Below are positions 1-64,000 of a stretch of 64,000 bases of DNA, piece after piece (the first letter of the stretch is position 1; every line of letters begins with the position of its first letter). Source of the DNA: [Zimmermannella] faecalis ATCC 13722 (lineage in GTDB: Bacteria; Actinomycetota; Actinomycetes; Actinomycetales; Microbacteriaceae); the NCBI RefSeq assembly GCF_000381765.1, contig NZ_KB907077.1, positions 1 through 64,000 of the forward strand, given 5' to 3'. A model generated the notes under the pieces. It did no database searches and was not told where the DNA came from. It saw nothing but the letters and a program-made list of their open reading frames with translations. The position numbers were made by a program, and so were the translations under genes.

Positions 1-173
1 GGCCCGCAATCGCGGTTCGTGTACGCCTGCGCGGTGCGGTAGATGGTGGCGTAGGTGCTGAAGTCTGAGGCATCAACAGCCGCGCGCGTGCGGAGGTCGG
101 CGTGGAAGCGATCGAGCGCCGCGCGAAGGCTCTCGTCAGAGAGGTCGTCAAAATCGTGTGCCGTGCTGGTCAT
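1..173 (-). CDS. Unidentified protein, N-terminal 57 residues only
   Basis: An open reading frame starts with ATG at 173 on the reverse strand and runs off the left edge without a stop. The visible residues begin MTSTAHDFDDLSDESLRAAL and are hydrophilic and acidic, without a signal peptide or membrane segment. A GACGAC-rich stretch precedes the start and no strong ribosome binding site is seen. I do not recognise the family from this fragment. The gene is transcribed away from the repeat-rich patch at 205-616. Confidence 0.5.
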   Translation of the reverse strand, partial: MTSTAHDFDDLSDESLRAALDRFHADLRTRAAVDASDFSTYATIYRTAQAYTNRDCG

Positions 174-204
174 CTCGGGTCGTCTCCTTCCGTACCTGTT
201 TGCC

Positions 205-375
205 TTGGTTTCAGTCGACCACGACCCTGCGACATGTCCCGCTGTCGCCCGGCTCGCTGGCTTGGTTTCAGTGGATCACGACCCTGCGACATTTCTTCGC
301 GTCGCCTGGTTCGCTGTCTTGGTTTCAGTGGACCATGACCCTGCGACATTTCCCGACGTCGCCCCCATCCACTGG
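205..375. repeat. 57-bp tandem direct repeat, three copies
   Basis: Three copies begin at 205, 262 and 319, exactly 57 bp apart. Each opens with TTGGTTTCAGT, continues with a GACCACGACCCTGCGACAT-like block and ends in a more variable GTCGCC part. A diverged fourth partial copy lies at about 482-527. The period is a multiple of three, so frames stay open, but no start or codon pattern supports a gene. I read it as noncoding. Confidence 0.75.
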
Positions 376-393
376 CGCCTATCCGTCTGATCT

Positions 394-458
394 CCGCTGA
401 CTGACGGTAATTTGCGGGTTTCGCGTTGAAAATGTCGCAAGTTGCCGTCAGTCGGCGG
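394..458. repeat. Hairpin repeat family, copy A
   Basis: This is a 65-bp near-palindrome whose arms contain TGACGGTAATTTGCG and CGCAAGTTGCCGTCA. The arms pair over about 23 bp when G-T wobbles are allowed. It is the first of five copies in the window, all in host intergenic DNA and none inside the prophage. The others are at 552, 6138, 6287 and 63457. Confidence 0.85.
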
Positions 459-551
459 GGGTGGGGGAGAAGGTGTCGGAACTTCAGCTCACTACGCCTC
501 TGCGACATTTCTTGGCGTCGCGCCATCCGCGGGCGACCATCCGTCTGGTCT

Positions 552-616
552 CCGCTGGCTGACGGTAATTTGCGGCTTTCTCGCTGTAAATGCCGCGAGT
601 TGCCGTCAGCCGGCGG
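552..616. repeat. Hairpin repeat family, copy B
   Basis: This copy has the same arms as copy A, with CTGACGGTAATTTGCGGC on the left and GCCGCGAGTTGCCGTCAG on the right. Differences between the arms are mostly wobble or compensatory changes, so the stem is kept. It lies 94 bp downstream of copy A. Confidence 0.85.
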
Positions 617-995
617 GGCGGGAGGGAGACGGCGTTGGGGCCTCGGGCGCAGGAGGTCTGCGGGGTGCGTTGCTCGGCGCGTGCCCCGGAACCTCGAGCC
701 TGCAGCACCGTGAGCCCGATCACGCGCCCTTCAGCCGAGCCGATCCTCGGCCAGCGAGCCCGGACCAAACAGGTCTCGGCCACGCGATTCCCGCTCACGC
801 GACCAGACCCGGCCCACTGCATCCGCCGCCGGCCCACTGCATCCGCAGCCTGCTCGCCGCCACCGTTCGCCGGCCCGCCGTACTTGCCGTCAGTCCGCCG
901 TATCTGCCATCGTCTTGCTGTTTTCGCAGCCTGCCCACCGCATCCGAAGCCACCCGACCGCATCCGCGACAAGCCGACCGCATCCACCAGCCAGG
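617..995. other. Gene-free GC-rich intergenic stretch with CATCCGC motifs
   Basis: I see no convincing gene here. The stretch holds many irregular copies of a GCATCCGC-like word, for example near 820-860 and 945-1000. It lies directly after the stop of the large membrane protein gene, which is read leftward and ends at 996. Similar C-rich CATCC tracts occur at 50505-50590 and 63400-63450, again in host intergenic DNA. Confidence 0.5.
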
Positions 996-3900
996 TCACC
1001 GCATCGCGCGCAGACCCACGGCGATGCGTCGTGCCTGCTGCATCCGCCGCTCGTACGTCGCGGCGACGAACACGAGCACGATGCCGGCGGCGGCGAGCCA
1101 CGCCCACCAGGGGATGGCGATGTCGGGGAGCACGGTGCGTCCGGCGACGAAGACGTGTGCGATCGCCGCGATGATGCCGAGCACGAGCGGTGCCTGCAGC
1201 CGTCCGAGCGCGCCCACGAGAATGGTCGCGACGATGAGCACGGTCGCGAGGCCGATCCGCCACCAGCTCGGAGTGACGCCCTCGGAATTCACGAGCACGA
1301 AGAGCGCAAGGCCGAGGGGCGCCCCAACGGCGGCGAAACTGCGCAGGCCGGGCCGACCGCGCATCGCAATCGCGCCCGCCGCGACGCCGCAGAGCAGCAC
1401 GGGGAGGAGCATCCAGACGTCCGCGGCCTCGACCCCCTCGGCGAACGCGATGCTCGCTCCCATCGCGGTGAACGACAGCGTTCCGAGGCTCGCGGCGACG
1501 ACATCGCCGGCCCGCACCCGTTCCGCGACGGCGGACACCCCGAGCGCCACGAGCGCGCTCACGACCACGCCGATTGCGGTCGCGACAGGCGTCTCGGCGA
1601 GCACCCCGGTCACGATCGCCGTGAACAACACGGGCGCGCCCGCTGCGTAGACGCACCGCTCGGCCACAACCGACGCCTGAGGGAACACCCGCAGCACGAG
1701 CCACACTCCGGCCACCGACACGAGGCCGATGGCCCCGATGAAGTACGGCTCGGGGGAGGGGCCGCCGCCCCAGAGCCAAAGCAGCGCGATGATCGTGAGC
1801 CCCGTCGACCCCGCGCGGGCCAGCGCGCGCCCCACCGAAAACGCCCTCGGCAGCGTCGCGCCGAACGCGACGATCATCGCGGCAAGACCCGTCACGAGCA
1901 ACGCCAGCTTCCCGTGATCAAGCTCGGAGGTCATGGTCGCGGTGAGCAGCGGCAGCGCGAGCACGAACAGCTCGGCGCGCGGCTTCGCGGTCTCATCGCG
2001 CCAGTGCCGCACGGCGGTCGTGACCGCAACGCCGAGGGCCGGTACCGATGCGGCGATGATCGCCCACCAGGTGCCGAGCGGATCGAAGTAGAGGGGCAGC
2101 GCGGTCAGCAGCAGCCACGCGGCCGGCCAGCGCAGCTGCGTCGACACCGCCCGAGGCAGCGTCAGCGCGGCACCGATCGCGGCGATCGCCGTCACGACCA
2201 CCTGCGTCGCGACGTCGGCACGATACGCGTCGAGCTGCCCGAGCAGCGTGAGCCCGGCGACACCAATCGCGACAGCCGAGGCACAGGCGAGCGCGACCCC
2301 GCCAATGAGCGAGCCGACCGCATCCCGCTGCCACCACCACACCGCGGCGATGGCGGCCGGAACCGCCGCGACCACCGCGACGACGTCGAGCGGGCGCGCG
2401 GCCGTCACCGCGAGCGCCACCGGCATCACGGCGACGGTGACGAGCGTGGCCGCCAGGGCAGCAATCGCGATCGCGCGGCGAAGCGCCTCCGCGAGCTCCG
2501 CAGAGTGGGCGAGGATACGCAGGGTCGCGCCGAGCGCGAGGGTGACGCCCACGAGCGTGGCCGCGCCGAGGGTGAGCGAGACGGTCCAGCCCGAGAGGCC
2601 GCCCTGGGCGTTCCAGGTATCGAGCAGCCACGCGGCAACCGCCGCGAACCCGACGAGCACGCCGTGCGCCGCGACCGTGCCCGCCGCGGCACGAACCCAC
2701 CGGCCGACGGGCGGGGCCGCGCGCCAGGCGACGGCAACGACCACGAAGTTGATCGCGAGCAGGGTGGGCGCGGCCGGGTATCTCTGCCAGTCGGTCACGA
2801 GGGCGCCGTTCGTCACAAACAGCGCGGCGACGGCTGAAATCGCGAGCTGCGCGGCGGCGCCCGAGTACCGGCCCGAGCGCGCGAGCGCGACGATGAACGC
2901 GGTCACCGCGACGGCAATGACGGGCGTCGCGACGAGGATCGCGAGCGGCTCGCCCGTGACGGTTGAGACGACGAATCCGGGCCCGAGCAGCGCGAGCGCC
3001 GCGGCGGGAATCCACGGCGCGGCCGCGCGCCAGCGAGGGTGCCGATTCGCCGCGACGACCGACAGCAGCGGCGCCGCGAGCACGACCGCAAATGCGAGCC
3101 AGTCGGCGACTTCGAACGGGCCGGTCCACGACCGGAGCAGGAGCCACAGCAGCGCCGCCCCAACGACGAGCAGATTCGTCGCCTCGGTCGCGAGGGTGTC
3201 GATCCTCGCGCGGGTGGCGACGCGCACGATGAGCGCGAGCACGGCCACGGTCATCGCCGCGATCGGCGCCTGCCCCACGGCCGCCACACCCTCGATCGTG
3301 TGCAGCAGCGCCCAGGTCGCCGTCACCGTTACCGGCACGATCCCGACGAGCGCGATCGCGGGCCCGCGGCCAGGTGACTCGTGCCGCGCGGCCGAGATCG
3401 CGGCCGCCACGATCAGCGCGAGCGTCAGCGCGGCGAGCGCAAAGTAGGTGACCGCGTATCCGTCGGTGTCGCGGACCAGCGCGAACATCGGGAACACACC
3501 GAGCGGCAGCGCGAGCGCGAGCCCGGCCCCGGCGAGCAGCGGCGGCTCGTGTTTCGAGAGCCTCGAGGCCGCGCCGAGCGCGCCGAGGCCGAGCAGCAGC
3601 GCGGGCACGAGCGTCAGCAGGAACAGCCGCGCGAGCGAGTCGAGCGGCGCGGCCGGGCCCCACTCGACAGGGGAGAGGAACGCATTGCCCCACGCGATCG
3701 CCGCAACCGAAATTCCGGCGGCCGAGAGCCACGCCCCGGGCGCAGCGACGCGGATGAACCGGGTCGCGATCAGCGCGAGTGCGAGGGCGGTCAGCGCGAC
3801 GGTCGCGAGGGCCGAGCCGATGCCCGCGAAGCCCTCGAGCAGGGTCGCCGAGGCGATCGTGAGCGCCGTGCCCGCGACGCCGAAGGGCGCGCGGCCACGA

Positions 3901-5837
3901 GCGGGCAAGGTTTGGGCGGCCTGGGCCCGCGCATCCGCCGCAACCCGCGCATCCGCCGTTGCCTGCGCATCCGTGCCGCCCCGCGCATCCGCCCCCGCAT
4001 CGAGCCGCGCCACAACAACCAGCGCCACCCCGAGCGCGAGCGCGACGCAGAGGGTCGGATACACGGCCGGGCCGGGGAGCCCCGCGGCACCAACCGTGAG
4101 CAGCACGCCCGCGACGCCCGCGCCGATGCGGGTGAGCGCGCGCCGTGGGAGCACGTCGGAGTCGAAACGCATACCGACGAGCGGGAGCGCGGCGAGTGCC
4201 GCCGTCAGGAACGCGGGAATCGCGAGCGCGGAGCGCCCCGCCACGTCGTCACCGTTGGCGGCGAGGTCGACGCCGACAACGGTGATGTGCCAGAGGAACA
4301 TGACCACCGGAACCACCGCGGCAACGGCCGCCGCGATCGTACTGACCTGCACGATCGACCGCCGACTCGGAGCCCGGAGCGGCAGCCGCTGCCAGACGAG
4401 GGCGAGCGCCACGAGCACGGGCAAGGCATAGGGGAGCCCCTGCCCGGGGTCGACCGCGTCGGAGCCAGCGGCCGTCGCGAGCTGCCCCACCTTGTGCCCG
4501 AGCGCGAGCGCGTGCCACGCGACAAGCGCCGCGGCGATGTGCGCGAACGCGCCGAACGGACCGCCCGGCCGCGCGCGATCGTGCCAGAACACGATCGCCA
4601 GCGAGCCGCCGAGCGCGAGCAGCATCGAGACGACCGCGATTGTCGTGTCGACGGTGTCGGTGCGGCCGAGCCCCGCGGCGAGCGGCGCAATCGCACCCGC
4701 GAGCAGTCCGATGCCGAGGTTGAGTCCGACCGGCAGCGGGTCGGGCGCGCGCCCGCCCTCCGGCGTCGACGTGCGCCAGAGCAGGGGAGTTGCCGCGCTC
4801 GCCGCGGCGGCCGCGGCGAACGAGAGCCCCCACAGCGCGTCACCGCCCGGCCGCAACTGGGTGAGGGAAGCGACGAGCAGCAGCACCGCGGGGACCCCCG
4901 TGAGCGCCGCGACGAACTTCGGCGTCGCGAGGCCGCTGAGCCGGGCCCAACCGAGGAGTATCGCCGTGAGTCCGGCGAGCGCCGTGCCCCAGTACGACGC
5001 CGGGTCGGCCACGTCGAGCCCGAACATTCCGAGGGCGCGCACCGCCCAGAAGTCGAGCCCGAGCAGCACGACGCCGAGCACCGCCACGCCCTCGGCCGTC
5101 GCCGTCATCTTGCGGCGCCCGAGCCAGCTCGCGGTGGCGATGACCGTCGCGGTGACCGCGGCCGTGATCAGCGCCTTCACCATCAGGTCGAACAGCACGA
5201 ACGCGACCGTCAAGAACACGATCGCCGCGACCGCGAGGAACGCGATGCCCGTCACGAGCAGCGCGAGCTGCACGCCCGAGCGCTTCGGCTTCGCGGGCTC
5301 TGCGGCCGCGGCCTGCGACGGAGTCGCGCGCGCGCCCCACCCGCCTGCCGCATCCGGCGCCGATGTCATCCAAGCGCCGGCGATCGACGGACGCGCGGGC
5401 TGCGCCGACGGCGCAGTGTCAGGCGTGGATACGCGGGGCTCAGGAGGCGCGGGCGGCGCCGGTGGCGTCGAGCTGATCGGCTCGACCGGATGCACGGGCT
5501 CAGCCGAAATCTCGGGCAGCGGCGGCATCTCGTCGGCAGCGGCAGTGGAGGCGGTAGCTGGCGCCTCCGCCTCGGACTCGATCCGCGTATCCTCGGCCTC
5601 GCGCTGCGTGCCGATGACCCCCTGCAGCAGCTGGCCGCGCAGACTCAGCGCCGTCGCCGCGCGCTCCGAGAGCGTGAAGACATCCGCGAGCCGCGCATCC
5701 GTCAGGTCGAGGCCGCACTCGCCGCAGGCATCAGCGCCCCGCGTCGCGGTGAAGCAGTACGGGCACATCTCGACCGACCGAAGCTGCCGCAACGAGGCCG
5801 GAAACTCCGGATGCTCGCGTCTGCCATCGGTATCCAT
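996..5837 (-). CDS. Giant polytopic membrane protein with N-terminal zinc ribbon (SCO7613 C-terminal domain type)
   Basis: The protein has 1,613 residues. The N-terminus carries a probable zinc ribbon (CPYC...CGEC, residues ~25-42). A proline/alanine-rich cytoplasmic linker follows to about residue 180. The rest is dozens of alanine/leucine/valine-rich transmembrane helices in succession. This plan matches actinobacterial proteins annotated as SCO7613 C-terminal domain-containing membrane proteins, whose function is unknown. ATG 5837 starts just before the conserved zinc ribbon. The sequence is extremely GC-rich, which leaves long open shadow frames on both strands that should be ignored. The gene stands alone, with repeats downstream and a tRNA upstream. 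Identification by architecture is fairly safe; the role is unknown. Confidence 0.85.
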   Translation of the reverse strand: MDTDGRREHPEFPASLRQLRSVEMCPYCFTATRGADACGECGLDLTDARLADVFTLSERAATALSLRGQLLQGVIGTQREAEDTRIESEAEAPATASTAAADEMPPLPEISAEPVHPVEPISSTPPAPPAPPEPRVSTPDTAPSAQPARPSIAGAWMTSAPDAAGGWGARATPSQAAAAEPAKPKRSGVQLALLVTGIAFLAVAAIVFLTVAFVLFDLMVKALITAAVTATVIATASWLGRRKMTATAEGVAVLGVVLLGLDFWAVRALGMFGLDVADPASYWGTALAGLTAILLGWARLSGLATPKFVAALTGVPAVLLLVASLTQLRPGGDALWGLSFAAAAAASAATPLLWRTSTPEGGRAPDPLPVGLNLGIGLLAGAIAPLAAGLGRTDTVDTTIAVVSMLLALGGSLAIVFWHDRARPGGPFGAFAHIAAALVAWHALALGHKVGQLATAAGSDAVDPGQGLPYALPVLVALALVWQRLPLRAPSRRSIVQVSTIAAAVAAVVPVVMFLWHITVVGVDLAANGDDVAGRSALAIPAFLTAALAALPLVGMRFDSDVLPRRALTRIGAGVAGVLLTVGAAGLPGPAVYPTLCVALALGVALVVVARLDAGADARGGTDAQATADARVAADARAQAAQTLPARGRAPFGVAGTALTIASATLLEGFAGIGSALATVALTALALALIATRFIRVAAPGAWLSAAGISVAAIAWGNAFLSPVEWGPAAPLDSLARLFLLTLVPALLLGLGALGAASRLSKHEPPLLAGAGLALALPLGVFPMFALVRDTDGYAVTYFALAALTLALIVAAAISAARHESPGRGPAIALVGIVPVTVTATWALLHTIEGVAAVGQAPIAAMTVAVLALIVRVATRARIDTLATEATNLLVVGAALLWLLLRSWTGPFEVADWLAFAVVLAAPLLSVVAANRHPRWRAAAPWIPAAALALLGPGFVVSTVTGEPLAILVATPVIAVAVTAFIVALARSGRYSGAAAQLAISAVAALFVTNGALVTDWQRYPAAPTLLAINFVVVAVAWRAAPPVGRWVRAAAGTVAAHGVLVGFAAVAAWLLDTWNAQGGLSGWTVSLTLGAATLVGVTLALGATLRILAHSAELAEALRRAIAIAALAATLVTVAVMPVALAVTAARPLDVVAVVAAVPAAIAAVWWWQRDAVGSLIGGVALACASAVAIGVAGLTLLGQLDAYRADVATQVVVTAIAAIGAALTLPRAVSTQLRWPAAWLLLTALPLYFDPLGTWWAIIAASVPALGVAVTTAVRHWRDETAKPRAELFVLALPLLTATMTSELDHGKLALLVTGLAAMIVAFGATLPRAFSVGRALARAGSTGLTIIALLWLWGGGPSPEPYFIGAIGLVSVAGVWLVLRVFPQASVVAERCVYAAGAPVLFTAIVTGVLAETPVATAIGVVVSALVALGVSAVAERVRAGDVVAASLGTLSFTAMGASIAFAEGVEAADVWMLLPVLLCGVAAGAIAMRGRPGLRSFAAVGAPLGLALFVLVNSEGVTPSWWRIGLATVLIVATILVGALGRLQAPLVLGIIAAIAHVFVAGRTVLPDIAIPWWAWLAAAGIVLVFVAATYERRMQQARRIAVGLRAMR

Positions 5838-6023
5838 GTGGGCCCCCTGAAACGACGTCCTGAACCGAACAGTAGCGAGCCGCGGAGGCGGCGTGGCGAT
5901 TCATCCACAGGATCACTCTCACGCCGACGGACACCGCACAGAATTCAGCCCAGCGGTGGAGTCGGACGATCGAACCAGCGAAATTCCGCTACACTTGCGG
6001 AGTCTTGCAGCACTGCAATACGC

Positions 6024-6097
6024 GGGGATGTAGCTCAATGGTAGAGCCCCAGTCTTCCAAACTGGTCACGCGGGTTCGATTCCCGTCATCCCCTCCA
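6024..6097 (+). tRNA. tRNA-Gly (anticodon TCC)
   Basis: A full cloverleaf is visible. The acceptor stem is GGGGATG/CATCCCC (6024-6030 with 6087-6093). The D arm is GCTC...GAGC, the anticodon stem is CCAGT/ACTGG with loop CTTCCAA (anticodon TCC), and the T arm is CGGGTTCGATTCCCG. The discriminator is T at 6094 and CCA is encoded at 6095-6097. A TACACT hexamer at 5990-5995 is a plausible -10 element. Confidence 0.95.
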
Positions 6098-6137
6098 AAT
6101 TTCCGGAGTTTCACGTACGCACGCATCCTTCCGACCT

Positions 6138-6201
6138 CCGCGGACTGACGGTAATTCGCAACGATTCCACTGAAATTCCCGCAAGTTGCCGTCAGTTCGC
6201 G
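6138..6201. repeat. Hairpin repeat family, copy C
   Basis: This copy has left arm GGACTGACGGTAATTCGC and right arm GCAAGTTGCCGTCAGTTCGC. It is the least symmetric of the five, but the stem core is kept. It lies in the 315-bp gene-free stretch between tRNA-Gly and the gene ending at 6413, which otherwise holds only copy D. Confidence 0.75.
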
Positions 6202-6286
6202 ATAGTGATGACCGTGACATGGCTGCTGAGCCGACACCGTGCATCTGCCCGCGCTCATCCGCCGCCCGCCCTATCCGCACTACCTT

Positions 6287-6349
6287 CGCTAACTGACGGC
6301 AATGTGCGGCTTTTCGGCTGAAAAAGCCGCAAATTGCCGTCAGTTAGCG
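6287..6349. repeat. Hairpin repeat family, copy D
   Basis: A 28-bp stem with one mismatch is formed by CGCTAACTGACGGCAAT...TGCGGCTTTT and its complement, with a short loop. The TAACTG outer part differs from copies A, B and E, and the other arm changes with it (CAGTTA), so pairing is conserved while sequence varies. Confidence 0.85.
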
Positions 6350-6412
6350 GAAGAGAAGGCATGGGCGTCGACCTCGCGGGCGGCACACTGCGCTCCAGGG
6401 CAGCACGCCTCG

Positions 6413-6739
6413 CTACCCCGCCGCGCGCCCCGAAATCTGGTCGCTCACGGCGTGCGTGAACGCGAGCGGATTCGGCGCGACGCCGTGCTCCGCACTCCGG
6501 GCGACGTGGTCGTGCCACGCCTCGAGCAGCGCGAGCCGCTGATCGGCGTTGAAATCGAGCGCCTGCTCGACAATCTCCTGCCAGGTGCCGCCGGTCATCC
6601 CAAACGCCTCGGCAAGCTTCGGCGCCGCCACCGGCAGCGACGCCGCGGTCGCCTCATCGAGCATGCCGATCGCGTCGAGCACATAGGAATCCAGCAGCCG
6701 CAGCATCGGGCTGCCGTCGTAACGGTCGGTCTCGCTCAT
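6413..6739 (-). CDS. Small conserved-type hypothetical protein
   Basis: A 108-residue acidic, soluble protein starts MSETDRYDGSPMLRLLDSYV. ATG 6739 is chosen because AGGG lies nine bases upstream; a GTG two codons earlier is possible. It is predicted to be mostly helical, with no membrane segment or cysteine. I do not recognise a family. It lies 74 bp downstream of the nitroreductase gene in the same direction and may be co-transcribed. Confidence 0.65.
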   Translation of the reverse strand: MSETDRYDGSPMLRLLDSYVLDAIGMLDEATAASLPVAAPKLAEAFGMTGGTWQEIVEQALDFNADQRLALLEAWHDHVARSAEHGVAPNPLAFTHAVSDQISGRAAG

Positions 6740-6813
6740 GCCCACGACCCTGCCAAACCCGATCGCGAGCGCAGGTCAGCCGCCCGGCGCGCCCGAACAC
6801 CGGGCGCATCCGG

Positions 6814-7662
6814 TCACTCCGACGGCAGCCCCTGCGCGGCCAACCACGCGCGCATGTGCTGACGGCCGTAGAGCCCGCGCTCGGTGCCGAGCCGGCGTCC
6901 GAGCGTGAACGCCCAGCTGTAGTTGTTGCGGTCGTAGCCCGCGTAGTAGTCGGCGAGCGTCTGCTCGTACTCGTCGGCGGCGTCGCGCCACGCCTCGGCG
7001 TCGTACTGCTCCTCGTGCAGCACGGCGCGCTGGGGGAGGCGCGGCTTCGTGCCGGCGGGCTCGTCGGGGTCGGGAACCCCGAGCGCAATACCGACGATCG
7101 GGAAGGTGTACGGCGGCAGCGCGAGCTCGTCGACGAGCGCGTCGGGGTCGTTTCGCACCGATCCGACGAACACTCCGCCGAACCCGAGCGACTCGGCGGC
7201 GAGCAGGGCGTTCTGCCCCGCGATACCGGCGTCGACGAACGACACGAGCGTGTTCTCGAGGTAGTGGAGCGTCTTCACCTCCTCGCCGCGGCGGCCAGCG
7301 ATCTGCGCCGCGCGCTGAAAATCGGCGACCCAGATGAGGAACACCGACGCGCGCTCGATATACGGATGCCCGCCAAGCGCCTTCGAGATGCGCAGGAGAC
7401 GCTCCCGGTCACGCACCGCGATGATGCTCCACGCCTGCAGATTCGACGACGTCGACCCCGACTGCGCCGCCGCGACGATGAGCCGCAGCTGCTCGTCGGT
7501 CACGTCGCCCGGCAGGAACCGGCGCACCGACCGGTGCCGCAGCTGCAGGTCGATGACGTCGGTGCTCTCGCCGACGTCGAACCCGGGCTCGGTGCCGTAA
7601 CGGCGCTCGACGAGGTCGCGGGTGTCGGCTTGAGTTTCGGTGTCAGTCGCAGGGTTCGGCAA
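6814..7662 (-). CDS. NADPH-dependent nitroreductase-family oxidoreductase (NfsA/FRP type)
   Basis: This is a 282-residue flavoprotein of the nitroreductase superfamily. The family uses FMN and NAD(P)H to reduce nitro compounds, quinones or flavins as a cytosolic dimer. The N-terminal RHRSVRRF motif is the usual FMN-phosphate contact. SGSTSSNLQAWSIIAV and the GFGGVFVGSVRNDP region match the NfsA/FRP branch, and the C-terminus carries the long helical excursion typical of it. TTG 7662 is chosen because AAGGAG lies seven bases upstream and residues before it are arginine-rich out-of-family sequence. The substrate is unknown. Confidence 0.85.
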   Translation of the reverse strand: MPNPATDTETQADTRDLVERRYGTEPGFDVGESTDVIDLQLRHRSVRRFLPGDVTDEQLRLIVAAAQSGSTSSNLQAWSIIAVRDRERLLRISKALGGHPYIERASVFLIWVADFQRAAQIAGRRGEEVKTLHYLENTLVSFVDAGIAGQNALLAAESLGFGGVFVGSVRNDPDALVDELALPPYTFPIVGIALGVPDPDEPAGTKPRLPQRAVLHEEQYDAEAWRDAADEYEQTLADYYAGYDRNNYSWAFTLGRRLGTERGLYGRQHMRAWLAAQGLPSE

Positions 7663-7768
7663 CGCGGTGCTCCTTCGTCGGGTGGATTCGTGGTGGTCGT
7701 AGTGATCGGGTTGGGCCGAGCGGGGCGGATACGCGCCTCGGCGATCTCGCGCGTCACCCGCCGCTTCG

Positions 7769-8404
7769 CTACCGTCGCGACACATCGGGGTGACCCGCGA
7801 GGTAGAAGCGACGTGGCGTATCCGCGCCCTTCGTGAGGCCGATGCGGGTGGTCGTGACGATCTCGTCGTCGGCGGGTTCGGGGCCGCGGATGAGCCGCAG
7901 CGGCGGCTGCTCGAGCGGATGCCCCGTGAGCGCGAGGTCGATGCCGAGCGCCTGACACACCTTGCCGGGCCCGTTCGTGACCTGTTTGCGGGGCGTGCCG
8001 CGGCGCGCGAGCATCGTCTCGAGGCCGTCGACCGGTTCGACCGCGCGAATAAGCACGCCCGACCCGTGGCCTGCGACACCCGCGACGACGTTGAGGCAGT
8101 GGTGGATGCCGTAGCTCAGGTACACGTACGCGTGGCCGGCCGCGAGGAACATCGCCGCGTTGCGGGGCGTCGGGCCGCGGAACGTGTGGCTCGCGGGATC
8201 CTCCTGGTCGTACGCCTCGACCTCGACGATGCGCGCGCTCAGCCGCTCGCCGTCGAGTTCGCGCACGATTGTCGCGCCGAGCAGGCGTCGCGCGGCGGTT
8301 TCGGCATCGGTCACGAGCCACTCCCAGGCCGATGACGTCGATGCGATGCTGCTCACTTGGTCTAGCCTGGCACGCATCCTTGGTAGAGTCATTCGCCGGG
8401 GCAT
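7769..8404 (-). CDS. DNA-3-methyladenine glycosylase (AAG/MPG family)
   Basis: This base-excision enzyme removes alkylated purines by cleaving the N-glycosidic bond. Family hallmarks visible are RRLLGATIV near the start, the catalytic VEVEAY segment, SHTFRGPTPRNAAMF, YVYLSYGIHHCLNV and GPGKVCQALGI. The C-terminus ends RRFYLAGHPDVS as in bacterial homologues. The start is uncertain. ATG 8404 is given, but 8392, 8377 and GTG 8356 are in frame, none has a clear ribosome binding site, and homology begins near residue 24. It is divergent from the neighbouring tRNA-Pro. Bacterial gene symbols vary, so none is assigned. Confidence 0.85.
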   Translation of the reverse strand: MPRRMTLPRMRARLDQVSSIASTSSAWEWLVTDAETAARRLLGATIVRELDGERLSARIVEVEAYDQEDPASHTFRGPTPRNAAMFLAAGHAYVYLSYGIHHCLNVVAGVAGHGSGVLIRAVEPVDGLETMLARRGTPRKQVTNGPGKVCQALGIDLALTGHPLEQPPLRLIRGPEPADDEIVTTTRIGLTKGADTPRRFYLAGHPDVSRR

Positions 8405-8444
8405 CGTGTGACGGTCAGAGTCGTGACCTGAGACGTGCCACCAA

Positions 8445-8518
8445 CGGGACGTGGCGCAGTTTGGTAGCGCGCCTGCTTTGGGAGCAGGATGTCGCAGGTT
8501 CAAATCCTGTCGTCCCGA
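8445..8518 (+). tRNA. tRNA-Pro (anticodon TGG), phage integration target
   Basis: The acceptor stem is CGGGACG/CGTCCCG (8445-8451 with 8511-8517) and the anticodon stem is CCTGC/GCAGG with loop TTTGGGA (anticodon TGG at 8479-8481). The T arm is GCAGGTTCAAATCCTGT and the discriminator is A at 8518. CCA is not encoded. The 3' half from 8483 is duplicated at 50408-50445, so the prophage inserted here and restored an intact gene. Confidence 0.95.
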
Positions 8519-8520
8519 CA
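8483..8520 (+). other. attL core
   Basis: These 38 bases, covering the tRNA-Pro 3' half, are identical to 50408-50445. Sequence left of the core matches the tRNA and sequence right of it is phage. A tyrosine integrase gene lies 82 bp to the right, as expected for an attachment site. Confidence 0.93.
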
Positions 8521-8523
8521 AAC

Positions 8524-8570
8524 AAGACCCCGACTCCCCAGTAATTTGCTGGCGAGTCGGGGTCTTTCTC
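8524..8570. terminator. Terminator just inside attL
   Basis: A strong stem pairs AAGACCCCGACTC (8524-8536) with GAGTCGGGGTCTT (8554-8566), with T-rich ends on both sides, so it can act in both directions. It ends transcription of tRNA-Pro on one side and of the leftward integrase gene on the other. Being phage DNA, it replaces whatever followed the tRNA before insertion. Confidence 0.85.
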
Positions 8571-8600
8571 GTTTCCCAGGTTCACTCGCAAATGCGCCCT

Positions 8601-8632
8601 GCTACAAATCCTCTACAAGTCGCACCGGAACC
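8601..8632. repeat. Probable integrase arm-type site, left
   Basis: A 32-bp block starts GCTACAAATCCTCTACAAGT and contains two CTACAARt words 11 bp apart. It recurs at 50261-50292 with 29 of 32 bases identical, in the same orientation, near the other att core. It overlaps the integrase stop codon. Paired direct repeats beside both cores are the usual form of tyrosine-integrase arm sites. Confidence 0.65.
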
Positions 8633-9903
8633 ACCAGCGCACGACGTCGCGCCTCAGACACGGCATCGACGACCTCGTCGAGGCGATCAGGCCAGAGATG
8701 CCCGTACACGTCGAGCGTCATCGTCGCCGACTTGTGCCCGCACATCAGCTGGATCAGCTTCACGTCAGCGCCGGCCGCGATCGCGTTCGACACGGCCGTA
8801 TGCCGCAGCCCATGAATCGTGAACCCGTCGAGCCCAACCTCACGGATTGCTGGCGCCCACACGCGGTTGCGCCAATTCTTGTCATCGAGCGCTTCGCCTC
8901 GAGGTGATTTGAACACCCAGCCGACACGGTCCTTGCGTTCGGTCGCCTCGAGCAGCGCGACCACGTGGGCGGGCAGTGGCACGGTGCGGCGCTCCCAGCC
9001 CTTCGGTGGGCCGATTACCCGCTTCCCTGTCTTGTCGACCGTCCACGTGCTGCGAACCCGCACACGGCGCTTGTGCAGGTCGACGTCACGCCAATCCAGC
9101 GCGCACGCCTCATTGATGCGCAGCCCCGTATAGGCGAGGAACTGCACGAGCGTGTAGCTGACCTGGCCATCCGACTCGTTCACGGCGCGCTTCGGCCGCG
9201 GGATCGTCCTCACTGCGTCGGCGAGCAGCTCCACCTCGAGGTAGCTGAGCGCGGGCGTCTCATCGTCGCCATCGTCAGGCTGGGGGAGCTCGATACGGCG
9301 CAGCGGGTTCTCGGTGATCCAGCGCTGTTCGAGCGCCCACCTCATCGGGGAGCCGAATGCGATCCCGACAATGCCCTGCACGGTCTTCGGCGCGAGCCCG
9401 CCAACATTCCGGCGCTTCGCATCCTGCGAGATCGGCGCCGTGCCGCTCGTGAGCTCATCCACCCACGTCTCGACCGCTGCACGGTCGATCTGCCCGATCG
9501 GCATCGACCCCCATTTGGGTCGCACCCACCGGTCGAGGTCGCGCGTGTACCGCCAGATCGTCGACCCCTTCGCTTTCCGCTTCGACGCGAGCCAGAGCGT
9601 GGCGACGTCGTCGAACGTTTTGCCGGCGTTCTCGGGGGAGGTGTACCGGCCGACGCGGAGGTCTTCGTCGAGACTGGCCGCGTACTCGTCGGCAGCTGCC
9701 CTCGTCGCGTACGTGCGGGTGCGCTGCTTACCCTGCGGGTCGACCCAGCCAACCCGCCAACGGTTCCCCTTCCCGAACCGCGCGGTACGGAATTCGTCGG
9801 GCAGTGACTTGATCTTGCGCAGCTGCGCGGCGGTCGGCGCGACGCGCTCGCCGCCAATGATCGCGGTCTTGGTCCAGAGGTCAGTGACCCAAGATTTCGC
9901 CAT
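8602..9903 (-). CDS. int: Tyrosine site-specific integrase
   Basis: This protein of about 433 residues catalyses integration and excision between attP and the tRNA-Pro attB. The N-terminus carries an AP2/arm-binding-like segment (GNRWRVGWVDPQGKQRTRTY). A SAM-like core-binding domain follows (~residues 85-180), then the catalytic domain: Arg in TGLRINEA (~259), HGLRHT (~364), GHKSATMTLDVYGHL with the nucleophile Tyr ~399. ATG 9903 is chosen because AAAGG stands upstream; a TTG five codons earlier is weaker. It reads toward attL and ends in the proposed arm site. Confidence 0.95.
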   Translation of the reverse strand: MAKSWVTDLWTKTAIIGGERVAPTAAQLRKIKSLPDEFRTARFGKGNRWRVGWVDPQGKQRTRTYATRAAADEYAASLDEDLRVGRYTSPENAGKTFDDVATLWLASKRKAKGSTIWRYTRDLDRWVRPKWGSMPIGQIDRAAVETWVDELTSGTAPISQDAKRRNVGGLAPKTVQGIVGIAFGSPMRWALEQRWITENPLRRIELPQPDDGDDETPALSYLEVELLADAVRTIPRPKRAVNESDGQVSYTLVQFLAYTGLRINEACALDWRDVDLHKRRVRVRSTWTVDKTGKRVIGPPKGWERRTVPLPAHVVALLEATERKDRVGWVFKSPRGEALDDKNWRNRVWAPAIREVGLDGFTIHGLRHTAVSNAIAAGADVKLIQLMCGHKSATMTLDVYGHLWPDRLDEVVDAVSEARRRALVVPVRLVEDL

Positions 9904-9914
9904 GAGAGCGCCTT

Positions 9915-10325
9915 TCAAGCGGTCGCGCGCCAGAGCTGTTCGGCGCGACGGGAGTTAGTGGGGTTTGAGAACCAGGTGCGGAGCATGTGCGGCGTGACCT
10001 CGAGTTCGGTGCACCACCGTTCGGGATGGTCGGGGTAGACGAGGGCGCAGTCGACGACGGTGTCGACGGTGATCAACTGGCCGGCTGCCCAACGGTCGGC
10101 CTGCAGCTCGGTGTGCTCGTCCGAGTGTGAATGCTGATGGAACGCATGGCCGAGTTCGTGCGCGAGCGTGCAACGCTCCTGGATGGGCGTGAGCCCGTGG
10201 CGGAGGGTGATGAGGCGGCGGTCGCGATACCAGCGGCCGGCCTCGTCTTGGTGGCGCCAGCGGACACGAATGCGGTGCAGGTCGGCGTGCTCGAGTGGAT
10301 CCCACATGGGCCGAGTGTCGAGCAT
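9915..10325 (-). CDS. ImmA/IrrE-type metallopeptidase
   Basis: A protein of about 136 residues carries the zinc-protease motif HELGHAFHQH near residue 57 and a downstream acidic EHTELQADRWAAG segment supplying the third ligand. In the ImmA/IrrE family such proteases cleave phage or mobile-element repressors. The next gene upstream is the putative repressor, so that is the likely substrate. The start is uncertain. ATG 10325 lies just downstream of the repressor stop but has GGAGG too close. GTG 10364 would overlap the repressor gene. The order repressor, protease, integrase suggests one leftward operon. Confidence 0.85.
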   Translation of the reverse strand: MLDTRPMWDPLEHADLHRIRVRWRHQDEAGRWYRDRRLITLRHGLTPIQERCTLAHELGHAFHQHSHSDEHTELQADRWAAGQLITVDTVVDCALVYPDHPERWCTELEVTPHMLRTWFSNPTNSRRAEQLWRATA

Positions 10326-10335
10326 GCCTCCGACA

Positions 10336-10893
10336 TCAACGGCTGTCGTCGTCGAGCTCACCAATGCCCTGGTCGGTTTTCTCGGCCGCGTATGGCTGGT
10401 CTGCGATCTCGGCCTCTATGTCCTCCTCGACTGCGCGTAGGTGAGTTGGGCGGGTGTCGGGGATGAAGTCGTTTTCGATGCCGGCGGGGAAGGTGACGAC
10501 GTTGTCGTCGTCCTCGTCGTCCTCGTCGTGCGCGTCCGTCTCGTCTGCGGTCGCGATGAGCTGCTTGATGTCGAGGCTCTTCGGCTCGGGCGTCTCGATT
10601 GCGGGGAGCTGCTTGAGTTCTTCCGCGACGTGCTTCGCGAACTCTTCGTCGTGGACGATCTTGGCGATCCAGATCTCGGGCGACTGGCCGACGAACAGGC
10701 AGATGATCTCGATGTCGTTGAGTGAGAACGAGAACTTGCCATTGAGGCGCTCCCGTACGTACTTCTCCGAGCGGCCGAGGCGTCGCGCGAGGCCGCGCCC
10801 AGTGAGGCGCTCCTCCTTGAGCCAGGTGTAGCGGACAGCCGCGGTTACGAGGCGTGCAAAGTGGCCAGGGGCGTCCAGTGGCTGTTGATTCAT
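10336..10893 (-). CDS. Helix-turn-helix phage repressor candidate
   Basis: A 185-residue protein carries an N-terminal helix-turn-helix (LTGRGLARRLGRSEKYVRER, ~residues 28-47), then a helical segment and a very acidic D/E-rich middle and C-terminus. It is divergent from the Cro-like gene at 11038 across a region of regularly spaced half-sites, so it is the likely lysogeny repressor. ATG 10893 is chosen. A TAGCGT hexamer lies seven bases upstream on the same strand, and a GACGCA half-site (10915-10920) sits in the spacer of that promoter, suggesting autoregulation. There is no autoproteolysis domain. The ImmA/IrrE protease downstream may provide cleavage. Confidence 0.8.
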   Translation of the reverse strand: MNQQPLDAPGHFARLVTAAVRYTWLKEERLTGRGLARRLGRSEKYVRERLNGKFSFSLNDIEIICLFVGQSPEIWIAKIVHDEEFAKHVAEELKQLPAIETPEPKSLDIKQLIATADETDAHDEDDEDDDNVVTFPAGIENDFIPDTRPTHLRAVEEDIEAEIADQPYAAEKTDQGIGELDDDSR

Positions 10894-10900
10894 GGCGTAA

Positions 10901-11030
10901 ACGCTACCTTGTGAGACGCATTTTCCGCCATGTTGCGACGCAAATTTGCAGGTCAGCGACATAATGCGTCCTTCGGGTATACAAAATGCGTCCTTGCGGG
11001 CTTGACACTGCGTCTGTCAGGACGCAATAT
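10901..11030. promoter_or_regulatory. Lysogeny switch: divergent promoters and operator array
   Basis: Six TGCGTC/GACGCA half-sites lie at 10915, 10937, 10965, 10987, 11009 and 11021. The first two are 22 bp apart and the next three are 22 bp apart, and the last forms an inverted pair with the one at 11009. The rightward promoter is TTGACA (11002-11007), a 17-bp spacer and CAATAT (11025-11030); both last half-sites overlap it. A leftward -10 candidate TAGCGT covers 10901-10906. Binding at these sites would control both promoters. Confidence 0.8.
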
Positions 11031-11037
11031 GGTGACC

Positions 11038-11295
11038 ATGAGCACACCACACACCTCCCCGGCACGGCGGACTCAGCTGTCGCTGCTGGTGGCATCCAAT
11101 GTTCGAGCTGAGATGGCGCGGCAGCAGAAGGGCCTGTCTGACCTCGCTGAGATCCTGCACATCGGGTCCCGAGCTGCATCGGCTCGGCACAAGGGCGACC
11201 AGCCGTTCTCTCTCAACGAGATCGCAACGCTCGCGCCCTGGCTGGGCGTCACTGTCGACTATCTGTTCTCCGAGCCGGCTGCACTCGCTAGCTGA
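11038..11295 (+). CDS. Cro-like helix-turn-helix protein
   Basis: A small 85-residue DNA-binding protein has a helix-turn-helix of the form LSDLAEILHIGSRAASARHK and ends in the DYLFSEP motif common to phage Cro/CI-like regulators. It is the first gene of the rightward early operon. ATG 11038 lies seven bases after the -10 hexamer CAATAT, so the mRNA would be leaderless; an ATG three codons earlier overlaps the -10. A role as an anti-repressor or early regulator follows from its divergent position. Confidence 0.8.
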   Translation: MSTPHTSPARRTQLSLLVASNVRAEMARQQKGLSDLAEILHIGSRAASARHKGDQPFSLNEIATLAPWLGVTVDYLFSEPAALAS

Positions 11296-11353
11296 CAAGA
11301 AAGCCCCGCACCGCTGCAACGGCCGGGGCATGGAAGAGGAAGGAACCCTCAAC

Positions 11354-11479
11354 ATGTTCAGTATCCCATCCCGACTGCTCGAGCTATTCCGCCGAGCAAC
11401 AGAAGAGGTCAAGTCTGTCGAGGCGATCGACGGACTCGACACCCCCATCTTCTACGAGCTCCTGCGAGGCCGGCGATGA
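11354..11479 (+). CDS. Small hypothetical phage protein (41 aa)
   Basis: The peptide starts MFSIPSRLLELFRRATEEVK and has an amphipathic helix. GAGGAAGGA about ten bases upstream is a good ribosome binding site. The stop overlaps the start of the next gene (ATGA at 11476). Its place right after the Cro-like gene suggests an early role, but no family is recognised. A small GC-rich hairpin lies before it at 11304-11330. Confidence 0.55.
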   Translation: MFSIPSRLLELFRRATEEVKSVEAIDGLDTPIFYELLRGRR

Positions 11480-11589
11480 ACGCCCGCGACTGGTCTCGCC
11501 CGGAGACGCACCCGGAGCAGCTCGAGCGCCGCATCAACGAGGTCGGCATCGACGAAGCCCTCGGCCTCATCCCTTGGGTGTCGCGATGA
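11476..11589 (+). CDS. Small hypothetical phage protein (37 aa)
   Basis: It is joined to its neighbours by ATGA overlaps at both ends, which supports translational coupling. The sequence starts MNARDWSRPETHPEQLERRI and is charged and soluble. No family is recognised. Confidence 0.5.
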   Translation: MNARDWSRPETHPEQLERRINEVGIDEALGLIPWVSR

Positions 11590-11786
11590 TCGTCGACATC
11601 AGCACGGGCGAGTATCTCGATGAGCACGAGGCTGAGCGAGACGCCTTCACGTACGCCGGTGACACGGCAGCCAAGTTCTGGGCCGGCGCACTCTCTACCA
11701 CCGAGGCAGCGAAGGATGCCTGTCGGGCAGAACGCCAAGTCCACTTTCTCAACATTTGGGAATTGCCCGCGGTCTGCGGGTCCTAA
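11586..11786 (+). CDS. Small hypothetical phage protein (66 aa)
   Basis: The protein starts MIVDISTGEYLDEHEAERDA and is acidic and helical. Its start overlaps the previous stop as ATGATG. It is the last of a three-gene coupled set after the Cro-like gene. No function can be assigned. Confidence 0.55.
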   Translation: MIVDISTGEYLDEHEAERDAFTYAGDTAAKFWAGALSTTEAAKDACRAERQVHFLNIWELPAVCGS

Positions 11787-11841
11787 TCAAATTCATTCCG
11801 CCCATATCTGAATTGGGCATTAGCAGCTGAGGAGTTGCATC

Positions 11842-12078
11842 GTGGGAGTTATCCCAATGGAGCGACGTTTGTCGATTCCAGAAACAGAATCCGAGAACAC
11901 TCACGTCATTCTCGTGTCGCCCAAGACGTTGGCCGAGCTGCTCGACGTCGCCGTGACGACGCTGCAGGAATGGCGCGATCAGGGGTATGGCCCGCGCTGG
12001 TTCAAGCTTGGCCGACTCGTGCGCTACCGCCTCGACGAGGTGTGGTCGTGGGTCGAGAGTCTCGAGGCTGCATCGTGA
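11842..12078 (+). CDS. Excisionase/MerR-like helix-turn-helix protein
   Basis: This 78-residue protein has a winged-helix core: VSPKTLAELLDVAVTTLQEW, RDQGYGPRWFKLGRLVRYR and LDEVWSWVES. That pattern is the AlpA/excisionase-like domain found in phage directionality factors and small regulators. The GTG start at 11842 is supported by GAGGAG eight bases upstream. It is a candidate excisionase for the integrase, or else a regulator. The gene at 21014 is a second protein of similar type. Confidence 0.75.
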   Translation: MGVIPMERRLSIPETESENTHVILVSPKTLAELLDVAVTTLQEWRDQGYGPRWFKLGRLVRYRLDEVWSWVESLEAAS

Positions 12079-12230
12079 GGGCGCTCGTCGGCTGGGTGAT
12101 CGTGATCGCCCTCGCGTTGGTCGGGGTCGTGGGCCTCGGGCACACGCCGTCGAACTTCGCGTGCTCGCTGCTGCTGGTGCCTTGCGCCCTCTACGCGGCC
12201 GTCGCGCCGAACGGGGATGAGCCGCGATGA
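12075..12230 (+). CDS. Small membrane protein (51 aa)
   Basis: It begins at a GTG overlapping the previous stop (GTGA at 12075) and its own stop overlaps the RusA start. Two hydrophobic segments are seen: VGWVIVIALALVGVVGL and FACSLLLVPCALYAAV. It could be a small inner-membrane phage protein. The function is unknown. Confidence 0.6.
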   Translation: MRALVGWVIVIALALVGVVGLGHTPSNFACSLLLVPCALYAAVAPNGDEPR

Positions 12231-12652
12231 GCATCGACTTCACGGTCGAGGGCGTGCCCGCGCCGCAGGGCTCGAAGAACGCATTCGTCACACAGAAGCA
12301 GGGGGAGCGACCCCGGGCGGTGGTCGTCGACAAGAACCCGGACGCATTGAAGGCGTGGCGCGAACAAGTTCGAGTTGCAGCCCGCGCGACCGGCGCCCGC
12401 ATCGAACGCGGCGTGCCCGTCCGGGTCGATCTCATCTTCTGGATGCCGCGCGGCAAGACCGTCAAACGGGAGCTGCCAACGGTGAAGCCCGACCTCGACA
12501 AACTCACCCGCGCGATCGGCGATGCGCTCACGGATTCGTGGCTAATCGCCGATGACTCACAAATCGTCACCTCAACACAAACAAAGAAATACGCGACCGA
12601 AACAGAACCAGCAGGGGTTCGTATTCGCGTCACTCAATTGGAAGGAAATTAA
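12227..12652 (+). CDS. RusA-family Holliday junction resolvase
   Basis: This 141-residue enzyme resolves four-way junctions formed during phage recombination and replication. It starts with the family segment VEGVPAPQGSKNAF. The metal-binding PDLDKLTRAIGDALT stretch with its Asp residues follows, and then the DDSQIV motif. The length is normal for RusA. It belongs to the early recombination block with the nuclease at 13505 and the RecT-like protein at 14317. Confidence 0.92.
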   Translation: MSIDFTVEGVPAPQGSKNAFVTQKQGERPRAVVVDKNPDALKAWREQVRVAARATGARIERGVPVRVDLIFWMPRGKTVKRELPTVKPDLDKLTRAIGDALTDSWLIADDSQIVTSTQTKKYATETEPAGVRIRVTQLEGN

Positions 12653-12654
12653 CC

Positions 12655-13020
12655 ATGTCGAAAGAATTCCAGCTCTCGGGTCGACTTCCGAACAGCGAAC
12701 GCAATGGGCTCGAGGCACACGCTCGCGCGTTCCTCGATGTTGATGCGCCGGCGCCGTCGATCGTGATTGCTCGCATCGAGCGCAAGTCGCGGAAGGTCGA
12801 CGACGACACGGGCGATGTGTCGGCGCTCGCGAAGATCACGCACATCGAGGTCGTCGAGGAACCGGAGGAGCTGAACCACATCGAGGAGCTGCTGTCGGCA
12901 CTCGCAAATGCCCGCTCGGGTGACGAACCACTCCCGATGGTGGTGGAGCGTGAGGCGGATCTTGAGTCGCCTACGGATGGGTTCGCGGAGCTCGACGAGA
13001 CGTTCGGGGGTGACCTCTAA
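12655..13020 (+). CDS. Hypothetical phage protein (121 aa)
   Basis: This is a soluble acidic protein with a helical C-terminal half rich in Glu and Asp (HIEVVEEPEELNHIEELL). It starts two bases after the RusA stop and is coupled to the next gene through TAATG. GGAAGG precedes the start. Its position suggests a DNA-metabolism accessory role, but no family is recognised. Confidence 0.7.
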   Translation: MSKEFQLSGRLPNSERNGLEAHARAFLDVDAPAPSIVIARIERKSRKVDDDTGDVSALAKITHIEVVEEPEELNHIEELLSALANARSGDEPLPMVVEREADLESPTDGFAELDETFGGDL

Positions 13021-13508
13021 TGGCTGTCGACGAGATCTGGCGGCCAACGCATATCCGTGGTGACCGCTATGAGGTGAGCAACCTCGGGCGCGTTCGGTCG
13101 AACTGGTGCGGCGGTCGAATCCTGGTTCAGGCGGTCATTCCAGACGATGGCCACAAGACCGTCAAGTTTTTCTTCGACGGTAAGCAACGCAACGTGTACG
13201 TCCACCAGCTTGTGGCTAAGGCGTTTCTCGAGGAAACCGGCCCGCTCGTCCGGCATCTCAATGGTGACCCTGGCGACAACCGCGTCGCAAACCTCGCCTA
13301 CGGAACGAACTCAGACAACATGCTCGACGCCGTCAGGCACGGCACTCTCCCCAATACCGCGAAGACCCACTGCGTCCGTGGACATCAGCTGTCTGGCGAC
13401 AACATCTACGTCTATCCGCGAGGACGCAGCTGGGAGCGAGTTTGCAAGGAATGCAACCGGATCCGCACTGAGAAGTACAAGAACAAGAAGATGGGAGTCG
13501 CAGCGTGA
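13020..13508 (+). CDS. HNH endonuclease with NUMOD4-like N-terminus
   Basis: The 162-residue protein begins with the NUMOD4 pattern EIWRPTHIRGDRYEVSNLGR. An HNH core follows (VHQLVAKAFLEE, VRHLNGDPGDNRVANLAYGT). A C-terminal zinc knuckle is formed by CVRGH and CKEC. These are typical of free-standing homing-type endonucleases in phages. It interrupts the otherwise functional recombination block, so it may be a selfish insertion, yet both its edges overlap its neighbours neatly. Confidence 0.88.
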   Translation: MAVDEIWRPTHIRGDRYEVSNLGRVRSNWCGGRILVQAVIPDDGHKTVKFFFDGKQRNVYVHQLVAKAFLEETGPLVRHLNGDPGDNRVANLAYGTNSDNMLDAVRHGTLPNTAKTHCVRGHQLSGDNIYVYPRGRSWERVCKECNRIRTEKYKNKKMGVAA

Positions 13509-14320
13509 GCGCGAAAGAAAAGCCTCGGTTCAAGCGGCGGAATTTCGGCCGTGGGCACGGCTACCAGTACCTCGACGCCGAGGGGCAGTACCAGAAGATG
13601 GACGGCGTCACGACGCTGCTCAGCAATGGTCTGCCGAAGCCGGCGTTGATCAACTGGGCGGCGAACACCACCGCTGACTACGCGGTGAACAACTGGGATG
13701 AGCTGGCAGAGATGCCGATCGCGTCGCGACTCAAGACCCTCAAGGACGCCCGCTACGCGGATCGCGACGCTGCGGCAAAGCGAGGCACGGAAGTGCACGA
13801 CCTTGCGGAGCAGCTGGCGCACGGCGAGGACGTCGAGGTGCCGGACGAGATCCGCGGGCATGTCGAGTCGGCGGCCGCGTTCCTCGATGACTTCGAGGTC
13901 GAGCTGATCCTCTCCGAGACCCCGTGCTTCCACGAGAAGGCGCTGTACGGCGGCACGTTCGACCTGCTGCTGCGGTCGAAGAAGTTCCCGGGGAAGGTCA
14001 TCCTCGCGGACTGGAAGACGAACCGGTCGGGCATCTACCCGGAGACCGCGCTGCAGCTCACCGCGTACGCGAGGTCGACGCACTACGCGAAGGCCGATGG
14101 ATCCCTCGGGCTGACGGCGGATCTCGGCATCACGGATCTGTGGGCGATCTGGATCCGCAGCGACGGCTATGCGGTCTACCCGATGGAGTTCTCGCAGGCC
14201 ACCTGGCATGCGTTCGGGCATATCGCGCAGGTCGCGAAGACGGCGTCGAACCGTGACGTCGCAGACACATGGAAGAAGCCGGAGATCGTTGCTCCGTCGA
14301 GCAAGGAGGAAGCAGCATGA
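13505..14320 (+). CDS. PD-(D/E)XK exonuclease (Cas4/RecB-like)
   Basis: A 271-residue nuclease has the AAKRGTEVHDLAE motif, a downstream acidic GGTFDLLL and the DWKTN motif followed by ALQLTAYA. These are the signature elements of phage RecB/Cas4-like exonucleases. The RecT-like gene follows with an overlapping stop/start, so the two probably act as an exonuclease/annealase pair like RecE/RecT. GTG 13505 overlaps the previous stop. Confidence 0.85.
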   Translation: MSAKEKPRFKRRNFGRGHGYQYLDAEGQYQKMDGVTTLLSNGLPKPALINWAANTTADYAVNNWDELAEMPIASRLKTLKDARYADRDAAAKRGTEVHDLAEQLAHGEDVEVPDEIRGHVESAAAFLDDFEVELILSETPCFHEKALYGGTFDLLLRSKKFPGKVILADWKTNRSGIYPETALQLTAYARSTHYAKADGSLGLTADLGITDLWAIWIRSDGYAVYPMEFSQATWHAFGHIAQVAKTASNRDVADTWKKPEIVAPSSKEEAA

Positions 14321-15204
14321 GCGAGGAAATCATCGAGGTTGAGGCGTTCGACGAGGAGCAGGGCGCCGAGGTTGCCCGGCGTGACGATAACGGTGTGGCG
14401 CCGTCGCGAGACCAGGCGATCACTCGAGGGTCTGCAGCGCTGGTGCAGTTCGCCTCGGATCTTCGTCTGGCCTATAACGCGAGCCTGTCGCTGGTGAAGA
14501 CGAACTTCGTTCCGCAGTCGCTGCAGGGCCGGCCGGAGCAGGCGGCGGCGGCGATCGTCACGGGCCTCGAGCTGGGGCTGACGCCGATGGCGTCGCTGCG
14601 CTCGATTGACATCATTCAGGGCACTCCCGCTCTGCGCGCGAACACGCTCCGAGCGATCGCGCTCGCGAAGGGCCACGAGATCTGGGTCGAGGAGTCGACG
14701 TCGCAGCGCGCGGTCGTGAAGGGCAAGCGCCGCGGTACCGAGAACATCGAGACGGCCATGTGGGATATGGACCGTGCGAAGCAGATGAAGCTCACAGGCA
14801 AGGACAACTGGCAGAAGCAGCCGGCGGCGATGCTCGTGGCCCGTGCGACTTCGGAGCTGGTTCGCCGGATCGCTGCGGATGACGTTCTTGGTCTCTCGTA
14901 TGTGGCTGAGGAGTTGGAGGATGACGGCCCTGTGGAGTCGACGCCGGCGAAGCCTTCGACGCGGACGGTGTCGCGGAAACGGAAACCGCAGGAGGCCGTA
15001 GAAGCGCCCGAAAAGTCGGAGCCTAAACCCTCACCCGAACCCGTGGCGAAAGTGTCACAGAAGGCTGATGCGCAAGCGCCAGAGGGTGCCGAGCCGGTGA
15101 AGGACGAGCTTAAGCCGGTCGACGAGGTGCCGATGGTGCTCGACGAGGACGTGCCGCCGCTTGATGATGACGCGTTCCCGAATCTGCCGGAGGGCTTCAA
15201 CTAA
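14317..15204 (+). CDS. RecT-like single-strand annealing protein
   Basis: This is a 295-residue protein. Its core (FVPQSLQGRPEQAAAAIVTG, GLELGLTPMASLRSIDII, GTPALRANTLRAIALAKGHE) resembles the actinophage branch of RecT-type recombinases. A long Pro/Lys/Glu-rich linker follows, then an acidic tip (VPPLDDDAFPNLP) like the tail by which SSB recruits partners. ATG 14317 has AAGGAGGA upstream and overlaps the nuclease stop. The annealase role is inferred from the core and from pairing with the exonuclease. Confidence 0.75.
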   Translation: MSEEIIEVEAFDEEQGAEVARRDDNGVAPSRDQAITRGSAALVQFASDLRLAYNASLSLVKTNFVPQSLQGRPEQAAAAIVTGLELGLTPMASLRSIDIIQGTPALRANTLRAIALAKGHEIWVEESTSQRAVVKGKRRGTENIETAMWDMDRAKQMKLTGKDNWQKQPAAMLVARATSELVRRIAADDVLGLSYVAEELEDDGPVESTPAKPSTRTVSRKRKPQEAVEAPEKSEPKPSPEPVAKVSQKADAQAPEGAEPVKDELKPVDEVPMVLDEDVPPLDDDAFPNLPEGFN

Positions 15205-15548
15205 TGAACCCTGCGGATGTTGAGCAGCAGATCATGGCGCTCACGAGCGAGCTCGAGAAGGGTTCGCAGATCGTGTCGGAGCGTCAGGCGAAGGCGGAGC
15301 AGCTCGAGCGTGAGTACGACCGGGAGTTCGCGAAGGCGTATCTGGCTGCTGAGGGTCCGCAGGCCGAGAAGAAGTATCGCGCGGAGCTGGCGGTGGGCCA
15401 GCTCCGCGCGGACGCGGAGATCGCGCGCTTGGAGTTCACGCATGCGCAGCGGCATTACCGCGGTTTAGAGACTCGCCTGTCGGCGTGGCAGACGGTGGCG
15501 AAGAGCATCGCTGCTGCGTACGTGGGCACGACTGGAAGGGGCCGGTAA
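15204..15548 (+). CDS. Coiled-coil hypothetical phage protein (114 aa)
   Basis: Nearly the whole protein is heptad-like helix rich in Glu, Gln, Lys and Arg (SELEKGSQIVSERQAKAEQL). It is coupled to both neighbours by one-base TAATG overlaps. It could be an accessory factor for the recombinase upstream. No family is recognised. Confidence 0.7.
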   Translation: MNPADVEQQIMALTSELEKGSQIVSERQAKAEQLEREYDREFAKAYLAAEGPQAEKKYRAELAVGQLRADAEIARLEFTHAQRHYRGLETRLSAWQTVAKSIAAAYVGTTGRGR

Positions 15549-16129
15549 TGGCCAAGCAAAGGAAGATCCACCTCGAGGTGATCACTCGATTCGAGCAGGA
15601 ACGCGAACGGGCACGAAAGACTGCCGTGCACCTCGAGCAGGCGCTCGCGGCAGCCGAGTCGGATCTCGAGTTGGCGATGAAGAAGATCGAGGAACTCTCG
15701 AATGAGAACCGTCGAATCGACGACGCGCTGATCAAGACAGAGCTCAAGTCCGATGAGGAAGTTGGAACGCTCCGGCAGCAAGTCGAGTTCTGGCGGAACG
15801 AGGCGATGACGCGCAGCGAGCAGCTGCAGGCCGCGCAGAAGGAGCTTGAGAAGGCTCGAGCAGGCGACCTCGAAGGGAAGTTCGTTACGACGGTCGCCGA
15901 CCTCACGGTGAACCACATTGGCGCCGTCGTGAAGGTGCACATCGACAGCAAGTTCTGGATTATCGACAAGCTCGTCGCGCTCACGTTCCGGGAGGGCTAC
16001 GGCACGGTCGCCGACGTCGCGTTCGAGACCGCCGGCATCGGCGGTAATGGCGTTCGGAAGGGCTACGCGGTTGATCTGACGCAGGCGGCGGAGATCGTCG
16101 AGCCTGCGGTCGAGGAGTTGCCGTTCTGA
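15548..16129 (+). CDS. Coiled-coil hypothetical phage protein (193 aa)
   Basis: Residues ~10-110 form a long coiled coil. A compact C-terminal domain follows (VADLTVNHIGAVVKVHIDSK). ATG 15548 overlaps the stop of the previous gene (TAATG). Tandem location of two coiled-coil genes behind the RecT-like gene suggests a shared process, but I cannot name it. Confidence 0.7.
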   Translation: MAKQRKIHLEVITRFEQERERARKTAVHLEQALAAAESDLELAMKKIEELSNENRRIDDALIKTELKSDEEVGTLRQQVEFWRNEAMTRSEQLQAAQKELEKARAGDLEGKFVTTVADLTVNHIGAVVKVHIDSKFWIIDKLVALTFREGYGTVADVAFETAGIGGNGVRKGYAVDLTQAAEIVEPAVEELPF

Positions 16130-16527
16130 TGGCCGCGCCAACGAAATCGATGCGCGAGCTCGTGCTCGCACGTGATCACTACCGCTGCGCGGCATGTGGG
16201 CGGATGCGGCCCCTCGAGTTCCAACACCGCCAGGCGGTGGGCATGGGTGGCTCGCGGCTGCGGCCGGAGGCGTGGGAGGGGCTCACGCTGTGTCAGCCCT
16301 GCAACTCCCGAGCGGAGCGCGACATGCAGACGTCGGCGCTCAAGCACGGCTGGAAGGTCAGACGGTGGATCCCGCACGCGGGTGTTGTGCCGGTGTACTA
16401 CGCCTGGCGCGGGCAGTGGTGCGTGCTGGACCAGGGCGAGGCACTGCCAATCACAAACGAAGAGGCTGACGCGCTGATGGTGCAGGCGTACGGCGATGAA
16501 TACGAGGAATGGAGGGAAGCAGCATGA
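16129..16527 (+). CDS. HNH endonuclease
   Basis: The 132-residue protein has a classic HNH core: YRCAACGRMRPLEFQHRQAV followed by LTLCQPCNSRAE, giving two CxxC zinc pairs and the catalytic His region. It is coupled to both neighbours by overlaps. Such small HNH proteins are common in phage replication modules as nicking or homing enzymes. It is the second of three HNH genes in the prophage. Confidence 0.88.
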   Translation: MAAPTKSMRELVLARDHYRCAACGRMRPLEFQHRQAVGMGGSRLRPEAWEGLTLCQPCNSRAERDMQTSALKHGWKVRRWIPHAGVVPVYYAWRGQWCVLDQGEALPITNEEADALMVQAYGDEYEEWREAA

Positions 16528-17165
16528 GTAAGGACGTGGACCAGGATGGCTGGTCGTCGGTGCCGAACTGGGTGATCCGCGACGCGCCCCTCGACAACGC
16601 AGAGAAGCTGCTGTTCATCGCGCTGATGAACCGCGCTAACAGCCGAGGCGAATCGTGGCCGTCGCTGACGACGCTCGCGACCGACGTCGGGCTGAGCGAA
16701 TCGACCGTGAAGCGACGTCTGCGGAAGCTCGAGGACCTCGGTCTAGTGACACGCATCCAACGGTCGAACAGCGACGGAAAACAGATCAGCAACCTGTACC
16801 AGGTGAACCCGTTCCGGCCCGGTCACAGTGACCTGGCTAGGGAGGTCACAGTGACCGGGGGAGGGGGTCACAGTGACCTACGAAGTACTACCCAGAGAAG
16901 TACTACCCAATTGGGGCGACGCAAACCCGAAACGGCATTGCCGGATGACTGGGAGCCGACCGAAGCGAACGTGAAGTACGCGGCCGAGAACGGCATCGAT
17001 CTCATGCACGAGCTCGGGCAGTTCAAGAGCTGGGCGCTCGCGAACGACCGCCGATACCGGGATTGGGGCGCCGGGTTCCGTACGTGGCTCGGGAACGCGA
17101 AGAAGTGGGCGAAGCCTGCGCAAGAGCAGTCCGAGAACGCCTACGAGTGGGATTGGGCGAACTGA
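16524..17165 (+). CDS. Replication initiator-like protein with winged helix
   Basis: A 213-residue protein has an N-terminal helix-turn-helix (WPSLTTLATDVGLSESTVKR) of the type found in phage O/DnaD-like replication proteins. A low-complexity linker (~residues 100-130) follows, then a C-terminal helical domain containing GAGFRTWLGNAKKW. The linker DNA encodes iterons (see 16821), as in lambda O, where the origin lies inside the initiator gene. The helicase gene follows immediately (TGATG). Role by architecture and context. Confidence 0.78.
   Translation: MSKDVDQDGWSSVPNWVIRDAPLDNAEKLLFIALMNRANSRGESWPSLTTLATDVGLSESTVKRRLRKLEDLGLVTRIQRSNSDGKQISNLYQVNPFRPGHSDLAREVTVTGGGGHSDLRSTTQRSTTQLGRRKPETALPDDWEPTEANVKYAAENGIDLMHELGQFKSWALANDRRYRDWGAGFRTWLGNAKKWAKPAQEQSENAYEWDWAN
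16821..16909. repeat. Iteron cluster, candidate phage replication origin
   Basis: Three perfect copies of the palindrome GGTCACAGTGACC lie at 16821-16833, 16844-16856 and 16866-16878. They are followed by two direct copies of GAAGTACTACCCA at 16882-16894 and 16897-16909. All lie within the initiator-like gene. Spacing of 22-23 bp puts the palindromes on one DNA face. The encoded peptide is low-complexity, suggesting selection on DNA rather than protein. Confidence 0.75.
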
Positions 17166-18340
17166 TGATCGACAACGAACGAACAGTTCTCGGCGCGCTC
17201 ATGCTCGACTCGCGCTACCTCGGCGAAGCAATGAAGGCCGTCGCAGCAGAAGACTTCCAAGACGAACGTCTCGGCAGGATCTTCCGCGGCATGGTCGACA
17301 TGCAGGGCCTCGGCGAGCCGGTTGACGTGATCACGGTGAGCGGCAAGCTCAAGACGTGGGGCGTCATCGGTATCGAACCGGCTGATCTTCACACGTGGGT
17401 GGGCGAGGTGTTCACCGCCGCGAACGTCTCCTACTACGCCGAGCTTGTTGCTCGTGCAGCGTTGGAACGTGGCGTGGTGAAGGTCGCGACGCAACTGCGC
17501 GACTCCGCCGGTGATCCCGTCTCGGCAGTGCGTGAGGGCATGAGCGCGTTGGAGGGGCTGCAGAAGCGTGCCGCCGGCGCCGACTTCCAGCTCCGCACGG
17601 TGCGCGATCTCCTCGACTTCGACACGTCGCATGACTGGCTGATCTCGGGCCTGCTTGAGCGGAAGGACCGGCTCATGCTGACCGGATTCGAGGGGCTGGG
17701 CAAGTCGACGTTCCTGCGGCAGCTGGTGTTCGCCGCTGCGGCGGGTGTGCATCCGTTCCGTGATTGGCAGTCGATCACCCCGCGTAGGTGTCTCGTGATT
17801 GATGCGGAGAACACCGAACGGCAGTGGGCGCGCGCCGCGCGGGGTCTGGTCTCGCAGGTGTCGAACCTGCAGGCGGACGGGAATCTGTCGGAGAACCTCG
17901 CGGTCGCGAACATTCGCCGAATTGATATCACTCGCCCGGACGAGCTGATGCAGATTCACCAGCTGGTGGATCGAGTGAACCCGGACATTGTGATGATCGG
18001 CCCGCTGTACCGCCTGACGAAGGGTGCGATCAACGACGACGACGAGGCGGCACCTGTGCTCGCCGCGTTGGACACGCTGCGCGATCGCGGCCTGGCGTTG
18101 CTGATCGAAGCACACGCGGGCAAATCGATGTCGAAGACGGGGGAGCGGCAGCTTGCCCCTCGAGGGAGTTCGGCGCTGCTCGGCTGGCCAGAGTTCGGGA
18201 TGGGTTTGCGGGTGACTCCGAAGGGCAAGCCGGGCGAGGTGGATCTCGTCCGTTGGCGTGGCGACCGAGAGGAGCGGATGTGGCCGAAGCGGTTGATCAA
18301 GTCGTCGAACGGGTTGCCGTTCCAGGAGGTGCAGTCATGA
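17165..18340 (+). CDS. DnaB/RepA-like replicative helicase
   Basis: This 391-residue protein starts with a DnaB N-terminal-like domain (MIDNERTVLGALMLDSRYLG, ~residues 1-100). A RecA-type ATPase domain follows, with Walker A GFEGLGKST (~174-182) and Walker B VMIGPLYRL (~276). The AAA_25/RepA-type core and the initiator gene directly upstream indicate the phage replicative helicase or loader. ATG 17165 overlaps the previous stop. Confidence 0.85.
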   Translation: MIDNERTVLGALMLDSRYLGEAMKAVAAEDFQDERLGRIFRGMVDMQGLGEPVDVITVSGKLKTWGVIGIEPADLHTWVGEVFTAANVSYYAELVARAALERGVVKVATQLRDSAGDPVSAVREGMSALEGLQKRAAGADFQLRTVRDLLDFDTSHDWLISGLLERKDRLMLTGFEGLGKSTFLRQLVFAAAAGVHPFRDWQSITPRRCLVIDAENTERQWARAARGLVSQVSNLQADGNLSENLAVANIRRIDITRPDELMQIHQLVDRVNPDIVMIGPLYRLTKGAINDDDEAAPVLAALDTLRDRGLALLIEAHAGKSMSKTGERQLAPRGSSALLGWPEFGMGLRVTPKGKPGEVDLVRWRGDREERMWPKRLIKSSNGLPFQEVQS

Positions 18341-18810
18341 GGATTCTCACAGTGCGTCAGCCGTGGGCGTGGGCCCTCGTGCATGGAGGGAAGGACGTCG
18401 AGAACCGTTCGAGGAATCTTGCGGGCTCGTACCGGGGTCCGGTGGCGATTCACGCCGGGAAGCAGGAAGACAAGAACGCGTTCTCCCTGTCAGACTCGCG
18501 TGCGGCGCTCGACGCTGCGGCAACTCGGTTCGGCGCCGGCGGTCTCTTCTCTCCCTGGTGGGGCAATCACGGCCGCATCATCGGAGTGGCTGACCTCGTC
18601 AGCGTCCACCGGTCGCCGGAGTGCCTCGAGTTCCGCGACGGCACTTACGGCTATTGCTCGCCGTGGGCAGAGCCTGACTCCATGCACCTGGTGTTCGAGA
18701 ACCCGCAGTCGCTGTGGGAACCGATCGCATTCAAGGGCGCGCAGGGTCTTCGCCGCCTCGACGAGGAGACGACAGCTCTCGTGCTCGAGCAGATCGGCGG
18801 TGTCTCATGA
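18337..18810 (+). CDS. ASCH-domain protein
   Basis: The 157-residue protein opens with LTVRQPWAWALVHGGKDVEN and YRGPVAIHAGK, the hallmark of ASCH domains related to the PUA fold. Such proteins are thought to bind RNA or modified nucleotides, and some related proteins hydrolyse N4-acetylcytidine. Its phage role is unknown. It overlaps both neighbours by four bases in the early operon. Confidence 0.82.
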   Translation: MRILTVRQPWAWALVHGGKDVENRSRNLAGSYRGPVAIHAGKQEDKNAFSLSDSRAALDAAATRFGAGGLFSPWWGNHGRIIGVADLVSVHRSPECLEFRDGTYGYCSPWAEPDSMHLVFENPQSLWEPIAFKGAQGLRRLDEETTALVLEQIGGVS

Positions 18811-18947
18811 TGCGCCGCTGGAAGGTCTACCGCGGCCTCGTCTACTGGTGGGCGTCACCGGTCGGGATCCTCGGCCCGTGGGAGCCGTTCGACACGCATG
18901 CGGAAGCGATCGCGTACGCCGACAAGCAAGCGAGGGCTGGCAGATGA
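18807..18947 (+). CDS. Small hypothetical phage protein (46 aa)
   Basis: It starts MMRRWKVYRGLVYWWASPVG, with four-base overlaps to both neighbours. It is basic and aromatic-rich at the start. No family is recognised. Confidence 0.6.
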   Translation: MMRRWKVYRGLVYWWASPVGILGPWEPFDTHAEAIAYADKQARAGR

Positions 18948-19636
18948 TGTGCGTCAGGGGATGCCTGCAGGGTCCAGTCGATTCACCATCGCAGCGGCCC
19001 GCATGGAAGGGCCGCCTGTGCGAGTACTGCTACCGCCGGCTGCGTGACCATGTGAAGATCGCGGCACCGTTGGCGGGGCTGCTGCGCGAGCAAGTCGTTC
19101 CATCCCCGCAATCGGTGAAGTTCGGCGACGACCGGGTGCAGACGTCGCGTGAGGCGCGGATTCCGTTCCGGCCGATCCCGTCCATGCTGGTGGACGAGCT
19201 CACCGCGGTCGTGCTCGGCTGGGCCGCCGAAGCCTATCGGCTGCTCGGGCCGCGACTCACCCCGACAGGGTTCGTGTGGCTGAGCGAGACGATCGAACGA
19301 CTCTCGCTGCAAGACGGTGCTGTGGCGCGGTTGCGGTCGACCGACGTTGGTGAAATCGCGCTCACGGTCGGGGAGGCACAAGCGTTCCTCCTCGACAGGT
19401 TCGACGACGTCGTCGGCCTCCCAATCGTCGCCGACCTGCATGACGAGGTCGTCGACGTAATCAGACGAGCACTCAACGCCACGGGGCAATCCCGGCTGCG
19501 TGTCGAGGACTCGATCGGATCACTCTGCCCTGTCTGTCTGACCCGTGAAGTTTGGGTGACGTGGGAGGCGGCAGAAGAGCCAACGGTGGTGTGTAAACGG
19601 TGCAGCCTCGTGCTGCATGCGGGAAAGGACGCATGA
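18944..19636 (+). CDS. Zinc-motif hypothetical phage protein (230 aa)
   Basis: Cysteine pairs occur at both ends: CVRGC and CEYC near the N-terminus, CPVC and CKRC near the C-terminus, likely two zinc-binding sites. The middle is helical. Start and stop overlap neighbours as ATGA. The function is unknown. Confidence 0.75.
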   Translation: MMCVRGCLQGPVDSPSQRPAWKGRLCEYCYRRLRDHVKIAAPLAGLLREQVVPSPQSVKFGDDRVQTSREARIPFRPIPSMLVDELTAVVLGWAAEAYRLLGPRLTPTGFVWLSETIERLSLQDGAVARLRSTDVGEIALTVGEAQAFLLDRFDDVVGLPIVADLHDEVVDVIRRALNATGQSRLRVEDSIGSLCPVCLTREVWVTWEAAEEPTVVCKRCSLVLHAGKDA

Positions 19637-19863
19637 TGCGAGATCTCGAAGGGGAGCGCGCGGACTGGTTGAACGACGAGGCGTGGCTTGAGGCTCGCCG
19701 GGAAGAGGCCGAGGCGCGGAGGTACCGGGTCGCGGAAGTGATCTATGAGGCGGCGATGGTTCAGGTCTCTCGCAGGCCGGCATTCGACGACCTGGAAGGG
19801 CATTGGCAGTCGCAGTACCTGCGGCAGGCAGCTGCGGTGCTCGACTTTTTGGAGGTGTCATGA
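19633..19863 (+). CDS. Small hypothetical phage protein (76 aa)
   Basis: This acidic helical protein starts MMRDLEGERADWLNDEAWLE. It is coupled by four-base overlaps upstream and downstream. No family is recognised. Confidence 0.65.
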   Translation: MMRDLEGERADWLNDEAWLEARREEAEARRYRVAEVIYEAAMVQVSRRPAFDDLEGHWQSQYLRQAAAVLDFLEVS

Positions 19864-20048
19864 CGGAGCTGAATCGGCAGGTCGCGTACGTGCCTGTGTT
19901 TGTCGCCGAGTTGGCGATGGAGCTGCTGTACCGGTTCTCGGACAAGCAGCTGTCCGAGGCGGGGATTGATGTTGGTGTCGCGAATGAAGCGGCAGACGAG
20001 CTCGCAGAGTGCGGGTTCGCGATAGCAGAGGAAGAAGACGATGAGTAA
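19860..20048 (+). CDS. Small hypothetical phage protein (62 aa)
   Basis: The protein starts MTELNRQVAYVPVFVAELAM and ends in an acidic EEEDDE tail. It overlaps the previous gene by four bases and the next by eight. No family is recognised. Confidence 0.65.
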   Translation: MTELNRQVAYVPVFVAELAMELLYRFSDKQLSEAGIDVGVANEAADELAECGFAIAEEEDDE

Positions 20049-20532
20049 GCCAATGCAGTACCGAAAGCGCCCCGTCGTGATCGAGGCGATGCAGTGGGAC
20101 GGCAGCGCATCGAGCGCGAGCGACATCATCGACTGGGTCGTACAGCGCCCTGAATCGCTCTCGACGCCGACCTACTGGGGGACGAACGAGACCGAACATC
20201 GGCAGTACACGCAGCGCAGTAGCGCCGAGCACCTGAACACCTCGGTGTGGGAGCCGACGCACGCCATCACGGCGACGGGCGGAAACCACGCGCTGGTGAC
20301 GCCGTCGCGTGAGCGGCCGAAGAACCACTACGCCGGCGACCTGCCGTTCGAGCTCGAGGACGTCTCTTTCCGCATACTTGGCCCTACTGAGCACCTGCGG
20401 GCGCAGCGGTTCTGGGAGGGCTACGACACCTCGGCGGCGAACAAGTCGGAGACGACGAGGGGCGCGGGCAACGCGGTGAGCGTGAACGTTGCGCACTGGA
20501 TCGGCTCGAGCGTATTGGAGCATGCAGCGTGA
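20041..20532 (+). CDS. Chimeric phage protein with C-terminal third of a C5-cytosine methyltransferase
   Basis: The 163-residue protein starts with the widespread phage opening MQYRKRPVVIEAMQWDG. From about residue 70 it resembles the end of Dcm-type methyltransferases: EPTHAITATGGNHALVT, FRILGPTEHLRAQRFWEGY and RGAGNAVSVNVAHWIGSSVL (motif X, normally GNAVxxxV). Catalytic motifs I, IV (PC) and VI are absent, so it cannot methylate alone. It looks like a deletion fusion of two genes that has kept an open frame. Whether it is functional is unknown. Confidence 0.65.
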   Translation: MSKPMQYRKRPVVIEAMQWDGSASSASDIIDWVVQRPESLSTPTYWGTNETEHRQYTQRSSAEHLNTSVWEPTHAITATGGNHALVTPSRERPKNHYAGDLPFELEDVSFRILGPTEHLRAQRFWEGYDTSAANKSETTRGAGNAVSVNVAHWIGSSVLEHAA

Positions 20533-20582
20533 GCGTGGTGGAATGCCTGACGTATGTCGTGGTCCGATCGTAGGATCCAGAC

Positions 20583-20993
20583 ATGGCACTCAAGTTCGCG
20601 ACCTGCCCGATCTGCCAGGAAGAACACGCACTCAGGGCTAACGGCCAAATGTCCATCCACACCACCGCAGCCAACCTGCGATGCGACCCAACAGAGCAGC
20701 TGCGCCGCACAAGCACTCGACTACTCCCGCCCGAGGAGCAGAAGAAGCGTCGGGCAGCCCACAAACAGCGCCGCGACCAAGAGCGTGCCGAGCTCGAACG
20801 GATCCGTCGACTCGATCGCGAACGCGAAGAACGCCGCAACAAGCACGCGCCGACCGACGAATACGACGAAGCATTCCTCAAGATGGACATGGAGCCGAGC
20901 CACGTCCGCCAATTCGACACCTTCGATCGACGCATCTACGGAATGAGCCAGGTAGTCCGCGGCGGGCTTCCCGGCACATCACGAAGGCACTAA
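20583..20993 (+). CDS. Hypothetical phage protein with N-terminal zinc knuckle
   Basis: The 136-residue protein starts MALKFATCPICQEEHALRAN, with a CxxC pair and a later Cys. A very charged Arg/Glu-rich helix follows (residues ~50-90). It is separated from the previous gene by 50 bp. A nucleic-acid-binding role is possible but not shown. Confidence 0.65.
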   Translation: MALKFATCPICQEEHALRANGQMSIHTTAANLRCDPTEQLRRTSTRLLPPEEQKKRRAAHKQRRDQERAELERIRRLDREREERRNKHAPTDEYDEAFLKMDMEPSHVRQFDTFDRRIYGMSQVVRGGLPGTSRRH

Positions 20994-21013
20994 CACCCGG
21001 AAGGAGCACCCCG

Positions 21014-21244
21014 ATGGACGACCTACTCACCACCAGAGAAGCCGCCCGACGAGTCGGCCGCTCCATCCGCACCATCCGATACTGGCGAGCAGACGGCATG
21101 GACGTCTACTTCGACGAACACGGCCACATGAGGATCGAGCTCGACGAACTCCTCACCTGGTACCGAACGAAAACCATGTCGAATCCGGCCCACCGATATC
21201 GACTCAGAAAACTCGGCATCACATTGGACTTGACAGCCAAGTGA
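21014..21244 (+). CDS. MerR/excisionase-like helix-turn-helix protein
   Basis: A 76-residue protein has an N-terminal MDDLLTTREAARRVGRSIRT, then IRYWRADGMDVYFDEHGHMR, the winged-helix pattern of excisionases and small MerR-like regulators. AAGGAG precedes the ATG. It is the last gene before a terminator at 21280, closing the early operon, so it could regulate late genes or assist excision. It is similar in plan to the gene at 11842. Confidence 0.75.
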   Translation: MDDLLTTREAARRVGRSIRTIRYWRADGMDVYFDEHGHMRIELDELLTWYRTKTMSNPAHRYRLRKLGITLDLTAK

Positions 21245-21279
21245 TTGCACCCGATTAGATAAAGATCGACGAAATGTTG

Positions 21280-21312
21280 AACGCCCCGAGCAGCTGCTGC
21301 CGGGGCGTTCGG
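21280..21312 (+). terminator. Terminator closing the early operon
   Basis: A stem pairs AACGCCCCG (21280-21288) with CGGGGCGTT (21301-21309) around a 12-base loop. It follows the HTH gene by about 35 bp. The downstream T tract is weak. Confidence 0.65.
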
Positions 21313-21345
21313 CTATTCACCCGACTTGACCGCAGGGAGCTCAGA

Positions 21346-21540
21346 ATGCAGCGCAAAGAACTACCCGAGCACAACGAACACTGGGTGCGGGTCGGCCACC
21401 GAATGTCACGCTTCCTCTACTGGCTCGGCTACGACACCATGTCAATCTCAAGAACCAAAGAAGAACTCGGCGATCGCCGCACTTCCGAGCAGGCCAGCGA
21501 CCCAAAAGATGCCGCGCAGCCAACGTCGTCGCTTGGATGA
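21346..21540 (+). CDS. Small hypothetical protein (64 aa), overlaps an opposite gene
   Basis: It starts MQRKELPEHNEHWVRVGHRM and is basic. GGGAGC lies a few bases upstream of the ATG. Its last 93 bases overlap the reverse-strand membrane gene ending at 21448, so at least the C-terminus is doubtful. It is kept because the start context is reasonable. Confidence 0.4.
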   Translation: MQRKELPEHNEHWVRVGHRMSRFLYWLGYDTMSISRTKEELGDRRTSEQASDPKDAAQPTSSLG

Positions 21541-22146
21541 TGCGCCGCCGCCGTCGAGCTGCAGCTCTGGGTAGAGCACGTTAATCGCGAGCCCGAGTCC
21601 GATTCCTGCGAGAACGAGCGCCACGTACCAGTACCAGGCTCCGCTCCACTCGATAGTGATACCCAGGCGCTCGCCAGCTCTAATGGTCAGCCACACGAGA
21701 AGCATGCCAACAACAGCGTTAACTGCGACCCGTGCCCAAGTGTGGAACAGCCAAGACATTTCAGGCTTCTGAGCTTTCAAGAGGTCGCCGAGCTGCCGAT
21801 CAACTTCCTTCACCCAGGCCGCGTCGTCGCCTTCGATATCAATGGCAATTCCATACAAGGGTCGAAATGTGAACTCAATGCTTCGCCGTCCGGAGTCTGA
21901 CCGAAGCTCGATCCAATGCGGAACTGTCGCGGAAGACTCAAGCCGCTGACGAACGTCCTTCGGGTTCGCGGTCACCACTTCGTTAGTTCCGCGCCCAGCC
22001 CTTAGCCCCGCCTGCACTGACACGTGATCGAGCTCGTCATCCTCAACGCGTAAGAGGTCAGCAGGTGTCGTGAGTAGATCTTCCAGGTCGTCGTAGGTGC
22101 CCTGCCAAGCAGACGGCGGTCGCTTACGCGTGATGTGAGTCTCCAC
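21448..22146 (-). CDS. Reverse-strand membrane protein, candidate prophage cargo
   Basis: The protein has about 232 residues. The N-terminal ~130 are soluble and acidic, and three hydrophobic segments follow (WARVAVNAVVGMLLVWLTI, WYWYVALVLAGIGLGLAI, WLRGIFWVAGLLGSAAIA). GTG 22146 is chosen because GAAAGG stands just upstream; an earlier in-frame start at 22236 is possible. It is the only leftward gene between the early and late operons and its base composition is visibly less GC-rich. That is typical of moron or superinfection-immunity genes. No family is recognised. Confidence 0.72.
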   Translation of the reverse strand: METHITRKRPPSAWQGTYDDLEDLLTTPADLLRVEDDELDHVSVQAGLRAGRGTNEVVTANPKDVRQRLESSATVPHWIELRSDSGRRSIEFTFRPLYGIAIDIEGDDAAWVKEVDRQLGDLLKAQKPEMSWLFHTWARVAVNAVVGMLLVWLTIRAGERLGITIEWSGAWYWYVALVLAGIGLGLAINVLYPELQLDGGGASSKRRRWLRGIFWVAGLLGSAAIAEFFFGS

Positions 22147-22264
22147 TGCGCGCCTTTCACATTCGGTATCCACGCCTCGCATACGGAGCCTAGTGCGGAC
22201 AGAGACAGTGCGACCCCGCAAGGCCCGCACCAGCACGAGTTATCCACAACACCAAGGACGAAGC

Positions 22265-22540
22265 ATGCCGGAAATCAAGCCCGACAAGTACCACGTCGGC
22301 GAAATCGTCTTCACCGATAACGAGATCCTCATTGACGGGCACCGCATCGGCTACCTCGCCATCGGCCCCGACATCGAGGTCAAGCAGGTCGGCGCCGAGT
22401 ACAAAGCCACCATCACCATCCACGCCATGCACGTCCGGTTCGACACCGCCGTCACCGAGGCCACGCACTACACCCCGCGGCCACCGCTCGTGAAAACAGC
22501 GGAAGAGGAAGCCGTCAACGGCCACGCCCAACAGGAGTAG
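22265..22540 (+). CDS. Hypothetical phage protein (91 aa)
   Basis: It starts MPEIKPDKYHVGEIVFTDNE and is predicted to be beta-rich, with an acidic C-terminus. AAGGACG precedes the ATG. It lies just upstream of the HNH/terminase block and may be the first gene of the late operon. No family is recognised. Confidence 0.7.
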   Translation: MPEIKPDKYHVGEIVFTDNEILIDGHRIGYLAIGPDIEVKQVGAEYKATITIHAMHVRFDTAVTEATHYTPRPPLVKTAEEEAVNGHAQQE

Positions 22541-22550
22541 GCGAGCAGTC

Positions 22551-22889
22551 ATGGCCGGATGGAACGGCAGCCGCCGACGCGACGAACTCCCCACCAACTG
22601 GGGGCAACTCAAGAAGCAGGCCAAGGCCCGCTCAGGTGGCCAGTGCGAACGCCGAACCAACGGTGTGCGATGCGAGCGTGCAGGTCGAGAACTCCACCAC
22701 ATCAAGCGCGACGTCCACGACCTCCGCTGGCTCGAATGGCTCTGCCCCGAACACCACAGGATCGAAACCATCCGTCAAGCCAAGAACGCGCAACGCGCCA
22801 AATACCAAGCAGCGCGCTACCGCGAACCAGAGACACATCCCGGCGCGCCAGCCGACGCCTTGGCCTGGCTCAAGCGCCGAACCAGATAG
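22551..22889 (+). CDS. HNH endonuclease beside terminase
   Basis: The 112-residue protein has Cys residues (CERRTNGVRC), the ELHHIKRDVHD motif and CPEHH, giving a full HNH core. In HK97-like phages an HNH protein encoded next to the terminase works with it in cos cleavage. Here the gene sits directly before the small terminase subunit, so a packaging role is more likely than homing. Confidence 0.9.
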   Translation: MAGWNGSRRRDELPTNWGQLKKQAKARSGGQCERRTNGVRCERAGRELHHIKRDVHDLRWLEWLCPEHHRIETIRQAKNAQRAKYQAARYREPETHPGAPADALAWLKRRTR

Positions 22890-23116
22890 AACTCCGAGCC
22901 TGCCGACGATCGAACACCCCGACCGATTTTCGAACGCGCGTTCGATACGGATAGGGGGAGTCCCCCCGAGGTGCTCCGGTAAGCCGTCGGGCTTAGCAAA
23001 TTCGTAGTTGCATGCATCGGAATCTATTTTTTCGCGCTGCGCAATAAGAGGTACATACCTCGGTACAAACACGTTTTCGAGGCGTTTTTCGCCGGTTTTC
23101 ATGCTCAGGAGGTGCC
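22890..23116. other. Packaging-region intergenic stretch, candidate cos
   Basis: This gene-free stretch between HNH and TerS holds two striking symmetric elements. One is the perfect 16-bp palindrome TCGAACGCGCGTTCGA (22930-22945). The other is the G/C block GGGGGAGTCCCCCC (22954-22967). An AT-rich patch follows at 23020-23100. In HNH-bearing siphoviruses cos usually lies just upstream of terS. The cut position cannot be read from the sequence. Confidence 0.45.
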
Positions 23117-23482
23117 GTGGACGAGAAGAAACGACCTCCGACGGGCCTGTCGGCGAAGTCGCGGAAGCTGTGGAGTGACACGCTCGCGACCTACGACTTG
23201 GACGAGCACGAGTACCCGATCCTCGAGTCGGCCTGTCGCGAGCTTGACCTCGTAGCGCTGCTCGAGAAGGAGCTGAAGGGCGCACCGTTGATGGTTCGCG
23301 GCTCCATGGGTCAGGATGTGGCGAACCCGCTGCTGACTGAGGTTCGGATGCACCGCAAGGCGTACATCGATTTCATTGGGAAGCTCGATCTGCCTGAGGG
23401 TGACGGTGCCGGTGAGGCGGTGAGCCCGCGCACGGCGGCCGCGCAGAAGGCGGCGAACGCGCGCTGGAGTCGTGGCGCGTAG
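23117..23482 (+). CDS. Terminase small subunit (P27-type)
   Basis: The 121-residue protein carries GLSAKSRKLWSDTLATYDLD and a helical body ending in AAAQKAANARW, matching P27-like small terminases that bind phage DNA and start packaging. GTG 23117 has AGGAGG six bases upstream. It overlaps the large subunit gene by 11 bases. Confidence 0.88.
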   Translation: MDEKKRPPTGLSAKSRKLWSDTLATYDLDEHEYPILESACRELDLVALLEKELKGAPLMVRGSMGQDVANPLLTEVRMHRKAYIDFIGKLDLPEGDGAGEAVSPRTAAAQKAANARWSRGA

Positions 23483-25217
23483 GCAGCGGGCTGTTCGGCA
23501 TGACGATTCGAGCGAGATTCGCCGGTACTACCGTGAGCTGCTCGCGGAGCCCGCGCGGCCGCTTGACGCGGATTACCCGCCTGAGTTGATTGGCCCGGTG
23601 TGGCAGGTCGAGAATGGCCGCTACGTTCTCCCGGAGCATTCCATTGGTTGGGATGCGCTTGTGTGGGCTGGGCAGCGGCTGCAGTTGTCGCGCGGGGAGC
23701 CGTGGAAGTTCACGTCTGAGCAGGCCCGTTGGGTTCTGTGGTGGTATGCCCATGATGGGCATGACCGGCTGATCTACGACCGGCAGGGTTGGCTGCAGCG
23801 CCTTAAGGGTTGGGGTAAAGACCCGGTGGCTGCGGTTGTTTCCGCGCTTGAGCTGGTCGGGCCGTGCCGCCCTGACGGTGGTAAGGGTGTGGACGAGCCG
23901 GATGCGTGGGTGCAGATTCTCGCGGTGACGCAGCGGCAGACGAAGAACACGATGCGGTTGTTTCCTTCGTTGTTCACGGATGAAGCGAAGACCGAGTACG
24001 GGCTCGTGATCAACAAGAACATGCTGTATGCGCTCGGGGATACGCGGATGCTCGAGGCGTTGACGTCGAATCCTGACCCGATTGAGGGTGCGCGTACGAC
24101 GTTCGTGCTCGGTAACGAGATGCAGTATTGGCGGTCGGAGAACCGCGGGCATGACATGTATGGCGTGGTCGAGGGTAACTTGACGAAGAACGCGAAGCAG
24201 GCCCGGTTCTTGGGTATCGCGAACGCTTACGTGCCTGGTGAGGATTCGGTGCTCGAGCGCACGCGCTTGAATCTGGAGGCGCATCTTGCTCGGCCGGACG
24301 AGGTTGAGTTTTCGGGCATCATGTACGACTCGCTGGAGGCGTCCCCGAAGGCAAAGTTGACCGATGGTGATGACGTGCTGACGCAGGTCACTGAGTCGGT
24401 TCGTGGCGACGCGGTGTGGCTGCAGATTCCGCGCATCGTGAAGTCGATTAAGGATCCGAAGAATGCACCGTCGGAGTCGCGCCGTAAGTGGTGGAATCAG
24501 CTGGCAGCGGCTGAGGACTCGTGGATGGATCCGTTCTGGTGGGATGCAAACGCGAACACTGATCTGCGGTTGAAGCCGAAGGACGAGATTGTGATGTTCT
24601 TCGACGGATCGAAGTCGGATGACGCGACCGTGCTCGTCGCTTGTCGAGTGTCGGATGGGGCGCTGTTCCCGCTCGGGCTGTGGCAGGCACCCCCGAAGGC
24701 GCGCCGTGGCACGTGGTTGGCACCGCGCGGGGTCGTCTCGCAGCGGGTTCGTCAGGCGTTCAAGGAATACCGGGTCGTCGGGTTCTTCGCGGACCCTTCG
24801 CATACTCGCGAGGACGGCACCCTTGACCCGTATTGGACGGCGACGGTCGACCAGTGGCATCGCGATTTTGGGCAGAAGCTGCTGGTGTGGGCGAAGCCGG
24901 GCCGTGATGGGCATTCGATCGCGTTCGATATGGCGAATGCGCACGGTGAGGGCGCGAAGTTCGTCGCTGCTGCGGAACTGTTCGTGGAAGAGGTCGAGCA
25001 GGGCGACGTACCGCACCCGGGACATGCGGAACTATCACGGCATGTGAAGAACGCAAAGCGGTTCCCGACACGTCACGGTGTCTCGCTGATGAAGGAAGGC
25101 CCGGAGAGCCCGAAGAAGATCGACCTCGCTGTGGCGGCGGTTGGTGCTCGGATGGTTCGCCGGCTGGTTTTGAATCTTGCTGCGAAGCGGAAGCAAGGAA
25201 GGGGCGGAGTATGGTGA
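23472..25217 (+). CDS. Terminase large subunit
   Basis: This is a 581-residue packaging motor. The ATPase domain has the divergent P-loop GWGKDP found in actinophage terminases and a Walker B-like FVLGNEMQYW. The RNase H-like nuclease domain shows IVMFFDGSKSDDAT and VGFFADPSHTRED with acidic metal ligands. The length is normal. It overlaps the portal gene by seven bases. Confidence 0.95.
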   Translation: MARRQRAVRHDDSSEIRRYYRELLAEPARPLDADYPPELIGPVWQVENGRYVLPEHSIGWDALVWAGQRLQLSRGEPWKFTSEQARWVLWWYAHDGHDRLIYDRQGWLQRLKGWGKDPVAAVVSALELVGPCRPDGGKGVDEPDAWVQILAVTQRQTKNTMRLFPSLFTDEAKTEYGLVINKNMLYALGDTRMLEALTSNPDPIEGARTTFVLGNEMQYWRSENRGHDMYGVVEGNLTKNAKQARFLGIANAYVPGEDSVLERTRLNLEAHLARPDEVEFSGIMYDSLEASPKAKLTDGDDVLTQVTESVRGDAVWLQIPRIVKSIKDPKNAPSESRRKWWNQLAAAEDSWMDPFWWDANANTDLRLKPKDEIVMFFDGSKSDDATVLVACRVSDGALFPLGLWQAPPKARRGTWLAPRGVVSQRVRQAFKEYRVVGFFADPSHTREDGTLDPYWTATVDQWHRDFGQKLLVWAKPGRDGHSIAFDMANAHGEGAKFVAAAELFVEEVEQGDVPHPGHAELSRHVKNAKRFPTRHGVSLMKEGPESPKKIDLAVAAVGARMVRRLVLNLAAKRKQGRGGVW

Positions 25218-26557
25218 TGCGCCAGAAGGCTGTGACTGAGCTTGCTCGCGAGGTGCTCATTCCGTCACTGATTGAGGAGCGGGAGCGTCAGCAGACGTTC
25301 GAGAATTGGGCGCGCGGGAAGCATGAGAAGCCGTATCGGCCTCGTGAGGCGACTCGTGAGTACGATGCGCTGCTCGAGAAGTCACGCACTCCGTTCATCG
25401 GGCTCGTGCTGAAGATGCTGTGCCAGTCGATTGAGCTGCGGGATTACTCGCCGTCGAACGAGGCGCTGAAGGACGATCTGTGGGCGGTGTGGCGCGGTAA
25501 CCGGATGCCTGTCCGGCAGTCGCGCTTGTATCGTGCCGCGTTCCAGGGTGGTCTCGCGTATTCGATGCTGCTCCCTGGCGAGCCGGTGCCTGAGGCGAAG
25601 ATTTACTCGGCGAAGCGCATGCTTGCGGTGTATCAAGACCCTGAGGCGGACGAGTGGCCGGAGTTCGCGGTGTATATGGAGCCGTCGACGGCGAAGGCGT
25701 CGCACTATCTCGTGCTCGATCATGAGGCGGTGTACCGCTTCGGGTACGACCGGGTTGAGGGCAAGCTCGAGTACATCGAGCACCAGGAGCACAATCTTGG
25801 TGTCACGCCGGTCGTCCGTTATGCGGGCGAGATGGATGACGAGGGCACCGTTACGGGTGAGGTTGAGCCGCTGATTCCGGTGCAGGCGTCGGTTGATCAG
25901 TCGAAGTTTGATCTGCTGATGACGGAGACGTTTGCGTCATGGAAGATTCGCTACATCACGGGAATGGCCGCGCCGGACTCCGAGGAAGACCAGAAGCGTC
26001 AGAAGATGATTCTGGAGCGTGACCGGCTGCTGTTGATCGAGAATCCTGATGCGAAGGCGGGCGCGCTCGACTCGACGGACATGAAGCAGTACATCGAGGC
26101 GCGCCGGGATGCGAAGCAGGATTTGGCGTCGATCGCGCAGGTGCCACAGAAGGCACTTTTGGGTGCGCAGGCGAATCAGTCGGATGGTGCTGAGGCGCAG
26201 GCGGCGGAAGAGGCGTCGATGCAGCGGAAGCTGCACGATTACGAGACGTCGTTTGGTGAGTCGCATCAGCAGTGGTTCCGTCTCGCGGGCCTCTCGCAGG
26301 GCAATCTTGAGGCGTGGACGGACTATGAGGGTTCGTGCGACTTCCGCGATGCGTCGATCCGCTCCATGTCGCAGATGGCGGATGCGCTTGGCAAGATCGC
26401 GGTGCAGCTGCAGGTTCCCGTTCGCGCGCTCTGGCACATGATCCCGAACGTTGATTCGGGCACGGTGAAGTCGTGGGAGAAGCTCGCGGATGCTGACCCG
26501 TATGGGCGGATGCTCCGTAACGTCGATCTGGGCCAGTTCGATGACCAGGCTGTTTGA
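25211..26557 (+). CDS. Portal protein (SPP1 Gp6-like)
   Basis: The 448-residue portal forms the dodecameric DNA channel at the capsid vertex. The profile fits the SPP1 Gp6-like family. It has an N-terminal RPREATREYDALLEKSRTPF region, a central LIPVQASVDQSKFDLLMT helix and the region ending QVPQKALLGAQANQSDGAEA. Position between terminase and MuF supports it. Confidence 0.92.
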   Translation: MVMRQKAVTELAREVLIPSLIEERERQQTFENWARGKHEKPYRPREATREYDALLEKSRTPFIGLVLKMLCQSIELRDYSPSNEALKDDLWAVWRGNRMPVRQSRLYRAAFQGGLAYSMLLPGEPVPEAKIYSAKRMLAVYQDPEADEWPEFAVYMEPSTAKASHYLVLDHEAVYRFGYDRVEGKLEYIEHQEHNLGVTPVVRYAGEMDDEGTVTGEVEPLIPVQASVDQSKFDLLMTETFASWKIRYITGMAAPDSEEDQKRQKMILERDRLLLIENPDAKAGALDSTDMKQYIEARRDAKQDLASIAQVPQKALLGAQANQSDGAEAQAAEEASMQRKLHDYETSFGESHQQWFRLAGLSQGNLEAWTDYEGSCDFRDASIRSMSQMADALGKIAVQLQVPVRALWHMIPNVDSGTVKSWEKLADADPYGRMLRNVDLGQFDDQAV

Positions 26558-27332
26558 CGAGTACCAGGCCGCGCAAACCCAGCTGGCGCGTGAGGTGACG
26601 GATGGGCTCGCGGTGACGATGGGCGCGCTCGACCTGACTCGCGTGGATGCGTCCGCGCCGGGATGGGTCGCGGCCGCATCGTCGGTTGTGCAGCGCGGGC
26701 ACCGCAAGGGTGTGCAGCTCGGCACACAGTATGCGGAGCAGTTCTCCCACGAGGGCCTCATTTCGGGCCGCTTTCGGGTGAACCCGGCGACGGCGGACGT
26801 GAACGCGATCGTGTCGTCGTTGACGGTGCTCGGGCCGCACCGGGCGAAGCACCTCATGTCTCGCGGCACGGATTTCGAGACGGTCGCGCGCACGATCCTC
26901 GCTGGCGTGGCTGGTGCTGGCACTCGGCATGCGGTCGGCGGCATGCGTGAGACGGTGCGGAAGACGTACACGCGGGTTCGGCGTATCGCGAAGTCTGGTT
27001 GTTGCGGGTTTTGTGCGATGTTGGCGACTCGTGAGTACTGGATCGAGTCTGGTACAGACGCTGCTACATCAGCTGCGGGCGTCGTCGTCGGGCGAAACAA
27101 GGGCCGTACTCGCGGCAATCAGCGGGTTGGTGAGAAGTTTCACGATCACTGCAAGTGCGAGGTCGTGCCGATTTCCGACGGACTCCAGCCTGACGGGTAT
27201 GAGGATCGCCTGGAGTTATTCGAGGACGCCTATTACGAGGCGCGTGAGCGCGCATCCGAGATGGACGGCGGCGCGAACGCACGCAACGTGATCTCGGAGA
27301 TGAACCGCCTCCAGCGTGAGGGCTGGTTCTAA
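26541..27332 (+). CDS. MuF-like minor head protein
   Basis: The 263-residue protein carries the VRRIAKSGCCGFCAMLATRE motif and the C-terminal HDHCKCEVVP, the cysteine/histidine signature of MuF/VG15-type minor head proteins. ATG 26541 overlaps the portal end by 17 bases. These proteins sit near the portal in the capsid and can be ejected with DNA. Confidence 0.88.
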   Translation: MTRLFDEYQAAQTQLAREVTDGLAVTMGALDLTRVDASAPGWVAAASSVVQRGHRKGVQLGTQYAEQFSHEGLISGRFRVNPATADVNAIVSSLTVLGPHRAKHLMSRGTDFETVARTILAGVAGAGTRHAVGGMRETVRKTYTRVRRIAKSGCCGFCAMLATREYWIESGTDAATSAAGVVVGRNKGRTRGNQRVGEKFHDHCKCEVVPISDGLQPDGYEDRLELFEDAYYEARERASEMDGGANARNVISEMNRLQREGWF

Positions 27333-27410
27333 CAATTCTTCCCTGCCGTGAGATGCGGGTGGGGGTTCATAAGGCCGTCAGTGGCGGCCGCACGAGAGTG
27401 GAGAGAAACG

Positions 27411-27902
27411 ATGGCTGATATCGCCACCGATCAGATCGAGGACGGTCAGGAGCCGGAACTCGAGCAGGACGAGCACGACGAGCAGGATGACGGGCAGGAG
27501 CCCGACGATCCGCAGGAGAGCACTGACGAGGGGTTCGAGGGTGACTTCGACCCGAAGCGTGCTCGCCGCACCATTGACCGTCTCCGTCAGGAGAACAAGC
27601 AGCTGAAGGCGAAGCCGAAGGATGCCGACGTTCAGCGGGAGAACCTGCAGTTGCGGGCCGCGCTGAAGCTCGGTGTGCCTGAGTCGTTCGCTTCGCGGCT
27701 TCGTGGCGAGACGGTCGAGGAAATGATCGAAGACGCCGGGGAGCTGCTGGATGCGCTCGGCGTCAAGGGTGGCGAGAAGGATGACACTGCGCTGCGTGCG
27801 CCGCGTCGTGAGCCTCGCCGTCGTCTGTCTGGCGGGTCGCAGCCCGCGAAAGAACCTGAGATGTCGGCTGACGACATCGTGAATGCCGCAATCGGCAACT
27901 AA
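27411..27902 (+). CDS. Scaffolding protein
   Basis: The 163-residue protein is very acidic at the N-terminus (DEHDEQDDGQEPDD). It then forms a coiled coil (ARRTIDRLRQENKQLKAKPK) and ends with a basic, RRLSGG-containing tail. That plan and position just before the coat gene are typical of phage scaffolds. ATG 27411 has GAGAG upstream. Confidence 0.85.
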   Translation: MADIATDQIEDGQEPELEQDEHDEQDDGQEPDDPQESTDEGFEGDFDPKRARRTIDRLRQENKQLKAKPKDADVQRENLQLRAALKLGVPESFASRLRGETVEEMIEDAGELLDALGVKGGEKDDTALRAPRREPRRRLSGGSQPAKEPEMSADDIVNAAIGN

Positions 27903-27905
27903 CCA

Positions 27906-27933
27906 AGCCTCGCCAAACGTGGCGGGGCTTTTT
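27906..27933 (+). terminator. Terminator/attenuator between scaffold and coat genes
   Basis: A 10-bp stem (27906-27915 with 27920-27929) and a four-base loop AACG are followed by TTTTT. It ends transcription partly before the coat gene, or else processes the message, as the coat gene at 27954 follows with only its own AAAGGAG. Confidence 0.75.
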
Positions 27934-27953
27934 CTATTGAAAGGAGCGCCGTC

Positions 27954-29201
27954 ATGGCGACCAACATTTTCGACAAGGGCGAGAAGCTCGCCGCGACCGC
28001 GCTCGCGCTGCTCAAGCGTGAAGTGAAGGCACCGGGCCTCTTCCCGAACAAGCTGACCAAGGCCGACTTCGCTGGCGCAAAGGATGACACCGTGATGGTG
28101 CGTCGTCCGGTCGTGCTGCAGGCTCGCGAGAAGGAATGGCGCGGCACTGACGCGATCATTGTTGACCGGATCGTGAAGACCAAGATTCCTGTCGTGCTGA
28201 ACAAGCACCCGTACAACGCGGTCGGCTTGACCTCGGAAGAGGCCACTCTGGACGAGGTTGACTATGTGCGCGACATTCAGCAGCCTCAGGTTGCTGCACT
28301 GGTCGAGTACTTCGAGGACACCATTGTGGGCGCGCTTCGTGGCGCAGACTTCACGATGGAGGTGCCCTTCACTCCGTCGGTCGAGGGCCGCTTCGCTGAC
28401 CCTCGCAAGGTTGCGCTCCGCGCCCGGAAGCTGTTCCAGGATGCGCACGTGCCGACTGCGGGCCGCTACTGGCTCGTCGGCTCGAGCGTTGCTGAGGCAA
28501 TTTCGGGCTACGACAAGCTGCTCGATGTTGACACTGCGGGCCTGCCTGAGGCGCTCCGCGAGGGCGTCGTGGGCAAGCTCGCAGGCTTCACCATCATCGA
28601 GCTTGACGCGCTCGGCGAAGACGAGTCGTACTTCGTGCACAACTCGGCGCTCGCGATCGCGGTCGTCGCTCCCGTGGTGCCGCAGGGCGCTGCGAAGGGT
28701 GGTTCGGCTCGCGCTGGTCACGGCCTCGCGGTGACGCAGGTGTGGGATTACGACGGCTCGACCATGCTCGACCGTTCGGTGGTCCACGCCTTCGTTGGCG
28801 CTTCGCTGATCACTGACCCCGAGGTGGACGAGGCAGGCGCGATCGTGCTCGACGGTGACGACAAGCCGCAGCTCGAGTTCCGTCGTGCGATCCGCGTGAA
28901 CTTCGACTCGGGCGAAACCGCCGAGGAGGAGCCCACCGCCTACACCCTTCAGGTGACTGGCGCTCCGACCGGTGGCACCTACACCCTCGAGGTTGACGGT
29001 GACGAGACTGCAGCGATCGCGTTCGATGCGACTAACGCCGCGATCGCCGCAGCAATCAACGCGCTCGAGGGCATCTCGGGCGTGAAGGTGACCGGCACCG
29101 GCACGAAGACCGTCACCTTCACTGAGGGTGCTGTGCTCGAGTTGGGTGCGAACGACCTGACTGGCGGCACTACGCCTTCGGTCACGGTCACCGAGAAGTA
29201 G
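27954..29201 (+). CDS. Major capsid protein (P22 coat-like) with C-terminal extension
   Basis: The 415-residue coat starts MATNIFDKGEKLAATALALL, the N-terminus of P22-type coat proteins. The HK97-fold region runs to about residue 325. An extra domain of ~85 residues then follows a Glu-rich hinge (TAEEEPTAY). It reads TLQVTGAPTGGTYTLEVDGD and has an AAIAFDATNAAIAAAINAL helix, resembling beta-sandwich domains added to phage surface proteins. Such a domain may decorate the capsid exterior. Confidence 0.92.
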   Translation: MATNIFDKGEKLAATALALLKREVKAPGLFPNKLTKADFAGAKDDTVMVRRPVVLQAREKEWRGTDAIIVDRIVKTKIPVVLNKHPYNAVGLTSEEATLDEVDYVRDIQQPQVAALVEYFEDTIVGALRGADFTMEVPFTPSVEGRFADPRKVALRARKLFQDAHVPTAGRYWLVGSSVAEAISGYDKLLDVDTAGLPEALREGVVGKLAGFTIIELDALGEDESYFVHNSALAIAVVAPVVPQGAAKGGSARAGHGLAVTQVWDYDGSTMLDRSVVHAFVGASLITDPEVDEAGAIVLDGDDKPQLEFRRAIRVNFDSGETAEEEPTAYTLQVTGAPTGGTYTLEVDGDETAAIAFDATNAAIAAAINALEGISGVKVTGTGTKTVTFTEGAVLELGANDLTGGTTPSVTVTEK

Positions 29202-29259
29202 CCGATATGGGAGGGGCAGGGCAACGTCTCTGCTCCTCCCCGCTCGAAGGGGGGTAGTC

Positions 29260-29691
29260 ATGGGTGCAGTGCTCGCAGATGTCGACACACTGTTGACGTG
29301 GCTCGCAATGCCTGACGTGGGCGAGGAAGAGCGCGCCCGCGCTGAGACTGTTGTGGGCGTGATCAGTGACCTTGCTCGTGGCGAAGCTCGCCGCGAAGAG
29401 TGGACGATGGAGGACGTTCCCGGCAACGTGAGCGCCATTGTCCTCATGGTCGCGGCTTCGGTGTTCGGCAACCCGGACAGTAAGACGTCGGTCACGGTCG
29501 AGGAAGTCACTCGGCGTTGGGAGAAGGGCGACCTGTTTTCGGGTTCGCAGCTCGCGACGCTGCGGGGGTTCCGCAAGAACAACACCGGGCTGGGCACGAT
29601 CCAGTTCGGGCCGCCGACTGACAAGCCTGAGGTGACAGTTCCGGCGTCGATCGGAGGGCCGGTGAGGCTTTATGACGGCCGCGGATATTGA
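29260..29691 (+). CDS. Head-tail connector protein
   Basis: This 143-residue helical protein follows the coat and matches the size and place of gp6/gp15-type adaptor proteins. It has an N-terminal DVDTLLTWLAMPDVGEEERA helix pair and a C-terminal GGPVRLYDGRGY tail. Assignment rests mainly on order. Confidence 0.75.
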   Translation: MGAVLADVDTLLTWLAMPDVGEEERARAETVVGVISDLARGEARREEWTMEDVPGNVSAIVLMVAASVFGNPDSKTSVTVEEVTRRWEKGDLFSGSQLATLRGFRKNNTGLGTIQFGPPTDKPEVTVPASIGGPVRLYDGRGY

Positions 29692-30073
29692 TCTCCGTAT
29701 GGCGCAGCGTGAGGCTGAAACCGAGCTCACTGACAAGTGCTTGATCACTCGTGAGGGCGAGGAAGAGTTCAACGAGGATACTGGCCTGTTTGAGCGCACC
29801 ACGGTGACGGTGTACGACGGTAAGTGTGCGCTGCGGAACTCGGGCGGTGCGCGTGAGACGTTGCTGGCGGGTCGCGAGGTCGACATTTTCGAGTACACGC
29901 TCAAGTTGCCGTTCAGTCGGTCGGCGGGTGTGCGCTCGGACGACCTCGTGACCATCACCGCGTCGAAGAACGCGCCTGAGCATGTTGGCCGTCAGGTTCG
30001 TGTGAAGGCGCACCGCACGGTGACGCACGCGACGCTTCGTCGGCTACCTGTCGAGGAGGTGACGGGAGCATGA
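29672..30073 (+). CDS. Head-closure protein (DUF6093-type)
   Basis: This 133-residue beta-rich protein has EAETELTDKCLITREGEEEF near its start, resembling actinophage proteins annotated DUF6093. Position between connector and gp10-like gene fits a head-closure or stopper protein. It overlaps the previous gene by 20 bases. Confidence 0.72.
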   Translation: MTAADIDLRMAQREAETELTDKCLITREGEEEFNEDTGLFERTTVTVYDGKCALRNSGGARETLLAGREVDIFEYTLKLPFSRSAGVRSDDLVTITASKNAPEHVGRQVRVKAHRTVTHATLRRLPVEEVTGA

Positions 30074-30450
30074 TCGAGTTCGACCATTCGGAGGTGCAGA
30101 AGCTGCGCGCCAATCTGTCGGCGGTCGGGCCTCGTGTCGCGGTGAACGCGCGCAAGGCTGTCGAGGTTACCGCTCGCCGCGTGAAGGACAGCGCGCGTGA
30201 TCGCACGCGCGGCATGAAGTACCTCGGCGGTGTTCCCGCGGCGATCGATTACGACATGCTCGGCAGCCTCGACGGCATCCGGGCAGAGGTCGGCTTCAAC
30301 AAGCGCGGTCAGGGCAAGCTCGGCAACATCATCGAGTACGGCTCGCGCTACTTCCCGGCACGGGGCCAGCTCACCGCGGCGCTCTACGACAACGAAGCGG
30401 ACTTCGTGAAGGGCATCATGCAGGCCGTCGATGAATCGATGGACCTGTGA
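30070..30450 (+). CDS. Neck/tail-completion protein (HK97 gp10-like)
   Basis: The 126-residue protein has an N-terminal helical part (VNARKAVEVTARRVKDSARD) and the segment IEYGSRYFPARGQLTAAL, typical of HK97 gp10-like neck proteins. It is coupled to both neighbours by four-base overlaps. Confidence 0.82.
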   Translation: MIEFDHSEVQKLRANLSAVGPRVAVNARKAVEVTARRVKDSARDRTRGMKYLGGVPAAIDYDMLGSLDGIRAEVGFNKRGQGKLGNIIEYGSRYFPARGQLTAALYDNEADFVKGIMQAVDESMDL

Positions 30451-30869
30451 GCCGCTCGGAAGGTAAAGCGCTCGAGGCGTTGCTTGAGGGCCGCGGCTAT
30501 CCGGTATTCCTCGGCGAAGTGCCGTCCACGTTCGACGGCGACCTCGTTGCGAGCAGGGAGCGCCGCTACGTGCTCATCCTGCCGACGTTCACGCCGGACG
30601 TGCAGACACGGTTCACGGGCTCGTATGCGGCGCGTGATGCGTCGTTCGTGGTGCATTGCTATGCGCGCACGTTCGATGAGGCCGGGTGGCTCGCTGAAGC
30701 CGTCGATGCGGTGCTCCGACCTCGAGGGTTCGGCGTGCGGCCGGTCGTGGAAGGCCGCAACTGTCATCCGATCAAGCGGTCGGAATCGTACGGCCCCGAC
30801 CGTGAAGAGGCCGGTGCCGGTCTCTGGGATGCGTTCTCCGAATACGGGTTCATGTCCTACCCGAAATAA
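30447..30869 (+). CDS. Tail terminator protein
   Basis: A 140-residue alpha/beta protein lies directly before the tail tube region. Its VVHCYARTFDEAGWLAEAVD helix and position match tail terminator/minor tail U-like proteins that cap the tube. GTG 30447 overlaps the previous stop. Assignment rests mainly on order. Confidence 0.72.
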   Translation: MSRSEGKALEALLEGRGYPVFLGEVPSTFDGDLVASRERRYVLILPTFTPDVQTRFTGSYAARDASFVVHCYARTFDEAGWLAEAVDAVLRPRGFGVRPVVEGRNCHPIKRSESYGPDREEAGAGLWDAFSEYGFMSYPK

Positions 30870-30885
30870 CCGAAACATCCAGTTC

Positions 30886-30914
30886 AAGCCCCGGCCGTTG
30901 GTCGGGGCTTTTCT
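30886..30914 (+). terminator. Hairpin terminator before the tail-tube region
   Basis: AAGCCCCGGCC (30886-30896) pairs fully with GGTCGGGGCTT (30900-30910) around a three-base loop, followed by a T-rich tail. It sits inside the late operon, so it probably attenuates or protects transcript ends rather than stopping all transcription. Confidence 0.75.
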
Positions 30915-30930
30915 CGTAAAGGAGGCCCTG

Positions 30931-31107
30931 ATGGGTCAGTTCACGTACGGCTCGGACGAGCCGAAGACGATCACGGTGAAGTCGCACGACGGCCGCGACA
31001 TTCAGGTTCCGGAGAACCTGAAGCGCCGTTACGACGCGGCGAAGCCCGAAACCACGCCTGCAGAGGCACGGGCTGCGGTGAAGCCCGTTGAAAAGAAGGG
31101 TGCATAG
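30931..31107 (+). CDS. Small hypothetical tail-region protein (58 aa)
   Basis: It starts MGQFTYGSDEPKTITVKSHD and has an Ala/Pro/Lys tail. AAAGGAGG gives a strong ribosome binding site. It lies two bases before the tail tube gene. No family is recognised. Confidence 0.65.
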   Translation: MGQFTYGSDEPKTITVKSHDGRDIQVPENLKRRYDAAKPETTPAEARAAVKPVEKKGA

Positions 31108-31109
31108 CG

Positions 31110-31643
31110 ATGTCGATCAAGAAGGGCTACAACGCGAACCTCGCGCCGCTCGCTGACGGAAACTTCACGCTCATGCTCGTGCCGGCGGAAGAGGTTACCG
31201 ACCTCACTGCGCCGACGGCGACGCTGCTCAACGGTGCGTCGTCCTATGACGCGACGTATGACCTCACCCCGGATGGATGGGCGCACACCCCGCAGAACGA
31301 GGAGATCACGACTGATCGCCTCACCCTGCCGCAGTCCATCATCCGCGAGGGCAAGCAGACCGACACGCTCGAGATCACCTATGCGTACAAGCTCGACAAG
31401 GGCGAGGGCGACACCGAGACGGATGAGTTCCTCACGGTCGGCGCCCGCTACGTCGCCTTCGCGCGATACGGCGTCGAGCACGACGAAGACTTCGCGGCCG
31501 ACCAGGACGTGGACGTCTTCCCCGTGAAGTGCGGCCGTAAGCGCAAGAACGCGCCGACGGCTGGCGCGGAGCTCACGAAGACGGTCGCGCTGACGCCGAC
31601 GTCGAAGGTGCTTGACGACGTCAAGGTCGTCGCTGGCGCGTAG
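31110..31643 (+). CDS. Major tail tube protein
   Basis: The 177-residue beta-rich protein (MSIKKGYNANLAPLADGNFT) has the size and place of siphovirus tail tube proteins, between tail terminator and tail chaperones. A strong hairpin follows its stop, consistent with a highly expressed structural gene. Assignment is by order, size and composition. Confidence 0.82.
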   Translation: MSIKKGYNANLAPLADGNFTLMLVPAEEVTDLTAPTATLLNGASSYDATYDLTPDGWAHTPQNEEITTDRLTLPQSIIREGKQTDTLEITYAYKLDKGEGDTETDEFLTVGARYVAFARYGVEHDEDFAADQDVDVFPVKCGRKRKNAPTAGAELTKTVALTPTSKVLDDVKVVAGA

Positions 31644-31650
31644 TTAGGCC

Positions 31651-31688
31651 CCGTGCGGGGCCGGTTCCCTACTCCCGGCCCCGCACGG
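31651..31688 (+). terminator. Hairpin after the tail tube gene
   Basis: A perfect 14-bp stem pairs 31651-31664 with 31675-31688 (CCGTGCGGGGCCGG and its complement), with a 10-base loop. There is no T tract, so it may stabilise the tail-tube mRNA or act as a leaky stop. Confidence 0.65.
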
Positions 31689-31723
31689 CACCTCTCTGAG
31701 TAGGAACGAGTAGGAGACTTACT

Positions 31724-32254
31724 ATGGCGAACCGTGCATTTGCGGACATGCTCGATGACGCGAAACCCGGCTACGACGAGATCAATATCGTCATGGATGG
31801 CACGCTCTCGCGGGAGCGTGAGGAGCTCGAGAAGGCGCTGGTTGCCGCGAAGGTCGGCAACGGCCGGATGGCGGGCAATGCGCGCGCGATCGCGCAGAAA
31901 GCGCTTGACGAGTGGGATGCCGCGCACACCGACGATTTCGCGACGATCCGCATATACGCCTGTCGAGGCAAAGCGGAGTGGCTCGCGATCCGGCAGAAGC
32001 ACACCGCAACGAAGAACGACACGGATGCGTTCAAAAACATCGGCTACAACCCATACGAGGTCGCCGTCGAGATCGTCACCCGCAAGGGCGTGCAGGTCAT
32101 GGACGACGGCACCGAAGCCGACGTACCAGCAGAAGCTTGGAAGCGCTACTTCGGTGAGATCGTCACGCAGGGCGACCTCGAGCTGATGACGTCGAAGGTG
32201 ATGGCGCTGCACTCGAAGCCCTCGGGCGTTGGGGTCGCTGACCGAAAAAAATAA
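31724..32254 (+). CDS. Tail assembly chaperone G
   Basis: The 176-residue protein (MANRAFADMLDDAKPGYDEI) sits between tail tube and tape measure, where siphophages encode the G chaperone that wraps the tape measure. Its last codons form an A7 run followed by TAA, and the TAA overlaps the ATG of the next gene. Confidence 0.85.
   Translation: MANRAFADMLDDAKPGYDEINIVMDGTLSREREELEKALVAAKVGNGRMAGNARAIAQKALDEWDAAHTDDFATIRIYACRGKAEWLAIRQKHTATKNDTDAFKNIGYNPYEVAVEIVTRKGVQVMDDGTEADVPAEAWKRYFGEIVTQGDLELMTSKVMALHSKPSGVGVADRKK
32245..32251 (+). promoter_or_regulatory. Slippery heptamer for -1 frameshift (G to GT)
   Basis: The seven A residues read A AAA AAA in the G frame and lie directly before its TAA stop. 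A -1 slip would join the G protein to the downstream frame as one fused G-T product, passing through an ATA codon and then the ATG at 32254. This matches the conserved frameshift of phage tail chaperones. Simple reinitiation at TAATG is the alternative. Confidence 0.75.
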
Positions 32255-32661
32255 TGCTCGCGCAGCCGGACATTCGCGCAGAGGTTCGGCTTGCGGAGCG
32301 ACTCGGCATCTCCCCCCGCCGGCTGTGGGGCGAAGAACCAATCACCCGCCTACTCCCTGATGGGGAGGGCGGGTTTCTCGTGCAGCGAGAGCCTGAGTTC
32401 ACCGCTGAGGACATCGAGATGTTCGAGGCGGCACGGCTGGCGGAGGAATCGCTTTCACCGCGCGGAATCACGTACGAGGACGAGCTGAACCCGGCGAACG
32501 CGCGCCGTTTCAAGACCGGCAACGAAGAAGGTCTGCCGGAGAAGAACTACGCGGTGATCGCGCAACGGAACGCAGAGAAGGCATACGAGGCGAAGTACGG
32601 CACGAAGGATGACCCGGTCGACATGACGGGCATTTTCTTCCCGGTGCGGCTACTCGATTAG
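32254..32661 (+). CDS. Tail assembly chaperone T part
   Basis: The 135-residue frame starts MLAQPDIRAEVRLAERLGIS. It is likely made mainly as the C-terminal part of a G-T fusion through the A7 site at 32245. WGEEPITRLLPDGEGG and the acidic middle resemble actinophage T domains. Separate translation from ATG 32254 is possible. Confidence 0.78.
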   Translation: MLAQPDIRAEVRLAERLGISPRRLWGEEPITRLLPDGEGGFLVQREPEFTAEDIEMFEAARLAEESLSPRGITYEDELNPANARRFKTGNEEGLPEKNYAVIAQRNAEKAYEAKYGTKDDPVDMTGIFFPVRLLD

Positions 32662-32666
32662 AGCCG

Positions 32667-33011
32667 CTACTGGGAGAGGGAAGCGTCTGCGCGGTCGATT
32701 TCGCCGCCGTTGATGGTGACTGCGCACGTCATGGTGATCGTGATTCGAGAGCCCGAAGCGGTCTCGGCGTCGATCTGGCCGCCTGCGATCCATTCGGTGT
32801 CGCTGGTCTGGGTCGCGGCCAAGTTGAGCATGTACGCGCTGCGCGGGTTCTCGAGCTGCGATCGCGCGTCGGCGGCGCATGCCTCGATCACTTCGTCTTC
32901 GCTCGGGCCCTTTGGCAGCAGCGAGGTGACAACGACAACGGCCAGAACGGCTAACACGACCGCGATTCCGGCTGGCAGGAGCCACCGGGCGGGCTCTCGG
33001 GTGGGCTTCAT
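32667..33011 (-). CDS. Reverse-strand single-pass secreted protein, candidate moron
   Basis: A 114-residue protein has a short basic N-terminus (MKPTREPARW), one hydrophobic segment (LLPAGIAVVLAVLAVVVV) and an extracytoplasmic domain with two Cys residues (EVIEACAADARSQL, TMTCAVTING). It is encoded against the tail operon, between the tail chaperones and the tape measure, which no structural gene does. On its strand TATAGT lies six bases before the ATG, so it has its own promoter and a leaderless message. It may act in lysogens, for example in surface modification. No family is recognised. Confidence 0.75.
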   Translation of the reverse strand: MKPTREPARWLLPAGIAVVLAVLAVVVVTSLLPKGPSEDEVIEACAADARSQLENPRSAYMLNLAATQTSDTEWIAGGQIDAETASGSRITITMTCAVTINGGEIDRADASLSQ

Positions 33012-33032
33012 GCCACGACTATAGGAGGCGTT

Positions 33033-36000
33033 TTGGCTGAGAAAACGGTGAAGGTCACCCTCCGGGCCGACGTCGCGAACTACATCCGGGGGATGCAGTC
33101 GGCTGGCCAGGCCACTGACGAGCTCACCCGTGGTGGTGACAACGTCGAGAAGTGGGGCGATCGCTGGTCTGGTGCTGCGGAGAAGATCGGCAGCCAGATG
33201 CTGTTCGCGGGTGCCGCGATCACGGCAGGGCTGGGCTTCGGTGTGAAAGCCGCGATGGATTGGGAGTCGGCTTGGACCGGCGTTCTCAAGACGGTTGACG
33301 GTACGCCTGCGCAGCTGTCCGCGGTGGAGGAGGGTCTGCGTGAGCTGACGTCTGTCCTGCCCGCGTCGCATACCGAGATCGCGGCCGTCGCGGAAGCGGC
33401 CGGTCAGCTGGGTATCGCGACGCCGAACGTGGTCGAGTTCACGCGCACCATGATCGACCTCGGCGAGACGACGAACCTCTCGGCTGAGGAAGCGGCGACG
33501 GCGCTGGCGCGGTTCATGAACATCATGGGCACGTCGCAGGACGACGTCGACCGGCTCGGTTCCGCACTTGTCGGGCTCGGAAACAACTTCGCGACCACTG
33601 AGGCAGAGATCCTCGAGATGGCGATGCGTCTCGCTGGTGCGGGTACGCAGATCGGCATGACCGAGGGCGACGTGCTCGGGCTCGCGACGGCGCTGTCGTC
33701 GGTCGGTATCGAGGCTGAGGCCGGCGGTTCCGCCATGTCGAAGGTCATGATCGATATCGCCGCGTCCGTGGACAAGGGCGGCGAGCGGCTCGAGCAGTTC
33801 GCGAAGGTCGCGGGCATGTCGGCGGATGACTTCGCGCAGAAGTGGCGCACGGAGCCTGGCGCTGCTTTGCAGGCGTTCGTGCAGGGTCTCGCTGATGCGG
33901 AATCGCAGGGCACAACGACGCTCAGCATCCTCGAGGAACTCGGAATCACCGAGGTTCGGATGCGTGACGCGCTGCTTCGTGCCTCGTCGGCTGCGGGCAC
34001 CTTCGGTGACGCGATGGCGATGGGTAACGAGGAGTTCGAGAAGAACCTCGCGCTGCAGCAGGAAGCAGAGCTGCGGTACGGCACGACTGAATCGAAGCTT
34101 GGCATTCTGCGTAACCGGCTCACGGAGGCGGCGATCACGCTCGGCGCGACGCTGCTTCCGGCGCTCGAGGCGGTCATGTCGGCTGTCGGTGACTTCGCTG
34201 ACGGGCTGTCCGGCATGGATGGGCCGATGGCGGCGATTGTCGCGTGGGGTGGTGTCGTCGCGGCGGCGCTGCTGCTCGCGGGTGGCGCGTTCCTCACCCT
34301 GGTGCCGAAGATCGTCGCGACGAATGTCGCGCTGCAGACCCTCGGTATCAACACCGGCAAGGCGACCGGCGCGCTCAAGAACATGTTCTCGCTCAAGGGC
34401 AGCATCGCGATCACCGCGTTCTGGGCGGCGCTCGAGCTCATCAACCTGGGGCTCGAGACTGCTCGGGCGTCGGCTGATGAAGCGGCTACCTCGATCCGGA
34501 ACGCGGCGAACGCGACTGACGTGCTCGAGGCTGCAATGTCTCGGACAGTGTCGGTGGGGGAGTTCTTCGGGTGGCGGAATGACGCAGAGGATGCGGCGAA
34601 CCTCCTCGCTGACCTCACCGATCGAATCCAGGCCACGCAGGGTGCTTGGTACGAGGTCGGGCAGCAGGGCCGCGACGATATCGCGATGTTCCAGGAACTC
34701 GGGCAAGTGCTCGCGGACATGGATCCGAGCGAGGCTGTGGCGGCGTTCCAGGAGCTCGCTGCGAGCCTGCCTGATGAGCAGATCGTGCAGCTGCTCGATC
34801 TCATGCCTGACTATCGTGACTCGCTCAACGATCAGGCGGCGGGCCTCGGCATTGTCGATGGCGCGCTGGACACGTACGAGGAGAAGCTGGCGCTCGCGAA
34901 GTGGGCGCTCGAGGGTGGCGCCGATGCGTCGGGTGAGCTGACTGGCGAGCTCGATGAGCAGGCGGTGTCTGCGGAGCAGGCTGCGGCGGCGATCGACGCG
35001 CTCGCTGACGCGATCCGGTCGTACGATGACCTGCTCGCGGGCATGATGAATGCGGAGATCGGCTACTACCAGGCGGTTGATGAGGCTACGGCTGCGCTCG
35101 AGAAGAACGGGCAGACGCTCGACGTCACGACTGAGGCTGGTCGAGAGAATATGTCGGCGCTGCTCGATCTCGCATCTCAAACGAACGAGTGGGGTGCATC
35201 GATCATCGAGGCCGGTGGGTCGGTCGAGGAGGCCGGCGCCGCGGTGGAGGCTGGCCGTCAGAAGTTCATCGAAATGGCGGTCGCGATGGGCATGGCGGCT
35301 CCGGAAGCGGAGGCGCTCGCCGACGAACTGTTCGGCATCCCGGAGAACGTGCAGTCTGAGGTCGACGTCGTCACGGCGAACGCGGCCACGGAGCTGCAGG
35401 GCATCATCGATCAGATCGGTGAGCTCAATGGCCCCGGTATTCCGCCGATCGTGATTGACGCGATCACCGATACCGCGAAGGGCAAGCTCGAGGAACTCGG
35501 CATCAAGGTCGTTGAGCTCGATGACGGCACGTGGCAGGTCGAGTTCTCGGCAGACCCGACTGAAGCGCAATCCCAGCTCGAGGCGCTGCAGGCAGAGATC
35601 GATGGCTCGTCGGGAACGACGACCGTGAACGCGGATGACACTCCGGCGCGCACGACGGTCGACGGGTGGCTGGCGGCGACTGAGGCGACGGTGGCGGTGT
35701 CGACCGCTGACGCTGACGCCGCTGAGGCTCGTGGCGAGGTGCTGGCGTGGAAGCTCGAGGCTGACGGTACGTGGTCGGTGTCGCACATGGACGCTGAGAA
35801 GGCGGCCGCAGATGCGAAGGTCGTCACGTGGGAGCGTGACGCGAACGGCACGTACACGATCTCGCACATGGGCGCGGAAGCGCAGTCGGCGTACAACAAC
35901 CTGCACGGGTTTGAGTCGTCGGCGAACTCGTCCTGGTCGACGGTGAATGTGAGCGCGAACACGTCGGCTGCGGAGGCGCGAATCGCTGCGCTGCGGCATA

Positions 36001-36554
36001 TGGCGGTCACGGTCGCGGTGAACGCGGTCGTGTCGCGGCTTAACGCGGATGGCGGCATGTACGCCTACGCGAACGGTGGCTTGCGGTCCTATGCGAACGG
36101 CGGCTACGGGTCCTTCGCGAATCCGTATCGCACGCTCCCGTCTGGGATCTATCCGGGTGGGAAACCTATCTACAAATTCGCTGAGCCAGAGACGGGCTGG
36201 GAGGTTTTCGTCTCCGGCAAGCGGGGCCGGGAGTTGCAGAACCTCGGCTACCTGTACGAGGCGGAATCGCGGCTGCTGCGGCAGATCGGGCGCACGCGTG
36301 CGTTCGCCGGCGGCGGTGGTACCGACTACCAGCAGGCGCGCTGGGCAGACAATCGACCGATGGTCGTGCGGATGCCGGTCGCGACCTCGAGGAGTGCAGC
36401 GCCGATCACGGTTGCTGGGCCGCTTGTCGCGGTCGATCAGCTCGTGGTCGATTCGGATGAGCGGGTGCAGCAGGTGTCTCAGGATCTGTGGATGCGGGCC
36501 GATAGGGCTGCGCGTGCGCAGGGCAAGGTCAACCTTGGGGGTGCGGTCGAATGA
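33033..36554 (+). CDS. Tape measure protein
   Basis: The 1,173-residue protein sets tail length. It starts MAEKTVKVTLRADVANYIRG, has the phage tail minor/TP901 tape-measure domain up to about residue 320, and hydrophobic segments around residue 400-420 and 445-475. Later regions are helical with short repeats such as WSVSHMDAEKAAADAKV and YTISHMGAEAQSAYNNL. The TTG start has AGGAGG seven bases upstream. The size predicts a non-contractile tail in the siphovirus range. Confidence 0.95.
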   Translation: MAEKTVKVTLRADVANYIRGMQSAGQATDELTRGGDNVEKWGDRWSGAAEKIGSQMLFAGAAITAGLGFGVKAAMDWESAWTGVLKTVDGTPAQLSAVEEGLRELTSVLPASHTEIAAVAEAAGQLGIATPNVVEFTRTMIDLGETTNLSAEEAATALARFMNIMGTSQDDVDRLGSALVGLGNNFATTEAEILEMAMRLAGAGTQIGMTEGDVLGLATALSSVGIEAEAGGSAMSKVMIDIAASVDKGGERLEQFAKVAGMSADDFAQKWRTEPGAALQAFVQGLADAESQGTTTLSILEELGITEVRMRDALLRASSAAGTFGDAMAMGNEEFEKNLALQQEAELRYGTTESKLGILRNRLTEAAITLGATLLPALEAVMSAVGDFADGLSGMDGPMAAIVAWGGVVAAALLLAGGAFLTLVPKIVATNVALQTLGINTGKATGALKNMFSLKGSIAITAFWAALELINLGLETARASADEAATSIRNAANATDVLEAAMSRTVSVGEFFGWRNDAEDAANLLADLTDRIQATQGAWYEVGQQGRDDIAMFQELGQVLADMDPSEAVAAFQELAASLPDEQIVQLLDLMPDYRDSLNDQAAGLGIVDGALDTYEEKLALAKWALEGGADASGELTGELDEQAVSAEQAAAAIDALADAIRSYDDLLAGMMNAEIGYYQAVDEATAALEKNGQTLDVTTEAGRENMSALLDLASQTNEWGASIIEAGGSVEEAGAAVEAGRQKFIEMAVAMGMAAPEAEALADELFGIPENVQSEVDVVTANAATELQGIIDQIGELNGPGIPPIVIDAITDTAKGKLEELGIKVVELDDGTWQVEFSADPTEAQSQLEALQAEIDGSSGTTTVNADDTPARTTVDGWLAATEATVAVSTADADAAEARGEVLAWKLEADGTWSVSHMDAEKAAADAKVVTWERDANGTYTISHMGAEAQSAYNNLHGFESSANSSWSTVNVSANTSAAEARIAALRHMAVTVAVNAVVSRLNADGGMYAYANGGLRSYANGGYGSFANPYRTLPSGIYPGGKPIYKFAEPETGWEVFVSGKRGRELQNLGYLYEAESRLLRQIGRTRAFAGGGGTDYQQARWADNRPMVVRMPVATSRSAAPITVAGPLVAVDQLVVDSDERVQQVSQDLWMRADRAARAQGKVNLGGAVE

Positions 36555-37312
36555 GTTTCATTTACGGTGGCGTTTCGACCGCATCCCTGCCAGGGGTGGA
36601 TGCCGGTTTGGTGGATTGGCGGTCGCTTACGGGGCTGTCGGTCGAATCCATCCAGACACCGGGCACGCATGGCCGGATTGTTGCGGAGTCGACGCGGTCG
36701 GCGGCGCAGTTCGTGTTCGATGTCGAGGTCGAAGGCGCGACGATCGAGGAGGCGCTGCAGCGCGCCAACCAGTTCGCGGCGTTCATCGACCCCGACCGTG
36801 GGCCGAAGTCGCTCGACCCGCACGGTGTGGGCGATTGGGCGTATCCGGAGGCGGTCACGGCCGGGGATATCGAGTGGCAGGGGCACGGCACGTTCGTGAA
36901 GGCGGAGGTCGTGTTCGAGGCTGACCCGTTCGCGCGGCCTGCTGCGGATGAGTCGTGGCAGCGCTCGAGTGCGGGCACGCTCGCGTTCACCCGCACGAAG
37001 GGCAACGCGCGGTCGTTTCCGACGATCGAGCTCAAGGGCACGCTCTCGGCGTCGCAGACGGTGACGCTGACGCTGGGCGGGTATTCGTGCACGATCACGG
37101 GCCCGCTGACTTCGGCTCAGACGATGCGGCTGGACTTCGAGTCGTTCGAGTTTGCCCGCTGGTCTGGCGCGTCGAAGGTCGCGTCGCTCGTCACGAAGAT
37201 GAGCAGCCTCGACCGTCTCGAACTCTGGCCTGACACCGCGTATTCGCTCGTCGTCGCCACGACCGGCAGCCTCACCAATGTGACGGTGAAACCGAACTCT
37301 CGAACCTTGTAG
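36551..37312 (+). CDS. Distal tail protein (Dit-like)
   Basis: The 253-residue protein lies right after the tape measure and has a beta-rich fold with VDAGLVDWRSLTGLSVESIQ near the start and MRLDFESFEFARWSG near the end. Dit proteins form the hub linking the tube to the tail tip. It overlaps the previous stop by four bases. Confidence 0.82.
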   Translation: MSFIYGGVSTASLPGVDAGLVDWRSLTGLSVESIQTPGTHGRIVAESTRSAAQFVFDVEVEGATIEEALQRANQFAAFIDPDRGPKSLDPHGVGDWAYPEAVTAGDIEWQGHGTFVKAEVVFEADPFARPAADESWQRSSAGTLAFTRTKGNARSFPTIELKGTLSASQTVTLTLGGYSCTITGPLTSAQTMRLDFESFEFARWSGASKVASLVTKMSSLDRLELWPDTAYSLVVATTGSLTNVTVKPNSRTL

Positions 37313-37321
37313 GAGGCTCCT

Positions 37322-39949
37322 GTGTGGGATGACCGACTCTCCTGGTCTGGCGAGGTGCCGCTTGACCTGCCGGAGCTCAACCCGGTCGCTGCGCTCCGCT
37401 TCGATCAGGGCTATGAGGGTACGTGGCGTGACGCGGTGGACTCGACGCATATTTGGTCGGTTCCGGGCTGGGGCCAGAGCCAGCATGGGGTGTCGGCTGG
37501 GCCGTGGGGCACACGGCTTGGCCTGAACCTCGTCAACCCCGCCACGGAGCAGGGCACGCTCTCGCTCCCGCATTTCGCGGGCCTGTGGCCGTCGTCGGGG
37601 AAGCTCCTCACGGGCATGTGGGTGTCGCAGTCGTACACGATGACGTTCAACCCGCTCATGTCGAGCCGTGGCGGCGAGGGCGCGCCGCTCGCGTACCTCT
37701 CGTCGCACACGAACGGTTCGCTCCGGCACCAGGTCTACAACGCCGCCGGGGCGCTGATTCTCGACCAGTACGAGACCCCGACGTGGGGCGAGGGCTACAC
37801 AGGATGGATGTGGGTCGGCCAACTCGTCGATTTGGATGCGGGTACGTCGCAGCTCGCGGCGGTGCAGTGGTCGGGCCATGTCGCTTGGCTCTCCCCGGTG
37901 CGCTCCCTGTCGGGCACGCCGAACAAGGCCTGTACGGCTCCTATCGATATCGCGGGCCTGCCATCGATTGGCATGTGGTCGGGCGGCTATTTCGATGACC
38001 TGATCATCGCCCACCCCTCGGCGGGGTTCGATTTTGGTGCGTTCGTCGAGCGGCTCCGGCTGGGTACGTGGGCGACGGGCTCGAACGAGGCCGCCGCGGG
38101 CCGTCTCAGGGTGTCGGATGCCGCTGTTACGGCGGTCGCGTCGCACACCCTCTCCACGGGCGCGCAGCAGGTGTCGTACTCGGGCGGGCGTGAACCGTCT
38201 CGTGCAGCCACGGTGTACCGGTCGAGCAACAACGGCACGAGCTGGGTGGAGGGGCCTCTCCCGGCGAGCTTCACGGGCCTCGTGCGGTTCGATATCTCCC
38301 TGAACGCTGGTGACGCGTTCACGGGCGTCGAACTCCTCCCTCCCTCTCCGACGTTGGCGGTGATTCCGACTCAGACGGTGCCGCAGCGCGGCAGCGAGAC
38401 GGTCGACCTGAACGCCACATACACCGGCCCGGTGTCGTGGAATGTCGCAGTCGTCGGCCTCAACGCTGACGTGCAAGACGACACCCTCACACTCTCGGCA
38501 GAGTGGGCCGCGGGCGATATCCCCGTGACCGCTACGGTGCGTGACCAGTGGGGCCGCACCGCCTCCAGGACGTTTACGGCGCAGGTGGAAGCCCCGGATT
38601 GGGAGCCTCCGCAGCCCTCGCGCTATCCGCGGGTGCCGATCATCCTCGGCACTGGGAACGACCAGGTCGCGATCATCGACAGCCTGTCGGCGGTCGCGAC
38701 GAGCGAGGTCAACGGGGAACAGTACTTCGAGTTCACTGTGCCGGTGAAGCACCGCCACGCTGGCGTGCTCGCACCCGAGCTGCCAGTGTCGGTCGCGGGC
38801 GACCTCTACAAGGTGCGCCGCATCGAGACGGCCCGTGAATCGCGTGTGCCGGTCTATTCGGTGTACTGCGAAGCGCTGTTTTATGACCTGGCATATGCGG
38901 GTCAGATCGACGGCCGTGAGTTCCTACAGACCACGGCCGGGGATGTGCTGGCGCTCGCCCTGGAGGGCACGGGCTGGACTATCGCCGCCGTGAACGTCAC
39001 CACGCGCAGGACGTACACGGTGGAGGATTGTTCCCCGCTCGAACTGCTTCGTACGGTGCAGGCGCAGCATGGCGGCGACCTGCTGTTCGACAACGTCGGC
39101 AAGACTGTCTCGCTCGTCACGCGCTCCGGCCGTGACGTGGGCGTGGCGTTCTTCTATGGCCGCGGCCTCACCGAATCACAGCGGGTGGTAGATACGACAA
39201 GCCTGGTGACGCGCATTTATGCGCGGAACGAGGAGGGCGTGACCATCGCGTCGGTGAACTCGGGTGTGCCGTATGTGGAGGACTTCACGTGGACGAGCGA
39301 GGTGCGGGAAGCGACCTATGATTTCGCGTCCGGTACGTCGCCGTTCACGATGCTGTCGATGGCGCAAGCCACGCTCGCGAACCGCTGCAAACCCTCGTAC
39401 AGCTACAAGTTCACCGTGGCCGACCTCTCCCACCAGAGCGGGCAGGAGATTGACCGGTTCGACGTTGGCGACACCGTCACCGTCGTTGACGACGAACTCG
39501 GCATCCGCGAATCGCAACGCATTGTGTCGGTCGAGCACGACATTGTGCAGCCGTGGAAAACGAAGGTAACCCTCTCCGGCAAGCTCCGCGAACTCGGGAA
39601 GGACTCGAGTGATCAGGCGGGCGCGCTCACGACCGGCGCGACCAACCGGGCGTTCGATCTTGTGCCGTTCAACCTCCTCAAAAACGGGCGGTTCGACAAC
39701 GCGCTGGCGCACTGGGCTAGCTCTGGTGTGGAGATTGTCGACGGTGCAGGCACCGGGGATTATGCGGTCCGGTTCGAGGGTGAGGGCACGCGCTGGATTG
39801 AGCAGACGGTCAATCCTGACAACCGTTCGGAGTATGCGCTGTCGATGCACACCCGCACCACGGGCGGTGATGTGCCGCCGCTCAGAGCACTCGTGACGGT
39901 CGAGTACGAGGACGGCACGACGGAAACCATTCCGGTCGAACTCACTTAG
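37322..39949 (+). CDS. Tail-associated protein (Tal/Gp37-like) with lectin-like N-terminus
   Basis: The 875-residue protein starts with a laminin-G/concanavalin-like domain (~1-260). An Ig-like segment follows (~340-425, VIPTQTVPQRGSETVDLNAT). Next is a Tal-like core (~440-770, GTGNDQVAIIDSLSAVATSE, FDVGDTVTVVDDELGIRESQ), then a C-terminal carbohydrate-binding beta-sandwich that is cut short by a TAG at 39947. The next frame appears to hold the missing half (see 39960). The GTG start at 37322 follows GGAGG. It probably forms the tail tip and contacts the host surface. Confidence 0.85.
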   Translation: MWDDRLSWSGEVPLDLPELNPVAALRFDQGYEGTWRDAVDSTHIWSVPGWGQSQHGVSAGPWGTRLGLNLVNPATEQGTLSLPHFAGLWPSSGKLLTGMWVSQSYTMTFNPLMSSRGGEGAPLAYLSSHTNGSLRHQVYNAAGALILDQYETPTWGEGYTGWMWVGQLVDLDAGTSQLAAVQWSGHVAWLSPVRSLSGTPNKACTAPIDIAGLPSIGMWSGGYFDDLIIAHPSAGFDFGAFVERLRLGTWATGSNEAAAGRLRVSDAAVTAVASHTLSTGAQQVSYSGGREPSRAATVYRSSNNGTSWVEGPLPASFTGLVRFDISLNAGDAFTGVELLPPSPTLAVIPTQTVPQRGSETVDLNATYTGPVSWNVAVVGLNADVQDDTLTLSAEWAAGDIPVTATVRDQWGRTASRTFTAQVEAPDWEPPQPSRYPRVPIILGTGNDQVAIIDSLSAVATSEVNGEQYFEFTVPVKHRHAGVLAPELPVSVAGDLYKVRRIETARESRVPVYSVYCEALFYDLAYAGQIDGREFLQTTAGDVLALALEGTGWTIAAVNVTTRRTYTVEDCSPLELLRTVQAQHGGDLLFDNVGKTVSLVTRSGRDVGVAFFYGRGLTESQRVVDTTSLVTRIYARNEEGVTIASVNSGVPYVEDFTWTSEVREATYDFASGTSPFTMLSMAQATLANRCKPSYSYKFTVADLSHQSGQEIDRFDVGDTVTVVDDELGIRESQRIVSVEHDIVQPWKTKVTLSGKLRELGKDSSDQAGALTTGATNRAFDLVPFNLLKNGRFDNALAHWASSGVEIVDGAGTGDYAVRFEGEGTRWIEQTVNPDNRSEYALSMHTRTTGGDVPPLRALVTVEYEDGTTETIPVELT

Positions 39950-39959
39950 GGGGGGCGTC

Positions 39960-40307
39960 ATGCAGGGCACGTTCCGTACCGGGTCGAAACGCATCCGGCG
40001 CATGGTGCTCCGGCTGGAAGGCAGCAACGTCACCGTCACGGACGTGATGCTCCAGCCGGGGCGCAACCCCTCCGGCTGGCTCCCTCACGTGACGGAGTTG
40101 CCGTGGATCGCGGGCGTCATCTCAGGAGGTAGCGCGATGGATCAGGACGTGATCGAACGCTTCGAGCAGCTCGAATCGCTCACCCTCATGCAGGCCGCGC
40201 TTCTGCAATCCCTCGGGGTGAAGGTCGAAGACCTCGAAGCCGGCGGCGGCGGCATCGACCAGCAGGCGATCTACGACGCCTATGTCGAGACGAGGGGCAA
40301 TGGCTGA
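39960..40307 (+). CDS. Tail protein carrying second half of a split carbohydrate-binding domain
   Basis: The first ~45 residues (MQGTFRTGSKRIRRMVLRLE, VTVTDVMLQPGRNPSGWLPH) look like the closing strands of the beta-sandwich begun at the end of the previous gene. The pattern VTDxxLQPG...SGxxPH also occurs in the gene at 43396. A +1 shift at ACT-TAG, just before a run of seven G, would join the two frames. The remainder is helical (IERFEQLESLTLMQAALLQS) and may form a trimerising stalk. Confidence 0.65.
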   Translation: MQGTFRTGSKRIRRMVLRLEGSNVTVTDVMLQPGRNPSGWLPHVTELPWIAGVISGGSAMDQDVIERFEQLESLTLMQAALLQSLGVKVEDLEAGGGGIDQQAIYDAYVETRGNG

Positions 40308-40710
40308 CCTCCGAGATTTGGCGATCCGTACCGCTGAGGATGTGAACCAGCACGCCGCGCTGATCGCGGGCAAGGCGAACATCGAGCACGTGCATACGGC
40401 GGAGGACATTACCGCGGGCACGCTCGCCGCCGCACGCCTCCCCGCCGCGTCCACCAGTGCACGTGGCGGGGTGCAGCTCGCCACCAACGCGGAAGCCACG
40501 GCAGGCACCAACACGGCGAAGGCCGTCACCCCGGCCGGGTTGAAGGCGAAAGTTGATCCGCTCGAAGCGCGCGTCTCCACCGTCGAAGCCGGGCAAGGCG
40601 GCTCAAGCCTCACGAACGTCATGGTCACAAACGGTGTACCCACCGGCTCCGCACCGGTCGGGTTCTGGGCCATCGACGCCACCACGGGCGACTACTACCA
40701 GATGGAGTAA
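40300..40710 (+). CDS. Tail fibre-like minor tail protein
   Basis: The 136-residue protein starts MADLRDLAIRTAEDVNQHAA. It has a collar-like region AARLPAASTSARGGVQLATN and a TAKAVTPAGLKAKV motif as in phage tail fibres and knob proteins. ATG 40300 overlaps the previous stop. The C-terminus VGFWAIDATTGDYYQME resembles fibre tips. Confidence 0.72.
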   Translation: MADLRDLAIRTAEDVNQHAALIAGKANIEHVHTAEDITAGTLAAARLPAASTSARGGVQLATNAEATAGTNTAKAVTPAGLKAKVDPLEARVSTVEAGQGGSSLTNVMVTNGVPTGSAPVGFWAIDATTGDYYQME

Positions 40711-40713
40711 CCA

Positions 40714-41061
40714 ATGGGCTGGCTACGAACCAGGCGGCAGACCACGGGCGTGCGTGACGTTACCTCGCTCTCGGAGTCACCGATCACGTGGGCGCGGCTA
40801 CTGCGCTCGGTCGACAACATCGACCTGTATTTGCAGAACGTGAACGACACTCCCGCGAACCAGACGATCATGACGTTGCCGCCGGGGTTCCGGCCGGGAT
40901 GGACGCGACGCCTCACCTCATCAGCGGCGACCGGGTACGGGTATGTAGACCAGTCGGGCCGGGTGCGGCACTCGACCGCGATCACGAGCCCGACCATCAT
41001 CTACGGCCTGTTCACGACAGCGAATCCGTTCCCTGACACTGATCCGGGGGTGCCTGGCTAA
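40714..41061 (+). CDS. Tandem tail paralogue 1 (WLRR family)
   Basis: The 115-residue beta-rich protein opens MGWLRTRRQTTGVRDVTSLS and has LPPGFRPGWTRRL in the middle. It is the first of six neighbouring genes sharing an N-terminal Trp-Leu/Ile-basic motif, a central LP-GFRP-like turn and, in most, a Pro-rich end. Position in the tail-tip block suggests receptor-binding or decoration modules. The stop overlaps the next ATG (TAATG). Confidence 0.72.
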   Translation: MGWLRTRRQTTGVRDVTSLSESPITWARLLRSVDNIDLYLQNVNDTPANQTIMTLPPGFRPGWTRRLTSSAATGYGYVDQSGRVRHSTAITSPTIIYGLFTTANPFPDTDPGVPG

Positions 41062-41444
41062 TGGCGTGGCTGAAAAAGCATGCGGCAGCGACCGACGAGT
41101 ACGACATCACTGGCCTAATTCCGGTGCCGATCGACGCTGGCCGTCTGTCGGTGGAGAGGGTCGGCGGCATCACGGTTCTGAGCGCGGAGAATATGAAGCT
41201 CGGTGAAATCGCCGGCTCGAATATCGACCTGCTACCGAACGGCACGCTGCCGGTCGGGCTTCGCACTCGACGCTCAAAATGGCACAACATCAGCATGTCC
41301 AACGGGCGGATCGTGCGTATCGCGTTGACCGCTGGCGGTCGCCTCGTCGCCTACTACGCGCAGACGGGCGACGTGCTGCATTTCACGCTGTTGTTCCCGA
41401 CGCCTGGCGCGATGCCGACGACGATGCCGGGGGTGAAACTCTAA
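41061..41444 (+). CDS. Tandem tail paralogue 2 (WLRR family)
   Basis: The 127-residue protein opens MAWLKKHAAATDEYDITGLI, contains LPVGLRTRR and ends MPTTMPGVKL. The ending recurs in paralogues 4, 5 and 6 with variations. It is coupled by TAATG to both sides. Confidence 0.72.
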   Translation: MAWLKKHAAATDEYDITGLIPVPIDAGRLSVERVGGITVLSAENMKLGEIAGSNIDLLPNGTLPVGLRTRRSKWHNISMSNGRIVRIALTAGGRLVAYYAQTGDVLHFTLLFPTPGAMPTTMPGVKL

Positions 41445-41866
41445 TGGCGTGGCTTCGACGCTTCGGCAGTTTCAACACCGGCTGGGTTGACGTGCCGATC
41501 GGCACGGGTGACGGCTGGTGGCTCGACGGCACCGGCACTGTGCAGGTCCGTCGCCGCGGCGGCTCCGATCCCGACCTCGACATGCTCGACATTCGGTTCA
41601 CGAACGTCGGAGTACTCCCCGACGCGCCCGAGTTCGGTTATCTGACCCCGGCAGGGTTCCTCCCAGATGGGTTCCGCGTGTGGTCGCCCGAGCGTGCCGC
41701 GATCAACCTCGGCAACGTGAACGGTAACCGCGAGTACCGGATCCGCATCATGCAGAACTCGCGGCTCCTCTTGCAGCGCGGCGGCGATCAGCCGGGCACC
41801 GGCGTGCAGGCGATCCAGGGCACGCTCTCGCTGCTCGCGTACGCGGCACGACCAGGAGGCTACTAG
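41444..41866 (+). CDS. Tandem tail paralogue 3 (WLRR family)
   Basis: The 140-residue protein opens MAWLRRFGSFNTGWVDVPIG and contains LTPAGFLPDGFRVWSPE. Its C-terminus differs from the others, ending SLLAYAARPGGY. ATG 41444 overlaps the previous stop. It is the most diverged member by its end. Confidence 0.7.
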   Translation: MAWLRRFGSFNTGWVDVPIGTGDGWWLDGTGTVQVRRRGGSDPDLDMLDIRFTNVGVLPDAPEFGYLTPAGFLPDGFRVWSPERAAINLGNVNGNREYRIRIMQNSRLLLQRGGDQPGTGVQAIQGTLSLLAYAARPGGY

Positions 41867-42237
41867 TGGCTTGGCTGAAACGCACGCCGTCGTGGCGGCT
41901 CATTGACGAGCTGTTCCAGAACGTCGAGTCAGTGAACAGCATCCGCGTGCGCAGAACGAACAGCGGGCAGATCGACTACTCGTTCAACGGGCTGAAGCTC
42001 TCCGCAACGGGCGGCATCATCGTGGCCTGGGGCTCGCTGCCGGTCGGCTACCGACCGAACTTCGCGCAGTACGCGGGCCTGCAATCCACCACCGGCAAGC
42101 TGCTCGACCTCACGCTAAATGTGGGCGGCGGAATCGTGTTCTCGGGCGGCGTGATTGGCGAGACGTACCGCGGCAACTTCACGGTGTTCACGAACCAGGC
42201 GATGCCGACAACGCATCCCGGAATCGAGGTGACCTGA
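41866..42237 (+). CDS. Tandem tail paralogue 4 (WLRR family)
   Basis: The 123-residue protein opens with GTG as MAWLKRTPSWRLIDELFQNV, has LPVGYRPNFAQYA and ends AMPTTHPGIEVT. It overlaps its neighbours by one to four bases. Confidence 0.72.
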   Translation: MAWLKRTPSWRLIDELFQNVESVNSIRVRRTNSGQIDYSFNGLKLSATGGIIVAWGSLPVGYRPNFAQYAGLQSTTGKLLDLTLNVGGGIVFSGGVIGETYRGNFTVFTNQAMPTTHPGIEVT

Positions 42238-42626
42238 TGGCTTGGATTCGTCGCCGTGCTCGGCGCACCGGCTGGCGCAACGTCTCAGACGAGCTAATCA
42301 ACGGGTGGGCGGGGATGCTGTTCGTCGCGCGCGCCGATGACGCCGTGTTTTTTCGTGGGAAGCTCGACGGCACGACCGCTACCGCCGCCGCAGCATGGAA
42401 TATCCCGCTCGGGTTCCGCTGCCCGCCAGTCACACACAACGGCAGTTACGACTACGGCGCTTCGCTCGCATGGACGGAGGACAACAACCCGTCGGTGCGT
42501 CGCCTCAACTACTACAACAACCGGCTTGCGGTCATCGGCTACCAGACGAGCGACCGCCTGTTGATCGCTGATTCGTTCCTGACCGTCAACGCTTGGCCGA
42601 TCACACTCCCGGGGGTGGCGGCATGA
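42237..42626 (+). CDS. Tandem tail paralogue 5 (WLRR family)
   Basis: The 129-residue protein opens MAWIRRRARRTGWRNVSDEL, has IPLGFRCPPVTHNG and ends WPITLPGVAA. Same plan as the others with a different middle. Confidence 0.72.
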   Translation: MAWIRRRARRTGWRNVSDELINGWAGMLFVARADDAVFFRGKLDGTTATAAAAWNIPLGFRCPPVTHNGSYDYGASLAWTEDNNPSVRRLNYYNNRLAVIGYQTSDRLLIADSFLTVNAWPITLPGVAA

Positions 42627-42994
42627 GTTGGCTACGGCGACATGACACTGGCCTGCGTGACCTGACCGCGCTGATTGAAGCGCCGGTGACCTCGGGGCGG
42701 CTCCTCACCCGGCGACGCCAGGACAAGCTCATCGTCGTGCTCGATGAGTTGACGTTCACCGACCCGCCGTCGAACGTGACGATGCCGCGGCTCATCGCGG
42801 GCTGGCGGCCGGAATACCGCATCCGCGAACTCTGGTTTCCGTCCATCTCGACGCAGGGCGGCGGCTCCTATGGCATCTCGACGGCGGGCTATTTCAACCT
42901 GTATGGGGCGCAGGCTGGGCAGGCTATCTCGGCGCGTGCTGAGGTCGAAGCGCTCGGCGCGTTCCCGACGACGATGATGGGGGTCGCGGCATGA
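42623..42994 (+). CDS. Tandem tail paralogue 6 (WLRR family)
   Basis: The 123-residue protein opens MSWLRRHDTGLRDLTALIEA and ends FPTTMMGVAA. Its N-terminal third closely parallels paralogue 1 (TGxRDxTxLxExPxTxxRLL), which suggests duplication. It overlaps the previous and next genes by four bases. Confidence 0.72.
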   Translation: MSWLRRHDTGLRDLTALIEAPVTSGRLLTRRRQDKLIVVLDELTFTDPPSNVTMPRLIAGWRPEYRIRELWFPSISTQGGGSYGISTAGYFNLYGAQAGQAISARAEVEALGAFPTTMMGVAA

Positions 42995-43386
42995 AGACTG
43001 ATTGGCAGTCGATTCCGACCGCGGCGAGCGGCCTGAAACCGCAGATGCCTGGTGAGCCGATCCAGTTTTTCCGGGTGAAGCGCGTCGGTGATCGCGCTCT
43101 GGTCGACCTCACCGGGCTTCGCCTCGATACCGAGAAACCCGGCCTGGCGAACCTCGGGCATCTCCCGGATTGGATGCGGCCGGAACTCCCGCACCAATAC
43201 CACTGGGTGAACGATAGCCCAACGTCGCTGCATCCGTCGCTGTGCTCGGTGTACTACGGCCGCACGCTGTACTGGCACGAGACCCTGAAGGACGGGATGC
43301 TGCAAGTGCAGCGACCGACGACGCTCCGCGGCGGGTTCGAGTACACCTGCACGGCACCTATCCCGCCAGAGCTGATCATCCACTAG
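42991..43386 (+). CDS. Minor tail protein (131 aa), unrelated to the preceding array
   Basis: The protein starts MKTDWQSIPTAASGLKPQMP and is beta-rich with a Trp/Tyr/His-rich centre (LPHQYHWVNDSPTSLHPSLC). It lacks the WLRR opening of the six genes before it but is coupled to them by ATGA. A tail-tip or receptor-contact role is inferred from place only. Confidence 0.65.
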   Translation: MKTDWQSIPTAASGLKPQMPGEPIQFFRVKRVGDRALVDLTGLRLDTEKPGLANLGHLPDWMRPELPHQYHWVNDSPTSLHPSLCSVYYGRTLYWHETLKDGMLQVQRPTTLRGGFEYTCTAPIPPELIIH

Positions 43387-43395
43387 GGGGCGGCC

Positions 43396-43872
43396 ATGCG
43401 TCTCGTCTCGCGTATCCCGGCCGGTAAGGGCCGCGTGGCGGCGGTCACGCTCCGCCTGATCTACGACGGTACCGAGACCTCTACGCCTATCGAGGTCACG
43501 GACCTACAGCTACAGCCGGGCGACCCGTCGGGTGTCGTACCGCACCCGCAGGACGTGAAGATCGAGACCGGCGGGCGGCAGTACCGCAACGGCGTGCTAC
43601 CGCGCTCTGATGACACGGTGCTGGTGCTCGCGAACAACGACAGTGCAGCGCCGACGACCGTCACGGTGCGGCCGTCTGGCGTCGGCAACGTCAGGGTCGG
43701 TTCGTACCGGTTCGGCACGATCAACAAGACCGCGACCGTCGACGGTGGCAGCCACACCGCGACCCACGGGCACGGGCTCCCACCGATGCTAACGGAGCGC
43801 TCAGACGGGCACGTACCGGTCGATACGGAAGTGCCGGTGCATCTGACTATCGAGTGGCGCGAGCGCGCCTAG
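43396..43872 (+). CDS. Minor tail protein with carbohydrate-binding-like N-terminus
   Basis: The 158-residue protein begins with strands like the second half of a carbohydrate-binding sandwich (VTLRLIYDGTETSTPIEVTD, LQLQPGDPSGVVPH). These match the pattern in the gene at 39960. A Ser/Thr/His-rich part follows (VDGGSHTATHGHGLPPM). It precedes the GH18 gene by eight bases. The incomplete domain suggests recombination or assembly with the previous product. Confidence 0.65.
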   Translation: MRLVSRIPAGKGRVAAVTLRLIYDGTETSTPIEVTDLQLQPGDPSGVVPHPQDVKIETGGRQYRNGVLPRSDDTVLVLANNDSAAPTTVTVRPSGVGNVRVGSYRFGTINKTATVDGGSHTATHGHGLPPMLTERSDGHVPVDTEVPVHLTIEWRERA

Positions 43873-43880
43873 GAGGCCAC

Positions 43881-45992
43881 GTGAGCGACCGTATTTGGTG
43901 TTGGACGGGGCATTTGTTCAATGACAGGACGCGCCTCGTCTTGGAGCATTACGGCGACCAGATCACCGACCTGTCGATTTTCGGCTGGCGCGTCGACGCG
44001 GCCGGGAATCTGACCGAGACGTTCGATGCTGATTTGCTCGACCCGTACCGGGCGAAGTGGCCGCACATCAAGTTCTGGCTCGCGTTCCGCAACGACGGCG
44101 ACGCGAGCATTTTCACGGCGCTCCGCAACAACGCTTCGGCCCGGGCGAACCTGATTGCGGGGCTCACGGCCGCGCTGGATGCTCGCCCGTGGCTCGGCGG
44201 GATCGATATCGACCTTGAGCAGGGCGGCGGCATCGCGAACGCTCCCGCGGCAGAGGCGTTGTTTCAGCAGATTGCCGACCTCGCACACTCGCGTGGCCTC
44301 GAATGCTCGGCGGCTCTGCCTCCGCTCACCATCGACGGCAGCGTGGGTGGGCAGGATTGGGCACGCTACGCGCAGCTGGGGCAGATTCTCGACCAGGTCG
44401 CGATCATGAGCTACGACTTCGCGTGGATGGGCAGCGCGCCTGGCCCGATCAGCCCTGGTTATTGGATGCGCGGCGTCTACGAGTGGGCCGTGAGACAGAT
44501 CGAGCCGTCCAAGATTCTCATGGGCTTGCCGCTGTACGCCTATTTCTGGCGCATCGAGACCTATCCGGCGAACCTCGGATGGCGATACCGCGGCGACTCC
44601 GGTACGTACTATGCGGCCTGGCAGCACTTCTCCGGGGTGCGCGCGCAGGACGGTAGCGACACCAACCCGGCAGGCTCCGGCAGCCATCACCGCATCGGGT
44701 GGCTCGCATTCCGCGAACTCGACTCGATGAGCGCGTGGGGCTTCACGGATGTGTACGACTGGCGCGACGCCTACTACTGGGATTCCGGTACACCTGCGAT
44801 GACGCGCGACCTGTTCGAGGCGAAACCGTACATGGTGCGCTACGGGCTCCCGTCTGCGCTCGATCAGGGCGGAATGTGGGGCGTCACCGACAACTCGAGC
44901 GACTCGGAGGGCGGCCTGTACCGGCTGAACGCGCGCAGTGTGCGCGACGTAAACGGCCAGTACGTCTCACCCAAGTCGGGGTTCACGATGACCCTCGAAC
45001 TCCTGAAACGCTATCCGGTGGCGGCGACGATCATGGACGACAACGCGGGGAACGCGCAGCAGCTGTCCAATTACTACAACGGCGACTGGGAGCAGTGGTC
45101 AAACGAGACTCGCAGCTATCACCAGTACCGGGGTACGGGCCAGCTCGACCTCGCGCACAGCTTCGGCGGCTCCGTCTACCTGCAGATTCGCGGGCAATTC
45201 GCCACGGCGGGCTGGATCGGCGTCACCGCCAGGGGTTACACGGTGGAGGTCAACAACACCGGCAGCCTGCGTATCCGGCAGGGGTCGACGGTGCTCGGCA
45301 CCGCGTCCGTGCCGTCACGCGCGGTTGGGGATGACGCCGGCGAATCACGGTTCGTGCTCGCGATCCGGCTCCGCGAGAACAGCGTGCGGGCGTACTGGGC
45401 GGCCGGGGAGAACACCGCACCCACCCGCTACCTCAAGGTGAACGCGACGCCCTCGGGCGGCACGGTCGGCATCACCGCCACGGCCACCGCATGGATTGAT
45501 CACGTCTATGTCGGTGACGGCTGGTGGTATCAGCCACGCGAAGCCGTGACGGTGAAGATCGGCGGCCGGTCGAAGACCCTCGGCAGGTTCGAGCGCGACG
45601 GCATCACCTGGGATGACAAGGGCAGGTTCCGGCCGGTCGATGACGTAGACGAAGACGCCACCCGCGCCGACGAAACCCGCTCCATCTCGCTCGACTGGGT
45701 TTACGACCACTGGGAAGACGTGCCGATCTATCCCGACACCCCGACCGATGTGGAGGTCATTGCGACCGATCATGACGTGTGGGTGGGCCGCGTGATCTGC
45801 CTCGACAAGGCCGGTTCGTTTATCGCGTATTGGTCGGACGCCGAAACCATCGTGCACTGGCGCGACCGTGCACGTCTCGATTACGGGCTTGCGGGCATCG
45901 CCCTCTGGTCACTCGGCCAGGAGGATACGCGCACCTGGTCGCGTCTGCGCGGCGGCGAACTCACTCCCGAAACTAAGCGGCTTGACCGTTGA
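43881..45992 (+). CDS. Tail glycoside hydrolase, GH18-type, with inserted lectin-like domain
   Basis: The 703-residue protein has a GH18 barrel start (ITDLSIFGWRVDAAGNLTET). The catalytic motif GGIDIDLE (DxDxE, ~residues 107-114) follows, then LDQVAIMSYDFAWMG and ILMGLPLYAYFW. The barrel seems interrupted at about residue 370 by a beta-sandwich domain (~370-560, GNAQQLSNYYNGDWEQW). It resumes with the final strand GLAGIALWSLGQEDTRTW. GTG 43881 has AGGAGG upstream. It probably cuts cell-wall or surface polysaccharide during adsorption. Confidence 0.85.
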   Translation: MSDRIWCWTGHLFNDRTRLVLEHYGDQITDLSIFGWRVDAAGNLTETFDADLLDPYRAKWPHIKFWLAFRNDGDASIFTALRNNASARANLIAGLTAALDARPWLGGIDIDLEQGGGIANAPAAEALFQQIADLAHSRGLECSAALPPLTIDGSVGGQDWARYAQLGQILDQVAIMSYDFAWMGSAPGPISPGYWMRGVYEWAVRQIEPSKILMGLPLYAYFWRIETYPANLGWRYRGDSGTYYAAWQHFSGVRAQDGSDTNPAGSGSHHRIGWLAFRELDSMSAWGFTDVYDWRDAYYWDSGTPAMTRDLFEAKPYMVRYGLPSALDQGGMWGVTDNSSDSEGGLYRLNARSVRDVNGQYVSPKSGFTMTLELLKRYPVAATIMDDNAGNAQQLSNYYNGDWEQWSNETRSYHQYRGTGQLDLAHSFGGSVYLQIRGQFATAGWIGVTARGYTVEVNNTGSLRIRQGSTVLGTASVPSRAVGDDAGESRFVLAIRLRENSVRAYWAAGENTAPTRYLKVNATPSGGTVGITATATAWIDHVYVGDGWWYQPREAVTVKIGGRSKTLGRFERDGITWDDKGRFRPVDDVDEDATRADETRSISLDWVYDHWEDVPIYPDTPTDVEVIATDHDVWVGRVICLDKAGSFIAYWSDAETIVHWRDRARLDYGLAGIALWSLGQEDTRTWSRLRGGELTPETKRLDR

Positions 45993-46026
45993 CGACCTCC
46001 TGTCGTCAACCGACGCCAGGAACACC

Positions 46027-46055
46027 AACGCCACCCCACGGGGTGGCGTTTCTCA
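46027..46055 (+). terminator. Terminator after the tail genes
   Basis: AACGCCACCC pairs with GGGTGGCGTT (46041-46050), followed by TTTCTC. A second small inverted repeat GTTGACGAC/GTCGTCAAC lies just upstream at 45988-46010. Together they separate the tail operon from the lysis block. Confidence 0.75.
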
Positions 46056-46071
46056 TTGAAAGAGGAAACAC

Positions 46072-46503
46072 ATGGCATACGGCTATGTAGTCGAAGATTC
46101 CGCGCTCTACGGCGAACTCGCCACGGGCGGCTACCGCTGGGCAGAGCCCGACTTCGCGACCCGCCGCAGCATCCAAGCCGCGCTCAAGAAGGTTGGCCGC
46201 TACCCCAAGTCGTCGCCGGTCGACGGCATCTGGGGGCCGAACACGATCAAGGGCATCCAGACGACGATCAAGCCACCACGCGCGGGCTACACCGGGCCTG
46301 TCGACGGCGCAGTCGGCCGCAACACCGTGAAGTACGTCCACGAATACGCCTACAACTGGAAGTACAACGTCACCATCGGCCGCTTCATCCGCCCGCTACC
46401 GAACAACATCCTCTCGAACAACCGTGCACCGTACGCGGGCATGAAGGGCTCGCACGCGACTCCGCTCGTGTGGGCGCACTTCCTCGGACGCCTCAGCGCC
46501 TAA
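46072..46503 (+). CDS. Peptidoglycan-binding-like lysis-block protein
   Basis: The 143-residue protein holds two units, SPVDGIWGPNTIKGIQ and GYTGPVDGAVGRNTVKYV. They match the repeat units at the C-terminus of the endolysin at 46955 (GPIDGKPGVNTYKGMQ). These resemble peptidoglycan-binding modules. There is no catalytic domain. It may assist lysis or be a virion-associated wall binder. Confidence 0.72.
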   Translation: MAYGYVVEDSALYGELATGGYRWAEPDFATRRSIQAALKKVGRYPKSSPVDGIWGPNTIKGIQTTIKPPRAGYTGPVDGAVGRNTVKYVHEYAYNWKYNVTIGRFIRPLPNNILSNNRAPYAGMKGSHATPLVWAHFLGRLSA

Positions 46504-46853
46504 CGAGGGTCTTGCGTGTACGTCACGGCGTTCGCCGGCGACCACTCGCAGTAGAGGTTCCCGACGCGCTCAGTCTCGTTGCCGTCGATGAAGGTGACGA
46601 GCAGGCCGCCGTCTGTTGTCTCGAACTCGGTGAGAGCCGGGTCGAACGTGCCGTCGAAGGTGGCCTCAGTGTAGGTCGGCACGTCCTGTAGGAGCGCGTC
46701 GCGGCACTCGGTGGCGGCGGCCGCTTGGTCGTCTGCGCTGATCGGTGCGGGTGCCGGGGTCTTCGTATCGACGGCTCCGGCGCTCGCTCCCGCGCATCCC
46801 GTGAGCACGGCGAGAGCGAACAGGGCAGCAGCAGGAGCGAGATAGCGACGCAT
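46500..46853 (-). CDS. Reverse-strand lipoprotein, candidate moron
   Basis: The 117-residue protein has a typical lipoprotein signal peptide (MRRYLAPAAALFALAVLTGC, Cys at residue 20). A Pro/Ala linker follows, then a small domain with two Cys (ATECRDALLQDVP, NLYCEWSPAN). It is encoded against the lysis genes. TACGAT lies seven bases before ATG 46853 on its strand, so it seems to have its own promoter with a leaderless message. It overlaps the previous gene by four bases tail to tail. A surface role in the lysogen, such as blocking adsorption, is possible. Confidence 0.8.
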   Translation of the reverse strand: MRRYLAPAAALFALAVLTGCAGASAGAVDTKTPAPAPISADDQAAAATECRDALLQDVPTYTEATFDGTFDPALTEFETTDGGLLVTFIDGNETERVGNLYCEWSPANAVTYTQDPR

Positions 46854-46954
46854 ACCGGTCATCGTATCCGCGGCCACCGACACGCCCGGTCACAACAACA
46901 CAACATTCCAGCGCCCACGAAGGGCGCTTTTTTCATGCCTGAAGGAGGCACCCC

Positions 46955-47710
46955 ATGGCCACTGTCGACGCTGTCGCAGCCTGGATGAACAAGACTTACC
47001 CGACCCGAAACCACGACCAGCAGTGTCAGCGCCTCGTGTGGAACGTCATTTACTACCTCATGGGGTACACCCGTGACTCGCAGATGGTGACGTATCCGAC
47101 GGCGCGGGCGGCGCGTCTCGCGTCGAAGATCGAATCGACGAATGCGAGTAAGGCTCCGGCGGGCGCGATCCACTACTGGCAGAACCCGGCCGCGGAAGGC
47201 CACGTCGGCGTGAGTCTCGGCGGCGAGTCTGTGTTGATGACGGGCACGTCGGCTGCGCTCGGCGCGGGCGGGCAGCTCCTCGGCAACAACTACGGCATCA
47301 CCACCGTCTCCGCGTACACGCGCGCGAAGGGCAACCCATACCTCGGGTGGTCGCGGCGTAACGGCTCGAATGCGTCCATCGTCGGCAAGATCGCAGGCCG
47401 CGCCACCGGCAGCGCGTCGACGTCGAAGAGCGCAACCAAAGCCCAGTGGAAGACGATTCAGCGGTGGCTGAAGAAGCTGGGCCGCTACTCCGGCCCTGCT
47501 GACGGTGTTCCGGGAGTGAACACGTGGAAGGGCGTGCAGCGCACTGTACGCGACCGCGCAGGCTACACCGGACCGATTGACGGCAAGCCCGGAGTGAACA
47601 CGTACAAGGGGATGCAGCGGTACGCGCAGGGCGGCGGCTACAAGGGGCCGATCGACGGCATCCTCGGCGCGAACAGCTGGCGTGGCTTCGTCGCCCGCCT
47701 GTCGAGCTAG
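46955..47710 (+). CDS. Endolysin: CHAP-like peptidase plus three wall-binding repeats
   Basis: The 251-residue protein has an N-terminal cysteine-peptidase-like domain (~1-130): catalytic Cys in HDQQCQRLVWN and His in APAGAIHYWQN...GHVGVSLGG. Three repeat units follow (SGPADGVPGVNTWKGVQ, TGPIDGKPGVNTYKGMQ, KGPIDGILGANSWRGF), which probably bind peptidoglycan. AAGGAGG precedes the ATG. It should cut peptidoglycan at the end of infection. The exact bond is unknown. Confidence 0.85.
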   Translation: MATVDAVAAWMNKTYPTRNHDQQCQRLVWNVIYYLMGYTRDSQMVTYPTARAARLASKIESTNASKAPAGAIHYWQNPAAEGHVGVSLGGESVLMTGTSAALGAGGQLLGNNYGITTVSAYTRAKGNPYLGWSRRNGSNASIVGKIAGRATGSASTSKSATKAQWKTIQRWLKKLGRYSGPADGVPGVNTWKGVQRTVRDRAGYTGPIDGKPGVNTYKGMQRYAQGGGYKGPIDGILGANSWRGFVARLSS

Positions 47711-47718
47711 GAGGAGCC

Positions 47719-48141
47719 ATGTGGCGCACACTCCGCATGATCCTGCACGACCCGCCCCAATGGCGGCCCGTCGTCGCGACCGGCTACACCTTCGCCCTCC
47801 TCATGGGCGTCGTCACCATCATCGCCCCACCCCGCACCATCGAAACCCAGCTCGGTGACACCCTCGCCACCGTGTGGGGCGTGCTCCTCACCATCGGCGG
47901 CATCGGCGGGCTCGCGTTCGTCTACACCCGCTGGTGGTGGGCAGAACGCCTCTCCATCGCCGTCATCTGGATGGGTCTCGGCATGTACGGGTTCATCGTC
48001 GGACTCCTCGCGTTCACCGAGACCGGCAACCGATGGACACAGCTCGGCGCGCTCGCACTCGCGTTCTGTTTCTTCCTCCTCCGCTTCCTTCAGATCATCG
48101 GATGGGATTACCGACCACCTATCTACGACGACCGGGAGTAG
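47719..48141 (+). CDS. Polytopic membrane protein, holin-like
   Basis: The 140-residue protein has about four hydrophobic helices (e.g. GYTFALLMGVVTIIAP, VWGVLLTIGGIGGLAFVY, IAVIWMGLGMYGFIVGLLAF, LALAFCFFLLRFLQIIG). It directly follows the endolysin gene (AGGAGG upstream), which suggests a holin or lysis accessory. Confidence 0.75.
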   Translation: MWRTLRMILHDPPQWRPVVATGYTFALLMGVVTIIAPPRTIETQLGDTLATVWGVLLTIGGIGGLAFVYTRWWWAERLSIAVIWMGLGMYGFIVGLLAFTETGNRWTQLGALALAFCFFLLRFLQIIGWDYRPPIYDDRE

Positions 48142-48144
48142 CGC

Positions 48145-48444
48145 ATGACGGTAGAGCAGATCATCGCGCTGTGCGGCGTGGTCCTGGGGTCGGGCAGCGC
48201 GGGCACTATCGCGATACAGCGGCTCATTGAACGCACCGGCTCGGCTGGGCAGCGGCGTCGTGACGATCTGAACAAAGCCTGGGATGCCTACGACCGGGAG
48301 CGGAAGTGGCGTCGCCGCATCGAGGACTACACCCACCAGCTCCGCCGAATGCTGATCGAGGCACCGTGCATCGACCCTGTCGACCTCCCGCCGTGGCCGT
48401 CGAGCAGCACCACCACCGAAACCCCAACCCAGGAAGGCAAGTAA
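48145..48444 (+). CDS. Lysis-block protein with membrane anchor and coiled coil
   Basis: The 99-residue protein begins with a hydrophobic segment (IIALCGVVLGSGSAGTIAI). A charged helix follows (RRRDDLNKAWDAYDRERKWR) and a Ser/Thr/Pro-rich tail. The plan recalls spanin-like or small lysis regulators, but no family is identified. Confidence 0.65.
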   Translation: MTVEQIIALCGVVLGSGSAGTIAIQRLIERTGSAGQRRRDDLNKAWDAYDRERKWRRRIEDYTHQLRRMLIEAPCIDPVDLPPWPSSSTTTETPTQEGK

Positions 48445-48445
48445 T

Positions 48446-48670
48446 TTGCTCGAACCGAACCTTGACCATGTGATCACGTCGCGTCTCGCGCGCCGCATCA
48501 TCTACACCGTGTATGTGCTCGCGGTGTTCGTGATCGGCGCGCTGCAAGTCGCGTTCGCCGCGCTCGATGCGGGTACGCCGGAATGGCTGACCGTCGCCAT
48601 CGCGGTCGCGGCGTATGCGGGTGTGCCTGTTGGCGCGCTCGCCGCCGTCAACACCCCATCGCAGGAATAG
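48446..48670 (+). CDS. Holin
   Basis: The 74-residue protein has two hydrophobic helices (IIYTVYVLAVFVIGALQVAF, LTVAIAVAAYAGVPVGALAAV) separated by a short turn, the form of class II holins of actinophages. The TTG start at 48446 has GGAAGG upstream. It is the last gene before the main late terminator. Confidence 0.8.
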   Translation: MLEPNLDHVITSRLARRIIYTVYVLAVFVIGALQVAFAALDAGTPEWLTVAIAVAAYAGVPVGALAAVNTPSQE

Positions 48671-48690
48671 CCTTCATCCCGGCACGATTA

Positions 48691-48735
48691 AGCCCCCACC
48701 TGCACGCTCCGGCGTGCGGGTGGGGGCCATTTCTG
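48691..48735 (+). terminator. Main late-operon terminator
   Basis: A 15-bp G/C-rich stem pairs CCCCCACCTGCACGC (48693-48707) with GCGTGCGGGTGGGGG (48712-48726) around TCCG, followed by CCATTTCT. It closes the structural-lysis operon. Confidence 0.85.
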
Positions 48736-48885
48736 CGTTTGCGATGCTGTCGAGTGGACGGAGCTAGCATGCGCGAAGCGGATGATGGATCAGTTCGTGC
48801 ATTCGGCTTGCCGTGCAGCCCGTGGGTAGGGTACGTTTGAGATCGCGTAGCTAGAGATGAAACAGTTCTCCGAGCGCCAATTCGA

Positions 48886-48916
48886 GAAACCCACGCCACG
48901 GCGTGGGTTTCTGCGT
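48886..48916 (+). terminator. Second terminator before the DUF3800 gene
   Basis: An 11-bp stem pairs GAAACCCACGC (48886-48896) with GCGTGGGTTTC (48901-48911). With the terminator at 48691 it insulates the cargo gene at 48938 from the late operon. No gene is supported in 48671-48937 apart from promoter-like sequence. Confidence 0.75.
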
Positions 48917-48937
48917 TAGTGCAGCATAATTGGATCT

Positions 48938-49831
48938 GTGTTGCTTGCGTACATCGATGAGATTGGCGAACCAGGGGCGTTCGTCTCGAGGAATCATCCC
49001 CGATTCAGGACCAGCCCTGCATTCGGCTACGCCGGGTTCATCATCCCGTCCCGTCATGCCCGAGCGTTTGGCGCGATCTTCCAACATCAGAAGAACACAC
49101 TCTTCAAAGCCGAGGTCGAGGCGGCAGAGCGACCCTCCCAATGGGAACGGAAGGGCGCTGACTTGTTCAGCAAGCACGTACACAAGCGGCACCCGCAGCA
49201 TCTTCGCGTGTTCGACCATCTGGTTCGTAAGGTCAGGGAATTCGACGGGTCGTTGTTCTACTATGCCGATGAGAAACCCATCGGAACTGCTAAGCAAGTT
49301 GCGGTTGATCCCGAAGATCGCGAAAGAGACGCTATGAGCGAGACTCTAAACCGAATCGCAAGGCACTCCGACTACTGTGGACAAAATGTCATGGTGATGA
49401 TCGATCAGATCAACGAAACGACGCGCGCCAAGCGCCTACCGAACATGTACGGCCACATCCTCGGGCGAGCGGCTCAACATCAGGAGATGAGGAGCATCGT
49501 TGAACCGCCGATGCACGTTGACAGCCAACTGAGTGCCAACATTCAGTTTGCAGACTGGGTTGCCGCTGCGGTAACGCGCGCAATCGACTACCAGCTGATC
49601 GAAAACTCCTACTACAGTTGGGTGACGGACAAGAAGAAGCTGAAGACACCGTTTGGTGCTTTCACCCACGAGTCGAAACTTCACCTACATCACCGAAGCG
49701 TAAGCGACTTAAATCACTCAGAGGTATTTTCTCGGGAGCGAAAGCTCTACCCGACTGTCGAGGGATTCCGAGTTGGGAGCAGCATAAGCCCGGAGATCGT
49801 GGCCAAGCTGCGCGGTAGGGCGGAGAAGTGA
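48938..49831 (+). CDS. DUF3800 protein, candidate prophage cargo
   Basis: The 297-residue protein has the DUF3800 pattern: an N-terminal AYIDEIGEPG (acidic start of an RNase H-like fold), central NVMVMIDQINE and C-terminal ANIQFADWVAAAVTRAID with conserved Asp. DUF3800 proteins are common beside prophages and in defence regions, but their action is not established. CATAAT lies seven bases before GTG 48938, so the message would be leaderless and independent. Base composition is less GC-rich than the neighbours. Confidence 0.8.
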   Translation: MLLAYIDEIGEPGAFVSRNHPRFRTSPAFGYAGFIIPSRHARAFGAIFQHQKNTLFKAEVEAAERPSQWERKGADLFSKHVHKRHPQHLRVFDHLVRKVREFDGSLFYYADEKPIGTAKQVAVDPEDRERDAMSETLNRIARHSDYCGQNVMVMIDQINETTRAKRLPNMYGHILGRAAQHQEMRSIVEPPMHVDSQLSANIQFADWVAAAVTRAIDYQLIENSYYSWVTDKKKLKTPFGAFTHESKLHLHHRSVSDLNHSEVFSRERKLYPTVEGFRVGSSISPEIVAKLRGRAEK

Positions 49832-49880
49832 TTCTGCGGACACCTACCAGAGAGTCGATCACGACCTAGGGAATGTGTCT

Positions 49881-49920
49881 GCGCCCCGTCTCTCTTTTGG
49901 GAGGGGCGGGGCGCTTTCTG
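49881..49920 (+). terminator. Terminator after DUF3800
   Basis: GCGCCCC (49881-49887) pairs with GGGGCGC (49908-49914), with further internal pairing, followed by TTTCT. It separates DUF3800 from the small gene at 49960. Confidence 0.7.
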
Positions 49921-49959
49921 CGTTTCCACATGTCGGCGGCCGGCTCTACTCTCATGCGC

Positions 49960-50250
49960 ATGAGTAAGCAGCGCGCGGAGGGCGGCGACGCGATTGTCGC
50001 TGCGATCGAGCGTCAGCTACGTGAGGGGCATCCGCTCGCCGAGACGATCCATCCAGGGCAAGTGTGGCGGGTGCACGGTCACGCGACGCGCACACTCGCT
50101 TGGGTGCGATACCTACGGCCAGCAGAAGGCACCGGCCCGGCCTATCACGTGTATCGAGACACGGAAGGCGTGCGGCCGTGGGTGCGAAGCTTCGCGTCGC
50201 TCAACAGCGCGGTGGCGTGGGTGGTGCAGCACGCCGACGAGCTCAGGTGA
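49960..50250 (+). CDS. Small hypothetical protein at the right prophage end
   Basis: A 96-residue protein starts MSKQRAEGGDAIVAAIERQL. It has PGQVWRVHGHATRTLAWVRY and a Trp-rich end. TACTCT lies seven bases before ATG 49960, so it is probably expressed on its own with a leaderless message; ATG 49954 is the alternative start. It is the last gene before attR. No family is recognised. Confidence 0.65.
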   Translation: MSKQRAEGGDAIVAAIERQLREGHPLAETIHPGQVWRVHGHATRTLAWVRYLRPAEGTGPAYHVYRDTEGVRPWVRSFASLNSAVAWVVQHADELR

Positions 50251-50260
50251 GGCCGCGCTC

Positions 50261-50292
50261 GCTACAAATTCTCTACAAGTGGCACCGCAACC
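50261..50292. repeat. Probable integrase arm-type site, right
   Basis: This is the direct copy of the block at 8601-8632 (29 of 32 bases identical), starting GCTACAAATTCTCTACAAGT. It lies 115 bp inside the attR core. No gene is supported between 50251 and 50407. Confidence 0.65.
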
Positions 50293-50407
50293 TAGGCCGA
50301 TTTCAACCGACCTCATCGGATGACAGAACGCTAGAAAACCGCAGGTCGCACCGATATAACCCGCCTCAACCGTTCCGCCCCGATTTCCTCGGATAACCGC
50401 CCTGCAA

Positions 50408-50445
50408 AGCAGGATGTCGCAGGTTCAAATCCTGTCGTCCCGACA
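50408..50445 (+). other. attR core (tRNA-Pro 3' remnant)
   Basis: The 38 bases repeat 8483-8520 exactly. The sequence to its left (CCTGCAA) only mimics part of the anticodon stem, so this copy is not a working tRNA. Host sequence continues to the right. Confidence 0.93.
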
Positions 50446-50665
50446 GTTGCATCGCGAACGCAGGGGTCGCAGTCGAGTGAGGTGGGCAAGTGCGCCCGGG
50501 TCGCACGAGCGCGCCCACCGCATCCGGCCGAGAGCGCCCATCGCGTCCGGCCGGGCGCGCCCACCGCACCCCTCGCCCACGGCGCCCACCGGGCCCAGCC
50601 CGGTAGTCTCGCCGTATCCTCCGAAATGCCGCCGCGGGCGGCGCGAGCGAGAGTCGAGCGCGACG
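50446..50665. other. Host intergenic stretch right of attR
   Basis: No gene is supported here. The stretch holds imperfect GCGCCCACCGCATCCGG-type units at about 50505-50590, like the CATCC tracts at 617-995. Before phage insertion this DNA followed tRNA-Pro directly. Confidence 0.5.
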
Positions 50666-51922
50666 ATGACGTTCCAGAGTTCGAACCGCATCCTTCCCGG
50701 CACGAAGGCATTCCGTTCGACCTCGGCGGGCGCCGCCGCGAGTCGCGTCGCGCACCTGCAGACCATGACGCTCGGGATGCTCGACCGCGCGCCCGAGCCC
50801 GTGCCCGAGGTCGCGGCGACGCTCGACGAGCTCGGGGTCACGCCGGTCGAAGGCGGTTATCGCGACGCCGAGTGGGGCTGCGACGACGATCGCGAGACCT
50901 TCGCGCGACGCGTCGGGCTTCCGGGCACTGCGACCGCGGCAACGACCGCGACGCCGCACGAGACACCGCCCACCCCACCGGATACGCGCAGCCTGCGCCC
51001 CGTGCGCGAAGCGTTCGACGGCATCGGCGACACCCCGAAGCCCGACGACCTCAAGGCGCTGCTCGAGGCCTCGCTCACGGGCCCGACCGCGATCGAGCGC
51101 GTCGCGGGCGCGCAGGCGCTCGACCGGCTCTCGCACGGAACGCACGAGCCGGCCCGCGACGTGCTGCGCGCATCCCTCGCTTCGCCGGCGCACGACGTGC
51201 GGAGCATTGCCGAGCTCTCGTCGGTCGGCCCGCTCGAGCCCCAACCCGCGGTCGCCGCGACGACCACCACCCTCGAGCGGTCGACCGGTGCCGTGAGCTT
51301 CGCGCTTCACGGCACGTGGGCACGCCTGTCTCCGTCGGGCTGGTTTCGCCCCGGCCAGCCGATGCACGAGTACATTCGCGAGCACGTGTCGGCCGACCTC
51401 TACTCGCGGCCCGACTTCCCGCGCTGGTCGGGCGGGCTGAGCGAGGCCGACCGCGTCGCGGGCGGGGAGGGGCTCCTCACCTGGGTCGCCGAGCACACCG
51501 GCGGCGAACAGGTCGACGCGATCTACGCCCACAGCCACGGCGGCAACGTCGCGCTCGAGGCGATCGCGCGCGGGCTCAAGGTGCACCTGCTCGTGCTCCT
51601 GCACGTGCCGCCGCGGCCGAGGGAGGATGCGCAGTGGGCCGACATTCGCGACAACGTCGAGCGAACGCTCGTGTATCGAACGCTGCTCGACCGGGTTGTG
51701 CTCGCCGACATGATCTCGACCGGCAGCGTCGGCGGGGCCTTTTCGCAGCGCTTCGACGAACAGCAGCTCCCGCACGTCGACAACCACCCCGACCCGATCT
51801 CGGGGCCGTGGTTCAGCCACGACTACTTCACGAAGGTCGCGAACTGGGAGCGGCATCACGTCGCGAACGACGTGACCTACTACCGCGGCGAACCGCCGAT
51901 GTCGACGCCCGTTGCCACGTGA
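50666..51922 (+). CDS. Alpha/beta-hydrolase-like protein
   Basis: The 418-residue protein has a nucleophile elbow AHSHGGN with Ser near residue 290. It is preceded by a strand (VDAIYAH) and followed by KVHLLVLLHVPPRP, as in lipase/esterase folds. An oxyanion-type HGTWA motif sits at about residue 213. The N-terminal ~200 residues are helical and of unknown type. ATG 50666 is the first start in a non-low-complexity context, though an earlier one cannot be excluded. The substrate is unknown. Confidence 0.68.
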   Translation: MTFQSSNRILPGTKAFRSTSAGAAASRVAHLQTMTLGMLDRAPEPVPEVAATLDELGVTPVEGGYRDAEWGCDDDRETFARRVGLPGTATAATTATPHETPPTPPDTRSLRPVREAFDGIGDTPKPDDLKALLEASLTGPTAIERVAGAQALDRLSHGTHEPARDVLRASLASPAHDVRSIAELSSVGPLEPQPAVAATTTTLERSTGAVSFALHGTWARLSPSGWFRPGQPMHEYIREHVSADLYSRPDFPRWSGGLSEADRVAGGEGLLTWVAEHTGGEQVDAIYAHSHGGNVALEAIARGLKVHLLVLLHVPPRPREDAQWADIRDNVERTLVYRTLLDRVVLADMISTGSVGGAFSQRFDEQQLPHVDNHPDPISGPWFSHDYFTKVANWERHHVANDVTYYRGEPPMSTPVAT

Positions 51923-51928
51923 CCGCAA

Positions 51929-51950
51929 TCGGGTTAGGCTCCCCTTAGTT
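51929..51950. promoter_or_regulatory. DtxR/IdeR-like iron box
   Basis: GGTTAGGCTCCCCTTA (51932-51947) matches 13 of 16 bases of the core GGTTAGGCTAACCTAA of the IdeR/DtxR operator. It lies about 35 bp before the TetR-irtA-irtB operon. A second symmetric element, TTAGT...ACTAA (51945-51965), overlaps it and may be a TetR operator. Iron-dependent repression is the likely meaning. Confidence 0.65.
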
Positions 51951-51980
51951 ATTCGGGGTTACTAATTCGAGGGGAGCGGC

Positions 51981-52664
51981 ATGACGTCGGTCGGACGCCC
52001 ACGTCAAATTGATGCGAACGACATCGCGCGCGCCGGCTGCGAGCTCGGGATGCGCAACCTGAGCCTCAAGGCGGTCGCGGCCGCGCTCGGCATCACGCCG
52101 GCAGCGCTCTACCGTCACGTCGACGGCCGCTGGGGCCTCGAGCGACTCGTCGGCGAGCGCATGCTCGAAGACCTCGTCATCGACGACGACCCGGCCCACA
52201 CGACCGCGCAGCACCTGCTCGCGCTGGGGCTCGGGCTGCGGGAGTTCGTGCTCGCGCATTCGGGCATCGCCGCGTACCTGCAGACCCTTTTCCCGCGCGG
52301 CGATGCCGGCCGCCGGCTGCTCGCGGGGGAGGTGCGGGCGCTCACACGGCGCGGCTACGCGCCCGGCGCCGCGGTCGTCGTCGCGAGCGCCGTCGCGTCG
52401 ATGTCGATCGCCTACGCGGCGGCCGAGGAGCGGCAGCGCGAGCACGCCGACGGCGTCGAGGCGCAGCGGCTGGACGCGATCGCGCAGCTCGCGGGCTACG
52501 CCGACCTCGGGGCGGCGCACGCGTCGGTGCCCGAGCTCGACTGGGCCGACTACGTGCGACTCGTGCTCGTCGCGGCGATCGACGGGCTGCTCGGCGCCGC
52601 GCCGCCGGGTCGGCCAGTCGCCGAAATTGTGGAGTTTCTCGAAGCGAAGGGGGCGGGCGTCTAA
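51981..52664 (+). CDS. TetR-family regulator of the siderophore operon
   Basis: The 227-residue protein has an N-terminal helix-turn-helix ([20 protein letters not shown], ~residues 30-49) typical of TetR proteins, then a helical ligand domain. ATG 51981 has GAGGGGAG upstream. Its stop overlaps the irtA start (TAATG), so it is the first gene of the iron-uptake operon and may autoregulate it together with the iron box. Confidence 0.85.
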
Positions 52665-55303
52665 TGGCGAAACGCGGATTCCAGGGAGCGGTGATGCGCA
52701 GCTTCGGCGCGCGCGATCACGTCGCGACCGTCATGGGCACAGAACTGCTCGCGCCGAAGTTTCTTCGAGTGCGGTTCACGTCGCCGACGCTGTTCGGCGA
52801 GGTGGAGGCGCCGCCCACCGCCTGGCTGCGGTTTTGGTTCCCCGACCCCGAGGGCGCCGACGTCGAACACCAGCGCGCGTACACGTTCACCGAGGCGAAC
52901 CCCGACACCGGCGAGTTCGCCGTCGACTTCGTGCTGCACCAGCCCGCCGGTCCGGCCTCGGCGTGGGCGGAGCGCGCCGAGCCGGGCGCGACGGTGTCGC
53001 TCATGTCGATGGGATCGACGAAGTTCGAGCTACCCGACGAGTTGCCCGCCGGCTACCTCCTCATCGGCGACTCGGCGTCGATCCCCGCGATCTCCGCAAT
53101 TCTCCGCACGGTGCCCGACGAGGTGCCGATCGAGTGCTACCTCGAGCAGCACGACCCCGATGACCGCCGCATTCCGCTTCCGACGCATCCTCGCCTGCGC
53201 CTCCACTGGGTGCCGCGGCAGGGGCCGAACTCGCTCGCCGCGGCACTCGAGCCGCGCGACTGGTCGGACTGGTACGCCTGGGTCGCGCCCGAATCCGGCA
53301 GCATGCGGCACATTCGCGCTCGCCTGAAAGACGAGTTTGGCTTCCCGAAGTCGGAGCAGCACCTGCAGGCCTACTGGATGTTCGGCCGCGAGATGGGCAA
53401 GCTTCGCGCCACCGAGAAGGAGGAGCTCGCGACACCCGAGCAACTCGCCGAGAACCGCGTTGAAACCGTCGAGGCGGCGCCCGAGCCGGCCGCCGAAACG
53501 ACAGAACCGGCCCCCGACCCCACCGCTCCGACCCCGGATACGCGTGGCCGGTGGCGCGCCGAAGCTGGCGGCAGGCTGCTGCGGCCGCTGCGGGGAACCC
53601 TGATCGCCGCGGGCATCCTGCAGGGCATCGTCACGCTCATCGAACTCGCGCCGTATTTCCTGCTCGCCGAGCTCGCGCGACTCCTGCTCGTGGGCGCGCC
53701 GGCCGAGCGGCTCTGGACGGTCGGCATCTGGGCGGTCGCGCTGCTCGGCGCGGGTGCCCTGCTGTCGATGCTCATGCTCCTCTGGCTCCACGTCGTCGAC
53801 GCCCGCTTCGAGCGCGACCTGCGCCAGCGACTCCTCGCGAAGCTCGCGCGCCTGCCGCTCGGCTGGTTCGACGCACGCACGTCCGGGCAGGTCAAGCAGC
53901 TCCTCCACGACGACACACTGTCGCTGCACTATCTCGTGACGCACGCGGTGCCCGACGCCGTCGCCGCGGTCGTCGCCCCGGTCGCCGTGCTCATCTACCT
54001 GTTCTCGATCGACTGGCGCCTTGGCCTGCTCCTGCTGCTGCCCGTGCTCGTCTATATCTTCGCGATGAGCTGGATGCTCATCCAGTCGGGGCACAAGACC
54101 GCCCGGGCCCTGCGCTGGGCCGAGCGGATGAACAGCGAGGCCACCGGGTACCTCGAGGGGCAGGCCGTCGTGCGGGTGTTCGGCGGCGCGGCCGCTTCGA
54201 CGTTCCGCGCGCGGCTCGGCGAGTACGTCGCGTTCCTCAGCGACTGGCAGCGGCCCTTCACCGGCGCGAAGACGGTCATGGACCTCGCGACGCGACCCGC
54301 GACCTCGGTCATGCTCCTCGTGCTGCTCGGCACGCTGCTCATCACGACCGGCAGCATGGACGCCGCGGCGCTCCTGCCGTTCATGCTGCTCGGCACGACG
54401 TTCGGCGCGCGGCTGCTCGGCATCGGCTACGGGCTGAGCGGCCTGCGGTCGGGGCTGCTCGCGGCCCGGCGCATCCAGAACACCCTCGACGAGCGCGAGC
54501 TCGGCACCGCCGACGCGATGTCGGCCACGGCCGACCGCCCGGCGGGTCACGTCGAATTCGCCGGCGTCGACTTCGAGTACCGTCCGAACGTTCCCGTGCT
54601 GCGCGACGTCTCCCTCGAGCTCGCGCCCGGCACGCTCACGGCGCTCGTCGGGCCCTCGGGCTCGGGCAAGTCGACCCTCGCGGCGCTGCTCGCGCGGTTC
54701 CACGACGTCACGGGCGGCGCGATTCGCATCGACGGCCGCGACGTGCGAACCCTCACACCCGACGAGCTCTACACCAGGGTCAGCTTCGTGTTCCAGCAGA
54801 CGCAGCTCGTACGCGGAACCGTGCGCGAGAACCTCGCGCTCGCGGTGCCCGACGCGACGGATGCGCAGATCGAGTCGGCCGCCCGCGCGGCGCAGATCCA
54901 CGAACGCATGCTTCGCCTGCCAGACGGCTACGACACCATGCTCGGCCCCGACGCCGAGCTGTCGGGCGGGGAGCGGCAGCGGCTCACAATCGCGAGGGCG
55001 CTCCTCGCCGACACCCCGGTGCTCGTGCTCGACGAGGCGACGGCGTTCGCCGACCCCGAATCGGAATACCTCGTGCAGCGCGCCATCAACCGGCTCACCG
55101 AGGGGCGAACCGTGCTCGTCATCGCCCACCGGCTGCACACGATCGTCGGCGCCGACAACATCGTCGTGCTCGATCACGGCCGCATCGTCGAGACCGGCAC
55201 GCACGACGCGCTGCTCGCCGCCGACGGCCGCTACCGCAAGCTCTGGGACGCCGCCGCGAGCGGCGCCGCCACCCCGACGACCGAAACGGAGCCCGCATCG
55301 TGA
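52664..55303 (+). CDS. irtA: IrtA-like siderophore importer with fused FAD reductase domain
   Basis: The 879-residue membrane protein starts with a siderophore-interacting domain (~1-245): flavin motif QRAYTFTE and nucleotide motif [13 protein letters not shown]. An acidic/Pro linker follows. The ABC exporter-type membrane domain covers ~300-590. The ATPase has Walker [10 protein letters not shown] (~663), signature LSGGERQRL (~765) and Walker B VLVLDEAT (~785). This fusion is the hallmark of mycobacterial IrtA, which imports ferric carboxymycobactin-like siderophores and reduces the iron. The next gene supplies IrtB. Confidence 0.9.
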
Positions 55304-57042
55304 TCCGCACCCTGCTCTCCCTGCTCCCGCCCGACTCCCGCTCGCGAGTCGGCCTGCACCTCGCGCTCACGGTCGTGAGCATCGCCCTGCGCGCCGTCGC
55401 AACCGTGCTGCTCGTGCCGCTCGTCGCGGCCCTGTTCTCGCCGGCGCCGACCGACGCGTGGCCGTGGGCCGGGTGGATCGCCCTCGTCACGATCTCGGGC
55501 CTCATCGTCGACTGGTTCGTCGCGAGGATCGCCTTCGAGCTCGGGTTCGCGGTGCTCGACCGCGGGCAGCACGAGGTCTCGCACCGACTGACGCGCACGC
55601 CGCTCACCTGGTTTACCGCCGAGAACACGGCCACGGCCCGGCAGGCGATCGCAGCGACCGGCCCCGACCTCGTCGGCATCTTCGTCTATCTCGTGACGCC
55701 GCTCCTCGGCGCGATTGTGCTGCCCATCGCGATCGCGCTCGCGCTGCTGCCGGTCGCGCCGCTCCTCGGCGTCGCCGCGCTCGTCGGCGTGCCGGTGCTC
55801 CTCGGCGCGTACCTGCTCGCCGTGCGCTGCAACCGGGCCGCCGATCGCGCGGCCGCCGAATCGAACAGTGCGCTCACCGAGCGCATCATCGAGTTCGCCC
55901 GAACCCAGCACGCGCTCCGTTCGGCCCGCCGAGTCGACCCGGCCCGCAGCCAGGTTGGCGCGGCGCTCGCGAGCCAGCACAGCGCGGTCATGCGCATGCT
56001 GTTCATGCAGGTGCCGGGCCAGCTGCTGTTTTCGGTCGCGAGCCAGATCGCGCTGATTCTGCTCGCCGGTGCGACGGTGTGGCTCACCGCGACGGGCCGC
56101 ATCGCGGCGCCCGAGGCGATCGCGCTCATCGTCGTCATCGCCCGCTACCTCGAGCCGTTCACGACGCTCGCCGAGCTCAGCGGCGGGCTCGAAACCTCGA
56201 CCGTGACGCTCCGGCGCATCCGCAGCGTGCTCGACGCGCCGATGCTCGCCGAGGGTGAGGCGAGGCTCCACACGGATGCGCCGGGTCGCGTCGAACTGCG
56301 CGGGGTCGACTTCCGTTATGCCGACGACGCCCCGCCGGTCATCGATGGCCTCGACCTGACCCTGGAACCGGGCACGACGACGGCCATCGTCGGGCCGTCG
56401 GGCTCCGGCAAGAGCACGATCCTCGCGCTGCTTGCCGGGCTCTACGAGCCGACCTCCGGTGAGATCCGCTTCGCCGGCACCGACGTCACCACGGTTCGCG
56501 CCGACGACCGCCGGGCCCACGTCAGCGCGGTGTTCCAGCACTCGTACCTGTTCGACGGCACGATTCGCGAGAACGTGCTCGTCGGCGATCTGGGCGCGAG
56601 CGAGGGCGACCTCGCCGAGGCGGCGCGCCTCGCGCAGCTCGACTCGCTGCTCGGGCGATTGCCCGAGGGCTGGGACGCTGGCGTGGGGGAGGGTGGCGCG
56701 AACCTCTCGGGCGGCGAGCGTCAGCGCGTCGCGATCGCGCGGGCCCTGCTCAAGCGAGCGCCGCTGCTGCTCATCGACGAGGCGACGAGCGCACTCGACA
56801 ACGAGAACGAAGCGGCGGTCACGACCGCGCTCGGCGCCGACTCGACCGTCGGCACGCGCGTGATTGTCGCGCACCGACTCGCGAGCATCCGGGCCGCCGA
56901 CCGGGTCATATTTGTCGAGCGCGGGCGCATCGTCGAAGACGGCGCGCCCGGCGACCTCATCGCCGCCGGTGGCCGCTTCGCGGAGTTCTGGGGCGAGCAG
57001 GACGCGGCCGCCGGGTGGCGTCTCGGCGCGGCTACCGACTGA
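55300..57042 (+). CDS. irtB: IrtB-like ABC transporter partner
   Basis: This 580-residue ABC exporter-fold half-transporter has an N-terminal membrane domain (six helices, ~1-320). The ATPase has Walker [10 protein letters not shown] (~365), signature LSGGERQRV (~469) and Walker [13 protein letters not shown] (~487). GTG 55300 overlaps the irtA stop, so the two are made together and likely form the IrtAB heterodimer. Its 3' end overlaps the convergent FUSC gene by 11 bases. Confidence 0.88.
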
Positions 57043-58168
57043 CCTTCCGCACGGCCCACGGGAGCAGCACCGTCACGATACCGACCGCCGAGCCAATCAC
57101 CGTCTCGAGGCCGCGGTCGTAGAGCAGGGCTCCCGCATGTACGTCGGCGCCAGCCCCCTGCATCGCGAGCTCAATCGAGAGCAGCGCGAGCGGCGTCACG
57201 AACAGCTGCCCGAGCACGTACGAGCGCACGATCACGAGCTCGGTGAGGCCCTGGAACAGCGCGATGAGCAGAATGAGGGCCCACAGGGGCGGATGCGCGA
57301 GGCTCGCGAGCGCGGCGATCACGAGGCCGCCGCAGGTGCCGATCACGCGGTGCAGACCGCGGTTCACCGCGAGCCGGGTCGGGTGGCCGGCGAGCGGCAC
57401 GACGGAGGCGAGCTGTGCCCAGTACGTGTGGTTGATGCCCCACGGCTCACTGAGCAGCAGCGCGGCGGTGCCGGCGACCGCGGCCGAGGCGACATTCAGG
57501 GCGACGAGCGGATACGCGACCGCGGCGGCATCGCCCCGGAACACGCCACCGGCCGGCCAGCCGAAGGGTTTCCAGAAGCGCCGGCCGAGCAGGCGCGACG
57601 ACATGCCCATCGCGAGCGACCAGCAGATCACCACGATCGAGGTCACGACGGCCTCGCCGATCGGCGGCTGCGTCGGCATCGAGGCGACGGCGCCGAACGC
57701 AAAGACGAAGAAGAGTGAGCCGCCCGGGCGCAGCTCCCAGTACTGGGTGACGAGCGCGGTGATGCCGGCGACGAGCGCGATGACTCCGGCCATCGACCAC
57801 TCCGCCATCGGCCACTCGGCCATCGTCCCCTCGGCCATCGACCCCTCGGCAGCGGGGGAGCTGGCGAGCAGTGTCGCGGCCGCGATCGCGCCGAGCAGCG
57901 TCGCGAACATGAGCATCCCGGCCCGCAGCTGCATGTGCAGCCGCGCGCCGTGCGACACGTTGCGGCCGTAGATCGACGGGAACGCGCCGAACGACGCGAA
58001 CACGGCGAGGTCGAGCCGCCCGATCGCGAGCAGCACGAAGAGTGGCACGAGCACCGTGATGCTGCAGCGAATCGCCACCTCATGGTCGCGGTTCGCGGGC
58101 CCGAGCTCGAACAGCGACAGGCGAGGGGCGCGGGCCGCGGAACCTTGCGAAGCGTTGTCAGCGGGCAC
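57032..58168 (-). CDS. FUSC-family inner membrane protein
   Basis: The 378-residue protein has two sets of hydrophobic helices around a central region, as in the FUSC/aromatic-acid-exporter-like family. LRPGGSLFFVFAFGAVASMP and WAQLASVVPLAGHP are family-like segments. A short tandem MAEGTMAEWPMAEWSMAG lies in the loop at about residue 112-128. The GTG start has GGAAGG upstream. It may export small organic compounds. It is convergent with irtB. Confidence 0.8.
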   Translation of the reverse strand: MPADNASQGSAARAPRLSLFELGPANRDHEVAIRCSITVLVPLFVLLAIGRLDLAVFASFGAFPSIYGRNVSHGARLHMQLRAGMLMFATLLGAIAAATLLASSPAAEGSMAEGTMAEWPMAEWSMAGVIALVAGITALVTQYWELRPGGSLFFVFAFGAVASMPTQPPIGEAVVTSIVVICWSLAMGMSSRLLGRRFWKPFGWPAGGVFRGDAAAVAYPLVALNVASAAVAGTAALLLSEPWGINHTYWAQLASVVPLAGHPTRLAVNRGLHRVIGTCGGLVIAALASLAHPPLWALILLIALFQGLTELVIVRSYVLGQLFVTPLALLSIELAMQGAGADVHAGALLYDRGLETVIGSAVGIVTVLLPWAVRKVSR

Positions 58169-58668
58169 GCAGCACCTTCCTTACATCGAGGGACCCCGGC
58201 ATCGAGGGGGCCCTACATCGAGAGTCGAGCCGCGGGGCAGGGCCGCCGCGAACGAAACGACATCGGGCTCGAGGCGCGTCACGGCGCGGAATACCGCGCG
58301 ACGGCAGCCGTCGATTAACGTCTTCATAACGATACGCGGATGCCGCGGGATGCGCGAAATGACGCGGATCCCGCGGCCGCGGATCTCCGTATCGGCGGGC
58401 GAGTGGGCACCGATTTTCTCAGCCTGATCGGGCCTCGCGTTCAGCGTTCGCTAGGATTGGTTCGCTGTTAAGCCGCCGGTCGGCGCCCGCAACTGGCCCG
58501 ACTGACGCCGTGGAGACGGGGTCTCCGCGCCATGCGCGACGGTTCCCAGCCTGGCTGATTCGTGATTATTCCGGCCCGGTGACGAGCTTGTTGTGCCGAT
58601 GAAGTGGGTATTCCACCCCTCGTGTGCCGTTTGCGTGCGCGGTTACGACAATCACTAGAGGAGAGTTC
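58169..58668. other. 500-bp gene-free leader region of the osmoprotectant operon
   Basis: I find no supported gene. CATCGAG recurs three times at 58180-58225. Small hairpins lie at 58512-58526 (GGAGAC...GTCTCC) and 58538-58548 (CAGCCTGGCTG). The long leader before the transporter could hold promoters and an osmotic-control RNA element, but no known riboswitch pattern was recognised. Confidence 0.5.
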
Positions 58669-59991
58669 GTGCCAGACACTGCCATTTCTGTCGAGCACCT
58701 GTACAAGGTGTTCGGCAAGCAGCCCAAAGAGGCTGTTGAACGTTTGAAGAAGGGGGCGACGCGAGACGAACTCGCGCCGGCGTCAACCGCCGCCGTGATC
58801 GACGCCTCGTTCGACGTTCACCCCGGCGAGATCTTCGTGGTCATGGGCCTTTCGGGCTCGGGTAAGTCCACGCTGATCCGCATGCTCAATGGCCTCAACC
58901 CGACGACCTCGGGTTCGGTCAAGGTGCGCGGTCAGGAGCTCGTTGGTGCGAGCCCCGCGACCGTGCGCAAGATTCGCCGCGAGCACATCTCGATGGTGTT
59001 CCAGCACTTCGCGCTTTTCCCGCACCGCACGGTGCTCGAGAACGTCGCGTTCGGCCTCGAGGTGCAGGAAGTGCCGAAGGCGAAGCGCGAAGAGCAGGCC
59101 CGTAAGGTGCTCGAGACCGTCGGCCTCGACAAGTGGGCGAACTCGTTCCCCGGCGAGCTGTCGGGCGGTATGCAGCAGCGCGTCGGCATCGCCCGCGCGC
59201 TCTGCGCCGAGACCGAGATCCTGCTCATGGACGAGGCGTTCAGCGCCCTCGACCCGCTGATCCGCCGCGAGATGCAGGAGGAGCTCGTCGAGCTCCAGCA
59301 GCAGCTCGGCAAGACGATCGTGTTCATCACGCACGACCTCAACGAGGCGATGTTCCTCGGCGACCGCATCGCCGTGATGCGCGCTGGCGAGATCGTGCAG
59401 ATCGGCACGCCCGAGGAGATCCTCACGAGCCCCGCCAACGACTACGTCGAGCAGTTCGTGCAAGACGTCGACCGCTCGCGCGTGCTCACCGCCTCGGCGG
59501 TCATGCAGCCCGCGCTCGCGGTTGTGCCGCTCAGCGTTGGTGTGAACGGTGTCGCGAAGATCATGCGCGACCTCCAGGTGTCGAGCGTGTTCGTCGTCGA
59601 GCGCAACAAGCTCGTCGGCGGCGTGACCGAGGCCCAGATCGGCCGCGCACGCCGTCGCGGTGACGTGCAGCTCTCGGAGATCGTTGACCGCGAGATTCCG
59701 CGCGTGAAGCCCGACGACCTGCTCACCGACCTCTTCGAGGCGTCGGTCGACACCTCGATGCCGCTGCCGGTCGTCGACGAGCGCGAGCGCATCCTCGGCG
59801 TCGTGCCGCGCGTCGCGCTGCTCAGCTCGATGACGACGAACACGGGCGCGTTCGACCTGCCCGCGGGCGCCGCGCTCACCGACCCGCAGATTCCGGTCGT
59901 GCCCGAGGGCACCACCGTCGAGGAAGCCGTGGAGGCGATTACCGCCGACGAAGCCCCGGCCGCTGACCTTGGAGAGGAGGGCACCCGATGA
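58669..59991 (+). CDS. Glycine betaine/osmoprotectant ABC transporter ATPase (ProV/OpuAA type)
   Basis: The 440-residue ATPase drives uptake of compatible solutes. It has Walker A GLSGSGKST (~60), Q-loop FQHFALFPHRTV, signature LSGGMQQRVG (~163) and Walker B ILLMDEAFSALD (~184). The C-terminal ~280-400 has paired CBS-like segments (FVVERNKLVGGVTEAQ, MPLPVVDERERILGVV) that in OpuA sense ionic strength. GTG 58669 has AGAGGAGAG upstream. The start of the permease gene overlaps its stop (ATGA). Confidence 0.9.
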   Translation: MPDTAISVEHLYKVFGKQPKEAVERLKKGATRDELAPASTAAVIDASFDVHPGEIFVVMGLSGSGKSTLIRMLNGLNPTTSGSVKVRGQELVGASPATVRKIRREHISMVFQHFALFPHRTVLENVAFGLEVQEVPKAKREEQARKVLETVGLDKWANSFPGELSGGMQQRVGIARALCAETEILLMDEAFSALDPLIRREMQEELVELQQQLGKTIVFITHDLNEAMFLGDRIAVMRAGEIVQIGTPEEILTSPANDYVEQFVQDVDRSRVLTASAVMQPALAVVPLSVGVNGVAKIMRDLQVSSVFVVERNKLVGGVTEAQIGRARRRGDVQLSEIVDREIPRVKPDDLLTDLFEASVDTSMPLPVVDERERILGVVPRVALLSSMTTNTGAFDLPAGAALTDPQIPVVPEGTTVEEAVEAITADEAPAADLGEEGTR

Positions 59992-61718
59992 ACACCGAAC
60001 CGTTCTGGCGTGCACCGTTCGGCACGTGGATCGAACTCGCCGTTGACTGGGTCGTGCAGGTGCTCGGCGGCTTCTTCGATGTCGTTCGCATCGTGCTCGA
60101 GTTCTTCTACGACGCGCTCAACACGTTCTTCAACTGGCCCCCGTTCTGGGTGATGATCATCCTCATCGCGGCGTTCGCCTTCATGATGAAGGGCTGGAAA
60201 CTCGCGGTCGGGTCGATCATCGGCCTCTTCTTCATCTACTTCGTCGACCAGTGGGCGAACGCGATGTCGACGCTCTCGCTCGTGCTCGTCGCGAGTGCGC
60301 TCGCGCTCATCATCGCGATCCCGGTCGGCATCTGGGCCGCAAAGTCGAGTCGAGCCTCGCAGGTGATTCGACCCGTGCTCGACTTCCTGCAGACGATGCC
60401 CGCGATGGTGTACCTCATCCCCGCGCTCATTCTGTTCGGCGTCGGCCCGGTTCCCGGCATCTTCGCGACCGTGCTGTTCGCGGTCGCCCCCGGCGTGCGC
60501 ATGACCGAGCTCGGTATTCGCGGTGTCGACTCCGAGGTGGTTGAGGCCGGATACGCGTTCGGCGCGACCCCCGGCCGCATCCTTCGCCAGGTGCAGCTGC
60601 CACTCGCGATGCCGTCGATCATGGCCGGTGTGAACCAGGTCATCATGCTCTCGCTGTCGATGGTCGTCATCGCCGGCATGGTCGGGGCCGGCGGCCTCGG
60701 CCAGCAGGTGACCTCGTCGCTCGGTACCGCCGACGTCGCCCTCGGCTTCGAGGCCGGTATGTCGGTTGTGATCCTCGCGATGATGCTCGACCGCATCACC
60801 GGTTCGATCGGCAAGTCGCGCTTCTCGGGCCTCTGGGGCAAGATCGTCGCGATCGCCGTCATCGTCGCGATCGTCATCGCGAACCTCATCCCGAGCCCGA
60901 GTGCGGGCGCGGGCCCCGAGAACGGCGACGAGGCCGAGGTCACGATCGGCGTGTTCACGGGCTGGCCCGAGGGTGAGGCCGTGAGCGAGCTGTGGAAGGC
61001 CATTCTCGAAGAGAAGGGCTACACCGTGAACCTCGAGTACGTCGACGCCGTCGCCGGCTACATCGGCCTCTCGCAGGGCCGGTACGACCTGCTGCTCGAC
61101 ACCTGGCTGCCGATCACGCACAAGGAGTACGTCGAGGAGTACGGCGACCAGATCAACCAGCTCGGTGCCTGGAACGACGAGGCCGTGCTCACCTTCGCGG
61201 TGAACTCGGATGCGCCGATCGACTCGATCGACGAGCTCGCCGACCACGCCGACGAGTTCGGGAACACGATCTACGGCATCGAGCCGGGCGCTGGCCTCAC
61301 GGCCGCGACGAAGGACAACGTGATCCCGACCTACGGTCTCGAGGGCATGAACTACGTCACCTCGTCGACCCCGGCGATGCTCTCGGAGCTCAAGTCGGCG
61401 ATGAACTCGGGCGAGAACGTGGTCGTCACCCTCTGGCGTCCGCACTGGGCGTACGACGAGTACGACATCAAGGACCTCGAGGATCCCGAGGGCACGCTCG
61501 GCGAGACGGAGTCGATCTACAGCTTCAGCTCGCAGGAGTTCCCCGACACGCACCCGAACGTGACGCAGTGGATCACCGACTTCAAGATGGACTCGGAGAC
61601 CCTCTACTCACTCGAGAACGCGATGTTCAACGAGTACGACGGCAACGACTACGGTCCGATCGTCGACGAGTGGATCGACGAGAACCAGGAGTACGTCGAC
61701 TCCCTCACCGCCGAATAA
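59988..61718 (+). CDS. Fused permease and substrate-binding protein (OpuABC type)
   Basis: The 576-residue protein has a permease part (~1-290) with PVLDFLQTMPAMVYLIP and the EAA-loop-like EAGYAFGATPGRILRQVQLP. A substrate-binding domain (~310-576) follows, with aromatic-rich segments (FTGWPEGEAV, LLDTWLPITH, TLWRPHWAYDEYD) as in betaine-binding cages. The fusion replaces separate OpuAB and OpuAC. Together with the ATPase it forms a complete importer induced by osmotic stress in related bacteria. Confidence 0.9.
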   Translation: MNTEPFWRAPFGTWIELAVDWVVQVLGGFFDVVRIVLEFFYDALNTFFNWPPFWVMIILIAAFAFMMKGWKLAVGSIIGLFFIYFVDQWANAMSTLSLVLVASALALIIAIPVGIWAAKSSRASQVIRPVLDFLQTMPAMVYLIPALILFGVGPVPGIFATVLFAVAPGVRMTELGIRGVDSEVVEAGYAFGATPGRILRQVQLPLAMPSIMAGVNQVIMLSLSMVVIAGMVGAGGLGQQVTSSLGTADVALGFEAGMSVVILAMMLDRITGSIGKSRFSGLWGKIVAIAVIVAIVIANLIPSPSAGAGPENGDEAEVTIGVFTGWPEGEAVSELWKAILEEKGYTVNLEYVDAVAGYIGLSQGRYDLLLDTWLPITHKEYVEEYGDQINQLGAWNDEAVLTFAVNSDAPIDSIDELADHADEFGNTIYGIEPGAGLTAATKDNVIPTYGLEGMNYVTSSTPAMLSELKSAMNSGENVVVTLWRPHWAYDEYDIKDLEDPEGTLGETESIYSFSSQEFPDTHPNVTQWITDFKMDSETLYSLENAMFNEYDGNDYGPIVDEWIDENQEYVDSLTAE

Positions 61719-61760
61719 GCAGACCGCTTCATCGCCACGAGGTGTCACCACCTCGGGTAC

Positions 61761-61802
61761 GGATGCCCCACTCGCGCACGTGAGTGGGGCATCCGTCGCT
61801 TT
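61761..61802 (+). terminator. Terminator after the osmoprotectant operon
   Basis: CGGATGCCCCACTC (61761-61774) pairs perfectly with GAGTGGGGCATCCG (61783-61796), followed by TCGCTTTCC. It separates the operon from tig. A TAGTAT hexamer at 61843-61848 downstream may be the tig -10 element. Confidence 0.8.
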
Positions 61803-61954
61803 CCTTCCGAACAAAAATTGCGGCAGATTCAGGCGAGACGCGTAGTATTAGACGCTGTTTGTGTGCCAACTCCCGGTTCGACTCCGGGGCAGGCGCCATC
61901 ACACGCTCTGGCCGCACGCTTCGGCCCCCACCTAATCCGCAGGAGATTTTCCAC

Positions 61955-63340
61955 GTGAAGACCACGGTCGACAAGATCAACCCGACCCACGCCAAGCTCA
62001 CGATCACCGTGACGCCCGAGGACTTCAAGCCCTACCTCGACGGTGCCTACCGCGCCATCTCGAACCAGGTGCAGGTTCCCGGCTTCCGCAAGGGCAAGGT
62101 GCCGAACCAGATCATCGACCAGCGCGTCGGCCGCGAGGTCGTCGTCGACCAGGCGATCAACGACGGTCTCGACACCTTCTACCAGCAGGCGCTCAACGAG
62201 ACCGGCCTGCTGCCCCTCGGCCGCCCCGAGGCCGACGTCGCCGAGACCCCCGACCTCAAGGACCTCTCGGGCGACCTCGTCGTCACGGTCGAGGTTGACG
62301 TGCGCCCCGAGGTGACCCTCGGCGAGTACAAGGGCCTCAAGCTCGAGGTCGAGGCCGCCGACGTCAGCGATGACGACGTCGAGGCCGAGCTCACCACGCT
62401 GCGCCAGCGCTTCGGCACGCTGAAGACCGTCGAGCGTCCGCTCGCCAACGGTGACTTCGCGATCATCGACCTCGTTGCGAAGATCGACGGCGACGTCGTC
62501 GACGAGGCCGCGGGCCTCTCGTACGAGGTCGGCTCGGGCGAACTGCTCGACGGCACCGACGAGGCGATCCTCACCCTCACCGAGGGCGAAGAGACCACCT
62601 TCAACTCGACCCTACTCGGCGGCGACCACGCCGGCGAAGAGGCCGAGATCACCGTGAAGATCAACTCGGTCAAGGAGCGCGAGCTCCCCGAGGTTGACGA
62701 CGACTTCGCCCAGCTCGCGAGCGAGTTCGACACGGTCGACGAGCTCCGCGACGACCTGCGCGAGCAGGCCGCGAAGAAGAAGACGTTCGGCCAGGTTGAA
62801 GAGGCGCGCGCGAAGGCGATCGACGCGCTCATCGCCGCGACCGAGGTGCCCGTTCCCGAGCAGATGATCGAGGACGAAGTGGCCCGCCACCTCGAGAACG
62901 AGGGCCTGCAGCCCGACGACGAGCACGGCAACGAGGTGCGCGAGCAGGCGCAGAAGTCGTTCCAGCAGCAGGTGATTCTCGACGAGATCATCAAGGCCGA
63001 GTCGGTCGAGGTCGAGCAGAACGAGTTCACCGAGTTCCTGTTCCAGCAGGCCTCGCAGTACGGCATGGCACCCCAGCAGTACATCGAGGTGCTCCAGCAG
63101 AACAACCAGCTCCCGCAGGTCATCGGTGAGGTCGCCCGCTCGAAGGCGATCCTCTACGTGCTCGAAGACGCCGAGATCGTCGACACGAACGGCAACGCCG
63201 TCGACATCGACGAGTACACCGCCGTCGTGAAGCAGGCCCGCGAGAAGCAGGCCGAGGCCGCCGAGTCGGCCGAGACGGTCGACGCCGCAGAGGCCGACGC
63301 CGACGCCGCGACCGACGAGGCCGCGACCGGCGAGAAGTAG
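61955..63340 (+). CDS. tig: Trigger factor
   Basis: The 461-residue ribosome-associated chaperone and peptidyl-prolyl isomerase has the ribosome-binding signature PGFRKGKVP (~residues 41-49), a PPIase domain (~160-245, GDFAIIDLVAKIDGDVVDEA) and a C-terminal helical arm (~260-430). The last ~35 residues are an Ala/Glu/Asp tail typical of actinobacterial trigger factors. GTG 61955 has AGGAG upstream and the family N-terminus VKTTVDKI starts there. The next gene is clpP, the usual actinobacterial order. Confidence 0.97.
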   Translation: MKTTVDKINPTHAKLTITVTPEDFKPYLDGAYRAISNQVQVPGFRKGKVPNQIIDQRVGREVVVDQAINDGLDTFYQQALNETGLLPLGRPEADVAETPDLKDLSGDLVVTVEVDVRPEVTLGEYKGLKLEVEAADVSDDDVEAELTTLRQRFGTLKTVERPLANGDFAIIDLVAKIDGDVVDEAAGLSYEVGSGELLDGTDEAILTLTEGEETTFNSTLLGGDHAGEEAEITVKINSVKERELPEVDDDFAQLASEFDTVDELRDDLREQAAKKKTFGQVEEARAKAIDALIAATEVPVPEQMIEDEVARHLENEGLQPDDEHGNEVREQAQKSFQQQVILDEIIKAESVEVEQNEFTEFLFQQASQYGMAPQQYIEVLQQNNQLPQVIGEVARSKAILYVLEDAEIVDTNGNAVDIDEYTAVVKQAREKQAEAAESAETVDAAEADADAATDEAATGEK

Positions 63341-63456
63341 TCGCTGAGTCAGTTCGGGCGGGGCACGTGGTGGCCCGCCCGTTCTGCGTTTCCGCCCCAG
63401 CCCATCCGCGCGCATCCCTCCGCCCGCATCCCTCTGCCCGCACCCATCCTGGTGAT

Positions 63457-63525
63457 CTCCGCTGACTGACGGCAATTTGCGGCATTTTCCTTGAAAATGT
63501 CGCAAATTGCCGTCAGTCAGCGGAG
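63457..63525. repeat. Hairpin repeat family, copy E (near perfect)
   Basis: This is the best copy: a 33-bp stem with one G-T pair and a three-base loop. The left arm contains CGCTGACTGACGGCAATTTG and the core GCATTTTC-CTT-GAAAATGT. It lies in the 345-bp gene-free stretch between tig and clpP. The rest of that stretch shows C-rich CATCC words on the left and the clpP leader on the right. Confidence 0.9.
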
Positions 63526-63685
63526 GAGGAGGCGTTGGATGCGCGCGCGAATGTCGCGCTGCAGGGGTCGCGTCGAGGGGTCGCTTGGGTCATACACCTC
63601 GACAACCACGCCGACGGCGAACAGCAGTGCTCCCTCAGGGTCGCCTCGACTAAATTTGCAGAAGACCTACGAAGGAGAAGCATCC

Positions 63686-64000
63686 GTGGCTGAACTGCAA
63701 ATGCCGAATAGCGTCTTCGATCGACTCCTGAAAGACCGCATCATCTGGTTGGGCGAGGACGTTCGAGACGACAACTCGAACGAAATCTGCGCAAAGATGC
63801 TGCTGCTGTCAGCGGAAGACCCGGAGCGCGACATCTACCTCTACATCAACTCGCCGGGTGGCTCAGTCACCGCGGGTATGGCGATCTACGACACGATGCA
63901 GCTCGTGCCGAACGATGTCGTCACGGTCGGCCTCGGCATGGCCGCCTCGATGGGGCAGCTCCTGCTCACGTCTGGTGCACCGGGCAAGCGGTACATCACG
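63686..64000 (+). CDS. clpP: ATP-dependent Clp protease proteolytic subunit, N-terminal 105 residues
   Basis: The visible part starts [20 protein letters not shown], with the family segments [20 protein letters not shown] and [10 protein letters not shown] carrying the catalytic Ser near residue 87. GTG 63686 has GAAGGAG upstream; ATG 63701 is possible. The gene runs off the window. ClpP forms the barrel protease that degrades tagged or damaged proteins with ClpX or ClpC. Actinobacteria usually carry a second clpP next to it. Confidence 0.97.

Follow-up and report, generated by a model that had tools for sequence, protein, structure and literature searches.

The array of small genes behind the tail-tip and fibre-shaft genes of a prophage in [Zimmermannella] faecalis ATCC 13722 is a real, well-bounded system whose parts belong to established types (receptor-binding heads; phages that carry more than one receptor-binding protein, RBP). 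It occupies a slot between the fibre-shaft gene U and the conserved gene H, and both single genes and whole gene sets of this slot are exchanged between phages. We think it fairly likely that the array encodes exchangeable receptor-binding heads of a siphophage tail, which would dock through a short common start (the tag) and be mixed on each virion. The window analyzed in this study is a stretch of 64,000 nt (contig NZ_KB907077.1, positions 1 to 64,000), and its relevant features are listed below.

40282..40710, +: U, fibre-shaft protein with the proposed docking site at its end; tail-fibre PHROG matches
40714..41061, +: A, tagged head, 115 aa; C-terminal part of phrog_3971 (E 2.3e-10) and array profile
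41044..41071, +: junction repeat left of B, 82% identical to 41427-41454; contains TAATGGCGTGGCT
41061..41444, +: B, tagged head, 127 aa, exchanged position; array profile; two genes there in L003-L006 and L008
41427..41454, +: junction repeat right of B, 82% identical to 41044-41071; contains TAATGGCGTGGCT
41444..41866, +: C, tagged head, 140 aa, most diverged of the six; array profile (14.6 bits)
41866..42237, +: D, tagged head, 123 aa, GTG start; phrog_3971 (E 3.4e-5) and array profile
42237..42626, +: E, tagged head, 129 aa; phrog_3971 (E 1.1e-12) and phrog_6614 (E 2.9e-6); pLDDT 87.5
42623..42994, +: F, tagged head, 123 aa; phrog_3971 (E 9.2e-5) and array profile
42991..43386, +: G, seventh member, 131 aa, without tag; array profile (12.0 bits vs. 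2.8 for shuffles)
43396..43872, +: H, conserved gene closing the slot, phrog_4065 type; PHROG match; the homology of phage L147 restarts there

The original prediction described six tandem, overlapping and diverged paralogues at 40714-42994, and this was confirmed by leave-one-out profiles. Each member was scored with a profile of the other five and compared to 1000 shuffles of its own sequence, with residues one to six left unshuffled in half of them. The scores ranged from 14.6 to 47.4 bits and exceeded all 1000 shuffles for every member, with C as the weakest case (14.6 bits vs. 12.2 for its best shuffle). The best pair within the window, A and F, shares 41% identity over 70 residues. The gene G had been overlooked. 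As it beats its shuffles and the sister-phage gene K5 (55% identity to G) carries the tag, the array has seven members, of which G has probably lost the tag.

All six genes A to F open with [M/V]-[A/G/S]-W-[L/I]-[K/R], as predicted (Met-X-Trp-(Leu/Ile)-basic; D opens with GTG). Neighbouring frames overlap by one base at the junctions A/B, B/C, C/D, and D/E and by 4 nt at E/F and F/G, and a gap of 3 nt separates U from A. The list of open reading frames holds an alternative longer TTG start for F at 42593. The two other signatures that had been proposed are less uniform. The common LP turn is exact in four of the six proteins (LPPGFRP in A, LPVGLRT in B, LPDGFRV in C, and LPVGYRP in D), whereas E (IPLGFRC) and F (LIAGWRP) have a looser version. 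The PTTMPGV-like ending holds for five (PDTDPGV in A, PTTMPGV in B, PTTHPGI in D, PITLPGV in E, and PTTMMGV in F) but is absent from C. At 40700-40716, the stop codon TAA of U, a CCA, and the ATG of A lie in one frame, an arrangement from which no read-through of U into A is claimed.

The unit of the array is a known type of tail-protein head, which the original prediction had also missed. Four proteins (A, D, E, and F) align with the C-terminal ~120 residues of phrog_3971 (E 1e-12 to 9e-5), and E also with those of the minor tail protein family phrog_6614 (E 2.9e-6). The match of B to phrog_6614 is weak (E 0.016) and no PHROG match was obtained for C; both are tied to the family through the array's own profile. 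In Pfam, no array member had a match above the cut-off. With 115-140 aa, the head covers almost the entire protein in A to F, and is not the C-terminal end of a longer tail protein. With E as query, 32 Arthrobacter phage records were retrieved at 26-36% identity, and in three Arthrobacter phage examples the match was the C-terminal part of a protein of ~275-325 aa. The queries A, F, and K5 gave no matches in the phage collection, and a search of the viral contigs with B alone returned only the window's own provirus. The head domain was found at E < 0.01 in 41 of 83 viral-contig stretches, mostly closing a longer frame; the stretches had been selected by a WPTTLPG-coding motif, and the fraction is uninformative on frequency. 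One of these frames (L074, 2447-3595, minus strand) contains two consecutive head domains. Against solved structures, the family profile reached a chain named 'receptor-binding protein' at E 0.011, with antibody chains at similar E-values.

Structures were predicted for two members, E and C, and the statement on the fold refers to these. The AlphaFold2 model of E, built with 47 aligned sequences, reached a pLDDT of 87.5 and a pTM of 0.80. Its best match in a second structure aligner was gp15 of Listeria phage PSA (Z 11.6, 111 aligned residues, rmsd 2.8), followed by a Pseudomonas phage tail needle (Z 11.2) and the lactococcal phage RBPs of TP901-1 (Z 9.3) and p2 (Z 8.8). Giant-virus-type proteins (Z 7-8) and the heads of reovirus and adenovirus (Z 5-7) scored lower. 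Foldseek gave E-values above 0.001 for all solved structures, and nine predicted viral proteins at E ≤ 0.001 (best 1.9e-6), four of which were named Arthrobacter phage minor tail proteins. The model of C is weak (pLDDT 65.2), with lactococcal RBP heads as best matches (Z 8.8-9.3). The predicted structure of E, and weakly that of C, thus resembles the all-beta receptor-binding head fold of phages. Unrelated folds had been named as a sign against the array; in the two of six members modelled, both predictions were head-like, which leaves the reading standing. The proposal of a receptor-binding cassette is well supported at the level of sequence and models by the homology to tail-protein C-termini, the predicted fold, and the position behind Dit, tip, and shaft, and the suggested decoration function is not favoured.

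The prophage in the window has the order integrase, terminase, portal, head protein, tape measure, Dit, tip, S, U, array, H, and GH18. At 8445-9918, the integrase gene (8605-9918) adjoins a tRNA-Pro gene, the likely attachment site. The early region holds an HNH endonuclease gene with a NUMOD4 motif (13020-13508), which is probably of the homing type. The minor tail protein encoded at 43854-45992 contains a GH18 (chitinase-like) domain and is conserved in Microbacterium phages. Judged by the tip and GH18 proteins, the closest named phage is Glutamicibacter phage Montesquieu (48-49%); the other records are mostly from Microbacterium phages, with ~34-37% for those listed. Montesquieu encodes a single 62-aa protein between its shaft gene and its H relative, and has neither an array nor a U-type ending on the shaft. 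The prophage L148 of Agrococcus casei (tip 59%) has H directly after the S match, and neither U nor the array was matched in its comparison with the window. H was found in two of 398 genomes of the window's family, one of them the window's own.

The exchange of a single gene is seen in a related phage, represented by the viral contigs L003-L006 and L008 (L007 is the window's own provirus). Its longest contig shares 92-95% nucleotide identity with the window in two main blocks, with Dit only 66% identical. The five contigs agree over the compared 2.9 kb apart from a 25-nt deletion in L006, and were counted as one haplotype for this reason. The deletion, near 4834, takes out the start and tag of the gene B' and may reflect either a genuine loss or a faulty assembly. 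Between the window and this phage, one nucleotide differs in A, one in C, none in D, four each in E and F, and 16 in G. In B, ~325 nt (41072-41397) are replaced by ~707 nt, so that two genes take the place of one: B', 53% identical to F, and B'', 47% identical to B. The break falls where the tag codons end; B is flanked by the 28-nt junction repeats, which are 82% identical and have TAATGGCGTGGCT in common. Invertible switching was considered as well; long inverted repeats were not seen at the array.

A whole set is replaced in the sister phage L147. Its S, U, H, and GH18 proteins are 85-91% identical to those of the window (87-91% for U, H, and GH18), with 83% for the tip and 64% for Dit. The nucleotide homology ends at 40729, sixteen bases into A and within its tag, and restarts at 43396, the first base of H; in between, only 214 nt in G match. 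The slot of L147 holds six different tagged genes (K1-K6). The tagged genes thus number six in the window and seven in the L003-type phage. G is 55% identical to the tagged K5 and 60% to M9, an untagged gene of a more distant array.

This array belongs to the genome G769 of another family, in which eight tagged genes (M1-M8) and the untagged G relative M9 stand behind a U-like gene. When 13 window proteins (A-G, U, S, H, GH18, tip, and Dit) were compared with 14 kb of G769, only B, C, E, F, G, and residues 109-142 of U were matched (E 59%, G 60%, F 37%); S, H, GH18, tip, and Dit had no match in these 14 kb. In G781, a genome of the same genus, a U-like gene whose product has this conserved end precedes an array of five or more tagged genes. 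In the direct comparison with the window proteins U alone was matched, and the array of G781 was linked by a BLAST match of N4 to B (E 2e-6) and by the family profile. The first tagged gene in this fragmentary assembly (L179, 476-813) is apparently frame-broken. In G771 (L180, 1285-1863), a shaft starts like those of G769 and G781 and a fused head replaces the conserved ending, a different layout of the device that needs just one gene. With the family profile, matches were obtained in at least 14 of 398 genomes sampled from the family of the window and in at least nine of 396 genomes of its order, three of the nine being from the same family and including the window's own; these counts are lower bounds, as the searches scored part of the first-look candidates. 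Four of 47 genomes of the family of G769 have a match. Neighbouring copies occurred in G000 (six) and G240 (three) in the family set, and in G000 and G769 (five) in the order set. Arrays with starts other than the tag also exist. L052 (1994-3833) encodes a full fibre of 287 aa followed by two copies (168 and 157 aa) whose short N-termini start with MVIGNL and MIGNL, an independent array whose members have another N-terminal segment in common, and two genes of G240 start with MSAPTL.

A FastTree phylogeny was calculated for 25 members; their sequences are short and the deep branches unresolved. Groups across phages were well supported for E and M8 (1.0), G, M9, K5, and K1 (0.997), B and B'' (0.974), and F, B', and M4 (0.963). 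Because such groups span phages, the members appear, from their sequences, to be older than the sets that now hold them. M5-M7 group with N1 and N2 (0.876), and these genes look like a lineage-specific expansion. Cross-phage relatives (E/M8 59%, G/M9 60%, F/B' 53%) show higher identity than A and F, the most similar two genes of the window, which points to an exchange of old cassettes. The predicted diversification by duplication therefore covers one part of the process: copy number varies and M5-M7 resemble local duplicates, but whole old cassettes are exchanged too, and exchange weighs as much as duplication.

The tag (M-small-W followed by basic residues) was found in 27 distinct genes over the window, L003, L147, G769, and G781, and the untagged relatives across these five arrays are two, G and M9. 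In the window, [A/G/S]W follows the start codon at 6/6 array starts vs. 11/2029 other start codons opening at least 70 aa; in L147, the ratio is 6/6 vs. 3/631 other start codons. The tryptophan at position 3 is present in 27/27 genes, which are not independent in G769 and G781, since genes there were partly recognised by the tag start. Position 2 is Ala in 18 genes, Gly in six, Ser in two, and Arg in one, with all four Ala codons in use. Positions 5 and 6 are each basic in 20/27 genes, encoded by several codons. The head profile matched 21 of the 27 tagged genes at E ≤ 0.001, eight of them by construction as profile seeds, and left M2, M3, N3, N5, K4, and K6 unmatched. M3 resembles M1 by BLAST. 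K4, M2, and N5 form one separate family, with similarity to a tail-fibre domain of E. coli phages and to an inner part of phrog_5207 and phrog_6614. Two or more module families thus carry the tag, which speaks for an independent role. For K6, neither a phage record nor a convincing solved structure was found, and an H-type lectin was reached only at E 0.2.

The last ~34 residues of U are conserved in phages with tagged arrays (aligned in four phages), with 54.5% identity over 33 residues between U and the U-like protein of G769 (E 1e-8). The 38-aa version of this end from G769 was unmatched at E ≤ 1 among 50,697 phage records, for which such a short query is insensitive. That it is the connector preceding the head in long fibres is not supported: three connector profiles gave 1.5, 4.5, and 7.1 bits with U, and 7.3, 14.4, and 12.0 bits with the best shuffles. 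The end of U could be a generic fibre motif.

Our preferred explanation is that six tagged and one untagged single-domain heads are each the equivalent of a long minor tail fibre that is reduced to its head. The overlapping stop/start junctions would probably couple the translation of the heads, which as virion proteins would bind a receptor, such as a sugar. The tag would most likely be a short plug docking on one common site, and the conserved end of the upstream-encoded shaft U is the best guess for this site. One virion would then carry a mixture of heads with different specificities, and a mixed complex at the tail tip, as in the original prediction, is plausible. Recombination between phages would lose, gain, or swap whole heads; such swapping would be possible because the cassettes have a common tag and similar junctions. 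Docking on U is consistent with the phages without an array, which have no such ending (Montesquieu) or no U match (L148), and with G769, which has array members and the end of U in common with the window without matches to the five flanking genes, as well as with G771, whose fused head takes the place of that ending. Against docking stands the absence of the tag from G and M9, its deletion from B' in L006, and the different starts of the arrays in L052 and G240. The strictest version, with a six-residue plug on unrelated modules, the ~34 residues of U as socket, five to eight heads per virion, and trade in single genes, is offered tentatively, and we would be slightly less surprised to see it fail than hold. 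The tag may merely travel with the gene start and not be selected for docking. It is possible, if rather doubtful, that it marks common descent or serves as a recombination or initiation signal and that the heads attach otherwise. The tag does sit at the junction where exchange occurs, and its tryptophan has a single codon, so that conservation of protein and DNA is inseparable at this residue. The use of all four Ala codons as well as Gly, Ser, and Arg at position 2, the several codons at the basic positions 5 and 6, and the tag on a second module family speak against a signal of this kind.

The heads might instead form fixed hetero-oligomers of defined composition, for example hetero-trimers, and not be interchangeable alternatives. 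The known phage RBPs with a PSA/p2/TP901-1-like fold are trimers according to the accessible part of PMC7291167, the actinophage Mysterious has a hetero-trimer of gp35, gp36, and gp37 according to the extract available from PMC13252515, and overlapping junctions would favour similar amounts of the proteins. However, the tagged genes number six, seven, or eight, and B was exchanged while its neighbours stayed almost unchanged, and we regard a fixed complex as unlikely. A store, in which the virion makes use of a single gene or a few and the others are spare parts for recombination, would fit the recombination observed at the junctions, but all six frames of the window are open with tight overlaps and long inverted repeats were not seen at the array; this reading is quite improbable. 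Fibre chaperones are often encoded directly behind fibre genes, which is the position of the array. That its proteins are chaperones or assembly factors for the upstream fibre is nevertheless very improbable, as the resemblance in sequence and fold is to fused head domains at the termini of structural tail proteins.

Among the known systems close to the tag-docked heads proposed here, the Arthrobacter phage minor tail proteins of phrog_3971 and phrog_6614 have a homologous head domain, also in neighbouring genes (for example Korra gp1-2, Darby gp22-23, and Argan gp17-19). In these phages the head ends a longer shafted protein, whereas the arrays comprise six to eight copies of a free-standing head that has just a short tag in front. 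The heads of Listeria phage PSA gp15 and lactococcal p2 and TP901-1 are similar to the predicted fold of E, without a sequence match to the array beyond chance level. Their anchoring differs: the RBP stems of TP901-1 are held by another baseplate protein, BppU (PMC7291167, accessible part). As far as the available text goes, these phages have one RBP type each, in contrast to the several head genes here. In the portion of PMC11414711 at hand, the branched tail-spike complex of Ackermannviridae combines several receptor-binding proteins per virion, with conserved N-terminal linking parts, variable C-terminal specificity, and recombination between genes. These are large spikes with dedicated linking domains, whereas the array belongs to a siphophage and encodes single-domain heads that bear a short peptide. 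Searched with Pfam profiles, no array member gave a match above the cut-off that could stand for a gp10-like or XD linking domain, and the stretch before the head is too short for one. In mycobacteriophage Mysterious, gp35, gp36, and gp37, with a beta-sandwich-like domain, form a baseplate hetero-trimer (PMC13252515, preprint, in the extract available). Three differently encoded proteins thus combine in an actinophage baseplate, a comparison made by description only; cassette exchange, as seen in the array, is not described in that extract. No precedent for a minimal common start with one-gene cassettes in a siphophage was listed in searches of the open-licence PMC literature.

If our reading is true, the array would be a compact way for a simple siphophage to hold many receptor specificities, so far described mainly for phages with large tail spikes. 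The tag would be a sequence handle for finding further arrays, and the head domain of phrog_3971, now in PHROG families of unknown function, would gain a likely role. The swapping of tail heads would become testable in a small system with one peptide, one candidate socket, and single-gene cassettes. The different sets in the same slot suggest a plug-in system for changing what the phage holds on to.
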